From Bryum argenteum (Eukaryota > Streptophyta > Bryopsida > Bryales > Bryaceae), in assembly GCA_037043015.1 (NCBI GenBank), contig CM073322.1, positions 4,971,601 through 5,035,600 on the forward strand: a stretch of DNA of 64,000 bases, written 5' to 3'. Under the pieces are notes generated by a model, which saw only the letters and a list, made by a program, of their open reading frames with translations, made no database searches and had not been told where the DNA came from. Within the stretch, counting starts at the first letter, position 1, and every line of letters starts with the position of its first letter. The position numbers and the translations under genes were made by a program. This document shows, piece after piece, positions 1 to 64,000 of this stretch.

Positions 1-579
1 CTAAAGATCCTTGGGTGTTTTTGGGAGCTTAAAACCTCAAAACTCCAATTCTCTACCTCTATGCACTTCAAGGGGTGCGAAACAATTTTTTAATTCTTTT
101 CTTAACTTCCAACCGTAAGATCTTGTACCTAAGCCAATTTTCAGTATCTGATATAAAAATTGACCGTTGGATGTTTACCATTTGAGAGATTATAACATCC
201 AAAGTTTGTCTACGAAGTTTTTTTGGGCATTGTTGAGATTATTTTTGACACTTTTGGAGGCTGCCCTTGTAAAATTGGTACTCTTTTTGACTTGGGGCCC
301 TTTGGAACTTAAGTAGTGATTTGGTCATGAACATATTTCCAAAAAAAAATCTCAAAAAAATACTAAATTTAAACTGCCCCAGTTCGGCTCGCAAACCAAG
401 AATTGTTGTAGAAGACTCAAAAATTGAAATTTGGCTTTGTAAATTTTACCACATACACTTTGCAGTATAGGGAGCACCCATTAAAAAATTTAGGCAAAAA
501 TATTACTTTTAACCTATTCATCTAAGCTGCCCAAAATAGCAAAAGCCCGATTTGGTCCTCTTGGATCTTTAGGGGTTAG
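1..579. mobile_element. piggyBac-type MITE, left end cut by window
   Basis: The first bases read ctaaagatccttgg, the terminal motif of the CCCCTAAA family a few bases inside its end. The copy closes at 559-579 with cttggatctttaggggtta, where the expected TTAA target has become TTAG. The interior matches the copies at 2213-3175 and 10015-10745 (for example the stretch around gctcgcaaaccaagaattg). It has no coding capacity and is a degraded non-autonomous relative of the element at 3172-8872. Confidence 0.75.
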
Positions 580-1911
580 TCTGGTGATAAATGTCAGAAT
601 GCTCTTTTTAGCATGCTATTTTTTTTTAGCATGCTTGAATTTTGTTTTGTTTGCATAACAATTACAGTTTAAAAACTATATGTGTTTGGATAATGATTGT
701 TAAAACAGACTTCAAATATAAATGTGCAATGGAAATTTGTGTCAGTCTAAACCATTTTTTAAGATAATGTGAACAATGCTCTTTACTAAGTGTAGATATG
801 TAACAATTATATAAATTTGCGAATGAACGCATATGTAAGGCAATATCCACAAGAGGATATATACATGCAATTGTGACTTAAATCTACCACTTTTGGACGT
901 ATTATAAATCTACCATTAAAAAAATATCAATAAGTCTCCAATGTGGACATGTAAAATTTAGTCTTGTCTAAATAACAGCGCAATTAATATACGTTCAAAA
1001 TGGTTGCGTTGTCTCTTATGACACGTCTGTTTTGATGGATGTCATTTTGAGTGTAGTATAGTAGAGCAGCCCTGGTAATCTTCACTGTCACGTACATAAT
1101 AGCTTCTCCATACAACACTACCATGTACACACTACAAAGATTATAGGGCGTCACTTTAGGGCACCATTTTAAGAACACCTATATTTCCATATTTAAAAAT
1201 TCATTACTTATTGTAGAAGAGTCGAAAAATGATGATTCCACTTGCTCTCGTTTTCTACTAATATTTCCCATTCACAAAAATTGCTTGCACTGGCAACATT
1301 CATGTAGATTTTCCGTGCTGAAAATTGCGCCATTATAGGACACCTTACCATATGTTATGGTGAAAAACTTGAATTTTTCAAAATGTTTGAAAAATATTCT
1401 ATAAATTAGAAAATAATGGATTTGGATATGAGTGTAAAGAGTTTCAGTGCAAAGTATTCGAAATTAAATGCTAAGGTTTAGATTTGGAGTTTTCTTTTCT
1501 TTTTCTTTTTTTGCAAGTATTATTTGGGGAATTTTTTTAGTGATTTTAAATAAGATTAATGATTTCATACTCTGTTTTGAGTTGTATTATGTTATAGTCT
1601 TACAATCCATAAGGAGCTGTTCTAGAAATTTTTGGATAATATATATGTTAAGACCCATTATAGGATTATTTTATTATTATAGATTATATTTCCATATTTT
1701 TCACATATCCACATAACTTAAAATTAGTCTATTCAGTTTACATTTAATTGATTCTATGTTCATGTATTTTAAACATTTATTTGAGAATGTGTTATTTGAT
1801 TTGATATAGACCAGGAAGATTAGGAGTTAAATAATATTTTAATATGTAATTTTGATTACTATCCTATGCATTCTCTGAAATATTACAATATTTATATATA
1901 CATATACATAA
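580..1911. other. AT-rich spacer, no gene seen
   Basis: Only short chance open frames are present. Apart from a small dispersed repeat at about 985-1190 I see no gene, RNA or element end here. Confidence 0.5.
985..1190 (-). repeat. Dispersed repeat V, copy 1
   Basis: Read on the minus strand this stretch resembles 20868-21040: both have ggtgccctaa, then ccctataat, then a GTG.GT.CATG block in the same order. No ends or target duplications could be placed, so the class is unknown. Confidence 0.4.
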
Positions 1912-2216
1912 TTATCCCGTAAAGTCGACCAAGACCGTATTCTCGTCGTTCAAGTTTGGTAAGCCTTTAACTTACTATTTTTAGATCACATGAAGTTGGA
2001 ACCTATTGCAAGTTGGAAATTTTTTCCATACCTTCCAAAATAGTCATTTCAAGCTTTAAAATTTCTCATACTAAATTACTAATAGGAGATAGACAGATAG
2101 TTACCTTTTCAACAAAAAAAGAAAAAAACTTCTTCTTCAACTTTAAACATTACGATCTCACAATTGGTAAGGAATCTTAATATGAGATCTGATATACATA
2201 TACACATACAAGTTAA
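1912..2216. mobile_element. Left part of TTAA element Y, split by later insertions
   Basis: The sequence aligns in order with the reverse complement of the complete Y copy at 54956-55823. Shared landmarks are aagtcgac near the end, gtttggtaagcc, ttggaacc..ttgcaagttgga and ttcaactttaaacattacgatctc. It stops at caagTTAA (2209-2216), where the corresponding Y sequence continues instead at 8869. Two piggyBac-type elements have inserted at that internal TTAA. Confidence 0.7.
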
Positions 2217-3175
2217 GCCCTAAAAATCCAAGCATTTTTTGGCCTTCCAAAACTAAAACTGTGATTTTCTACCACCTTGTTCAAATTGAGATATGTATGT
2301 GTATATGTATATGTATGTGTATAATCACATTATCGTTTTTCTGTACTTTCAACCGTAAGATCTCAAACCCACCTACTATTTGTACTACCATGTGAAATTT
2401 CAACTGTTGGATCTTCACCATTTGTGAGATTGTAACATTCAAAGTTGGTGCAAAAGTTTTTTTGGGCATTGCTTGTGAGACATTGTTTCCATGGAGCATA
2501 GGTAAAATTGAAGATTGTTACCCCAAACATAATTCGCATATTTTTTTCCCATGTAGATAATCAAGTTGGGTACGCTCATGCAAAATTTTGGAAACTCATT
2601 CCATTTGTGTGACCTTCATGCAAATTGTTTCCTAAAAGAAGGTCTAAAAACAACGATATAGTAAAACATGCATTTCCTTTGATATATTTGGTTTAATTAA
2701 AAATCCAAACGGCGAGTAGGTGCCTTTATGAGTTTGTGAAATTTGAGAAAAAAAAGAATTGGGAAAATTCCAAAGCCTCAAATTTTGACAAATTTTGTAA
2801 GAGTTAATTCAGAAATTACTAGAATTTGTGAAGATTGTTTTTGTAAATTTTGAGGGCTGCCCTTGTGAAATTCACAAACTTTTTGAGTTAGCTCACTTTG
2901 GAACTCAAGTAGTGATTTGGTCATGAACATATTTCCAAAAAAAAATCTCAAAAAAATACTAAATTTAAACTGCCCCAGTTCGGCTCGCAAACCAAGAATT
3001 GTCGTAGAAGACTCAAAAATTGGAATTTGGCTTTGCAAATTTTACCACATACACTTTGCAGTATAGGAAGCACCCATTAAAAAATTTGGGCAAAAATATT
3101 ACTTTTAACCTAACAATCTAGGCTGCCCAAAATAGCAAAAGCCCGATTTGGTCCTCTTGGATCTTTAGGGGTTAA
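2213..3175. mobile_element. piggyBac-type MITE 'A'
   Basis: This 963-bp element runs from TTAA (2213-2216) to TTAA (3172-3175). Its termini are gccctaaaaatccaag on the left and, read inward from the right, cccctaaagatccaag. Both ends resemble those of the large element that follows. It has no transposase and is best explained as an internal-deletion derivative. It shares its right TTAA with the next element. Confidence 0.85.
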
Positions 3176-3711
3176 CCCCTAAAGGCCCAGGAAAGCCGAA
3201 TCGGCGTTTTGCAGTTTTGGGCACCTTAGATGAGAGGTCAAATTTTGGTGTTTTGGGCTGTAATTTGGTGTGTGTGTCGGGAAACATAGTAATTGTGTGT
3301 GGTAAAATTTGCAAAGTAAGATTCCAATTTTAGTGCCTTGTAGAGCAAATTTTTGATTTGGAGTTGAGAAAGGGCAGAACGGGTTGTTGTTGTGGCCACT
3401 AAGGAACAAGGTGGAAATGGGGGCAGTTGCGAGGGTCACTCGAGAAAACTCCAGAGGGGCAGGGGTTCCAAGCAGGGTTTTGGAGGACCCAACATTCGGC
3501 AGAATTGAATGCTTTGGGACTGGCCAAAGATTGACGCCCCTCCAAATACATGTCATAACTACAAACTTCGTGAAACTGGCGGCTGAGAACACACTGACAT
3601 GGGGCGATTCAAATTTCAGAATTTGAATGAGAAACTCATGGAAAGATGTTGGGAACAACAAACAGCATACATCAAATCCAAAGCATATTTCAAAAGTAAC
3701 AAAAATCCATT

Positions 3712-4679
3712 ATGGCTAGTTTTGCAAATTCTTTGGACGGGGTTCCTGTGACTGCTGCCATCATTTCACTAGCAACTACCGATTCGAGAGAGGCGAGTGC
3801 AACAGTAGGAGAAGGATTCATCGAGGTGCCAGTATGGACCGAAAATGATCAGAGCACTGAAAATGGTGATTACGCAGTAGAGTCTTCGGCCAGGAGATCG
3901 AACAGCTCCTTCGTGGTCCAACTGTACTTGCCGCCGAGGTTGAGCTTCAGCGAGAGGAATCGGCGGCGAACTGTACGTGCCAGGGAGGTCGACGAGTTCC
4001 TTCGGAGGCGTACTGCAGCTGCCTCCGACCGTCCAGCTTCAAGGTCGCCGCTGCATCAAGTTCGGCAGCCTGCAGATCATCACCAACTTCGGCAGCCCAT
4101 GCGCCAGTGAGCGATCAGATGATTGCACAGATCGAGGAGCGATCACATCAACGGGTTCGAATACATGAACATGAACTTGGTTTGCATGTGGAACTTGCAT
4201 GGTAAACTGACATCACATCAACTGACTAATATGACCATATGCAGGAACCCAATACTGCGGTTGTGAGTGTCGGAAACTTGCAGCCACTTCTTATTTCGAC
4301 ATTGCCGCCTCCATCTGCCGATCCAGAAGCTCGCCTTCGTTCCTGGGCTGTACGCAAACACCTTCGAGCACATCAGATTCATGACCTCCTTTCACTGCTT
4401 GATCAAAAACATTTGCGCAGTTTACGCGTTCGTAAGAAGTCCAAAGCTTGGCCAAGAAATCCACAAGCAAATAATTTCCGACACCATTTCTACAGGCAAG
4501 CCGCACATATTCTAGGGTGGGTTGATCAACACGCTTTTGAGCAAGAATTTCTTGATATTGTCAAATCTACTTGGCCCGATACAAGCAATGCCTCCACGTC
4601 GATCATGGAAGAAGTCAAAGGAGGTGAGTATCTCTTGTGTAACATGTACCTAAATTTCATAGTTGAGAGTTATGAGTAA
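3712..4679 (+). other. GC-rich open frames inside piggyBac B (possible cargo or 5' exons)
   Basis: Two consecutive open frames lie upstream of the transposase: 132 codons at 3712-4110, with an Arg-rich stretch (RNRRRTVRARE), and 146 codons at 4239-4679. Base composition from about 3760 to 4110 is clearly GC-richer than the AT-rich element around it. A donor-like aaggag/gtgagt (near 4623) and an acceptor-like aatacag just before the ATG at 4701 suggest the second frame could be a 5' exon of the transposase transcript. Joining them does not keep one reading frame with the transposase. I recognise no domain. Captured host sequence and extra element-encoded exons are both possible. Confidence 0.4.
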
Positions 4680-4700
4680 TGTCTAACTTGGAGAATACAG

Positions 4701-7340
4701 ATGGAGTGGGACAATATTCCAATGAGAAGGAGTTCACGTCTACAGACACAACCGGAACCAACTACGGTTCCTCCAAGCCCACCATCTAGTCCTGAAGCAA
4801 TATTACCTCCTCAACATCAAGAATTGCCAGATCTAGGACCTGGAGTTGAGCTCATGACCTTCCCTGATACAGATGTTGGCTTCAACGGCGAGTACTTGAA
4901 TTCGCAATCTCCAGTGCATGCGTATTACCCAAGCTCAGAAGAATTGTGTAATGAAGAAGGAGAAGATGATAGTGGTATGGAGAGAGCTGCAAGTCTTGAG
5001 GATATCCTCTGGCCACCTGAAGTCTTGCTTGCAGCAATAAACTTTGGCCGAAGAGGACGGAAGAGAGGTGGTGAGATCTACAATGCTGGACCTGATCCCG
5101 AAGAAGCAAGCGGGAGTGGTGAGATGCACGGACCAGCGCTGCAGCTAGGCGTCGACCAAGATTGCGGTGATGCAACGGCGTTGCGACTAGTATGGGACTC
5201 AAGCCGGCGGACTGCGGGCTGGCACAGCGCCGCGGCCACGAGGTCGGGCCACGTCGGCGAGTCAAGCGCGTCGGCTGCCAGCTGGGGTCCGGCGCCGAGC
5301 GCAGCGGGGCATCTCCAGCCGAACAGCAGCAACGGCCGGCACGCCTGCTTACCCGGGCACCAGGGCCTTCCTGTGGCGGGTGCATCGCCTTCTGGCCTTC
5401 CCCTTACAGGCCATACGCTTGGGCTACAAGGGCAACCAGTAGTTGTGACTTCAGAAGAAAATATTGGTCAATTCACATTGCAGCCAAATATTTTTATTGG
5501 GGAGAGAAGTACTGGTATTGGGCCTGGAGAATTCTATGGCAATGATACTGAGGGCGGTAATAATAATATGGAGTGGGATGATGATGTTGAGGAAGAACAT
5601 ATAATAAGAAGGAGAATGACACGCAATGGTGTGAGGGATGATTTGGGTGGGAATGATAGTGAGGACTTACCCAATTTTGAAAGTGCCTCTGATAGTGATG
5701 GAGATAATCGTAACGATGGGTTACCCCATCAACAAGAGGATATTAGGTGGCAATTTAGGAATGAGACTTGGGGAAACCCAAGTATTATGTATAATCCAAT
5801 GCCGATATCATTTTTGGGGAAACCCATGGGTCCTTCTCGTCATCATCGTGGTATGCCAAGTTTTATGGATTTATTTGGCCTCTTTTGGACTCCACACATG
5901 TTGGCCACTATTGTTCAAGAAACTAATCGGTATGCAAATGCTCCTTTAGATGAGCATGGAAATACCAAAGGTGGTCCTACTTGGGAGAATATGACAATTT
6001 CGAGCCTCAAAGCATTTATGGCCTTAGCCATATATATGGGGTTGAGGGTTCAACCTAATGTAAGAACATATTGGATGCGTGATGACCTCTTTGGATGCCC
6101 AAGTATTTCAAATATATTTACACGGGCCCGATTTCAAGACATTAGGAGATGTCTCCATCTTACAAACATGGAAGGACAAACTAGAGGGGACCCGGGTTAT
6201 GACAAAATCGGTCAAACAAGATGGTTAGTCAATGCTATGAGAGATCAATGTAAAAAGGCATGGTTTCTTGGAAAATATTTGACCATTGATGAAATGATGA
6301 TTCGCTATAAGGGGACATATTCACCGATCGTCAATATATGCCTAAGAAGCCTCAAAAGTGGGGCTTGAAGGTTTGGTGTTTGGCATGCTCGATTTCAAAG
6401 TTCGTATGGAATTTCGAGATCTATTGTGGAAAAGACAATATTGTAGCCCCCCTTCCCATAGAACAACCTAATATTGTTCTTGGCGATGCTCGATTGGCCC
6501 ATAATGTAGTTATGAGGTTAGTGGATGGCCTTTGGAACTTAGGCCATTGCGTGACAATGGATAATTACTTCACTAGTTTTGGACTTTTCACAACTCTTTT
6601 ATCACGGGAAATGTATGCATGTGGGACAATAAGGGCAAACCGGGTTGGTCTTCCCTTAGATTTGAAAAACACCAATTCTTTCAAAAATGTGCCTCAAGGC
6701 ACAACTTTATGGAAAATGCATGACACCCGCACGATATCATGTGTTATGTGGAAGGATAAGAAGCCCGTGCTTCTTATTTCCACTCATTATTTGCCAATTC
6801 AACCCCCATGTGAGAAGGTAGTAACGGTCCCTCGGCGAAATGGTGCAAGTCGTGAAATGATTCTAACATCCCCGATTTTGAAAGAATATACAACTCACAT
6901 GCGAGGTGTAGATGTTGCCGATCAACTCCGAGCATCCTATTCATGCCAAATGCGGAGCCACAAGTGGTGGCACCGTATTTTTTCTTCTTATTGGATGTCT
7001 CGATTGTCAACATGTATATATATTATTTGGAGTGTGTGAAACACTATCGATATAACCGCACGCCGATGACACACCTTCAATTCAAGAAGGGCTTATGTGA
7101 AGCCCTTCTTCAAGGGTGGCCTATGAGAGATTCACACCCCCGGATATTCCTCGAGCAAGGAACACGCCATTGATTTGTGTACCCACATATACAAAATTAC
7201 GACGTCGGTGTGTGGTTTGCCAAAAATTTGAACCACATTATTACTGCCGGAAGTGTGGAGACAAATGGATGTGTCTCAATCGAGGTTGCTTTGAGAAGTG
7301 GCACACAGATATTGCCATACGACGCCAACGCCATATGTGA
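4701..7340 (+). pseudogene. piggyBac transposase (DDE_Tnp_1_7), frameshifted
   Basis: This is the cut-and-paste transposase that excises at TTAA. Frame 1 (4701-6368) has an acidic N-terminal region and the start of the catalytic domain, including LTIDEMMIRYKG with the first Asp at 6288-6290. A second frame (6338-7039) holds TMDNYFTS (Asp at 6560-6562) and MRGVDVADQ (Asp at 6911-6913). C-terminal frames carry the piggyBac cysteine-rich domain (CVVCQ...YYCRKCGDKWMC...C) at about 7205-7310. Homology crosses three frame changes, near 6330, 6975 (in a T run) and 7110, each consistent with one lost or gained base. All three catalytic aspartates are still present, so decay looks recent. The true start may be the ATG at 5568, where MEWDDD opens a typical acidic N-terminus. 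A GC-rich patch at 5130-5420 interrupts the N-terminal part. Confidence 0.85.
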
Positions 7341-7384
7341 GTGAATGTAAGTATTTCTTTTTGCATACAAAGAGGAAGCTCAAG

Positions 7385-7725
7385 TTTGTTACCCCACATT
7401 TTGCGCATATAGTACTTTGCTTGTGAATAATAGTACTTTCCTTGTGAATAATACTTTGCTTTATTTCGAACCCCACAAACAAACGTTAGTAATAATAATA
7501 TGAATAGTACTTTGCTTGTGAATAATACTTTGCTATGTTTTTTATCCCACAAACAAATATGAATAGTAGTTGAGTTATGAATAATACTTTGCTTTATTTC
7601 TTACCCCACAAACAAATGACACCACAATAATTTGAATATTGCTTGTGAATAATTCTTTGCTTTGTTTCTTACCCCACATACAAAAGTTAGTAATAATACT
7701 ATGAATAATACTATGCTTATGGATA
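7385..7725 (+). repeat. Short tandem repeats downstream of piggyBac transposase
   Basis: About five diverged copies of a 60-75 bp unit with the core gtgaataatactttgctt followed by accccacaaacaaa lie just after the transposase stop. They probably belong to the 3' untranslated part of the element. A binding role for the repeats is possible but not shown. Confidence 0.55.
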
Positions 7726-8868
7726 ATTTATTTTTTATTAGTTACATTAGAATTCTTGTAAATTGATAAATTTTGGTGATTTTGTAGGTGTTCGGCAATC
7801 CCTGGAGTCCTTTCTCCAGTTAGGAGAATTCTATTTTGTGCCCTGGAGAACGACTTCGCAAAGGGGGGGCTTCAATCAGTGCGCCTACTGCACGGTACAA
7901 GTGGTGGCCAGGGACGGCAGCAAGGCGGGCCAGCTCCTCCAGCTCGGCTCTTTCCAGATCACGAAATTCCTGCCACCTCATGTGGCTCCCAAGGTGCCAG
8001 TCAAATCCACTTTGTCGTTGCAAGCGTGGGCCTTTTTGTCAGATCATCTTTTTATAGGGAACTTATAAAGAGCTTAGGGAGCTTAGTAACGGTGGGGAGC
8101 AACGGGAAGAAAGCCCTCCCTTTATTGCAAGTGACACATGTCATAGCTATCTACATAGAATATTAGGCAAAGTATTTATGGTGGCAGTAGGCTATTCATA
8201 GCTCTGCCATATTGCCAGCAATGGGCCCGTAAGATTGAGAATGGGTTCCCATTCTTCTTTGTTGCCCGTCCATTTACTAATTTGCATATGTGTGTTTATG
8301 TTCTCCAAAATTGTCAATAATTGAGATTTTACTTTTTTCAAATTTTTTTCCCCCATGACTCTGATTTGTGTAAAGGAACATTTTCACCGTTCACTTTTGA
8401 AAAATTCAAAAAGTTGATGGTGGATTTGTATTAGAACCCCAATTTGTTCACTTAGAGTACTTTTTTGCCTCCTTCTAGAAAAAAAATTGTATGAAGGTCC
8501 AAAAAGTGGAATGAGTGTCTAAAATTTTGCATGGGTGTGGCCAACTTGATTTCTAACATGGAAAAAATACTAGCAAAATGTTTAGGGTAACAATCACCAA
8601 GTCTCCCTTTGCACCAAGTAGACTATGTCTTTCGGGCAAGCCACAAAAAAATTTCTGCATCAACTTTGAACGTTATGATCTCACAAATGGTGCAGATCCA
8701 ACGGTTGAGATTTGACATGGTAATCATGGATGAAGTTAGGTTCAAGATCTTACGGTTGAATGTTCCAGAATACAATAAAAATTTATGCCATACTCCAAAC
8801 TCCACAATGTGGTCAAAAATCGCAGATTTTGAGATTGGAGGTTGCAAAAACGCTTGGGCCTTTAGGGG

Positions 8869-9003
8869 TTAAGTACCTAAATCTTACGGTTACACACCTA
8901 AAGTTTGTCAAAATTTAAAAACTTTCACCTTGCATCAAAATTGGGTTGTTTTTGCTAATTCTGAGACTTTTTGGCTGTTTGAGGCCTAGTCACCTTTACA
9001 GGT
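8869..9003. mobile_element. Right part of split element Y
   Basis: Starting at the TTAA that ends piggyBac B, this stretch continues the Y sequence broken off at 2216. It matches, reversed, the first 135 bp of the copy at 54956-55823 (agtttgtcaaaattt, ttcaccttgcat, gtttgaggcc). It ends in the decayed terminus ctttacaggtta. Confidence 0.65.
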
Positions 9004-9152
9004 TACACATTGAATAAATAATTTGTTTAATATATATGTGTGTTAGAGTATAATATCAATTATTTTCTTGTAAATTAAATGAATAATATTTCAATTTTAA
9101 AAAAAGTCAATAATTTATTATTGATACATACATTTGTATGTAGTGGTACCTC

Positions 9153-9852
9153 TTAATTCCCAAATCGTAAAGATCAAAGAAAGCTAAAAGAGCTTTTTGT
9201 TATTTTGGGCCTAGATGATGGGGTTTAACATGATATACCTAAGATTATTACTAAGTACTTTCTTTACCCCAAAGTTTATGTAGTAAAATCTGCAAAGCCA
9301 AAATTTAGTCCAAAATGCGCAATTTAAACTTAGTCTTTCTTTAAATTTTTCTTTACTCACAAAGTCACAATCAAATCACTATTCAATTTCCAAAGTTACA
9401 CAAAGTTAGAAACTTTACCATTTTTACAAGGACATACTCCAAAAAGTACTTCTAGAAAATAATTTGTATGATATCAAGGTCAAAAAAGTGAGATGAATCT
9501 CTGAAATTTCGCATAACCATACCCAACTTGAGTATCTACATGGAAAAATATAACCAAAATATTTGGGGGTAACAATCATTACATTTCTCTTTGCACTATG
9601 AAGACAATGTCTCACAAGCAATGCCAAAAAGAACTTTTGCACCAACTTTGAATGTTATTATCTCACAAATGGTGCTAATGCAACAATTGTAATTATGCAT
9701 GATAGACTAATAGAAGGTAGATTTGGGATCCTATGGTTAAAACCACATAATAACAATGAATTTTCTAACCATACCTCTATTCCAACAAGGTGGTAGAAAA
9801 TTGCAATTTTCGGTTCTGGAAGCAAAGAAATCTCTCAATTTTTAGGGGTTAA
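9153..9852. mobile_element. piggyBac-type MITE, degraded left end
   Basis: The right end is canonical: caatttttaggggttaa, with TTAA at 9849-9852. The left end near TTAA 9153-9156 has a decayed terminus, but ttgttattttgggcc and the following block match the inner left region of element B. It is non-coding and about 700 bp long. Confidence 0.65.
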
Positions 9853-10014
9853 ATGAAGTTTGGTCATGGAGTCCCACATGCACGCACACATGGCTGAAGA
9901 GTTTCAACTAACATTGTTTGAAGAATTTATTCTTTGAATTTTGACAAATTGAAAGAAATAAAGTGAAAATTTGATTGAAGCTTTAGTAAGAGATTGCACA
10001 TAAAACAAATCAAA

Positions 10015-10745
10015 TAAACCCCTAGTAACCATTTGTATGTGTTTTTGGGAGCTTGAAACCTCAAAACTGCAATTTTCTACTTCTATGCACTAACAAAGGT
10101 GTGAATTAGATCTTCTTTTTTTTTTTTAAACTTCCAAGTGTAAGATATTGTACCTAAGACTATATTTATTCCTAAAATTGACCGTTGGATGTTTATCATT
10201 TGAGAGATCATAGCATTCGAAGTTTGTTTCGCAAGTATTTTTAGGCATTGTCAAGATTGTTTTTGAAACTTTTGGAGGTTCCCCTTGTAAAATTGGTAAG
10301 CTTTTTGACTAAGGGTTCTTCAAAATTTAAATAGTGACTTGGTTATGAACATATTTAAAAACAATGAAAAAAACTAAATTTAAGCTGCTCCACCTCGACC
10401 TCGCTCACACGTGAAGTATTGCCCTTAAAGATTCAAAAATTAAACTTTGGCTTTGCAAATTTTACTACATATACTTTGTTGTATATATATATTACATAGA
10501 GATATTACTTTTATTACCTTCACCTAGACTCTTTAGAATTACATAAGCCCATTATGAACTTTAAGGACATTTAAAAGTTTATTTTCTAAAACTGTCTTAA
10601 GCTAATCTTACAAATTTTAGAAAATACTCAGTGTATGTAAAGCTCCATCCACATCAAATTATTGAACAAAGTACTAGAATGAGACCCTTCATTTAAACTC
10701 CCCAAATAAGCAAAATGTTATTCGACTCTCTTGAGACTTCGGAGT
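10015..10745. mobile_element. piggyBac-type MITE copy, diverged
   Basis: It begins taaacccctag and then matches base for base in long stretches with the copy at 1-579 (gtgtttttgggagctt, cctcaaaact, accgttggatgttta). The far end (cttgagacttcgg) is only a weak version of the family terminus. Both TTAA targets are mutated, which suggests an old insertion. Confidence 0.6.
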
Positions 10746-11180
10746 ACAACACTATCATTGATCAAGTACCTTTGCAGGGTAGAAAATATAGTGTCTTGTA
10801 AAAGTGAGTCAAACTTTTATAAACAAAACATTGGCATCCAATTCCTACCGAGTCATTAAATGAAATCATTGTTTCCAAAATAAAGGAAATACATTATGGA
10901 GTTCATGAACTATTTATATTGACACATTCATGGGATATGGTTAGAGCAAATTGTCCAAACACAAACACATGTCATGACTTAGTTTTGCATGCCATTGAGA
11001 ACTTATGAGTGAAGACATGTGTTTTGCTTGCCAAATATGTATTGAAAACTCATAAGCTCAAATTGACTTACATATATTGAACTCCAATGTTGTACTACTG
11101 ATTCAGAGCTCTATACACATTTTGAGTATGTTTTGATTACACACCATGTTATGGTCACATGGTTTACTTAGAGAAGCTTT
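10746..11180. other. AT-rich spacer, nothing recognised
   Basis: I see no gene, RNA or clear element ends in this stretch. It may be diverged flank of the Tc1/mariner copy that follows. Confidence 0.4.
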
Positions 11181-12760
11181 CTGCAAGTGCTCGTACAGAT
11201 CTTGATAATTGGATTTCGGCAAAGTTGCAAGATGGTAGGTCGGCAAAGTTGTACTAAGTGAATTGCAAGTGTCTAGAAGTCATTTTGCAAAACTTAGATG
11301 GAAGAGATTGTGTGCTATTCCAATTAATAGTGGTGAGAGACCATAAACATTAACACATACACAAAAGAGAGTATGTATTAGAGGTGTCACATTTGGAGGG
11401 TTTAAAAGTGCAATATAAACTACTAAGTGTATAATTGGAGAATATGAAGTTACTACAAGTGTTGGTACAGTGAAAAGGATCTTATGTAGTTATATGCAAA
11501 AGTGTTGAAATCAAAAGTGAAGCGAAAGAAATTGAAATTGAATGAGGAGCACATCAAGGATAAACTTCAATTTGCTAAGTAGCATTACTGCTTTGTGCAA
11601 GTAGAGGTATGATTCAATTTATTTTATTTTATTTTTTCTTTTTTGTTTTCAACTGTAAGATCTTGAAAATAACTACTTGTACAAAGACCATTCAAATTTC
11701 AACTATTGAATCTTTACCACTTGTGTGATCATAACGTTTACAATTGATGCGACTATGCGAGGGTTTTTTTGTGACATTTAGAAGCTTGTTGTTGTAAATT
11801 TTGGAGGCTACACTTATAAATTGGTAACTAACTTGGAGAACTTTGTAACTCAAGTAATGATTTGCTGAAGAACTTATTCACACAAGAAAATTCCAGAAAA
11901 GACTAAAGTTGAACTCGCCTGAAGCCCCCAACTACCCTTTTTGGGTTTGAAAACTAAAAGTTTGCAATAGAAAATCTTAATTGGAATTTGACATTGAAAA
12001 TTTACACACAGTCCTTTTCTACTAGTGATTGGGCCATCATTAGATAATTGGTTGCTTGTTATCTTCTCTGACAAGACAAAGGTAAATCCATTTTGCTGAG
12101 ATGTTTGTGTTGGTGTTTGATTTGCGATTAAGGCCATATTTGTTATATTGGGACAACATGCACACTTTGAAACTTTAAGGATAAATTAGGTCCACTGGTT
12201 TTATCCCCGGGTCGGAGACAAAACTTGAATGCAATCTTTGGGTAATAAAGATTTTCATGTATACTAATATGTGAAAGCCTCAAATCATCAAAAAAAATTC
12301 AATATTAAACATGTTGAACGGTGTCCATTGGGCAAAGGATAAAACATGAGATTCCAAATTGTCTCAATGTTACGAATGTGGCCATCGATGAACAATTATT
12401 TGATTTAATATAAGTTTAGCAACAAGTAAATTTTGGTGGTGGTTTGATCATATTATGGGATGTATGATATTTCAAGGCCGAGGCATGTTTAATAGAATTG
12501 AAGTGAGAATGGATCAACATTAGTACAAAGAAATATTGCATAGAGATTGATGTATATCGTGATGGCATATGATCTTGACCCATCAAAATTGATTTCTGAG
12601 CATGAATTTGATCCCAAACATACAACAAGAAGTGTTAGCCAACGACTAAAATCACAAATCAGATTTTCTTGAGTGGCCTGCACAATCTCCAATTGAGCAT
12701 CTTTGGGCAGGGCAGTCGAAGCTAAAACATTGACTTAACTAATATAAAAGTGTTTCAAAG
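11181..12760 (+). pseudogene. Tc1/mariner transposase relic, interrupted
   Basis: The sequence parallels the copy at 33542-34380 in order: an N-terminal helix-turn-helix part with acagtgaaaagga, then VIFSDKTKVN (first catalytic Asp region) near 12055, and FLEWPAQSPIEHLW near 12665. The last block matches the usual LEWPAQSPDLNPIEHLW of Tc1 transposases with the DLNP residues deleted. Numerous stops and shifts break the frame. A piece of piggyBac-type MITE (about 11640-12010) sits in the middle. Ends and TA duplications were not found. Confidence 0.7.
11640..12010. mobile_element. piggyBac-type MITE fragment within Tc1 relic
   Basis: The stretch from gttttcaactgtaagatcttg to gaaaatttacacacag follows the interior of the CCCCTAAA MITEs. 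It lacks both termini. It interrupts the Tc1/mariner open frame and so is younger than that insertion, or replaced part of it. Confidence 0.5.
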
Positions 12761-13037
12761 GAAATTTCAGAATTGTAACGTATGGAAGAGTGTTGGCCTT
12801 TTATACAATTGAAAGAGTGTAAGAAGCTCTACAAAAGTATGCAATGGTGAATTCAAGCTCTTTTTCAAGCTACCAAAAGCATTTAGACAAAATATTAGAT
12901 TGTTTATTTGATTGAAAATGCAAAATTGAGTCATGACTCATGAGACACAATTTCCTTTTGATGAAATTTCTTGTACATATCAATGTAAGAAGGAATCTAT
13001 TTTGCATCAAAGTCTAGCCCACTAACATTACTATCTT

Positions 13038-13292
13038 AACCCCAATTCCGTTAAAATGGCACTATGCCATGTGCCATTTTGTCACACTAGATCTTACATT
13101 TGTGCTCACATAAAATGATATATTCCCTAATATCACAATTTTTTGTAATATCACTTCTTTACATACATTGTCACTCATTTTTCCTAATATCACCTTAAAA
13201 TTCTGTCATATCACATCGTTTTTGAACTACAATTCAGAAAGTTGAGGTGTGCCATTTTACCGGAATAATGCCGTTTTAACGGAATTGGAGTT
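13038..13292. mobile_element. MITE of about 250 bp with 20-bp inverted ends
   Basis: The left end ccaattccgttaaaatggca and the right end tgccgttttaacggaattgg are inverted repeats with a single mismatch. The interior is non-coding and AT-rich with several 'atatcac' repeats. No convincing target duplication is visible, so the superfamily is uncertain; PIF/Harbinger or Tc1/mariner would be candidates. Confidence 0.6.
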
Positions 13293-15193
13293 TCTTGTAC
13301 AATCTGTAATTTGTGCAATTCTATCACCAATTTTTTGACATTAGTAATTGTATTTTGAACACATAATTCGTTATAATTCGTTATAATTCATTTCTGTTTT
13401 TGAGAAATGTGGGTTTAGCTCGAGTCGAGCTAAATGTACCCACACAGTACATTTGGCTCAACTCAAGCTCAATATTTATCAATTTGATAATTTGAATATT
13501 CCCATTATAACAAATTACGTACACGTTTTTTATTTACAACAACTTAATTGACTCACCTTTTTTTAAGACTCTTAGTACAAGTCATCACCACCACTACTCA
13601 AAAAACAAAACGGCAGATACAACTCAAATAATTTGCACGTTTTTAAAAGTTAAAACCCCAAGTTTTAAACTCCAACAAAAAGAAGAAAATCTCCAAGACG
13701 AAAAATCAAATATACCAAGCAGATGATATGTTTAGAGGCATGGTTAAGCCAATAAGTACATCCATAATACGTACTGGTCATGAAGCTTCATTATATTCAT
13801 ATCTATAGTTGAGTTATTGATTTTGAGAATCCATTTTATTGAGCCAATATAAACACATTTGTCTACAAGATGGATGTGGTAAACAACCACAGATTGATTT
13901 CCTTGTAAAAACCATTTTAACATACTATAAAATCGCTCATGAATAAGGCTTGAGTAAAGAAATTACCTTCCGTCAAAACGTCACAGATATTGTCATTTTG
14001 ATGCCTGTAATGACACACTATCATATGGATGACACACTATCATATGGAACAAAATACTAATGTATTTCCATGACCATATTCTACTATTTGTCACGCACTA
14101 TTGTTACACACAGAATACACATTCAACACATTGTCATCAATTTCAATGGAGTTCATTGTCATCATGCAATATTAAAAGATGAAATATACAACATGTACAA
14201 GTGCATGTCTTGAAATCTTTCATTCCAATAAAAACAATCACATAGGTCTACATAGCTTTCAACAGTTGATAATAGTTGAATACGCGCAAAAAAACCAAAA
14301 CAATCACATAGACATAGCTTCCAAGTTGAATACGTGCAAAGTTACTACTCATGGCAAATGATATTCTACTATCAAAAGTTGGCTTTTTCTGCACAGCAAG
14401 TAGTGTTGAATCCTAATATTGTTTGAAGACTTTGAAAATCTGTAATAAACTTGTGTAGTGTAAGAAAATCATGATTCCACATTTGTTGGTTTTCGTTTTT
14501 AATTGATGGTCATCAGCACGCGTATGCGTGATACCTGCCTTACAAATTGGCTCAACATGAATCATACAAGTTGAGGGTGAGCCGGCGAGGGCAGCGGGGC
14601 TCTCAGCTGCTTGCGTCGCAGTCCACGGAGTGATGGTCCATTGTAGAGAATTGCAGCATTAAAAGACTGTTTACAAGTGCAGAGTAAGTAAATACACGAA
14701 TTACTACTGTTAACTCATCGGCTTCATGAGAGACGTCGTTCACGTGTTATCAGCAGTAACTAGTTACAGCGTCGCAGCGGTAGTTTCATAGCGACTGCCA
14801 TCTCTAATCCATGCAAAATCTATTTCTGACAGCACCCCTAATTGAAGTTGACTTAAGTGAATGATTGCCTTCAATCATGTTGGAGTAGTAATTCGCCCCG
14901 CGTACTCCATGCTACAGGTGTCTGCAAACAGATCAGACCCCGCCGGTCTAAATGCGCTACTTATGAGTTCAACATGTCGAACCATTCCACACTACGTACT
15001 ACGTACTCAATCGCTACCTTCTGGTCTAGCTAGTAAGCCACTCCGCCTCTGTCTGTGGTGTCAAATGAATAATCAGTGATTGATATTATATCTGTCTAGT
15101 ATAAATAATCGTAAAAAAATTTGAACCTCTTATGGATCCACTGAAGCACTGATGATTAATTTAATATGACTACAGTCATGCAATGATTCTAAT
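13293..15193. other. Intergenic, 3' flank of the GRAS gene
   Basis: Short open frames only. The AT-rich part to about 14500 gives way to more balanced composition near the GRAS gene. I see no RNA gene or element ends. Confidence 0.45.
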
Positions 15194-17739
15194 CTACGGT
15201 GACGGGCTGGTGATGAGCTTCCAGGCAGTGCTGCAGATGACCGCCTGCTCCTTCCAAGTGAGATGGAACCGGTTGTCGACGATCTCAAGACCCCACCCCT
15301 TTTTATATCTGAAGATCGATCGAATCCACGTGAGCTTTTAGTCTTTCGATTAGTATACTAACTATAGATACGAATATCAAATATGTGACCGATGATTATT
15401 CAGTTCATTTGTTAGTTTTACTGACCTTTTGAGGAGTGCTTGGACATCATCAACAACATCAAGGCTAAACGGAGCTGGCACAAAGCCGACTTGTCGTAGG
15501 CGGGAGTCCCAATACACTCCCAGCTCTTGTCTTTCTAGATTCTCTGAAGGGTCGCAACCTAATAAATTCACCAACTTCCGAGCGCAGTTTCGCTCCAACA
15601 TGAGGCGTTCATTGCTAGCTCGTGGGAAGCTCTCTTCCAGTGAGTCGAAGAAGAGCGAGTAAAAACGTAGAGCTTCACGAAAACAGCTTACAAAATCTGA
15701 TGCGTCCAGGTTGGCTTCGTCCTCCACAATTATCATGATCTGCAGTCTTCGGCACGTCAGATTCAACGCATGACGTAACATTTGTCATGTGATTTACTGA
15801 GCTAGTTGATAGCAATCTACTTACTTAGCTAGTAATATGATTATGCTCTGTCTGTGGTCAGTGATTTAATTAATACATATACGGCCTGTGTCATCCGTTA
15901 ATTAGCTAGCTCCTGATATTATGAATGTTAAATGATCAGTCTCAGAGAATCAATCATGATTCAACTGATCTGATCAATTCTTCATACTATCAGTAGCATC
16001 TGTTAATTATATATATTCTATAATATATTCGGAGAATCAATCATATGTAGTAATCAATATATTATTCCTGGTATTGTTTATTCGAAATTTATGTTAACGA
16101 TAATTAAACGCTTTGATTCAGAGAATCAGTCGGGTATGCATGTGAGATAATCATTACGAAACACTATCAGTATTAATCAGGTTTATGTTGGCTGCTTCAG
16201 AGGATAAACCGTGTTAGGCGAGTCTTGGTTTAATATGGAATATACTACGAAAAACGTGATTAAGAGTTCATAACAATGATAAAGACAGAGATTTGTTCAG
16301 AGAAAATACCGGTATATACCTTGGGATTAGCGTTTCGGAACGTGTAGAGGAGTCTGTCACGAGGGCAACAGGGCTCCTGGGATTCGGAGCTGATATGGTG
16401 TAGAGTCTGAACGCAAGTGATGGCGAGAGCTTCGGATCCGTCGTCTCTCAGATTCAGCAGCGCTAGATCCAAGCGCTCCAAGTGAGGATGGTGGAGCACA
16501 GTGCCCTGAAACGGTACGCCCATGAGGCGGGCAAATCGTTCCAGTCGGTGCATGAGTTGCTTCATCACCTCCAGCGCGGCCTCTTCCGGGGACATCACGA
16601 TGCTTGTTAGCCGCACGTGCGGCGTGACTTCGGTCCTCGTTGCCAGCGCTTCCAGAAACGTCGGCCATTGCGTACAGAATGTGCTACTGATATCGATGAT
16701 GTGAATCCTCGCTTCTCCCTCCATCGTCTCCAGCAGTGCCCCATTCCCAGCCACATGCCCGAATGTGGTCCAAGGACTCGCTTCCTGCACGTCGAATCAG
16801 TACCACACATGCTCGATTAGTACCACACACTGGCAAATAACGCTTAGATCGTCTCTGCTTATCAACCGTACTCAAGCTCAGACTAAAGAGCTGCTTCAGG
16901 GTTTCATTGCGAAGTTACCTGTTGAAGAATCGATATAAGAAACCGACACTGAGAAGTTCAAGATACGACACGACAGAACTAATTCTTTTCGTGTTTTCGA
17001 ACGCAATAATTTTGACGTTCGAGTGACCAGAAACATAGGACATCAGTGTCAGCAGGGCTACTCAGTTCGTCATCTGTAACGTGTATGAGATGAGAAGAGG
17101 ATCGATTACCTGGAACTCAAGGATCATGCTACGCATGGTCTCAAAACAATACGTCTTTTCAGCTGCCACACTCAGACTTCGGATGCACCGGGCACCGGTG
17201 CCAGAGATTTTGCAGAGGAGAGCCTGAACGAAGTACGAGACCAGTCGCTGGTCACAGTCGCCGTAAGGCGAAGCGCTCTCGTTCAGAATCCACAGGATGC
17301 TTTGGAAGCGAGCAGAGTCTTTCTCTGCGATGGCCCTGGCGCAGTCCAGGAGCAGCGTCCTCGCCCATGGAGCCTGAGCGGGGAACACAGCCATGTGATT
17401 CTGGGAGCCGCTAGCGTACTCGTCCACCTGAACAGTGGCCGAAACTGTTGTTGCTTGCAGGTTGGTGGAGTACCATTCTCGGGAGCCGACTGATTGATGT
17501 TGCAGCAGCCTGGAATCGGAGTCCAGTCCCCCCGCAGAAGGATGGTGGTGTGGGAAGAACAGCTGGTAAGGGTTTCGACATTCTTCTGGTCGAGCCATGA
17601 TGTCACTCATGGGTTGGCCCAGTTGGGGTTTGATGGTGACGATCGATGCTGCTGCTGCAGGCCTACCTCTAGGGTCACGAAGTCCACCCGATATGGAAGC
17701 TAAAGCGATTCGAAACCCTCTGAGCTGGTTAGATTCCAA
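15194..17739 (-). CDS. SHR: SHORT-ROOT-like GRAS transcription regulator
   Basis: Four exons on the minus strand, complement(15194-15308, 15426-15739, 16320-16784, 17110-17739), join with GT/AG introns into 507 residues, close to the 531 of Arabidopsis SHR. LHR I covers about 125-205 (ARTLLLDCARAIAEKDSARF). The exon 2 start EASPWTTFGHVA is diagnostic of SHR. The VHIID-type motif IHIID lies at 237-241 and is followed by SSTFCTQWP. The PFYRE/SAW part includes IIVEDEANLDASDF and ends WKEQAVICSTAWKL. Family knowledge: SHR acts in the nucleus with SCARECROW and IDD proteins on ground-tissue patterning in seed plants; its role in early-diverging plants is less clear. A second in-frame Met (residue 44, MSDIM) could be the real start. 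No lesion is visible, so the gene looks functional. Confidence 0.9.
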
Positions 17740-20700
17740 TACAAGTGGGCCTCTAACCTTCTTATCCTTCTCCAGGAATTCTAACCCGCCTTCTGGTTCT
17801 CCACTTTCAGTCGAAATGGTAAATCAATCATTAGCTTCCAAGGCTGACAAGCGGTCTGTTGGAATTAGAAGTACGGCGATTCTACTCTCGCCTCTATCAT
17901 GAAGAGAATTAGAATATCCCGTACACAAGCTTCGAGACACAACATCAGTCCAAAATAGTGTCATGCTTGCTACATCAGGTGTCAAGTTCGGAGTAGCTGC
18001 TGTATTACGAAAATCATATGCAGCTGCATAGTCATCTCCGCCAGCTTATGATCAACAAACCAACATACATAGTTATTATCTTTAATCAGTATCCGCATGC
18101 AGTTATATATAAATATACATATATATGTCGACCGTGATAATGGAGTAATCATCACCTCTGCCGATTGACTGGTATTCGCAGCACAACCCCAGCTCCAAGC
18201 CAGTCCAGCGTCATCCGCTAATAATCTGAATAGCCACAACGTCGGCTACAATCGTAGAGCTACATGTATCATGTATGATCGACTTATCCTTAATAAGCTG
18301 ATGGTAATAGAAATACTGACAACCTAACAACCTCAGACTGCTACCAAGTAACAAGTACGATCCTTAGTAAGCCAGCTCCTTGATTCCATTCTGCAGCAAT
18401 CGGGCAAGCTAAGCTCCAGAATGGGTCACCAGTGAGTATCGAGAATTCGAGATGTAGAAATGTTGAGATACGGGTCCTTCTGTCCTTCACAGGGGATTGA
18501 TCGAGAGCAAGCACAGAATCTGCACAGAGGTGGTCCTTCAAGGATTAACATCTAACTTACACACGTGGTAACATAATAGAGAAGATTCAAAAGAGAGTAA
18601 TTATAATATCGTAGCACATGATGAGAGTAAGTTCAGTCTTGATCAATGCCTGCCATGCCGTGGTTTGATTCTTGATGCCACCGGCAGTGGTACGAGTATG
18701 ACAAGTTTTTTTTCTTTTAACTCGGATCAATATTGACTCGAAGAGTGGCAGGCGAGTAAAGGTAGTTTCGTATCGCGGCTTCAATGTTCTCATGACGCGC
18801 CTCGCCGTGCCTTGGAGCGAAGCGCTTGTCGATCTTGAGCATTGGAATTCATTGAAGAACTTTCCATTGAAGATGCCGAGCACTATATACCGAAATTAAA
18901 TTCTGTGGAATAGATTCCACAGACCCGCAACAAATTTCGTTTGACCGAGACTTTCGCACCTCCCCACATGGCACATGCACCTCGCCCAACTTCAATGCAC
19001 ACCTATAAATGAACTTGTGTGTGAAACAACGGGGGAGTGTTTACGCGCAATTGCGATGGGGTCTGATTGGCAGGTGGTACCAGTTTGTAGTGTGGCGTTT
19101 GTCTCGATCCTGCCCGGCCATTGATTCATGCATGCAGTAATGCGGTATGTAGTTCCCGAAACGGATCCTGCCTCGAGGCTCGAGCGCAGTGTGATGTTCC
19201 TGACCAGGCAGACCAGCCAGCATCATTCATCTACCGGTCACTTCACGGCAGCATAAAAGACTTGGGTACTGGTCGGGTCATGCGCAGCAAAGCATGAATC
19301 GGGACGATGCTGATAGCTTTTTTTAGTTTATAAAAGCGCCCCCTGGGTGCAGGACGTCGTCCGATTTCAAGCGTGCGCGCTTGAAGTGCCTTTTACAAGC
19401 GTTTCTAATTTAAGGCAAGTTTACGATCCGATAAGCTGAAGATCCCAGGCAAGCATTATGTGATGAAGCTCCAGGACTCCAGGACAGAATTACTACTCTG
19501 AAATCCTACCACGGAGGTCACTTCAATAGCAATTGTTGTGAGCATTCACGTAGTTGGTATTTGTATATCAAGGCTTACGGTATGTTTCATGCGAAAGCAA
19601 CGAGATTTGACCGAAAGATTCGAGGTAACTTAACCACGAAACCAACATGATTGTGATGGATATTAAGGTGGTTAAAATCTTCATACTGTTACATAAATAC
19701 ACAAGTTACATTTCATAAAAATGGGAGTCAAGACAATACGTGAAATTCTCCTCACCAAAGTTGTCACTTTGGCGCAAAGTGTGAAGGCATGTCTAGTTAT
19801 GTACACAAAATTGCATATTTTTTGTAATATTATTATTGTACTCTGTTAAGTCAAGCAATCATTGTAATATCACTTTATTTTTGGTCTTGAAATATCGCAG
19901 TCCCATATGCAAAAGGAAAGGTGATGATACATGTTATTAGAAAATAACAAAAAAATGACAACAGAGATGACAACATTTTACTATAGGTTGCAAAGAAAGT
20001 GTCTCAATTGACAATAGAGCTTGGTGTCATTCGAGTCATGTCATTGCCAACATCGTGTTATTTGTGTTGAACGTGACTTTTGATATAATAAGACTATTTT
20101 GGTCTTATTTTAATTGAGAGAATCGTCCGCAACGAGAATCACAAATTCACGACTTCGTGCGAAGGCTACATGGCTTGAAGCGGTAATGGCAAGAAATCAT
20201 TCTTGGTTTGAGAATGTCAAGAGCCACCAAACTGTTGACACCAGCACGAAGTGGTGGGAAGTAGTGATAATTCTCCGACAAAGAATGTCTCAAAATGCTT
20301 AGAAAGTCTCAAAATAACGGATTAGCTCATCATGATCCAATTGTGACAATCCATGTGTCATGAACATTGTCATTTAGACATCTAAGTGACATCCTCTTCT
20401 TTAAGACACTTCTAAAAAAAACTTCAAAAAATGTCCAATTCTTACTAGTGACTAGTGAGGGACTGTGATTGTCAAAGTTTCTTGCAATTTTACAATGTGC
20501 AATTCTTACAAAAAAACATGTCCATTTGGTGATATAACATAATTGTGCCAATTTGCAAGCATAAAGAAATTTATAAGAAATATAAGATAGCTATAATAAG
20601 AAATCCTCTTTCAGAAACCAATGAGAGACTCTATGAACTAGTCTATGTATTCCAAGTTAGGGAACTTGGCAATTTGGAGGTTCATCATGTTGATTCATTA

Positions 20701-20867
20701 GATTAAGTAGCTTTACTTTACTTATTTTGTTAAATTGTTACAGAAAGCAGTGCTATCAAAATTTCAAAATTCTATCATACCAAAATTCTGTGGTAGAACC
20801 AGTTTGTTTTAAGGTCTGCCAGAAACTAGAAGCCTGCTTCTTCTACGGAAATTCCAGCATTTTTTTG
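17740..20867. other. Upstream region of the GRAS gene; no gene seen
   Basis: About 3 kb without a supported gene. Near the GRAS gene composition is balanced, consistent with promoter and leader sequence. A TATA-like run on the minus strand lies near 18098-18118, but no transcription start can be fixed. From about 19600 the sequence becomes AT-rich, repeat-like spacer. Confidence 0.45.
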
Positions 20868-21040
20868 AACTTGGGGTTAAAAGGGTGCCCTAACTTTTCA
20901 CCCTATAATGTTTGCGGTGAGTGCATGCTACCTGTGGGTCAAGAAGAAGCCCGGTGCTCCATTATTGGTACAGCTCCCGTTTTGAGCACACTACACTCCC
21001 TTAGACAAAAGTGACATAATGTGGTAGAGGGAGTTCAATG
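20868..21040 (+). repeat. Dispersed repeat V, copy 2
   Basis: It resembles the minus strand of 985-1190: gggtgccctaa, caccctataatg and gtgagtgcatg occur in the same order. The short open frame over it (20727-21014) has no recognisable domain and is probably a by-product of the repeat. Confidence 0.4.
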
Positions 21041-22037
21041 ACTCGGGCTTCAATAGTCCAGTCATGATTCCAGGGACCTTAATGGGGAAATTGAATATGC
21101 CTGGCTGAGCCTCAATTACAATACTGTGTAATATGCTAGTGTGCTACCACTGGAATTAAAGGAACGAATGAATGGTTATTGTCACAAGGACAGAATTCAG
21201 CATAGTTTACAGAATGTGAAGCATAAATGATCTCCCAAACCTCAATAAAGGAGAACCTTAGTGGCCACTGAAAATAATAAACAAACTGAGTGTGTAGTGG
21301 GTACAGCATGCTATTGAAATCGCTCCATAAAGTTTGTGCATAAATATTTTGTTGTTTATATAGTGTCGTTTTTCTTCCTTTACGTTTTGCAACTTTTAAT
21401 GTTCAGCATCTGAGAAAAGTCTCCTTGGTCCTCACAGTCAACTTTCCAATTTCTGGGTGATGAACGGAGACATTCGTCTGGATGTGAGTCAACTTTCATC
21501 CATTCTGTTCATTCATCAAAGTTTGAAAGTGGGCAACTGAATTATTATGTGGAGTACCGAATTTCGGCACTTAATAAAGAATAATAATAATATTCAAATT
21601 TTCATTTAATAAAAAGTAAGAATTTAAAAATTACATGCGCAATTGAATTTCATTATTTCTTCAAGCTTTTTGTTTATTCATTTTATATTTTCGAAATTTT
21701 TAACAAGCAATATTCCAATGAATGAGTTGAAGTATGACAATCGATTCCGGACCAAGTGGATCTCGTATTTCACGTATGAGGACGAGGCTTTGGAAAAACG
21801 ACAAGGTATGTAGGAGGATGGTAGCCGCTCACATACCTTCAATTACTCTCATACATTTACTCAATATTAAAATCATATTGTGGTGCTGAATAGTCCTACA
21901 AAAAGGCATGTCCACATCTCTTGGGTTCTCAACTTTGAGCTCTCACATCTATGGCTCTAAAAGAGTTAGACAGTTAGTCAAGTGATTGAAGTCGTGTTCA
22001 CCTTCTCACATCTTGTAAGATAGCCTTGTGTTCAAGC
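21041..22037. other. AT-rich spacer, nothing recognised
   Basis: No gene, RNA or element end can be supported in this interval. Confidence 0.4.
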
Positions 22038-22970
22038 TTAACCCCTGAAAATCCAAGCGTTTCCCCGACCTCCAAAACCAAAAACTGTCATTTTTCACCT
22101 TTGTTGGGAAATGGGGAAATGGAAAAACTTTTTTTCGGGTTTTAAACTTTGAACCGAGAGATCTTGTCCCTAACTTGTATACAAAGAACTGGTAAAAATT
22201 TCAAGCGTTGGATGTTTGTCATTTGTGAGATGATAACATCAAAGTTTGTCTAACATTTTTTTTTTGCCATTGCTTGAGAGGCATTGTCTAAATGGTGCCA
22301 AGGGCAACTTGATGATTGTTACTCCAAACATTTTTCCCTCATTTTTCCATGTAGGTAATCAAGTTGGGTACGCTCATGCAAAATTTTAGAGACTCATTCC
22401 ATGTTTTTGACCTTCATGTGCATTATTTTATGTCTACAAACAACAATATAGTAAAACAAGCACCACATATGGTATATTTAGTTTAAGAAAAATTTGGACG
22501 ATGAGTAGGTGCGGAGGTGCCTTTATGAGTATGTGAATTCTGAAAAAGAAAAATCTCGGGAAAAATCCAAAATCTCAAATTTTGGCAATTTTTGAAAGAA
22601 AAGTTTGTAAAATTACTAGAAATTGTTAAGATTGTTTTTGAAATTTTTGGAGGCTGCCCTAGTAAAATTGGTAGACTTTTCGACTTTGGACACATTGGAA
22701 TTTGAATAGTAATTTGGTAATGAACATATTTCCAAAATAGAATACTTCAAAGAAGCTGAATTTAAACTGCCTGTTTTGGACTTGAAACCTAAAATTTTTA
22801 AATGAAGGTTTTAAGATTAAAATTTGGCTTTCCAAATTTTACCACGTACACATTACTGCATGGGGAGCACCCAGTAAAAAACATAGGCAAAAATATCAAT
22901 TTAACTTCTTAAAATGAGCTGCCCGAAATCTCAAAAAACCAAATCAGTTTTCCTAGATTCTTAGGGGTAA
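22038..22970. mobile_element. piggyBac-type MITE
   Basis: The left end is TTAA (22038-22041) plus cccctgaaaatccaagcg. The right end is ctagattcttaggggtaa, with one T of the TTAA lost. The interior is collinear with element A, including the ctcatgcaaaattttagagactcattcc block. It is 933 bp long with no coding capacity. Confidence 0.8.
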
Positions 22971-23559
22971 TACAATTTGCAAAAACCAAATTCAGTGATT
23001 TTCGACAAAGTAGGCGTAAACCCTCCTTGAATATTGGTTGTTAAGTATGAAACGGAATAACAATAAACCCTATAAAAAAACCATAATGAAATCTACAAGT
23101 GAAAATAATTATTATTTTGTTTCGACAAAGTCAAAATCTAGTAGAGGACTAGAGGCTACAGTATCGTTCTTGTCTATATATTATCCTTTATGTATATTGT
23201 TATATCGTTTTACTTTTTTTTAAATTATTGATATATAGTTTCGTTTTCATGTATCATACGAATATGGAAAATGCTACATACTTTGCAAATATGAAAGGTG
23301 CTACACAATACACTTTGGTGCTTATTGTTTGTAGTGAATAATTATATTTTGAGTAAGAAATTTCCTTGTACTATTATCGTATCCAAGTATATTAACGAGG
23401 CATACTAGATATCACATGATATAATCATATGTTGTTTGATTTGAACAAGTAGGATTGATACAAGATCTTAGTAATTACATGCATGCGTTGTTCTAAATTA
23501 TTTTTTTTATAAAAGTGGGATATGAATGTAAGCGATACATGACTTAATACTCAAAATAG
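22971..23559. other. AT-rich spacer
   Basis: No gene or element boundary is recognised between the MITE and the fold-back cluster. Confidence 0.4.
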
Positions 23560-26000
23560 AGGCCTCATGGTTCAAAATTTAATACACGATGATCATGTAT
23601 TAATACTCAAAATAGATTTGAAAATCTCATCATTTTCACTTTGAGGTAGAAATGCCACCATTACACATATTGCAATGATAAAATCACCAACTAGAAAGAT
23701 GTTTACCTTCATCTCAATAACACCTTTGCCTAAAAAAAATCCTCAAAAAAATCTTGGCACAAATATTGCCTTGCAGTGATAAAAATTGCCCCAATTTCTA
23801 CAAAGGAAAAATGTCCGGAACTAGACCCCTTGTTGCCTTGCACTAAAATGCATGCCTTACAACTTGGAAGAATTAAAGGATTCTACAACTGCAACTAAAC
23901 TCAAATTAGAGTCCAACCCAACAAACAAACTGAAATCCAATCGTGGATGAAGGAGAAACAACTTCTCAAAACCATGTAGTTTTTTAATTTTTCAATATAG
24001 TAACATCATCAAATCACTACCCTAAATAATCAGATTAAAAATCTTTCGATTACAAAGTTGTTGGATTTGATCTTGAGATCATACTTATGCAAAATAAATT
24101 ATGAATAACTAGATTGGATTTCACATTTTCACATGATTGGCTTCCAATTATAGAACATGCTCCATGTTTGAAAACTCAAAAACTAGAGGTGTCTTCACTA
24201 AAATTCTAGTTACAAATTCAAAATTTCTTATTTAGGTCTCCGGTTTCTTACACAAACAAAACTTGACTTGGGACTCAACCCAGGTGATTTCATACAGTAG
24301 AAACTTTGAATAGAGAAGTTATGAATCTTCAAAGTAGTTGCCTTCCATCCAAAATGTAGTTTTTCTACATTCAGCGCTTCTAGGGGACTCTTTAAGGTCT
24401 CCATCCAAGATGTCATTTTTTACATTTATTTTTTCGTGAAATTCTATACATGAGTATGATCCTATGATGAAATTCAACAACTTTGTTACCAATACATTCT
24501 TCATTTGATTAATTTTGATATTGGATATGCAATGATATTTCTTTATTGGAAAATTTGAAAAAAATATATGGTTTTTGAGGAGTTGGTTTGCCTTCATCCA
24601 CCGTTGAATATCATCTCTCTTTATTGGGTTAGATTTTCATTTGAATCTAGTTTATGTGGTACAAGCCTTAACCCCTAAACTTCATTGCCTACGTGTAAAC
24701 AAAAAACACATATTCAAAAAAGTGCCATAGATGAAAATGAAGATAAGCTATTCAGATGTCAACTAGACAAAGTTGTAGTGGACTAGTTGTAGGTCATGTG
24801 GACTAATAGATTGTGAGATCATGAGGGCTATTGAGCTATGAGCGCTCATAGATTGTAAGATTGTAACGTACTAGTACCCAAAACAAGTTACAAAATTTCA
24901 TCATTTTCACTTCAGAGTGGAGATTCTACAAAACAGCTACTCCAATATTAAAAAATTCAACTAGAAAGTTGTTCAACTTCAACTTGATATTACCCTTGTA
25001 CAAAACAATCATAAAAAAAAATTCTCGGCTCAAATAACCCCTTGCCATGGTGAAAACTGCCGGCAATTTTACAAAGGGAAAATAACCCAAAACTAGACTC
25101 TTTGCACTCGAATCTACGCCTAATTTACAAAACATCTTAATTTGATCTAAAGTTCTTGTACTAAGATCAAAATCTAATTGGAATCCACCCAGAAAATTAT
25201 ATTTGAAATCTAACGATGGATAAAGGGAATGTAACTCTTCAAATTTCTTTCATTTTTTACTTTTTCCATTGTGGAAACATCATTGCAAATTGAATATTAA
25301 AATTATTTGGATCAAAAATCTTCCGGTTAGAAAGTTATTAGATTTCAAATTAAATCATGTTCATGTTCTTCTTCCAAATTGCATAGCATGCTCTTACACT
25401 CTCAACAATTGACTTTGTCATATCCTACTCATTCGAGTACTTATTTGTACTTTTGTGAGTTTTTGGACTGCAATGACAGACCCCCAAAAAAGTAAAAAAC
25501 ATTTTTTTTTATCAATTTTCTTATATTTGTGAAAGTAAACTAATAGGGACATTGAGGACATTTAGGGGTTTACTTCATTGAAGATTTGAGAAATACAGGG
25601 CATCCATTTTAGTGCAAGGGGTCTAGTTTTGAAAGAATTTCTTTTTAAAAGTTTTTATATTGTTTTCACTATAGCAAGGATATTATTTTCATAAAGAAAT
25701 TTTTTCTCATTGTCTTTTGTTCAAGGGTGTCCCTTCGATGGAGGTAAACAACTTCCTAGTTGGGGATTATTTCATTACAATCACTCTACGGATAGCAATT
25801 CACTTTGAAGTTAAAAATGATAATCTTCCAAGGTCTTATTTGAGTACTATTATGTCATGATCTCGCAATCTATGAGGCCTCATCACTCATAATCTGACCC
25901 ACATGACGTACAATAAGTGTACTACAAGATGTGAATACCTTGCCTTCAATTCCATCTATAACACATATTGATATTGTGTTTTTTGGCTAAAACTTGGCTA
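23560..26000. repeat. Cluster of inverted (fold-back) repeats
   Basis: At least four arms of one repeat family lie here. Two are direct, around 23600-24130 and 24890-25350, sharing tcatcattttcactt, caactagaaag and aactagac. Two are inverted: 24230-24650 mirrors 23930-24130, and 25590-26000 mirrors 24700-25110. The layout suggests two adjacent elements of about 1.1-1.3 kb, each with long inverted arms. The second begins ttaacccctaaac at 24668, like the piggyBac-type ends. It is non-coding and the class is unassigned. Confidence 0.5.
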
Positions 26001-26441
26001 GGATGTTAAGGGTTCAAGAAGATTCATTAAACACCGAATTCGTTAATCTTGCACCCAAGAAGTGCAATGTACATTTGCAATCCGTTGTGACCAAAATCTC
26101 TAACTTTTTCAAATTGGTATACTGAATCACTATCAATGTACATACCCTATTTTCTTCATAACAATGTACACTTAATAAATGTCATTGCAACAAGCAAAAC
26201 TTCTATACAAGAATTTTGAAAACACTCATGATATTTTATCAACATTTTGGTAATGAATAGTCCATATGAGAACATGCATTTATTGCAACTTAATACTCAA
26301 ATACATTCATGATGAAAGAAAGCTTTCATTACTTTATTCCAAGTAAAAAATTACATGTTTTCTTGTCACAAATCAAATATATATCTGACACCGTCCAAAC
26401 GTGCATTGCACCCTTCACAATACGTGTTGTATAAAAACATA
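26001..26441. other. AT-rich spacer
   Basis: Nothing beyond low-complexity AT-rich sequence is recognised here. Confidence 0.4.
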
Positions 26442-26909
26442 TCACTCCATGTCTAGAAGAGTTTCCGCTATTAACTCAACATTTTCTAATTGCGGTTGCT
26501 CTTCCTCGGTGGTAGATGTAACTCCTCGCCCTTCACATGGACGCATCTCCCATGCAATCAAGGGGTCCGTATAATCCATTGCCCCTTCCACCACCATAGC
26601 ATCTATCACTCCAGATGGCACTGGCTCCAACCTTGAATTTTCTTCCAAAACAAACGATGCCTCTACAAACGTATGGTTGCCCTCTTCACCTACGCGGCGA
26701 AATCTCACCCCCTCTCGATTGAAGTAGAAAGCCTCATTTACTGGGATCGTTGCGTGCTCGATGTTTGCCCATTCAAAAGGTGCTTGTGAACACGTTGTCT
26801 CTACTGAAAGCGGAAAAACCTCATGTAACTTGTTCCCAAGGTGCTCTCTTGATTGGACTATGACCAACAAATGCTCCAAAAATGTCACCCGTGTTCCAAT
26901 ATCATCCAC
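26442..26909 (-). CDS. Unassigned open frame of 155 codons
   Basis: A single open frame stands out in a gene-poor region. It is acidic toward the C-terminus (EGRGVTSTTEEEQPQLENVELI) and has no domain I recognise. It has no ATG at its start: it opens at a GTG just after a TGA. A short ATG-led frame (MAPQSQWIEHG) runs into it from upstream in another frame, as if one base were lost or an intron lay there. A transposon-encoded accessory protein, an exon of a broken gene or a chance frame are all possible. Confidence 0.3.
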   Translation of the reverse strand: MDDIGTRVTFLEHLLVIVQSREHLGNKLHEVFPLSVETTCSQAPFEWANIEHATIPVNEAFYFNREGVRFRRVGEEGNHTFVEASFVLEENSRLEPVPSGVIDAMVVEGAMDYTDPLIAWEMRPCEGRGVTSTTEEEQPQLENVELIAETLLDME

Positions 26910-28019
26910 CCGTGCTCAATCCATTGGCTTTGAGGTGCCATGTTTATTATGCAGATATATCTAATAAACAAACAAAAATTAGTTTAGGTATAAGAAATGA
27001 AGCTCTTAAGTAATAAGTTATCAAGTGATAATGTTACATTTATCAATGTGATGTATTTATAAATATTTATTATTTTAAAACCAAATGAAATTTTAAAAAC
27101 AAAAGTTTATATTTTTACATTGGTTTATTTCCAAAAGTAAGATTTAAAAAATAAAAGTTTGTAAGATAGTATGCAACAATGTTGTAAAAAATGATGATTT
27201 TACAAACACATATAACTTTTGAATTAATAGAAAAAATTGTCGATTTTTGGAAAATGAACTATTGAAAAAACAAAAAACCCAAAAAAATCTATATCCACAA
27301 AAAACCACAAATTACAAGAAACCTGAAGGGTACAAACCATCATAAATAAATTTTAAAAATGGTATCGCAATGAAACTCATGAGTTACATAACGCTTTACT
27401 TTAATAAAAAAATAAAATTTGAAACAAAATTTAAAACTCAAATACAACAATTAATACCAAAACCACAAAAACCCACAAATAAACAAAAAAAACCTAGAAC
27501 TTGACAATATTGTTGTAATGAAATTCTAAAATCGTAAAAGAAAAACTATAAAAATTGCAAAACTACAAACGACACAAAATCCTATCACTACATAAATGCA
27601 TTCCAATGAAATCCTAAAATCCCAAAATAAACTACCAAAACCTATGAAACCAAATAACAGTATAGAACAACAATATATTTCAAACTATATTAATCCTTAA
27701 AGCTACAAAATAAGTTTGCAATGAAACCCTAATATCCCATGAATTTTTTTATAAACACAAAAAACAAGGAAACAACAAAATAATTAAATTAGTGTACAAA
27801 ACCCTAAAGCTACAAAAACATTAATTTGCAATGAAACCCTAGTTGCAAAAAAAAAGTTCACAAAAACTAGTGAAATCATGTAAAATTGAGTTTCTTAACA
27901 ATGAAACCCTATTTTATTTGGTATAAAGGGCTTAAGTGGTCATCATTTCTTGTTATTCTAAAAACAATCCACCTTCAAAGTATTTGAGATTTGCAAGTAA
28001 TGAAAATAAAATAAAGGGA
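26910..28019. repeat. A-rich tract with repeated 'caatgaaaccctaa' motifs
   Basis: This region is very A-rich. The motif gcaatgaaaccctaa or close variants occurs several times between about 27600 and 27910. No gene is visible. Such motif-dense sequence is common near the ends of large DNA transposons, but no terminus was found. Confidence 0.45.
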
Positions 28020-28383
28020 GGGGTACTTATACCCTCCCCTTTGCGGCCTTGCCGCTGCGGCAAGGCTGGTGACTTCGGAGGGAGGGCGGCGACCCAACCC
28101 CGCATGGGAGCCCCAAGGCCAGCCAGCAAGCGGCCAGTCAACCTGGGCTATAGGCGGCCAGCCAGCCTAGGCTGCCAGGTGGCCTGACTGTCGCGGCCAG
28201 CCAGGCGGCCAGCTTCTTACTGCGAGCCTGCTGGGGCCGGCCAGGCGGCCAGCTTCCTACTGCGAGCCTACTGCGGCCAGCCACCACCCCCGGCTAGGGA
28301 CTGCCGCTGGAGGGCTGCCACCCCTCCGCGCGTGCGGAGGTCTGTGGTACCGCCGGGCGGCCAAGGGGGGCTGTCCGGCGGCA
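28020..28383. repeat. GC-rich minisatellite island with hairpin
   Basis: A sharply bounded GC-rich block sits in AT-rich surroundings. It is built from variants of gcggccagcc. A 40-bp unit containing ccaggcggccagcttc is repeated in tandem (28201 and 28241). Near its left edge gccttgccg (28046-28054) and cggcaaggc (28058-28066) form a perfect 9-bp stem with a 3-base loop. An 83-codon frame over its left part looks like a by-product. Confidence 0.7.
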
Positions 28384-31119
28384 CAAGAGTTTATTTTTTT
28401 TATTTTGTATTTTTTATATTTTTAAAAATTATTTTTTTGTTATTGCTGTTAAAATCTTAAATGAACAAAAAAATCAAGAATTTATTTTAAAAATTTGGTG
28501 CTTATTACTTTTTGAAAGTTTTTTTCATTTTCGTTTGGTACATGATCTTGTTTTCTTTGTTTTCTTTTTTTCTAGATTTTGTTGTTTTCTTTTCTTCTCT
28601 TTTTCTTTTTCTTATTTTTACTTTTTATGTTTTGCTCTAGTTTTTGGGTTGGGAATTTGCATCTCCATGTAATATAGTATGGATAAATAACATGCATGTA
28701 GTATTTATAAATTACTCAAGGCGACCATTTATTTCAAATTTTAGTTTACTTATGTTTTGTGAGATTCCCAAGTCTGTATGGCTCTAACTTACTCAAATTT
28801 GATAAGATTGACTTGAGTTTTTTTGGGAGTGCCGGTGGCACAATATTAACAACACCTTCGACGATTTTCGGTTTTTTAAAAATAAAATAGAATTTTCATG
28901 AATATGACATTTTATAGTGAATAAAAATCATGGAGACAACCTCATATCATAATCTACTCTCATTTGTATTATCAAACCAAAATACACATCTTTACATTAC
29001 CAAAAAATAAAAGGGGACCCCTAACGTTTTTTTTGTCAAACGCTACGCAAGTAAAGAAATTTCCTAGGTCTTGCTTTAGTAATGTTCTTACAAAAACAGA
29101 AAGGTTATTTTATCAATGAGAAACGTTGTTTATAATTTCAAATATTTAAATTGAAAACATTGCTAGAGCAAGTACTAAGACGTTGTTTCACTTGAACAAC
29201 ATCTCCAAAAGACCTTGCAAATCCCACTCTTTTCTAGTAGTGTTGTTTATAAATTTCCATACTCAAATACAAAGTTTGAGGTACAAGGGGCATGCACATA
29301 TTTTTTTCAATAATAATTTATGCTCGGAATCAGAGATCTTGACAAACATGTGATTTTATCTCTTACCAAATAATTATTTTTCCATATGCAAGACATAAAG
29401 AGTGCATGTTATACACTATAATAACTTTAGTAGTTTTATTTTCAAATATTGTGGCATGTATAACGCCTTAATGGGATATTTGGAATTTAAGTGGCTTTCA
29501 GTTGTAAAACATACCTTACGTTTTCAAGTCTCTCAAAATAGAGCTACCTTCATATTATAACATGCTATACATTCATAAAATCTTCTTCAACTTTGTGATT
29601 TGTAGCAAAAAACCTAGACTTTGATTTGGAGTCCAATCTAAGTGAATCTATCAACATTGAATGCTATGGAAAAGTCTCAAAGGTCTCTGAATGGATTTGA
29701 GCTTGTCATCCAAAGTGTCCAACTTGGATAATAGGATCTCATAGGTGTTACATCAATTTCTAGTTTAAAATCAAGTGAACTTGTTGATTTGATAGTAGAG
29801 TGTTAAATATAATGCTTACCTTGAGATTTTTAAGCTTCACATTATGAATGACATAGTGTTTGTGGGTTTCTTGTAGGTTGATAAACATGGAGAATTTGGG
29901 TTTCGGAAGTCTGGTTGTTGGGTATCAAATTATAGCACCTCCCTGAGCAAGAACAAATTCAGTAGGCAAAAGACTTCTACGTAGTCTTCCAACAGATTTT
30001 GACAGACAAAGCTTTGAAGAGGAATGGAACTTGAGTAGGCCCGATGGAGTTGTAGAGCTTCTTATAGAGAACTACGTATTGATGGGGAAACACAACATGC
30101 AAGAATCAAAGAACAACAACGACTTTGTATTCCAATATATGGTGTTTCAACGGAGCGAAACATCAAAATTCTAACTTTTGCAATACCACACCTTCTAGCT
30201 TACATTGCAATGCAAGTTATATACATAGATAACGAATGCCTTCAAAATGATATGGACTGTTAATAGTATAAAAATCAAGTAGAAATAGATATTTAAGGAA
30301 GGGAAGGTTTACTTATAGCATTGTAAGTTCATTTTAGTAGTAATCATAAATTATGGTTACTAACTAAAGAAGTTTGTAGAAGTATTGGATTTCTTATACG
30401 TTACATGCTTTTATTGTTACAAAAATGCGATGAACTTTTGGATGTCTTGGCCATTTGAACCACTTGAAGGGGTCTAAAATTTGATAAATGAATAGTACAC
30501 ATAAAAGTAAGATACATCGCATCCAATTATGAGGTTCAATAATTACCAGAAATAAATATTTCTTTAGAATTTTGATATTAAAATAGGATACCACATTCAA
30601 GGACGAAATGGTCCACCTAATTTCTCTAAATGCGATTTTTTGAACCATCCATTTGCAAGTGCATGATTCTACCCCCAAGTGCAAAAATTCCTAATTTTGT
30701 GTTATTATCTTATTAGCTATGCGAATTTCTTGGCAAGCAGATCATGACCAATATAGTGATTATACTCTTGGACGATTTTGGCTTCAAAGTCTATAAGCCT
30801 AATTGCAATATATTGTAATAAGATATAGCTCAAAAATTTGTCCACAACCATCTGTACATGATGACATAGAAGCACTTGTCAAATGATTTATATGTTTCAT
30901 GTTCATAAATCAATTATCACATCTGTTATTTTTTCTTGGATTTTTACTGGTTTAGAAGGTCATATTAAATTATTATTGTATTAGCAAAACTTTGAGGAAA
31001 AGTGACAATGGTATTAATTCATTTTAGAAACAAAAAAAATGTAAAAAAATGATAGGCACTTCTATGTTATTATGAAGAAATAATTCTAGACAAGTTCTTA
31101 GATATTATTTCTACTCTCC
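28384..31119. other. AT-rich, gene-poor spacer
   Basis: This long AT-rich stretch has only short chance frames. No RNA gene, element terminus or conserved coding segment could be recognised. Confidence 0.4.
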
Positions 31120-31680
31120 TTGAAGTTCAAAATGGGTTTGGTAATTTTGGCGCCCTAGATAAAGAAGTTAAAAGCAAGAAAACTGCATAAGATTTTTATT
31201 GGGTGCCCTCTATATTGCACAGTCTATGTGGTAAAAATTACAAAGTTAAGTTCCAATTCCTAAGTCTTCTAGGGCAATCCTTTGGTCGGGAGCCAAAATA
31301 GGACAGCTTTAAAGAGTAATGCTTTTCAAAATATAAATAAAAAATGAACAATTCTCCATACTAAATCACTACTCAAATACCTAAGTGCCTTGAGTCAAAA
31401 AGCGTGCCAATTTTATATATTAGGAGCTTCCAAAACCCCAAAAACCGTCTTCACAATGCACTCAAAAACTTGGGAGACAAACTTTGGATGATATGATCTC
31501 TCAAATGGTAAAAATCCAATGGTCAATTTTTGAAACACTAACTAAAAATAGTCGTAGGTACAAGATCTTACGGTCGGAATTTTAAAATACCAAAAGAACC
31601 TAGTTCACACCCCCGGGAGTGCATACAGGTAGAATAGTACAATTTTTAGATTTCAAGCTCCCAAACATACCATGGTAATT
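31120..31680. mobile_element. Diverged piggyBac-type MITE, inverted orientation
   Basis: Read on the minus strand the sequence follows the copies at 1-579 and 10015-10745: gtttgggagcttg, the caagatcttacggtc block reversed, and gggtgccctctatattgcac. Both terminal TTAA sites are gone. It is an old, degraded copy. Confidence 0.55.
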
Positions 31681-32508
31681 TAAGAGTTATATTTTTGTGT
31701 ATCACATGGTAATTCTGATTGACATTGTCAAAAATTCCTTGCAACGAAAACCTTTAATCAATCCAATGCATATATTGCTGACATTATGAAAGATACCATA
31801 AGATATAGATGTGAATTATAGTTCTATGATTTTAAAATATTATTGTTGATGATCTCACAAGTGATAGATCCCATAGTCATGCATACACAATATGAAGAAC
31901 TTTGAAGAGCTTGAAGTGTTCTGGTTATTGGTATTTAATTGTCACTAAGTGTTGATTAGATTTAATAAACATAACAAAGAAAAGAAGGGGTTAAGGAATG
32001 AGGAACATGAGAAGCGGAGTGGAGATTGACGGAGCGGTCCAACGAGGGAAGAGAGGACGGGGAACCAAGAATGAATGATGGGATTCGAGAATGGGAGTAG
32101 GGGGACGAGGAATTGACGAACTGCGAACAAGGGAATGGAGGATGGGGAATTGGAAAGGACGATGAGGGAACAGAGGACGAACAACTAGGAAGTGGAAACA
32201 ATATATTAGAAGTGTAATATTATAGAGGAAGAAGGGGGTGCATATATACGTGCACCTATGCATTGTCCACGGAGCCTATGCAACAACTCATGTGACGGAA
32301 GCGTCACCTCCCCATGTTCCTATAATTTTCAAAGAGCACCAATAAAGAGCAGCCTTGTTGGAGGGACGGGCATCTTACTTGTACCTAAATAAATTAGTAC
32401 CATCAACACCATCCACAACTATGATAATCATGTCCACAACCTTTCTTATGAAATGCCAATTTTACCATGCTTATATCCAACCAAAGTTACAATTATCATC
32501 AATTATTA
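31681..32508. other. Spacer with purine-rich low-complexity tract
   Basis: The interval 31980-32200 is strongly GA-rich on the plus strand (repeated variants of gaggatgggga). Open frames on the complementary strand are Ser/Pro-rich artefacts of that bias. Nothing else is recognised. Confidence 0.5.
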
Positions 32509-32698
32509 CTCCCTTTGTCTCAGAAAAACACCATGCTTTGCTAAAAATGGTTGATTTGTCTCATGACCGTCTACATTACACACTAGCATAGTTGAACATG
32601 GTCTAGATGGCCTGGATTACTGATTAATATCAAATCTTGGTGTTATTGTGATACGGGTGTTTGAACCAAATCATGATGTTTTTCCGAGACGAAAAGAG
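32509..32698. mobile_element. Stowaway-type MITE, 190 bp
   Basis: The ends are ctccctttgtctcagaaaaa on the left and, read inward from the right, ctcttttcgtctcggaaaaa. TA is duplicated at 32507-32508 and 32699-32700. The CTCCCT..GTC terminus and TA target are the signature of Stowaway elements, which are mobilised by Tc1/mariner-class transposases. It has no coding capacity. Confidence 0.85.
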
Positions 32699-32983
32699 TA
32701 TAATCGTTAAATTTGTGTGATACAATGTGGATGGAATTTAACTTTTGACTTTCTTTTCAGAGTAGAGCTCAACGATTATTGTAATTATTTATTAATGTAT
32801 ACTGGCCATGGTAAGTATGCATTCAACTACCTATTTTATGAAAACGTTAGGACCTCTTCTGAGAAACCAAATTTCAACTAAAACAATGTAAATGGCTCTT
32901 TTCATTCAATGGATTTTTATATTACACATTTTGAGAATAAATTTGAATTGAAACATAAATGATTCTCTTTTATCTTCAAACCT

Positions 32984-33029
<46 letters not shown>

Positions 33030-33541
33030 ATGTTAGGCTTCAAAATGGACATAGTATTTTATTTTTTTCTACTATACACTCATCTATATTTTTATCTATT
33101 TGTAATTTCTCTCTTGTGCTAGTTTAGTTACATGTGTACAGCTCAAATTTTCCAAACTACTTCATATGCTCCTTTGTATAGATTGAAACTTAGAAGTAGT
33201 GTGTGTGGCAAAATTGAGTCAACCTTAATGAAAGAGATATTTGGCCGTCAATTGCTGACAACCCATTAACATTTTTAACGTGGAGGAGATATAATATGTA
33301 GTGTATCATTTGACATAGCATCCATGGTGACATATAAAAAAGTTATAAGGAGATACATGTCATTCAACACATACACTTGGCTTGATTCGCGTTTGCATGG
33401 CATGCCATAATAAATGCAATGAAGTGATATAAAATGGATGAAAGACTTCTAAGACTAGATTGGCATGGGTACAACAAGTGTCAATCTTGACAAACCCATG
33501 TGAACTTAGTGCACATTGTAAGCAGAGTGTGAGGACAGACC
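32699..33541. other. Spacer with a 39-base poly(T) run
   Basis: A pure T run covers 32986-33024. No gene or element boundary is recognised. The run could be a reversed poly(A) tail of an old retroposon, but no retroposon body is visible beside it. Confidence 0.45.
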
Positions 33542-34380
33542 ATGGTACACTTAGATGAGCTTTGTGGTAGTGCTGGAAGAGACCTTGATAACTCCATTTT
33601 GGTGATGTTGCAAGCTGGTGGGACTACACGAGATGTAGCACATGAGTTGCACGTGTCTCACAGTCATGTTGCAAGACTCAGAAAGAACATATTATGTGAT
33701 TTGTCACCTAGTGGTGGTCGTAGACCACAAGTGCTAAGTAATGCACAAAAGAAAGCATGTGTTCGTGTTGTTAGATCAGGTCCTGGAGGTTTTGAAATTG
33801 CTACACAAGTTGGTCAATTTAACGTTGTGAGTGTTGATACAGTGCAAAGGACTTGATACAATGAGATCAAAAGTGAAGCAGAAGAAACCCAAATTGAACC
33901 AAAAACACATCAAAGATTGACTTAAATATTTCAGACATCATCAACATTGGACCGTCATGACTGGAAGCATGTCATCTTTTCTCATGAGACCGAGTTAAAT
34001 CAAGTTTGCTCAAATGGTCCTAGTTGGTGTTGGACTTCGAATAAACAATTTGTGATCCAAGACAAGTGCAACGTCCGACTGTGAAGTTTGGCGGTGGTTT
34101 ATAGATAGTATGGAGTTGCATGACATTACATGGCCTTGGTATGTTATGCAGAATCGAAGGAAGAACGGATCAACATCACTATAAAGAAATTTTGCAAAGA
34201 GATTAATTGTATACCATCTCTACATATAATCTTGATCCTTCAAATTTAATTTATCAGCATGACAATGATCCCAAAACATAAAGCAGAAAGATTTCGCCAA
34301 TGGTTGAGAACTTGAGTTCACAAAATTATGAATTTCAAGAGTTAGAGTCAGTTTTGCCACTCAGTTTGCCACACATTGTA
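33542..34380 (+). pseudogene. Tc1/mariner transposase relic
   Basis: An open frame of 104 codons (33542-33856) has the N-terminal helix-turn-helix part of Tc1-like transposases (GGTTRDVAHELHVSHSHVARL, then GGRRPQVLS). After stops the catalytic domain continues. WKHVIFSHETELNQ carries His where the first catalytic Asp (FSDE) is expected. QHDNDPKHKA near 34255 retains the second Asp. The final DLNPIE region is not recognisable. It is broken by several stops and clearly inactive. A related, interrupted copy lies at 11181-12760. Inverted ends were not found. Confidence 0.8.
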
Positions 34381-34457
34381 TGTCAAGTACCTTCCTTAAT
34401 TCAAAATTTGTCATCATATACTCCATTGTGCTTCTAATAACCAAATCTCATAGTTAC

Positions 34458-34802
34458 TTAACCCTTAAACACCCAAGCAAACCCGAGGGGCTTGTTTCCA
34501 ATAGAATCTGCTCTGTAGCTCTCACTCTACTCAACTTCAAAGTTCAAACTTATATTTTCATGACAAACTAGTCACCTTCTTAGGATGGATTCAAAAAGTG
34601 AAATTTTACAATTCAAATCACAATTTGTGAGAGTGATTATGTGCTTTGAAAGGATAGTGATAGGTAGGTTGGAGTTGTACATAACCTTGTAGGAGGTTGC
34701 AAGCTCATCATTGTTTGGTTCATCCATAATGCCCAAGTCCAAAAGATGTTGTGATCCAATTTGGGTTGTCCGTTTTAGACCTCATGGGCGTTCAAGTGTT
34801 AA
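34458..34802. mobile_element. Short TTAA-bounded MITE
   Basis: The element is 345 bp, with TTAA at 34458-34461 and 34799-34802. The ends are acccttaaacacccaag on the left and, read inward from the right, acacttgaacgcccatg. It is non-coding. It shares its right TTAA with the next element. Confidence 0.65.
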
Positions 34803-35722
34803 CCCCTAAAAATCCAAGAAAGTCAAAATGACTTTTTGCTATTTCACATAGTCTATATTAAGGAGTTAAAAGCAATTTCTTCATTAAAGATTTTTAGTAA
34901 GTGCTCCTTACACTGCAAAGTGTGTGGTAAAATTAGCATAGCCAAAATCCAGTATTCGAACTTGCATTTAAAAAGATAAGTTTACAAGTCTAAAACAAGC
35001 TTCTTAACGTTAGTTCTAACGAGAACGCTTGGAAATATGTTCACTTCCAGATGACTACTCAAATTTCCAAGCGATCCAAGTTGAAACCTTCACAAATTTC
35101 ACAAAGGCAGCTTTAGAAGAGCAAGCCTAAAAGTTTTTGTAATTTTACATTTTTTTGTTTCAAGATTTGTCAAATTTGAAATTTTCAAAATTTTCAAAAA
35201 TTATCTGCTTATAATAGCCAAATAACATAATAAGATTTTGATTTCTAGAGCTATTTCTAAACAAACTACAATCAACATAATGCATGTTTTACCAAATTGT
35301 CAATTTTATACCTTCCTCTCAAGAAAAACATTGCATGAAGGTTAAAAAGTCAAATGGATTACGAGTCTCAAATATTTTACATGGCATGCTCAACTATTGT
35401 TTACATGGACAAAAATATGAAAAAAAGGTTTGGAGTTGAAAATATTTAACTCTCCCTCTGCAAAAAGTAGACTATGGGTGTCAAAGATTACCTAAGAATT
35501 GTTTTGCATAAACTTTGAACGCTACGATCTCACCACTTGGTGAAGATCCAACACTTCAAAATTTCTCATAGTAGTAGCAATCATAAAAAGGTTTCAAATC
35601 CTATGATTAAAAGTATAAAAAAATGTAAATAAAACTCGACCATACCTCAGTACTAACAAGGTGGTAGAAAGTCACAGATTAGGTTTTGAAGGTCTAAAAA
35701 CGTTAAGATTTCAAGGGGTTAA
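34799..35722. mobile_element. piggyBac-type MITE
   Basis: The element is 924 bp between TTAA 34799-34802 and 35719-35722. The left terminus is cccctaaaaatccaagaaag. The right terminus, read inward, is ccccttgaaatc. The interior resembles element B near both ends (ctatttcacatag, gaacgctacgatctcacc, caaggtggtagaaa). Confidence 0.8.
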
Positions 35723-36107
35723 TACATGGAAAAAGTACACCACATAATATTGAGAATAAGTGTTATAACTTACGGACTTCTTACTCTTGCTGAATTTTTA
35801 TAAATTGGTTCACAGGTATTCACCTTTGCAAGAAGTATAGATGGTTGTGCTATCATTAAGAAAATTCGCCAAGGGTAAAAAGTTACAATACACCCAATTC
35901 ACATAGTGAGACGGGTAAGCGTTTGTAGCAGGTACCATGGATGAGGGGTAATGAGCCCCCTAATTTATTGATGTATAGACATTAAATGCCAAGGAGTAGG
36001 TTTCCAGTTGTAACTTGAGGTCGCAGACCTCAAATTTGAATTCAAAATTATCAAAAACGGCCTTGGGAGGTCCACACAGATTCTAGGGTGCCTCCTAGGT
36101 ATCTGCC
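35723..36107. other. Spacer, left flank of the CACTA element
   Basis: No coding sequence is seen. The last three bases, gcc (36105-36107), are the left target duplication of the CACTA element. Confidence 0.5.
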
Positions 36108-36290
36108 CACTGGAAACTTTGAGTGGTTTAGCCGGGGCTAAACAGGGGTGGTTTAGCCCCTCCTTTAGCCCCCAGTTGCACTAGTCGAAAATGGGGGGGG
36201 GCTAAATTTTTTAGCCCCTTTTTTGTACCACTAGCCGGGGCTAAACTTGGGTTTAGCCATGGTTATAAATATGATTTAACCCCGGATAAT
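36108..36290. repeat. Left terminal and subterminal repeats of CACTA element
   Basis: The motif tttagcc or its reverse ggctaaa occurs about ten times in 180 bp, partly as palindromes. Family knowledge: CACTA transposases bind clustered short subterminal motifs of this kind. A matching palindrome lies at 48433-48454 by the right end. Confidence 0.7.
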
Positions 36291-36841
36291 TTATTTTTTT
36301 ATTGGTTAGCTTTTGCCCTGAAAATGTAATCCACGTGGATGGTTGGATGATTTATTATGACGTGTCACGGATGAGATTTGGATGAATGAATTAGTGTGAT
36401 GTGTCATGGATGATATTTGGATGGATGATAACACATGAATGGATGAATGTTAACAATCCACGGAGCATGGTATATGCAAAAAATATGCACGGAGCATGGT
36501 ACGTATATTAATTGAATCGATTTACAAAATATCTTGCACGCTATGCTACATTGCTCCTCCTCTTCCTGGACGAAGTTGCAGATTGCTTCTGTCGTTCGGC
36601 TTTCCTCCTTCGGACCAACCAACAACTGCTCTTCCTCTTCATGCAATTTCCACACAAACCCCACTAACAACATTATCGTCAATTAACAAACTTTCCAGCA
36701 TATCAGTGTCCCTCAATGCTTGCATGTCCACACTGGAGGAGATCATTGTGCTTATTGTAACATTAACGCCCAATAACAATAAGCCTCATGAAAATTGAAA
36801 CAATTTTAATAAGATCGTTCGAGATTTGAAGTGAGTCTTAC

Positions 36842-38043
36842 ATAGTTATGAGCCTCGGAGCCACAATACTGAAGTGCAAGTGAATCGCCCATGTTCTGGT
36901 ACATGTCCATAAGAGCAGCAGCAACGCCACAATCAGGATCCAGTTTGGGAATATTTGTAAGTCCCACGGCCTGCAGTTGCCGACCTAGGGCTTCAAGGCC
37001 GTAAGCATACTGGGCTACATTGGTCCTGTCAAGGCAATCGATGCAGTTCGTTCGGAGCACGCCGTTCTGGAAGAATTGCTCACTGGCCTTGTCGATCACT
37101 GGCTCCTTCTCCACCTACAGCCACATTTTATCAAATCAACACAGTCTCAATCAGATGTTAGTTTCCATAAAGTCCTTCAATTATACTGACTTTTTATTAT
37201 TATGAATGGATACGATATGCTTGCCTTAAGGATGATCATGATATTGAAATGTCTTGAAACGGTTGCTGAAATTGTGGGTTGGAAAAGGAATGTGACCATA
37301 CCTCTTGGAAGATGAGCCTGCCGTTCATGGAGGTGTTCCCGGCCGCGGAGAAGAGTTTGCCGAGGTCGAGAGAGAGTTGCCGACTGCCGAGGTCTAGTGC
37401 TAGTCGCCGGTCTGATGAAAATTCCAGTGACATTGTCCTGTCTCTCAATGGCGAGAGCCTCGACCCTGCCGGAATCCTGCTCAGACATTCATGAAATGAT
37501 TCTCTGAAAATGAAATTTTCCGAAGCTCAGGCAGTACATAAATTCAAGCATGGTTCTTCAGGTTGCGCAAATAACAATACTCGTCGTATTGAGACTTTTT
37601 GAAAACAACTCCAGTTTCAGCGATAGGAAAGAAGGAAAGATGGTGGATTGCGGAGTAGAAGACTCCTACTGCTTATGTAACTTATGGCAAGAATAAGCAG
37701 CATAATGGTTACGGGTTGGCCCAATATTAACTCTATATCAAACTGGCACGCACCAAAAACAGAGCGCATCTATGTGTGTTTCTCTAGAAAATTTCATATG
37801 GACAGTATCATGGTGAATTATTATGACCGACTTAATTTCTGTTCGTTGTTTTTTCAAAACAGCAACGTTGGAAATGTGATAATGGAGGTAATTTTGAGGA
37901 GGTAGGGGTGGTACCTTTTTGCGAATTTGTGGAAATCCAGGGAATGAATTTGAGTCTCCGTTCCTCAGGGTAGATTTGATTCAGGTACCCCACTGCAATA
38001 GCGAATTCTCGCCGCAACATCATTTCACGAGGACGCTTCTCCA
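36842..38043 (-). pseudogene. Captured fragment of a SAC-domain phosphoinositide phosphatase gene
   Basis: Three exons with GT/AG borders can be read: 37915-38043, 37302-37476 and 36842-37114. They encode the middle of a plant SAC1-5 (FIG4-like) enzyme, which removes phosphate from PI(3,5)P2. LRREFAIAVGYLNQ and KFIPW come first; then the catalytic motif RTNCIDCLDRTN (CX5R) followed by VAQYAYGLEALGRQL. The piece is not a working gene. The N-terminal half of the SAC domain and the C-terminal exons are absent inside the transposon. The segment that normally follows WDFHKFAK (NVLAVLG..ALDLTGFYYSG) is missing. KFIPWISTNSQ fits the family's HWDFHKFAK only if one base was lost. QYCGSEAHN has Cys where Gly is usual. 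Retained introns show capture of genomic DNA rather than a retrocopy. Confidence 0.8.
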
Positions 38044-38319
38044 CTGTCTACCAACAAAACCAAGGTGTACATGTTTCAAACGGGAAACGAAAGCTCAATT
38101 GAAATGATACACCATCATCAGTTAAGGACTCGAAAAGGACTTACAACAGTCGATTCTAATGTGAACAACAGCAACTCATTGATAATAAATACACTAAAAC
38201 GTACTAAATCAGAGAAGCCTGGGGAACCTGCAAGGCACAAGCTACAAGTTCTCGTTAAAAAAACACCCAATCGTAGCTTTGCAACATGTAGATCTTGCTA
38301 TAAAAAAGGATGGAAAAGC

Positions 38320-40300
38320 CCTAGCAGAGAGTTCTCGATCACCCTTTCAGAGTTTCATAATTGAGCATAACGGTGAAGGGAATGCGCCGTACGAACCTGG
38401 CCTCAATGCCTTCTTCGGTGCTGGTACACTCTCAGAAGAAGTTGACTGTTCAGCCTCTGCTACTTCAGGACTTGACTTCTTTCTTGTTGATGGTGATGCT
38501 CTCTTTCGTGGAGTTGGATTTTTGTTCGAGTTGCACACCGTCTGATGGTGGCGGAGTAGTAGACTTGGGGGATTTAGAAGCAGACTTGCGAGCTTTCCGT
38601 GGCTTCGGGGATGGTATTTCCTCACTAGATACAGATAAGTCCGAATCCAAACTCGTCCGGATCTCAGTTACAGAGTTGCTAGAGGAGCTAATTACTGTCA
38701 ACTCTACTTCTTCTTCAGCTTTTATATTGCTCAGAGCAGCTCGTGTAACACACATCCACTCCCTCGGCCGTAACACATCATCATCTAGACTGCTCTTTGG
38801 AACGTGCCATGAGCCTTTTTCAGATTCCTGATTCATGCAGGTGAAAACAACCACATCAAAAATTTGCACTATGTTGTCCAATTCCAAATCACGATATTTT
38901 CCGAAGCATTACAAAGAGCCGATGACCAGAAGTAAGGACCTCTACAGGACGCAGCACAAGCAACAGGCTGAAAGTAACATGATCTGGAAACATAGTGCAT
39001 CTGTATGTTCAATAAATGCTCAAAGACCAACTCATTCTAGGCAAATCAACACTGAAAGGGATAGATATTGTACCTGAATCACAGTAGTATAAGGTGGGGG
39101 CATATGAAAAGTGAGGCCGTCCTGGTTGATCGTGTACCGGACCTGAAAAGCAACAGTCAAAATGGGCCCATATATAAGTAATAACATAAAAGACGAATGC
39201 GATTTCAGTACTAGTGTTGAAATTAAGACACGATATCGGAGCCACGAATCTAGTAAGCTAAAGCACGGCTGACACAGCAGCATCAAGGTTTACCCTTTAT
39301 CCAGAGAAATGAGCTCCTGCTTCACATGAGCTTACTCAACCACAGCCTTTTCTCTTCTCCCTCGGAGTACCATTCTAATACTTTCTCATCCTGCGCACAG
39401 TTCCCCCATTTAGATATGCGGATACAACAGGAACGACTTCACACTACAGATATTTGTGGACCTATCCCAAACTTCTGAACAGTAATTTAACATTCTCAAC
39501 CTTACCTAGAATGATTGGGTGTTGCAGCCCTTGCAAGCAAATACTACTGCCTTGTACTCCCTTAATAACACGGACTACCGCAATTTGAACCTCACAGCTG
39601 GAAACTAGGTACCGAAGATACTGGTTACCAACCCCAGAAACCGCTTCATCTTGTAGGGTTTGTGAATTATGGAGGGGTCATTTCAAAGGCAGAATGCTGA
39701 GAAATGCCCGGTTTCCAACTTACATTACAATCTAAGTCTGTACACAACCTGCTTCAGAATTCAGATGGGTGGAAATTCATTGGCGGTAAGAGCTCGTTTG
39801 ATATTTCTAACCTAAATTTCAAAACAAAAAAAGGAATGAGACTACGTTACCTAGTAAGGCGGTGTTCTTAATGTTGAGGGCACCCTCAACATACACATGC
39901 AAGTCACCGTGAGGCAGTTTGGTATTCAGAATCTCCGCACACGCGTAGCAGCAGCTCAGTCGATCATCCTCAAGCCCCAACACTCTCACATGAATTCCAG
40001 GAAACCGCCTTCCACCAGAAGCTATTCACCTGCAATAACACCATCGTCACATTCTGACCGCCTTCACCCATATTTAGCACCATTCAGAACCATCGCAAAT
40101 TGCTCTTGAATCACGGCACAAACCTTCCTAGACCAACTACGAATTCACACTTCAGAACGTGCCTCCTGCTCCAAAACAATGCCAATCACCAGATCATCAC
40201 CGCCAGTGACGAGGAATGCTACTCACCTGGCGAAACAGATCATTTGCGCCAGTGAGGAGATCGAAGAGACCAAAGTGAGTAACTAACATTCAAAATTGAA
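38320..40300 (-). pseudogene. Other exon-like pieces inside the CACTA element, source unknown
   Basis: Several segments look like exons with splice borders. 39851-about 40019 encodes FPGIHVRVLGLEDDRLSC. 39074-39142 encodes VRYTINQDGLTFHMPPPY. 38465-38827 begins ESEKGSWHVPKSSLDDD and runs into a Ser/Lys/Pro-rich tail that continues in another frame. I recognise none of them. They share strand and composition with the SAC piece and PH piece and are most simply additional captured host exons, from one or more genes. Confidence 0.45.
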
Positions 40301-40357
40301 GCCAACATGCATACTTCCCGAAGCTGTAAGAGGGAGGCATATAGAAGAAAAACTCAC

Positions 40358-40700
40358 AGCAGAGAGTTTGAATGGACGGAATTTAGGTTTCCCTCGTCGA
40401 CCGTATTTCAGGAGCTTGGCACCTTTCTTCAGTGCAGTATAGCCTACATCCAGAAAAATGCAACATCATCAAGCCAAGCACAGCAATCTCTACTTGCAAA
40501 ACGATCTCTACTGACCACAATCTCAAGATGGAAAAGCAGTGACTCAGAAACGCATCAATACATACTACTAGTACTCATCCGCTCCGGCGCCACAAATTCC
40601 TCACTCACCATATCGAAAACATAACATACCTCTTGATTAATAAGCGCTGCCTCGTCCAGGGCGACGGGGGCAATAGTGTCGGATTGCTTCAATACCAAGG
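40358..40700 (-). pseudogene. Captured N-terminal PH-domain fragment (PRAF/RCC1-FYVE type)
   Basis: The exon at 40358-40443 encodes LKKGAKLLKYGRRGKPKF, a signature of the plant PH domain at the start of PRAF proteins (PH, RCC1 repeats, FYVE). Upstream, an exon ending at 40630 encodes APVALDEAALINQ, which fits the residues preceding that PH domain. The rest of the PH domain, the RCC1 repeats and the FYVE finger are not found. No ATG leads the first exon; a GTG stands where Met might be. Upstream to about 41100 is leader-like sequence (ctagggtttcgcc). The exon junction does not keep frame cleanly, so this is a non-functional capture. Confidence 0.6.
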
Positions 40701-41950
40701 TTCTCACAATGTGAAATTCTCACAGTGGCGAAACCCTAGTTGCGTGATCAAAGGCTCTCCGGACACTCTCTTCCAGGAACCACGAACCCTAACAGGAGCC
40801 CGTTACTCGTCCTCGGACTAGGGCTGAAGCTCCCGGGCGCATTGCTCCACCAAAATCGGCCCCGAATGGCTTGAATGAGAGCTGCTGAAGAAGCGGAGCT
40901 GTATCTGGGGTCGTCCACGACGGGCGATCGCGCAAATTGGCGATTGCGGGACGGGGATCGTGGTGTTGTTGCGAGGACGACGGTGTCAGTAAGGCAAAAG
41001 AGGGAGACAACAAACGGGAGGAGTGCAGAGAACTGAACGGGAGTAAAAAGGTGAAGGAAGAGAAAGTAAAAGGGCCCCGCTCGCGGAATAACAAGTATTT
41101 TTAGCATTAAAATTAAAGAAGGGTCAAGATGAAGCATTAGAATTTTTATGAAATGGCTTCACTAAAATGCAAGTGAGGGAAATCATTGTAGTAGATGGAA
41201 AGCTTTCATCAATCATCAGTGGAACATCAATAGAGTTGAATAAGAAAATCATCACATCATCCCAATATGAACAATCAAGTTATAAAGGATTTTATTCAAG
41301 ATTGAAAATATTTCAAATAAAAATTGAAATACATGCAATAATGGCCAATATTGATTTGTATAGGTCATTTGTAAAGCCCACTAACACTGCGTGCCATCAA
41401 TTCCACTGAGAATTACTATGTGCCATATTTACAGTAATCATATGTTTTTTCATAATTTCAATATTATTTTAAGCACACAAATGTTAATTTTTGTTGATGA
41501 AAGGCATATACATGTTCAAGGTGATGTTTGGCATTACCTTACAGGCAATGCACAAAGAAGTTGGCTTCATTCTAAATTGTGCAAATTTTGAAAGCTTTCT
41601 AAGCAACTTCGAACAAAACCGAGTCAGTGGCTAGTCTACTTTGACATTTGATATCTTCCAAACCCCATTTCAACTCTACTTCAAACTTTTTAGCATCGTG
41701 TGGTACATTATGCATTACAGTTTTTGTTTAGGCACATTTGAATTTGGCTCACTTATGCTTATGATATGATTTTTTGAGTGGAGGTGAGTCATAACTGTAC
41801 TCGGTTCTGTTTGTCACTGTAGATCAACAATTTATAAATAGAAGTTTCAAATTTCATGCGGAAAATTAATGCTCAAAAAATCCATACATGGTCCATCTAC
41901 TGGTCAACATTGAGCTAATCATCAAATTTTGACCATATGAGCCATCTCCT

Positions 41951-44900
41951 TTACTTACACGTTGTACTGTACCACTTACATTCCATGTAAAAATGTACTA
42001 GGCCTGTCAGGAATGTATTAGCCCAATAATCAGTTGGAGTTAATTGCAAAAGTATTAACTCGTTACTTACACGTCTATCACGTCTTCTAAGGTCTTGCAC
42101 TTCATAAGCTATATTTTGAGTCCTGCCTTGTTTGGGATTTTTTATGTTAATGAACTTGTGCATAATGCATCTTATAGGTCTTATACACATGTCGTCAAAT
42201 GTAACAAAGAAATTGTTTTTGATCAAGTTCATTCCGGTGATTGGGTCCACTTTGTCTACCTCCACCCCGTTGACTATTTGTGAATAATTTTGGTAATAGT
42301 CGGCAGAGAAGTATACTTCGATTTGCCCGTTATGCTCATGGCTAAAAATTTCTCTTATTCTTCCTTTGTACGGGGTCCCGTGTTCTTCATCATTTATTAC
42401 AACCACATCATCGCCAGCCTTATATATCGCTCGTCCCAACATACATCTTTTGTGAAGAAGTACGTGCGGTGGATGTGTGGTTCCTAATCCTCGTACACGA
42501 TGCCGCAAATAAGACCAGATAACCTGAGAAGCTTGTACATGTTTGTTGTCAGCTCTACTAATCAATATCCCCTTTCGTTTTGCTGAAATGACACATGCGC
42601 AATCATGAGGTGCCTGCATTAGAAACTTGAACACATCCAACGCTTTCTTCTTAGAAGTCACATGTAAACAACAATTATGATGCCATGGTGGGCATGGGAA
42701 ATTGTCGTCGTGATTTTGGACAGTGCCTTCCGGAAAAAGCATCACATCGTGTACTAGTGCCAATGCCCTCTCAAAACTCTCTAATCCATCACTTTCAATC
42801 TGCACACATAGTTTCACTTTCTGAAACAATCTGCGAGCACAATATCTTATAAATGTTGCTTCCACTAATTTTTTATTTGTCTTGATATTTTGATATTTTT
42901 GGACCTCTCTCTCAAATGGAAAGCACCAGTACACATCGGGATGACCAAACCGTCTTACATCTTCGAAAATGTGACCCGCTCCTGCTGCATGTTCAAGTGG
43001 CCTTCCATTTGGACCATCGAGCGCTTCTGAATATATACGCCACTTCTGAAAAAGTGGTTGAACAATATTTAAATCATCTTCTGTCCAACCTTCACTCCTA
43101 GTACAGACAAATAAGTAATGTCCAATATCTACAAGCAAGCGCCCAACCAAGACCCTTTCATCAGATAATACTCCATCTAGTTTGTTTAGTATAATAGGTA
43201 GCATCCAAAGTACGAAATGTTGATATTCTTCGGCAGTATAGCTTTCGTGGTCGTCGATTGGGTCATAAGGCCATTGGCTTTGTTTTAGTTCAAATGGGCG
43301 AGCCTCGGAGACATTCTTACAACATGTAGTAACCATGTCACATAGAACACGTTGGTTCCGATGTCCTTTGATCTCGGAAAATAATTTCATTGTATAATTC
43401 TTGAATAGGTTAAGACCAGCGATGTGCATCACATCATATACCGAATCTCGCGACAAATCGAACTTATACAAGTGATATAGCCGCCACAATTTTAAATCGC
43501 CTGACACACCTGACTCCATACTATGTTGTGTTCTAGCCTCCTTGTCATTTTTCAGTGCTCTCCACTTGCGAACACTTTCATGAAGTTCTTTAGCACTTCG
43601 TCTCGCAGGTGGATGTCGTACTTGCAATTCATTATCCCCGTAAATGTATCTCCCATCTGCGTTTTGCGTCGAATTCATTTTGCATCTTCTACATTCTGAT
43701 TTTCCCGAAGATTTCAAATTTGAAATCTTACACTGTGCCGGGTGATCTCCAGTAAGCAACATCAATATAGCTCTAATTTTTGGTGTTCCCGAGTTCCGAA
43801 GTATGTTACTAATCCGCCTATTTGGATAGTTATACTGACAACCAATACCATCTAAGAATAAGTCTTCAAGTTCTTCAACAAATGGTTGAATGAAAGCAGA
43901 AATGTTTTCTTTCATACGCTCTACTATATACGCTTCGTGACCTCCCAATGGTATGAATAAAACCGGTAAGAGAGATATGCTTGAAGCAGTTCCCGCATTC
44001 AATACACTAATTTCCATTGCCCAGCAACCTCGTCTCTTCTTCCCTGATACGTTGAATCCATCCCAATGCGCGCCTAGAGCTATGTTACGAGGATCCCCTC
44101 TTTCAAAAACTCTAGGCGCCTTGATAACAGTTTTACACTTCCAACACGTGAAATCATAACATCCTAATTCATTATTCCATCCATGAAGTAGTTCATCGCA
44201 TTTTGTTGGAAATCCATTATATAACATTTGACACTTATCATTTGGGCATGTTATTGGCAATTCCCATTGGCTATGTGGATTCCAAAAATCTTGGTATTCC
44301 CTCACCTTCTCACCATCCCAAAAAGTGTTTAATTTGTTGGGGTGTTGCATCAGTAGTCAACCAATCAAGTTGATTCCGCCACATTGTCAACATTTCATAG
44401 CATAAAGATTTTGATTCCATAATGGATGACAATTGGTTTGCAATCGGGAGGTAATCAAACACAATCATATCGGTCCTTGCTTTTCCACAATGTGTACAAT
44501 GTATTGCACTTTCTTCTTCAGCTGGGGGTAATATAAGTGGCTCGTGAGAATATTCTTTGGTGCCCAAGCACATCCGCCACCGTTTTGGCTCAACCAACCC
44601 CCATCTTTTATATAAACCAATCAATCGCTTAAAAGAAGACGGTGTTGAAGAAGGTCCTTGAAGATTGCCTGTCCAATCAATTGGCATCTTTCTTATAAGG
44701 GCGCCTAGTCCATCTTTATAATTGAAATCATTTGCGTCGTCATTTGGAATTAGGTGTCCAAATAATTGTTTTAGCATGTAATTTTGCAACTCAATGGATA
44801 TTCCTTTACTATCCCATACTTCTTGTACCTCAATTATTTTGTTTTTTAAAATCTCTTGTAAATTATGGAGACGATCATTGATATATTCTTCTCCTACATC

Positions 44901-45155
44901 CATTGGAACATGCAAAGATGGTTCCCCTTCAAATTCAACCTCTTCAAGGATGGGTAAATCTTCATCACTCAAAATATCAGGTTCTGCAGATGCTAGTTGT
45001 ATATTTATTCGTCTTTGCAAGTTTTCTTCAATCCTTTGGTGAGCTTGTTGTGTCCTAAAATCAATCATTTTGTATCCAGGAGCAACACCACGTATAGTAA
45101 ATCGTCGACATTTTGTACACTCGCAGCGAACTTTTCTATTACAATGTCTATCCAT
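41951..45155 (-). pseudogene. CACTA TNP2-like transposase, one frameshift
   Basis: Two large overlapping frames form one protein of about 1065 residues. The first (44310-45155, 281 codons) starts MDRHCNRKVRCECTKC, with a Cys-rich N-terminus. The second (41951-44350, 799 codons) continues FWDGEKVREYQDFWNP, then CWKC, HWDGFNVSGKKRRG, LLTGDHPAQCKISNL and YDVMHIAGLNLFKNY, the order expected for TNP2-family transposases. The switch falls in a T run near 44333, where QQIKHF is followed by an extra T; one base fewer would keep frame. No other interruption is visible over 3.2 kb. It is either freshly inactivated or the run is a sequence error. The enzyme would act on the CACTGG ends and subterminal motifs of this element. 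Confidence 0.85.
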
Positions 45156-45639
45156 TTTCCAATTACTGGAGTAAAAGTGTAAAATGAAAGTACCTAATGA
45201 AATTGCTAGAGGATCTTATGACTTTCAAAAACTATAAACATTAAATGAATATAATATATATTATACATATATGTATACCAAGAAGTTTTTAATTATACGT
45301 TATATGTAAAAGTATTAAAAGTAAAATTGAAGTAAAAATAGAGACACTGCTACAAGTTCAACTAAAATACTAAAAATGACAATTGGGGAAGTTTGAGATG
45401 GGGAGCTAAGGCCAAAATTTCTCTCATTCAAGCCATTTGGGGCTGATTGCTGGATACGTCCTGTAGAGAGGCTCCAAAAATAAAGAAGTAAAAGAATAAT
45501 AATTTAAAATAAAGTAAATTGTTGGCAATGATATATTTATGCCTTTTTTGGGTGTAGAAGTTCAGTTTCAATTAATGCAAGGACTTTAACAAAATAAAAT
45601 TCAAAAAAGAAGAAGAAGAAAAAAAAAACAATTAAATTC

Positions 45640-47620
45640 TTAACCCGTAAACGACTACGGCCACCAATGTGGCCTTTTGATATTGATATCAAAAGCGATG
45701 TGTGCTTATAGTTTTTTCACATCAAAATAATTTTAGAAAAATCGGAACTATTTTTCCCGAATTACTTTAGATTACCTCTACCAACTAGAACTTTGAATAA
45801 TTTGTAGAAAATATAAGAAGATGAGAAAAAAATATTTTTAAATCTTAGATTAGCTAATTATGACCCTATAAAAATGATGGTGATATTTATAAATTTGTGA
45901 GAAAGACGCATCTATATGCTATGAGTTTCTTACAAAAGTTTTAACACATTGGAACTTTGAATAATAAGAGAAAAATAAATAAAATGCGGGAAAAAAAGAT
46001 TTTTGTACCTTGACTAGCTAATAATAACCTTATAAAAATGATGGGATCATAAAATAAATCATAGGAGTAACGCATCTACGTGTCATCATTTACGTGGACC
46101 TTTCAGAAATTTGAATAAGGGGGTGAATAAAAAAATGATGGAAAGAAGGTGATTTTAATATCTAAAATAGCTAAATAGGACCATATGAATGTGGTGGAAG
46201 TGTTAAAAATATCATAGGACAAATGGAACTATGTGTAAAAAATTTCGTGAGAATTCAATAACCCAGCAGAATTTGAAGTAGGGGGCGAGTGCAAATGTAT
46301 GGGCAAAAAGGGAGGGAGAGTGGTTTTTATAACTTTGATAGATAATTCATGTCATATGAAAATTATGGTGAAAATATTAGGACCACGAGAGCAAGGGAAG
46401 TATTTTTCTCGAATTTCTTAAGATTACTTAAGATTACTAGCCAATAAGGACCCTATAAAAATATTGGAATCATCAAAAAAATTATTGGAAGACCGGAGCT
46501 ATTTTTCCCGAATTACATTAGAATGGTCAAAGTGACCAGAACTTAGAAAAATAGAGGAAAATAGTAAAGAGGGGAGGGAAAATAATTTTAAATCTTATAA
46601 TAGCTAATAAGTATCTTATGAAAATGATAGAATCATAAAAAAAATCATAGGAGTTACGGAAATATAAGGTAGATTTTACTTGCAAGTATTCTGAACCACC
46701 GGGACTTTGAAAATAAGAAACAAATAGATATAAGGAGGAGTGACATGATTTTAACACTTGGATTAGATAATAAGGACCCTATAAAAATTATGGAATCATA
46801 AAAAAAATCACAAGAAAATTGCATCTACATGTCATGATTTACTCAACCCTTCAGATTTTTAGGTAAGAATGCGGAGAAGAAAGTAGGTGGGAGAAGGTGG
46901 TCTTACAATTTTTTATAGCTAATTATGATGCTATGAATGTGATGGAAGTGCTAAGAGTACCATAGGAACATGAGAACCATGCTCAAGTAATTAATCAAGG
47001 ATATCACAATCCGGCAGGATTGGAAGCCGGGAGGCATGTGCAAATGAATGAGCTAGAAAGGTGGGAGAGTGATGTCTACATTTTTCCCAAGTAATTCATA
47101 CCATATAAAAAATATGGTAAAAATCTTTGGGCCATTGGAAGAAGAGAACAATTTTCCCGAATTACCTAAAGTTAATTAGACATGTTCAAATTGGAGGTGT
47201 GTGCAGATGTATAAGATGGAAAAGAGATAAGATTGGATTTAGTGTTTAGATAAGCTAATAAGGGCCATATGTCCTTATGACATGTTGGAACCATCAAAAA
47301 AATTATAAGAAAATTGGAGCTATTTTTCCCGAATTAGTTTAGAATGGTTGAAGCGACCAGAACTTTGAAAAATAGAGGGAAAATAGTTAATAAGGGAGAA
47401 ATAATAGTTTTAAATCTTTGACTTGCTAATAAGTAACTTATGAACATGATGGAACAATAAAAAAAATCATACGAGTGACGGATCCATATGGTGGATTTTG
47501 GTTGCAAGTATTTAGAACCAACAAAACTTTGAAAAATATGAGAAAAATAGGTAAAAGGAAGAAGGGGAAGATTTTAACAATTAGACTACCTAATAATAGA
47601 ATAAATGAAAAAAATCTAAT
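45640..47620. repeat. Nested long tandem repeats in CACTA right arm
   Basis: A segment opening with atttttcccgaatta recurs at 45750, 46501 and 47322, giving periods of about 750 and 820 bp. Each period holds several units of roughly 200 bp with variants of ctaataaggaccctataaaaatga and tcataaaaaaaatcatagga. The units are diverged, so expansion is not recent. No coding function is seen. Confidence 0.65.
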
Positions 47621-47923
47621 AACCTTCTAGAATTGGTCCATATAGAGGACTTTGTACATTTCATTTTTACAATCTATCTTTGGTGCCAATTCTTTCTTGG
47701 GCACCCCATGTTTCTTTTTCCCGCCACTCGCTACGTCTTTCAATCCTTAAATTTCTTTTCACTTGGTGCTTCTCCTTTCACGCCGCTTCCACAGTCAAGA
47801 TTTATGTATAATAAATAATTATTATTTGAATAATTTTTTGAGTCACAAAGAGTTTGTTCAAGCCGTGGATATGTTAATAAAGGATGTGAATTGAAGAATA
47901 AAGTAAAAATAGAAATGATTAAA

Positions 47924-48058
47924 GTGTGAAAGGGGTATGGGATACTAGCGAGAGTTTAGATTTTCAAACTTTGTTTCAAATTTCAGTGTGAAAACGGCTC
48001 AGGATATTAGCGGAGTGAGAAAAAAAAAAAAAATTAAAAATTTAAAAAAATTAAAAAA

Positions 48059-48107
<49 letters not shown>

Positions 48108-48350
48108 CGAAAATGTAGTCTGGGACAGTAACGGAAGTTTACATTTTTTTAAAAAACGCGAAAAACGCAGTGTGAACCCGGTTCTGGGGTCCATCGGGAG
48201 TTTAATGTTTTTTAAAAAATAAATCGAAACCGGTGTGAAACCGGTTCTACTCTCTATCGGGAGTTTAGATTATTGGAAAAAATTAAACATCCGGTGTGAA
48301 ACCGGGTTTTAGCCGCAAATATCGAAAACAGTGTGAAAGGGGGACCCAGT
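47924..48350. repeat. Subterminal tandem repeats of about 62 bp in CACTA element
   Basis: The motif gtgtgaa occurs at 47924, 47986, 48170, 48233, 48294 and 48331. Spacings are 62, 184 (about three units), 63, 61 and 37. Full units continue accggttct, then atcgggagttta and an A-rich tail. A pure 41-base A run (48064-48104) has grown within one of the units. These are good candidates for transposase-binding subterminal repeats. Confidence 0.75.
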
Positions 48351-48472
48351 GGATAAAGTCATAAATTTGCCCCCCCCCAGCCAGTCTTCAATATTAGCCG
48401 GGGATAAAGTCATAAGTTTAGCCCCCCCAGCCAGTTTAGCCCCGGGGGCTAAACGAGTTAGAGTTCCCAGTG

Positions 48473-49390
48473 GCCACGAACCATTGCCCCAGTGAGACAT
48501 GTACTCTGAATGCATGCATAGCCGCACGGACATTCTTTACTACGCTTGGCGTACCAGCAAGCGTAGGTGGGCTATTTACCCAGGCCAATCCTCATAGGAA
48601 AAGCAGTACTGCAAGCCAATGTTTGAAGGAGAGGTGTATCATGTTTGTTAGACTTGACAATTTTCTATTCTTTTCTGCTGCACTTGCATTGCTAATAGAA
48701 TTGAAAGCACAGGTCGGTTCTGACTGCACCGACCGACTTAAATGTCCCCATTGAAAACACCAGACAACCGGACATGTGCAAGCAACATTACATAAAATAT
48801 TACCATCTCATACGGCATCTTCGCTGAAAGTCGTCGTTCCCATCGCCCCTCGTCACTAACTTCCACAAAGCTGACGATCCTTTCTCTGAAGCTAGCCTGA
48901 CGATTACACTTGGCAGAAATCCAAATGCTGGCACACTGGTCAGAAGGCTACTTGTCAACACAAGGAAGTCTGAAATATCGTCAATCACCTAATCCGTGAT
49001 TGATGCTGTCATGCAGTAGTCGACTAGCTCATGCTCATCAATCTTCGAACTTTCCCTCTGCAGGCTACGGATCAAAACTGATTCATGGTATGTGATACAG
49101 ATATACTACATATGATACAGGTGGAACTGTAGTCGCACAGCCAACACTTGTGAACTGAGTCTGTTGGGAGCAGTTAGAACTAGCTATCACATACATATGA
49201 GCCCTGGCTAGCTCGGGAATGTAATGCTCGCTCATATGGGTAAAAGTGTCGTGGTTCTGATAGATGCAGATCGCGAGGGCTGATCATACCTCTCAGAAAG
49301 GAAGAAAAGAGAAAGATGAAAAGTGGTGGTAGTTTGATACTTAGCGCAGAGAGTAAGGTCTACCTTGGGATTTGGGTGGGAACGATTGAG
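48473..49390. other. Spacer between CACTA element and ARM gene
   Basis: It begins with the right GCC duplication of the CACTA element. The rest probably includes the 3' untranslated region of the ARM-repeat gene. Short open frames here show no recognisable domain. Confidence 0.45.
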
Positions 49391-51042
49391 TTAGAAGCGG
49401 ATGGCTTGAGTGACTGTGGAGTCAGGATTGCAGGGATGTTGCACCCACAGGGGGTGCAGCAGCTTCAGGAGCTGGGAAGCCTTGCGCTTGGCGCGCGCGG
49501 TGCAGTCACTTTGGATGAGGAGCAGCAGTTTGGTGGGGGCGCCAAGGGCCACGGCTGTCTGGCGCGTGGCCTCCGAGTCGCTGCACATCGTCATCAGAGT
49601 GCCGGCCGCGTACTCCGTGCCGCGGTCGGACACTTTTAGGATGAGCTCCACCAACACCGGCACGGCTAGTGCATGGTTGATCAGACCCGCTTTACCCTCC
49701 TCCGTCGTCCCCAGCAGCTCCAGTGTGGCCAACGCTTTCTCTGCCGTGGCCGATCGAGCCCGTGGCAGCATCTCCACCACCGCCGCCACCGCTCCCACCT
49801 CCACAGCTCTGCACACATCCAGCTCCGCCTCTGATCACAATGGTATTCTGTATCTATACATACTGCTTCTTCAACATCGTGACATGGAGGGTACATACTA
49901 TCCGGACTGGATATTGGCTTACCGGAGTCTGTTTTCTCGCATCAAGCAGAGGGCCAGCATTGTCCTGGTGGCCAATTTGACCGGCTTGGGATGCTTCTCA
50001 TCACGCAGCATTTGAACGAGAGCCTCCATGACGCCAGGCCTGGCGCCAATGCAATCTTTGAACTCCTCCTCCAGCGACAGCTTCTCCAAAAGGTGGCATG
50101 CACTCTCTTGAACCTCTTTCCGTCCTTTGCACATGTACCATGTTACCACGGTCACAAATTCCGAAGTTGTCATCGACCGCATTGCACCGCCGTCTATTTC
50201 CACCAACACAGAAAGGGCCGCCAGCGATTCCTCCTGCACTGTACTCATCTGGAAGCAGAGATTGCCCATAAATTGAACAGAAATGACAAATCGTCATCCT
50301 TAGAAGATCAAAGACTGGGGCACAGTCTTGAATCTAGGGTACACGATAGAATCCGAACTCACTCAGACAGAAAATGTTCACAAATTGCATGCTAAGTTAT
50401 GATGTAAGAATGTAAGTACTTGGTTGAGAGCAAGAGTAGTAAGAATCGTCGCAATACCTGAGATTCGCCCACCGATGAGGGACGAGAAGCTCCAGCAGCA
50501 TCATCTGTGAGGTCGCTGGACAGCACCAGAGCGATGAGAGACGAGGCAATGCCGGACGATCGGACAATGTCCCTGCAGTCCGGTTTCCGCAGTTTGTAGT
50601 TCAAGTCGCGGACGGTCCTGGTGGTGCAGTTCCCGGCTTTGATCTCAGCCAGCAGCTCCTCCAGATCCATTGCCTCCGGCCCCACTTCCGAGGTGATGGA
50701 CGACCTGCCCTCCGAGCAGCTGGAACCTCCTTGGTCCATCATCCTGTCGTAATTCGAAGGCGAGCCGGGCTGCAGACCGAGCACCGCACCCGCCACTGCG
50801 ACATTGACGGAGATTTCCGCCAACACTCGACTCTGATTCACGCATGGCCCTGCTTGCTCTATCTGCTCCTGCAAAGTGCAGTCATTCGCCGCCCACACGA
50901 AGGCAGCCTTCTTGCCGAAATCAGGCGCGCTCGGTGGGGTGCGCGGGCTTAGCACCGAGCTTGCGCAGAACCCGAACGTGCTGCAGATGAAGAGATGGCC
51001 CCTCGCTTGCTGCAGCCTCGCATTCTGCTTCTGCTTTCGCAT
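49391..51042 (-). CDS. ARM-repeat protein of the PUB22-26 type, without visible U-box
   Basis: Exons complement(49391-49808, 49923-50248, 50458-51042) join in frame to 442 residues. The C-terminal 370 residues are armadillo repeats of the kind in PUB22-PUB26 ubiquitin ligases: LATLELLGTTEEGKAGLINH, then ILKVSDRGTEYAAGTLMTMC, LLLLIQSDCTARAKRKA and QLLKLLHPLW, which parallel the end of those proteins closely. The U-box that recruits the E2 enzyme (normally CPI..D..T..TYDR) is not seen in this frame or within 2 kb upstream. An acceptor-like tatag at 51061 leaves the frame open upstream of the chosen ATG, so a further 5' exon is possible. As read, it could bind partners through ARM repeats but not act as an E3 ligase by itself. 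Confidence 0.8.
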
Positions 51043-54000
51043 CTCGGATCGTAGGTAAACCTATAAGCATCCACAAAAACGTCAGACTGCCTTCGCTCCT
51101 ATAGACGATTCGGCTGCATCTTACGACATAATGTGAATTGTGAAACGACAAAATTGCAATATTCAACCTTGAACTCAAGGCTATACATTTCCAATGAAGT
51201 GATTTACATCCAACTCAAAGTGCTGATTGAGATGTATATTTTGCAGGATGAATTAAAAGTTAGCACTGTAAGAAAACGGTCGCAATTCGGTGTAATTACC
51301 TCAGCTTGGAAATAAGATTTTGTCTTTCCCGTCGGCGCTCGACTGAATCTTGTGTCTGAGAAACGTCCCCTTACCACTCACCACTCATCACCAAACATTG
51401 CTTGTTCAGCATGCTCACTTCAAAAATCCTGTCACACAAACCATCTCATGATCGTGAGGCTCTTAAATCTATTGTTTCAAGTTTAAGGCAGCGAACGGAC
51501 ACTAAAATTAGTTGACTCCGTCTCATGCATGTAGTCCTTCACATGGTGGGGCACCTTTCGTGTAAGGGTGCCGTGGTTGGCTAATTGTCACTGACTATTA
51601 ACTTTTGAAATCATGGGGTTTGTTTACACCTAACACTTCTCACTTGGAAATTGACGCATTCTGACTTCAAAGTGGTCTCCGTCTCTTCTCGCTTATTAGC
51701 CGCCAGCGCAGAAGCGAGCTTTACTTCCAAAATTCCCCCGCTGTAATGGAGATCGGAGAACAGAGCTGTGTTAGAGAAGCTTTAAATTGAGACCTTTACG
51801 AGAACGAATATCAAGATGTATATTGGGATCATCTGCAACCTTGGCTCTCAGTGCATGCCACAAATTAATGAGATCATTGACTCCTGCAAATATGGAAGAA
51901 ACGTTGTAACATCTGCATATAGGTCAGTCATCAACAGTTGCTAGATCCAATGATGAACTTAAAGAAGAGTCCAGCCAACCATTCGAAAACCTCCGCACAC
52001 ACACAAAAAGCCCCAACAGAGCTTCTCTCAGCCTCTCTCAGTCAAAGAGGGTATTTGAACTTCCTAACGTTACCACTCCTCGAAGATACTCATTTATCAT
52101 GGAAGTCATTGATAACTTTCTGCAACGTTGAGAAATATTTCCTAAGGATCTCTGTAGCAACAAAACAGAGGATGGAATTACCCTCTTCATGCTTCTTGTG
52201 AAAGAGGTGCCAAGGTATTGCAGTCTCCTTATTAAGAGAACCAGGCTCCTATTTGTTATTGTGATTTACAACAAAGCATTGTATCACAACGAAGAAACTT
52301 CAATCTTACGTAAAGAGTCTGTCGTTCTAAGTTCTACTTAAAATGCCCCGGACCTGCATTGCTCTGTACATGAAGCTCAAGGCTACGACGCCAATCTTTA
52401 AAAAAGCTCACACACTCTTGACCTAGCTGAAGAGTATCAAGCTCCAGCGGCAGAACTCCAGCATATAGTGTAAAAACTAACGGGTGGAATACATTCAAGC
52501 ACCGGCAGATTTTGAAATGATGCAGGAAAGGAGTGCTTACAGAGCAAGGCGATGATGACGGCAATGCAAGCATGGTGTGGAGGGGAGTGCGTTTTAGAGA
52601 GGTGGAGGAAACGGAATTAGGGCTGGCACGGTGTCAGTGAGGTGCCTGCATGCACCCGCACCAGCACACTGAGGCAGCGCCGCAACAAGCAATTAGTGGC
52701 CCGTGGTGTGCAGGACGCAGCCTGCAATCGACTCCAAACTCAGCAGCTAGCAGCTAAGCTACAGTGGCAAGCATGGAGCTGAGCTGCTGGGCTGGTAAAA
52801 ATGTTGTGAGGCTCGAGAATCGGAGCTTGGAGATGGAGAAGACGGTGGACTGAAAGGGACGAGGGTGGAGTGAATTCAAAGGAGAGAGGGAGAGAGTGGT
52901 CGTCTCTACTCTCTAGCTAGTCGTGCGAGTACTAGTGGAGTTGCAGTGCAGTGCAGTGCAGTGGTGGAGTAGTCTGTGCTGGTCAGTTGACTGAGTAACT
53001 TAGTAAGTCGTGACTCGTGAGTAGTGAGCAACAAAAGGTAGTGATCATTCCTGCTGTCCAACCCCTGGTCCCTATCTGTATGTGTGTCTGCTCAAGCGTG
53101 CCTTCTGTCTTCCTGTCAGGCCTTCCTCCCTTCACCATTCTTACCCAACGCTTTTCTTACTAGTACTTTTCTTACGAGTTACGATAGTCAACTTATGCTA
53201 GCTATCTGTGGAGTGAAATTCTGTTCAGTTTGTAGCTTTTTTCATGCCCATCGACATTGTTACAAATCGCCAAATTGTGAAGCATTCTCTGCAGTAGATT
53301 TGTCTTATGTTTATTGCTTGTATTCATTACCCCACAATGTGAAAACGACACGATTAGCCTCCTCCTCACATTAGCTGAATGTGTTGCGACTCCGAATATG
53401 AAGAACTCATTTTACGCACTTGAGATACGGTATACGAAGCAAAGTAGGTAAGCTTCATATTTTACACTGAAGTTCGATAAAGTATCACCGAATGACATGC
53501 ACCGCTCCCCTGTTTAGATAGATGATGAAACGTTTTCTTAGTACGAGGGCTTGATACAAAATTGCATCTGTGAGTCCAACCTCAGCCGTAAGGTGGGCGA
53601 TTCCTTCAAATGCCCGTAACCAGTTAACTCAGCTTCGATCACCAAATCAAAATCATGAGGAAGGTATCGCATTGCTCAAATAAAGATTTTCAGTGGCGAA
53701 CTGTAGCAATTTACACATGAAATTTGATGAGTAACCTTACAAGCTGAGACAGTGTAAAAATCCTCGACCAACCCGCGTGGTGAATGGTGAATTTGAGGTG
53801 GTTGAATGGGGCAAGAGATACTAGAAACGGCATTCCAGGTGCAAAGGTAAGAATGCAGCTCTGTACACCACCACCAATCATTCAATTTGCAACTCAGTAG
53901 CTGAGCACGACCACCTCCATCTCACCTCTGTTCCATGACTCCATGAGCACCAACATCAAGGCAAACAAACCGAATGCATCCAGGCTGTTCAACCAAAGCT

Positions 54001-54955
54001 GATTACCATGTAGTGCAAGATTGAGGCGGACAGTGCTCATTCACTATGCACCTTTATGCACAATCTCCAACTTCAATTCATTGCATGTTACCTAAGTTAT
54101 TTGCCTATTCCTGACATGACATGCAATTCTCCTATCCGCATTTCAAGAGGTGCCAGAATTTGCAACCAAGTTTAGTTATTTTACTTTGCCTTACTGTTCA
54201 ACCTTCACGGGCACAAGATCGTTCCATTTTGTGCTACATAAGATCTAATAAGTGATGTGAATATAAAAAGAATTTGCAATATCTTGTGTTGGGAATTGCT
54301 TCCAGGATTAAAGACATGTATTCTTAAGGAACCTCAATGAAAGTTAGTCACATTCTGCATATGTATTCTTAATTACATCATTGTTTCAGTATGCAATATG
54401 AGTGAATATTTTGCACTTTAGCAGATTCATGGCCTTTTCTACCCTCCATTGAAGCTTGTTTCTTTCCCTCCGCTTTAGCTTTTGGATAACCATCATAGCT
54501 TTGAATGCATATATGAAGGTTGCCACTTGAACGCCCTCTCAAGAAATTTAATAGCAATGATAAGTTTGATGGCTTGTTCTCTAGGTACAATCATGCAAAA
54601 TTTGAAAAAGAAACTCGGTCGTTTAGGGTTAACACATGCCGACATGCATGAAACAACAGCTATTTGCTCCCCTCCATGATTCCTGTCATATCTATTGCCA
54701 ATCATGCTGCTCTGGTAAGCTTATAGCCACATACAGCCAATTTCTCAACAACGACTGTGAAAATTGGAAGAGAAGAAAACCGGTTCTGCACTTGAGTTGC
54801 AGTATTTGTATTTGTATGGGACAACTAGAAATTGCTGTAGAAGAACCAGTTGTTTGTATGTACCACAACTCATTGCATTCTCTCACTTATTCAAATATTT
54901 GATATATTTCTTAGCCCAGTAGAATGAGAGAGGGAAATGCCTTTGAGTAAAGTAG
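51043..54955. other. Upstream region of the ARM gene, simple repeats
   Basis: About 3.9 kb without a confident gene. It contains short simple repeats: gagagaggg near 52880 and a five-base GCAGT run near 52944. Apart from one open frame at 52334-52573 nothing suggests coding. It probably includes promoter and leader of the ARM gene. Confidence 0.45.
52334..52573 (-). other. Open frame, possible N-terminal exon of a PUB-like gene
   Basis: This 79-codon frame starts with ATG on the same strand as the ARM gene. Its second half (PLVFTLYAGVLPLELDTLQ, then SLELHVQSNAGPGHFK) vaguely recalls the helical region that precedes the U-box in PUB ligases. If real, the ARM gene would extend 1.5 kb upstream and have lost its U-box in between. 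The resemblance is from memory and weak; a chance frame in the leader is equally possible. Confidence 0.25.
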
Positions 54956-55823
54956 TTAACCCTTAATAAAAGTCGACTTGGCCTCAAACTGCCAGAAAGT
55001 CCAAAAACTCGCAAAAAATACCCACTTTTTATGCAAGGTGAAATTTTTCAAATTTTGACAAACTTCTAGGTATGTAACTATAAGATCTACTACTTAACTT
55101 GTTTGTATATATGTATAATTATCATATCTCATATTCAAATTCCTTACCGATTGTGAGATAGTAATGTTCAAAGTTGAAGAAAAGTATTTTTTTCCTTGTT
55201 GTCGGACGGTTATTACTAGTTTTTTGAGGACATAAAAACTAGTTTTGGTAGAAAATTTGACTTGTGGCTCTTTACATCCTTGTTCCTTGGTGAGTTAGGA
55301 ACGTGACCATGCAATATTTACTCTCATGCAACCCACAGAATCGTAAGAAATGCTTGATTATTTACATGGAGGTATGTTAAAATCCAACTACATATGTTGG
55401 TCTTTGACTATAAAAATGGCATGTGAAAAAAATTAGATTGGAAATCTGAATGCTGAGAGAATATGCCTCGGAACCTTATTTACATGTACAAGAAAAAAAA
55501 AATTGAAAGAAAGTAAAATCTTAAATTTTGGTAAATTCTTGAGGTTTCTGCGTTTAATTGATATTGGGCAAGTTTTGAGAATAAATTAGCATATACTGCA
55601 CTTTGGGCAAATTTTGGGCAGATCTCAAATAGTTTTTTTTCAAATTTTGAATGTGAATATCTTGTAAAGTATGAGAAACTCTAAAACGTGAAATGACTTT
55701 TTGGAAAAGTGTAGAAAATTTTTCCAACTTGAAAAAGGTTCCAGCTAAAACTAGTAAGCAAGAAGCCTACCAAACCCCCAAAACACCAAAATATGGCCTT
55801 TGTCGACTTCAGATCAAGGTTAA
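54956..55823. mobile_element. TTAA element Y, complete copy
   Basis: The element is 868 bp with TTAA at 54956-54959 and 55820-55823. The inverted ends share AAGTCGAC followed by GGCC (cccttaataaaagtcgactt on the left). It is non-coding. It defines a second TTAA-targeted MITE family, whose other copy is split between 1912-2216 and 8869-9003. TTAA targets and C-run ends suggest mobilisation by a piggyBac-type enzyme. Confidence 0.75.
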
Positions 55824-56052
55824 CCCTTAAAAGTCCCTTGGGGATAGTATGTACGCTGTCGTATAATTAAGATTTGCTACCAACAAGAAACTCTAAACTC
55901 GAATCGTAATAGCACACTAGAACCGCATTGATTCAAATGTCAACTTCTTCTTCAAACTCAAACCCAATAAAGGTGTGCATTCACTCCAAATACAACCAAA
56001 ATACACCGTATTCTACTGGTCGCCACGGCACGCTCAGACCTTTAGGGGTCAA
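55820..56052. mobile_element. Short TTAA MITE abutting element Y
   Basis: It starts TTAA (shared with Y) and cccttaaaagtccc. It ends gacctttaggggtcaa at 56052, where TTAA has become TCAA. Read inward the right end is cccctaaaggtc, so about 13 of 16 terminal bases match. It is 233 bp and non-coding. Confidence 0.5.
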
Positions 56053-58625
56053 AGGTGGAGGAAATACATCCAACACTACACTAAAGGATGTCGATCCTTC
56101 CACACTCATTTCATGTGCTGCCAAGCAACACACGATTGGTACAAGGTCACTATTCAACAACAACATTGCTTCAAGTATTTCATACTAGAAGGTACCGTGT
56201 CCCTGGACATATCCCGTCTCTGTAATGTCATCCCTCCTAGAAAATTGAACCATTATTGAGCACTCTCGCTTGGGAGTCAAGAAGAAGACTTTTCACTGCA
56301 GTATCTCTGTAAAAATAAATTACAACATGACAAATTGACAATACTGTATTTCTGCCACATACTTATTCGGCATACATCATGAGTGTGGCCTTGAGACTGG
56401 GAGTTTTATATTCAAACTTTGCAAAAGCTTTGAGTGCAAAGATGACAAAGAAATTTCTTCATATAAGACATGTATGTAAGACATGATTGCCTGCAAATTT
56501 AAACTCAGAAGTGGAATGGAGAATCCATCATGGATGATGAACAATCTCCAGTTTTCATGACCCTTTGAGCATCGAGTGGTCTGCTGGCTTTCATGTACCA
56601 AGGTTGTTGCTGAAAATGCTTCTATGTTGACTACATGCAAGTCAAATTATTATCTCACTCAAGACTAAATACATGTGCAACTAGAAAAAAATACAGAAAA
56701 TATGGACTTGTCACTCTCTGTAAGTTAAAACCCGTCGTGTATAACATCTTGTAATTAAAATAGAGAACGATTGGTCCAAGATGATTCTAAACTCGCATGT
56801 AGTATCCACAAGGCTTTTGTTGTTTTAGATTCAATCCCTTGCTACCACATTTTGCACCACTTGATGCAAACGCATGCCATGAGCTCTTCTACTCATGTGT
56901 TGAAAAAGAAAATTGATGTATATTAATTTTCTGTGGTGTTCACGATGTGTATACTTGCACATGGTAACCTTTTTGAATTAATAGAAAACATATTTCAAGT
57001 ATTCTAACTGTATATAGAACAACTTCAAATCCATTGATCAAACGAGGTGATAAGAGGGGCACTAACTTTGTACAAGGAATCTCGAAGAGAATTGATGAGA
57101 CTTTTGGACCTTTGGAGGATACAAAAATCAATCTTTTGAATTGAAACCAGAAATTATGCTTTTAAATAAGATGTACATGTAAAATATAGCATAACGAACC
57201 AAAAAAGTTTGGTGTACACACATAACACATGTGTGTTGGGTTTAAATACCTTACCCTCTTCCTAGTACGTTAGAATTAGGCAAAATACCTCATATTAGTG
57301 ACTCTTTCGTCTGCATGTAACCAGAATACAGCTCTCTGTTTGTACCCGTTTGTTAAAAAACTCCTAAAATTAATTTGAGATAACACGGCCATTCGTTGTT
57401 TGTTGAGTTGTCGGACAACTCTACTTCCAAGTGCTATTGAAGCGAAGTGAATTTACCGCAGACCTTGCGAGAACTTACAATATGAGACAACCTTCATCTA
57501 GATTCACATTTTCAGCTTTTAGGTAGCCTAGTCCAAGACTGATAATTAAATTGGTAATCATAGCATTCGGAACTATACAATCTCATTCATAATTTGTTTT
57601 TTGTAGAATCATCTCTCCCTTATATTTTGATGCAAACAAATGAACATTATAGAATACAATCTGGATCCCAAAAAAGGGCTCTTTGTATAAATCGAAGACA
57701 AAACTTATTTGTACAAGAGTACAAAATTGCTTGTCATTATTTCATACCATCTTGGGTTGATTTAAGATATTTAGCACAAAACTCAATTGGGGTCTAATCC
57801 AACAATGTTGATGACAAGCGACCCGATATGCAAGGGTGGCGTGACTATTGTTACTAGTAGCTTAGAAGCTTTCTCAAGAGTGTTCTCTGGTTCTTGATGT
57901 ATTTCTCAAGCGTTTAAGACACAGTTTGGTTAATGAAAAAATGAAAATAAACATAAATATTGTTGATGAAAAGTCAACATTGGATGATGAAAAAGATAAG
58001 GTTCTTTCAGCCCTTCATCCAAAATGTGGAATTTTGACATCAAGGTACAAGATATTGCACGAGATCAATTAGCAAGTTGTACTTCCGCTCAATCCTTCAA
58101 TACATGGGCATGTATGTTGCAGGTGATTGAATACAGCATAAATTCGAAATTTATGCTAATTTTGAAATTTCAAAACTACCTATGATTCATTGATCAATAT
58201 AAGCAATCGGCCATTGCACCAAAAATTTATACATCACTTGCCATCTAAAAGATGCAAACCTTTGAAAGATCAATTTTTCCCTTGCAAAAGCATTTAAGAC
58301 GTAGCAGCTTAAACTGAAGACCCTTCCGGAATGCAAAAAGCATGCTGACCTGTGAACTAGCCGAATAAACGCCAACATTCCTGACTTATATCAAGAACCC
58401 TCCGGACTGCTACAAGGAACCGAACAAAAGTTTTGTGAGTTGATAATTGGTATCTGGCTTGATACGTTTGAAAAGGTCCGAGCGTCAAACGAAGACAAGC
58501 TGAAGATTCTCCATCATGAAACGATTCAATACAAATCTCATACTGCATAAAAATAGCAGTTGAGAAGAAAGGCCTAAGCCAGTAAGATACAATACAATGA
58601 GCTAACCAAATGATCTACAGTACCT
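56053..58625. other. Intergenic, no gene recognised
   Basis: AT-rich sequence with short frames only (the longest is 87 codons at 56377-56640, minus strand, no domain seen). The last few hundred bases probably include the 3' end of the ARL5-like transcript. Confidence 0.45.
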
Positions 58626-59180
58626 CTACGGTGTGACCTTGGTTCCAGTCACATGCTGAGCAACCCACCCCAAACCATCCCACAGCCCCTCCCCTGTCAA
58701 GGCACAACATGCTTGAATGTGCCAGTCGTGATTCTTAATGCTGTGAAGAGACAGCGCATCACTTATTTCCGCGGGAGTCATGGCATCTTTCAAATCCTGT
58801 TTATTGGCGAACACAAGCACGACAGAACCTTGCAGTTCTTCGTGTTGCAGCAACTTGAAGAGCTCGTCTTTGATGATCGAAATCCTTGCCCGGTCTGTGC
58901 TATCAACAACCATCACAACTGCATGTGTGCCTCGGTAGTAAGTCGCCCAGGAAGTTCGCAATCGCTCTTGGCCTCCAAGATCCCACACCTCAAAACGTAT
59001 ATTTTTGTAAACAAGCTCTTCCACGTTGCTGCCTACTGTAGGCTGCGTGACAACCACCTCACCCAAGTGAAGCTTGTATAGTGTGGTCGTCTTTCCAGCG
59101 TTGTCTAATCCCACCACCACTATTTTGTACTCTTTCGCAGGAAACATGTAAAACCACAACCTCGATATGATCACCCCCAT
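58626..59180 (-). CDS. ARL5: ARL5-type small GTPase (ADP-ribosylation factor-like)
   Basis: A single open frame of 184 residues, full length for the family. Gly2 allows N-myristoylation and the first 15 residues form the usual amphipathic helix ([15 protein letters not shown]). The P-loop GLDNAGKT is at 24-31, switch I Thr48 in PTVGSN, switch II WDLGGQE at 66-72 and the guanine motif NKQD at 126-129. Family knowledge: ARL5 acts at the trans-Golgi, recruiting tethers for endosome-to-Golgi traffic. Identity to animal and plant ARL5 is evident across the length ([28 protein letters not shown]). The coding part has no intron. Splice-like sites upstream suggest one long intron in the leader. Nothing is broken. 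Confidence 0.93.
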
Positions 59181-60730
59181 CTCGTACGACTTTGGCTACA
59201 CTGCTACAAAGAGTCTTCAGTACTCCTGTTCCACACTTCCACCAGTCTCTCGTATTGATTGCTGTCTCTAGCTTCGAGGCAGAGACCAATTGCACCCAAG
59301 AGTGACCTGAATCACATGATAAACAAACAGTTAAGTGTGGCAGAGCATCAGTCACGTGAAGAAACTACCTCAATGTTAAGCATTGAACTATAATTGCGAA
59401 TGGACGGAGTGGGAAATCAAAAATAGTACACAGGCTGCAATTCTTTCATCAAAATACCAAGGAGACGATAACAGAAAGCAAGACTGGAATACTTATGAAC
59501 TGGTCCACTCGCGATAGAACTATTTCCATCGTCAAGCATGAATCAATGCTACATGAGCCGACTCCACAAGTGAACATTTTAAGCAAGGACTAGATGTAGA
59601 ACAATTGCCTGCGCCACAACAGCCTTCAAGCAAGAATAACAAAATTGCAGCCGAAGAAGACACATGTTCTATATCTTAAGTCACACTTCACAGAGTCCGC
59701 TCAGGAAGCTCCTAAAGTGATGTATAAAAAGTCAAAGACAACTGTGAACTTCAGAGAGAACCTCAATCAAGAAATGAAAAGCGGTGCCATTACAGAGTGA
59801 TGTTTTCTTACTAACAAAGATTCCCCTTACTACCCTGAAAATACTGCATCCACATTCAATCAATTTCACAGGTTCTTCGTAGCCTCAAATAAACGATGTA
59901 AGTCGCCCGGACATCCAAAGTAGACATAAATTTGAAAATCATACACTGACCTAAGCTTATACTGCCTCACAGCTCTGTAAAACGTCCCAACCGAGGTGAA
60001 AATTTCTTTGAGAACAGAAGAATTCAGACAAATTACTGGAACAATATGATCGTGAAAAAACAAAAAGTACTCAGCGAAGAACAAATACTCAGCCACTTCG
60101 CTCTGATTCACCAGCTAATACCACTAATTAGAGCTCTTCAGAAAGCGAACCTACAATTCTATAACAAAACATCAGAGCCATTCAAAAGGCTAAAGAAGAA
60201 TCGGACGCCAATTCTACGATAATCAGCTCGGGAAAAGAAAAGGGGACAAGGAATAAATAAATAAAAAACACAAAGCAATAACATCACAGTCCACATCTAG
60301 CTCTCTCCGAACTATAACCAGATACAAAGCACCTACATGCCATGCAAACAATGATGAGGGAGCTTGCAGTTGCAAATTTGTAGAATCAACTCGAACGTAA
60401 TCTAATCATTGCCAAAAGCAAAAGCAAGAATACTTTCATCAGAAAATAAAACTGGACAACCTCCAAAATGGCAAAAGAGGAGATGCTCAGATCGACTCAA
60501 ATAGCATAAAATGAAAGGGCGAGAGAGCGGCATACCAGGAATGAAGACATCAAGGGGCGATGATCCAGCAGCGGACGAGCCGGCTCTCGCAAAGCATCCC
60601 CTCCTCTGGAGCTTCAATGAAACCCTAACATAGAACCAGGAGCAGGAGCAGCAAGCAAAGTGACGAGCTCGAGCAGGGCTGTGAACGAAGAAGACGACGA
60701 AGATGCGTGCACCTTCCGAGACCAAATTCA
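59181..60730 (-). other. 5' leader of ARL5-like gene with intron (inferred)
   Basis: On the minus strand a leader exon ending at 60536 (cctg/gtatgc donor) and an acceptor at 59306 (gattcag) bracket an intron of about 1.23 kb. The second leader exon, 59181-59306, runs into the ATG. The first exon has a typical plant leader look (tctatgttagggtttcattg). Boundaries rest on consensus only; transcript data would be needed to confirm them. Confidence 0.5.
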
Positions 60731-60740
60731 TCCACTGGAT

Positions 60741-62799
60741 GAACTCTCTTGCTCATTTGCCCGCATTATTTGATCGTGTGCACCGTGACTTGGAAGTCAT
60801 CATTGTTGACTCCTTGCACTATTTTTGCTTTTTAAGGATGAAATTTGTGAGCCTTGTGTGACATGGAGGGTGCATGAATTATGGAACACACTTGTTTTCA
60901 ACTATTAATACATGGTACTTTCCAAATAAATCTATGTTGCATATGTAACATTATATTATTGCATATGTATCATATTTTTCTTGTATATGTATTATAGTAT
61001 TGTTGCATATGTATCATATTTTTGTTGCATATGTATCTCAGCTTGCTAAAATCTTGCAAGTAAGAAAAATATATTTTTCTCTTGGAGAACAACTATATTC
61101 TTTACAAAGGGTTGACATGAATACAGTGATTTATTGTTATGTTGTGACTAGGTTCATAAGGCAGGGTTGTAGTATTTTTTGGAATTGATCTCCCTTGTTA
61201 TGAGTGCACACTACTTGTTTCGTATGATGTTACTTTGCAACATTATCTTATTTATTTTACAACTTGTACGCCCGCACAACATTGCAATGGCCACATAAAT
61301 ATTTTGACCATGCTTGGCCACATAAATACTTTGACCATGCTCATCTCCGCTCTCGTAAAAGGAAACAGAAATAAAAATTTAAAATATAGAAAAAATCAAA
61401 ATAAATAAAAATCATGATTCTACGCTCACATGCCCACATTTCTGTTTTTGGTTGATTTTTAGAGCTCCAAGTGATGTGATTCATGCGTCGTTGGGTTACT
61501 CATGTTTTTTTTGCTTGATTTAAATTTAGGTACTTTTTGGTAATTTTTGGTAATCTTTGAAACCTTAAATACTTTGAAATTCAATATCTCAAAATTGGTG
61601 GGCCGGGTTTGCGATCCGATTGTTGCCTCACTCCTACAAATACCCACTTTCAACGACACCTCATGTGGCCTGATTCATCCCCACCAATTCCTGAGATCAT
61701 AATGTCACAAAAACAAAACAAACAAACTATCTATTTTATCTAATAGACTAGATTGTCATTCCAACCTACCTATGGTGAATGCAAAATATCAATGATTCAA
61801 GACGCTTTATCCTTTTCAGAGGAGATCCTCTTTCCTACCTAAAGTAGTGCATTACATGAATATGTTGCTTGAGACACACAACCTTCAATTAAATAGTGTT
61901 ATAAAATACCTGAAAAATAATTAAATTGCAATTGATGGTCCAAACCTGTTTTCACACAATTTGTCTCACCATATCCATAAGAATTTGGCTCAACATAACA
62001 AAGTGGAGAACTATGTTGATATTCTAGATTTGACATCACACACAAGAAGGCCACAACAAATGCAGAGTTGAAACTCTGTAATATGATCTTTGGTAAGTCA
62101 TGAGATACTTCGATTCCATTTCAAACCTAGACCAAATTCTCAGTCCAAGAACTCAACTAAATTCCTTACAAAGAATACTTTCACATGACCTCCTCAAGTC
62201 CACACTACATAGAAGCCTTGCCACAAAGCTAATGGATTTAAGAGGTGAAGGTGGAAATCATCACCTTCCCATGCCTGGAGTTGGTCCATCAGACCAAATT
62301 TCCACTCCATGCGACTCAAAGAAAGTAAATCTACAGAAATCTCATAATAATACTGCACATAAGGCAGCAGAGATTTGAACGACTGGAAACTACTGCATAA
62401 TCATTTAAGTTACAAGGATTGCTACCTAACTACCTCAAGACTGAACTAGTACCAAAACCTTGTACTTGGTAAAACTGCCAGTGGAGTACAAAATCGGGTA
62501 TCTGCAGAACAGCGTCCATACTCTACACCTGAAGTAATCTCATGAGTAACCACACGTTCAAGCATGCAAGCAGGAGTAAGAATGTGAATAAGTAAGCACC
62601 GGTAGCCAATTCCGCTTTTGAAGATACTCGAAGTTGACGTGAACTTTCCATTCCTCAAAGTCATATTCTTGTATAACTCAGTCTTAGAAGTCGGTGACCA
62701 CCTCAGGGTGCTTCCAAACGAGGACGGGATTCCGAAAGAGCTATTAATTTCGGCGCCTCCCGTCGGCTTTCACCGCCGAACGATATTTCTCCTCCTAAA
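60741..62799. other. Intergenic with short tandem repeats
   Basis: Around 60945-61035 the unit ttgcatatgtatcatattttt is repeated about three times. At 61293-61345 tggccacataaatactttgaccatgct is present twice in tandem with one change. No gene is recognised. The last part probably holds the 3' untranslated region of the phosphatase gene. Confidence 0.5.
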
Positions 62800-64000
62800 C
62801 TAGCGGGTTCCAGAAACGTCATTTGATTCAACAGATGATGCACCTTCAATGGGCGAATAAGTGACAGTCCTTTTCCGTTTTTGAAACTTGCGGACCAGAT
62901 AATTGATGAAAAAGGATGATGCAGCCAAGGCAGTGAGCATCAACATAAGGGTTAAACTAGGGATCCAGTTGTCGCCAGTTCTTCTTCTGAAAGAAAGACT
63001 TCTGCCGAAAATGGGAGTAGTGAACCACTCCTCAGCAAATCCGTTGTACAGAACTTGAATGTCTGCTTTACTCAACTCCTCATCATCCAACAGTTTCCAC
63101 GTCTTAAACTCCCGAAGCACTTTCCAATCGCTTGTAGGACCCCTCCCAAGCGAGGCTTGCACCACCCGTGCCCGTCTTGCCCACCCCGCCCTCCTGAACG
63201 CACAAACCACAAGCCGAAACTTGGTAAGTCTAACTTAAAAAGCCTCATTAATGTGAAGAAAGAAAGCACTGAAGGAGTTCCAATTTCAGCTAGAATGTGC
63301 AGAAAGAAAGCAACGCAACTAGCTCCATCAGAACAGAAAACACAACTGGCAGTGTCTGAACCCCCTGAATGCTCGAACATAAGATGACAGGATCAGCTCT
63401 AAGACATCACAGTAGACAACGTGCGCTGCTTCAATACATTATTGCAATCAACAAGTTTGAGGCATTCTATTGTCTTCATAGATACATTACATGCTCCACT
63501 ATACTCTTTCTTCATGAAATATGATTGAAGTAGAGAAAGTGAACTTTCCAAATTTTTCATCGTCTGTCTATGTTTTAAAGAAGTACATCAAGTAATCATG
63601 AAGCACGAGGTCAATGAAGAACAAGCACGGCTAGTGTACGTCTTGCGTAAACGTTCGAGCTGAGAGGCCCCACATAGTCACCGGCAATAACAATATCTTT
63701 CAAACTAAATCAAGAACATTCAAGCGTGATTATGGCTCTAGACTATCCATCGTCTTCAGACTGAAACGCAGAACGGGGCAACAGAGGAGAGGGGAAGGAT
63801 TTAAAGCAGTAAAGACGCACCCATAAGTATGGTAGCCAATGCCACCCCCATAACATAACTGGATGCCAAGAAGGTCGCCGCAGTAGTCATTGACATGATC
63901 GTGACCAACAAAGATGGCCTTCACATCCCCTGCTTCAACAAGGGACGTGAACAATCCAGAATTGACAGACGCAGAGCATATTGTTTCCTGTTTCTCACCC
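62800..64000 (-). CDS. Purple acid phosphatase, C-terminal part (continues past window)
   Basis: Two exons are seen, complement(62800-63193, 63821->64000), joined in frame across a GT/AG intron at TAT-GG/G. The protein reads SVNSGLFTSLVEAGDVKAIF, then the metal-binding GHDHVNDYCG, then GIQLCYGGGIGYHTYG and, after the intron, RAGWARRARVV and FKTWKLLDDE. This is the end of the small plant PAP type (PAP14/16/28/29), a dinuclear-metal phosphoesterase. After the catalytic part comes a predicted membrane helix (WIPSLTLMLMLTALAASSFF) and a basic tail KFQKRKR, so the enzyme is probably anchored by its C-terminus, with the short tail on the other side. The N-terminal catalytic motifs lie beyond the window. 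No lesion is visible. Confidence 0.85.

Follow-up and report, generated by a model that had tools for sequence, protein, structure and literature searches.

The element at 3172-8872 of the window (the whole 64,000-nucleotide stretch analysed here, C2:4971601-5035600) is a real piggyBac-type cut-and-paste transposon, and it very probably represents a lineage of piggyBac-superfamily DNA transposons that has multiplied very recently in a bryophyte, most likely a moss. The element has the attributes of this superfamily, namely a TTAA target, a DDD triad within a DDE_Tnp_1_7 domain, a Cys-rich C-terminus and inverted termini (Table 1). The original prediction had read the TTAA at both ends, the inverted termini, the three catalytic aspartates and the Cys-rich C-terminus from the window, and the analysis confirms them. 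Across the genome searched (258.8 Mb in 25 contigs), what stands out is that the family has expanded recently, that related termini number in the thousands and that there is an extra ORF.

Table 1. Features of the window element and its surroundings (window positions), followed by the terminus types of elements of autonomous size in the genome.
Feature	Position or locus	Strand	Details
Full-length piggyBac element	3172..8872	+	5,701 bp, both TTAA counted in
Left TTAA + 14-bp terminal inverted repeat	3172..3189	+	TTAACCCCTAAAGGCCCA
Right TTAA + 14-bp terminal inverted repeat	8855..8872	-	perfect inverted copy of TTAACCCCTAAAGGCCCA
Older 963-bp piggyBac-like non-autonomous element	2213..3175	.	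terminal 18 bases: 16/18 match
ORF1	4239..4679	+	146 aa from first Met, unspliced; longer start or upstream exon possible
ORF1 conserved 85-aa domain	about 4332-4586	+	conserved between copies and families
ORF2 (transposase) exon 1	4588..4623	+	MPPRRSWKKSKE
ORF2 intron	4624..4700	+	77 nt, GT-AG, predicted; precisely absent in L035
ORF2 exon 2, transposase body	4701..7340	+	three frame breaks; begins MEWDN
DDE_Tnp_1_7 core	5865..6985	+	Pfam match
Catalytic Asp codons	6288-6290, 6560-6562, 6911-6913	+	read from sequence and frames
C-terminal Cys/His-rich domain	7188..7304 (about)	+	cysteine pattern, sub-threshold Pfam matches
Terminus GGCCCA	window family		5.70 kb
Terminus GGACCA	L035		5.58 kb
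Terminus GATCCA	L027, L036		6.40, 6.46 kb
Terminus GATCCT/AATCCT	L038, L039		5.93, 4.94 kb
L037 terminus	L037		5.49 kb; 15/18 terminal bases match
Terminus TTAACCCTTAAACGCCC	L024, L026		5.20, 4.95 kb

The terminal inverted repeats of the window element are perfect over 14 bp, and other families also have inverted termini. A search of the whole genome with the 18-mer TTAACCCCTAAAGGCCCA, with at most one mismatch, gave 1076 forward and 1082 reverse matches, while the reversed control pattern gave none in either orientation (0+0); this difference excludes a chance origin of the termini. Of the exact 14-mer termini, 87 of the first 100 listed had TTAA directly before them. The window copy lies between two TTAA, as do 8 of the 9 other full-length copies read, and L028, the remaining one, lies between two TTAT. 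The matching TTAT pair of this copy, together with TTAA on the others, indicates that these four bases act like a target that is duplicated upon insertion. The right-hand TTAA of the older 963-bp element is common to the window copy; elsewhere on C2 (L050), two full-length-spaced copies of the window type are joined at one common TTAA. Back-to-back insertions at one TTAA were found at 48 places (with three mismatches or fewer) against about 21 expected if 5,425 elements were spread over 1.41 million TTAA sites, a number extrapolated from the window, but we do not claim an excess because the two sets differ and the sites are unlikely to be equally open. An Rfam scan of the window gave no match. 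The 963-bp element, like ORF1 and the ORF2 intron, was absent from the initial sequence-only reading.

Assignment of the transposase is based on the core domain and its active site. Pfam DDE_Tnp_1_7 is matched by two frames of the window ORF (E=1.2e-27 and 3.3e-39); copy L029, whose core is uninterrupted, reaches E=1e-75. The active-site residues of T. ni piggyBac are given as D268, D346 and D447 in an excerpt of one published report (PMC7351741). Their counterparts, placed by alignment with L041, lie in DE, DN and GVD..DQ motifs, and all three catalytic Asp positions are invariant across eight family proteins. For the Cys/His tail, the Pfam matches to zf-HIT (E=0.0015) and to zf-Tnp_2 (E=0.05) fall short of the curated cut-offs, and its cysteine pattern is plain by sequence in the window and in related ORFs. 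A search pattern for the ORF2 leader and intron was found at 11 of the 14 loci tried (8 of 10 distinct places) and was not matched in L018 and L020/L039 among these 14. The intron is missing from L035 exactly at the predicted splice joint. Exon 2 starts with CTG in L027 and L036; hence, the start there must be the upstream ATG.

Insertion into host DNA can be seen from empty sites. For six insertions (L029-L034), the left and right flanks were fused across a single TTAA and used as genome-wide queries, with 40 of 948 candidates scored. For L029, this fused sequence was uninterrupted at 28 places at least (94-99% identity) and for L033 at 12 or more (91-97%), some with about 10 extra bases; the other four insertions had no empty-site match among the matches listed (40 of 948 candidates scored). 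All three of the L029 empty sites read had a single TTAA and were otherwise identical within 30 bases on each side. All three read for L033 had TTGA at the joint instead of TTAA, so that the repeat copy invaded by L033 must have had, or acquired, a TTAA. These paralogous empty sites are direct evidence for insertion into pre-existing host repeats and make contamination untenable. A non-plant origin of the element, through contamination or an artefact of the assembly, finds no support in our results and conflicts with the DDE hits on C1-C11, with the plant GRAS genes on many of the DDE-bearing contigs and with insertions within repeats that are present elsewhere without the insert. We consider that there is practically no chance of such an origin, and the argument against contamination made in the original prediction is upheld by the same three lines of evidence.

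The assembly also contains a 114.6-kb plastid contig, C12, which carries rbcL, trnR-CCG and an ORF read as accD; a 9-kb piece of it has a GC content of 27.5%. PF01000 (rpoA) had no match on this possibly incomplete contig, and its best match is nuclear (C3:17444155). Loss of rpoA from the plastid, with the gene carried in the nucleus, is a moss trait. We regard the host as probably a moss. Selaginella was also considered as host but was rejected because the plastid GC is low, whereas Selaginella plastids are GC-rich.

The copies of the window family are very similar to one another. A 0.9-kb window piece was at least 99% identical at all 40 of the places scored (window included; 182 candidates). 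Six full-length copies on five contigs have 99.65-99.79% identity to the window copy over 5.7 kb, and a seventh (L034) has 97.9%, with a diverged stretch in its 5' part. Relative to L029, the window and seven copies differ by 1-8 substitutions in 5.7 kb and L034 by 100. The plant mutation rate is near 7e-9 per site per generation; at this rate, the divergence from L029 corresponds to no more than about 100,000 generations. Some elements with perfect ends had stops and protein identities of 75-89%. Hypermutation of copies was considered and rejected for L043 and L044, which are each only 3 substitutions from L029, and the low protein identities of these two are therefore frame-shift artefacts. 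A search for further genomic copies had been proposed with the original prediction; it yielded near-identical relatives and at least 57 other places with an identical ORF1 domain.

This family is one of several. Related termini (TTAACCCYTAAASGYC) gave 5452+5398 = 10,850 exact hits in the 258.8 Mb, with 0 for the control; many of these termini belong to short non-autonomous elements, and there are six or more terminus types with elements of autonomous size. Among the first 100 exact termini, 14 pairs were about 5.7 kb apart and 26 pairs were 268-273 bp apart. The five short elements read (four of 269 bp and one of 273 bp) are nearly identical mutually. When 116 of 775 candidate DDE cores were scored, 93 were stop-free inside and 49 lay in frames of 800 aa or more without a stop. 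The DDE phylogeny suggested with the original prediction was run within this genome, where 26 sequences were kept by motif (cores without the trimming motifs being left out) and 17 transposases remained after duplicate removal. The tree has three deep groups separated by branches of more than one change per column, with a 12-member radiation; L041 and L024 represent the other two deep groups, L024 being placed by motif only. As the window family is very young, one might suppose that it was acquired horizontally not long ago, with an animal, fungus, alga or virus as donor, and then amplified. However, the presence of at least three deep transposase lineages and the 12-member radiation in one genome suggest long residence, and no relative was confirmed by tblastn when ORF1 and the transposase alignment were compared with viral contigs. 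Hence, a recent arrival seems highly improbable.

The reading frame of the transposase in the window copy has three breaks (overlaps at 6311-6368, 6856-7039 and 7101-7173). The original prediction had counted about three frame changes and had taken them as the distance from a working copy; three changes are present in the window, but they do not measure such a distance, as two of the breaks are common to other copies. At the second break, 15 other places match the window frame beyond the break at 99%, and at the third, 6 of 9 aligned copies (window included) have the same state. Assembly error may also contribute to the breaks, and their number is no measure of nearness to a working element; the copies also differ more by single-base indels than by substitutions, and the gene model has two ORFs and an intron, which makes a reading in terms of three changes unsafe. 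In the alignment of nine copies, from which L034 was set aside as a mosaic, there were 30 gap columns versus 17 substitution columns; 11 of the 30 gaps were in homopolymers of four or more, and indels were concentrated in the 3' part of ORF2 and downstream. Possible causes of the frame breaks are assembly errors among near-identical repeats, indels that recur, and the spread of a defective subfamily. Uniform sequencing error is pointed to by the gap excess and the homopolymers, whereas a clean ORF1 at 58 or more places and full-length single-exon GRAS domains, 9 of 10 of which have no stop, speak against it.

None of the nine aligned copies (window included) has an ORF2 that is open from its start to the usual end, and one frame break is common to 15 other places at 99% identity. 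These observations may be taken to mean that the window family is dead, i.e., that a brief recent burst is over and that the copies, formerly moved in trans, are now decaying. This is unlikely in our estimation, as the copies have hardly diverged (1-8 substitutions from L029 over 5.7 kb), other families keep stop-free frames of 800 aa and above (49 of 116 scored hits) and the frame breaks may partly reflect assembly error. The ORF2 of L031 (916 aa) is open past the catalytic and cysteine-rich parts, with a different end, and in a sister family, L011 and L012 have long frames that include both core and tail.

A single transposase ORF is usual in described piggyBac elements, although this is not strictly defining; the window lineage does not have this layout and carries a conserved ORF1 beside ORF2. 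In the window element the two overlap, with ORF2 starting at 4588 in a different frame. The 85-aa domain of ORF1 is found, identical and in a 149-aa frame, at no fewer than 58 places including the window (150 of 324 candidates scored), and the remaining matches among those listed range from 99% down to 52% identity. Judged by sequence comparison, ORF1 is under purifying selection between families: pS was 0.46-0.89 versus a pN of 0.13-0.35 in all 10 pairs of five families, with pS saturated in several, and in two shifted frames pN exceeded pS in all 4 pairs tested. Searches of ORF1 against Pfam, NCBIfam and PDB gave no significant match, and a single-sequence structure model was poor (pLDDT 56), too poor for a structure search. 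By eye, ORF1 is rich in Lys, Arg and His, and it is helical in this low-confidence model; hence, it is not obviously the disordered, acidic N-terminal region that is described for piggyBac transposases in an excerpt of another report (PMC9499001).

ORF1 may belong to the transposase gene itself, as an upstream exon or frame joined to ORF2 by splicing or frameshifting. In a distant family (L041), the ORF1 domain and the transposase are fused in a single 1331-aa frame. In L024, L025 and L026, too, the transposase is preceded by ORF1-related domains, and the ORF1-like exon of L024 ends, by eye, at a plausible splice donor. However, the ORF1 stop is 2-4 bases ahead of the ORF2 ATG in L004/L038, L020/L039 and L019/L037, the frame of ORF1 relative to ORF2 varies between families, and splicing of the common intron from ORF1 in the window copy leads to a stop after about 29 codons. 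We regard such joining as possible while leaning away from it. As an equally tentative model, we propose that bryophyte piggyBacs form a two-component branch, in which ORF1 (an undescribed domain present in three deep lineages) and the transposase may both be needed for transposition in plant cells, a fused ancestral transposase may have been divided into two overlapping frames in the window lineage, and the family may be moving now.

In our main reading, ORF2 would be translated from its own ATG. By analogy with animal piggyBac, the transposase would bind both ends of the element, excision would be seamless via TTAA hairpins, and the element would be joined into a new TTAA. Short elements and frame-broken copies would, again as in animal piggyBac, be moved in trans by the transposase of intact relatives. 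ORF1, to judge from its conservation, may be an accessory protein that aids the transposase by DNA or protein binding. It is also possible that ORF1 is a split-off N-terminal domain of a longer ancestral transposase.

Cut-and-paste transposons of plants are mostly discussed via other superfamilies. The original prediction stated that piggyBac elements are seldom reported from land plants, but this undersells the record (PMC4438587, PMC8086355). Excerpts of published work place PiggyBac in all groups studied, including land plants (PMC4438587), report that PiggyBac-like elements occur in plants (PMC8086355) and list 1,230 PiggyBac annotations in a fern (PMC6890710). The presence of piggyBac in land plants is therefore not new. 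The combination of a two-ORF architecture with a young, abundant radiation was not found described; titles and abstract starts among the open-access matches listed included none on a moss piggyBac or on a piggyBac with an accessory ORF. A very young load of several piggyBac families in a small plant genome provides a natural system for piggyBac function in plants, where one can ask if there is a helper protein and how the short derivatives became more numerous than the elements that gave rise to them. A native plant piggyBac could also interest users of insect piggyBac, which is used for footprint-free editing in plants according to an excerpt of a published report (PMC10794571).

Among solved structures, a profile of the family matched only piggyBat (2.3e-51) and T. 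ni piggyBac (1.4e-47) at E values up to 0.01. T. ni piggyBac is described with a single transposase, whereas the window element has two overlapping ORFs and an intron, and the window transposase has a longer N-terminus with a GC-rich stretch. The T. ni element (PDB 6x67, 6x68; E=3.9e-25 in a search with L029) likewise has a DDD core, a cysteine-rich C-terminus and a TTAA target. By sequence, piggyBat of Myotis lucifugus (PDB 9c0f) is the best solved relative, with E=3.2e-28 to L029. It likewise differs from the window element in ORF number, intron and transposase N-terminus, and ORF1 has no significant counterpart in the PDB. Two-ORF transposons are known from plants in PIF/Harbinger, MuDR and En/Spm, each with an accessory protein and a transposase. 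These belong to other transposase superfamilies, and ORF1 of the window element lacks a Pfam match. Short elements linked to transposases of the piggyBac type, as seen here, are described as MITEs in excerpts of studies of corals and of the ciliate Blepharisma (PMC2872659, PMC9942856); in contrast to those, the present elements reside in a plant genome of 258.8 Mb that has 10,850 related termini.

Single-base indels in the copies of the window family are concentrated at alignment columns ~3700-5450, which comprise the 3' part of the transposase frame (ORF2) and the sequence downstream, in contrast to the upstream conserved frame (ORF1), which is intact at 58 places. Several patterns in this indel region conflict with each other across copies, and such incongruence resembles that seen with recombination or recurrent error. 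The differences between L034, a further full-length copy, and the other full-length copies fall almost entirely within element positions ~250-1350; this segment looks as if it had been derived from another variant through recombination.

The insert of L033, also a full-length copy, carries TTAA at both ends, unlike its empty sites, where the joint in the host repeat is TTGA in all three copies read. Two window-type copies abut at L050, and 48 junctions of this kind were detected genome-wide when up to three mismatches were allowed.

Two GC-rich islands lie inside the element, as compared with a GC content of 38% for the whole window. By eye, Gly/Ala/Pro-rich stretches 5' of the catalytic core vary among related ORFs.

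Features of the window and of related loci
Feature	Location	Description
L034	C1:24623400-24632600	mosaic copy, from comparison with other full-length copies
L050	C2:1912850-1912990	two window-type copies meeting at a single common TTAA
L055, L056, L057		empty sites of L033; repeat copies without insert
GC-rich island	window 3872-4071	59-63% GC per 100 bp
GC-rich island	window 5172-5371	71-75% GC per 100 bp
Short fragments	window 1-578, 9500-10230, 22000-55200	like termini of other piggyBac families
ORF pair	window 41951-45215, - strand	long ORFs side by side

In the ORF pair, the 801-aa ORF scores 28.4 bits, marginally below the Pfam cut-off of 28.6, in its match to Transposase_21 (tnp2; E=1.2e-6).
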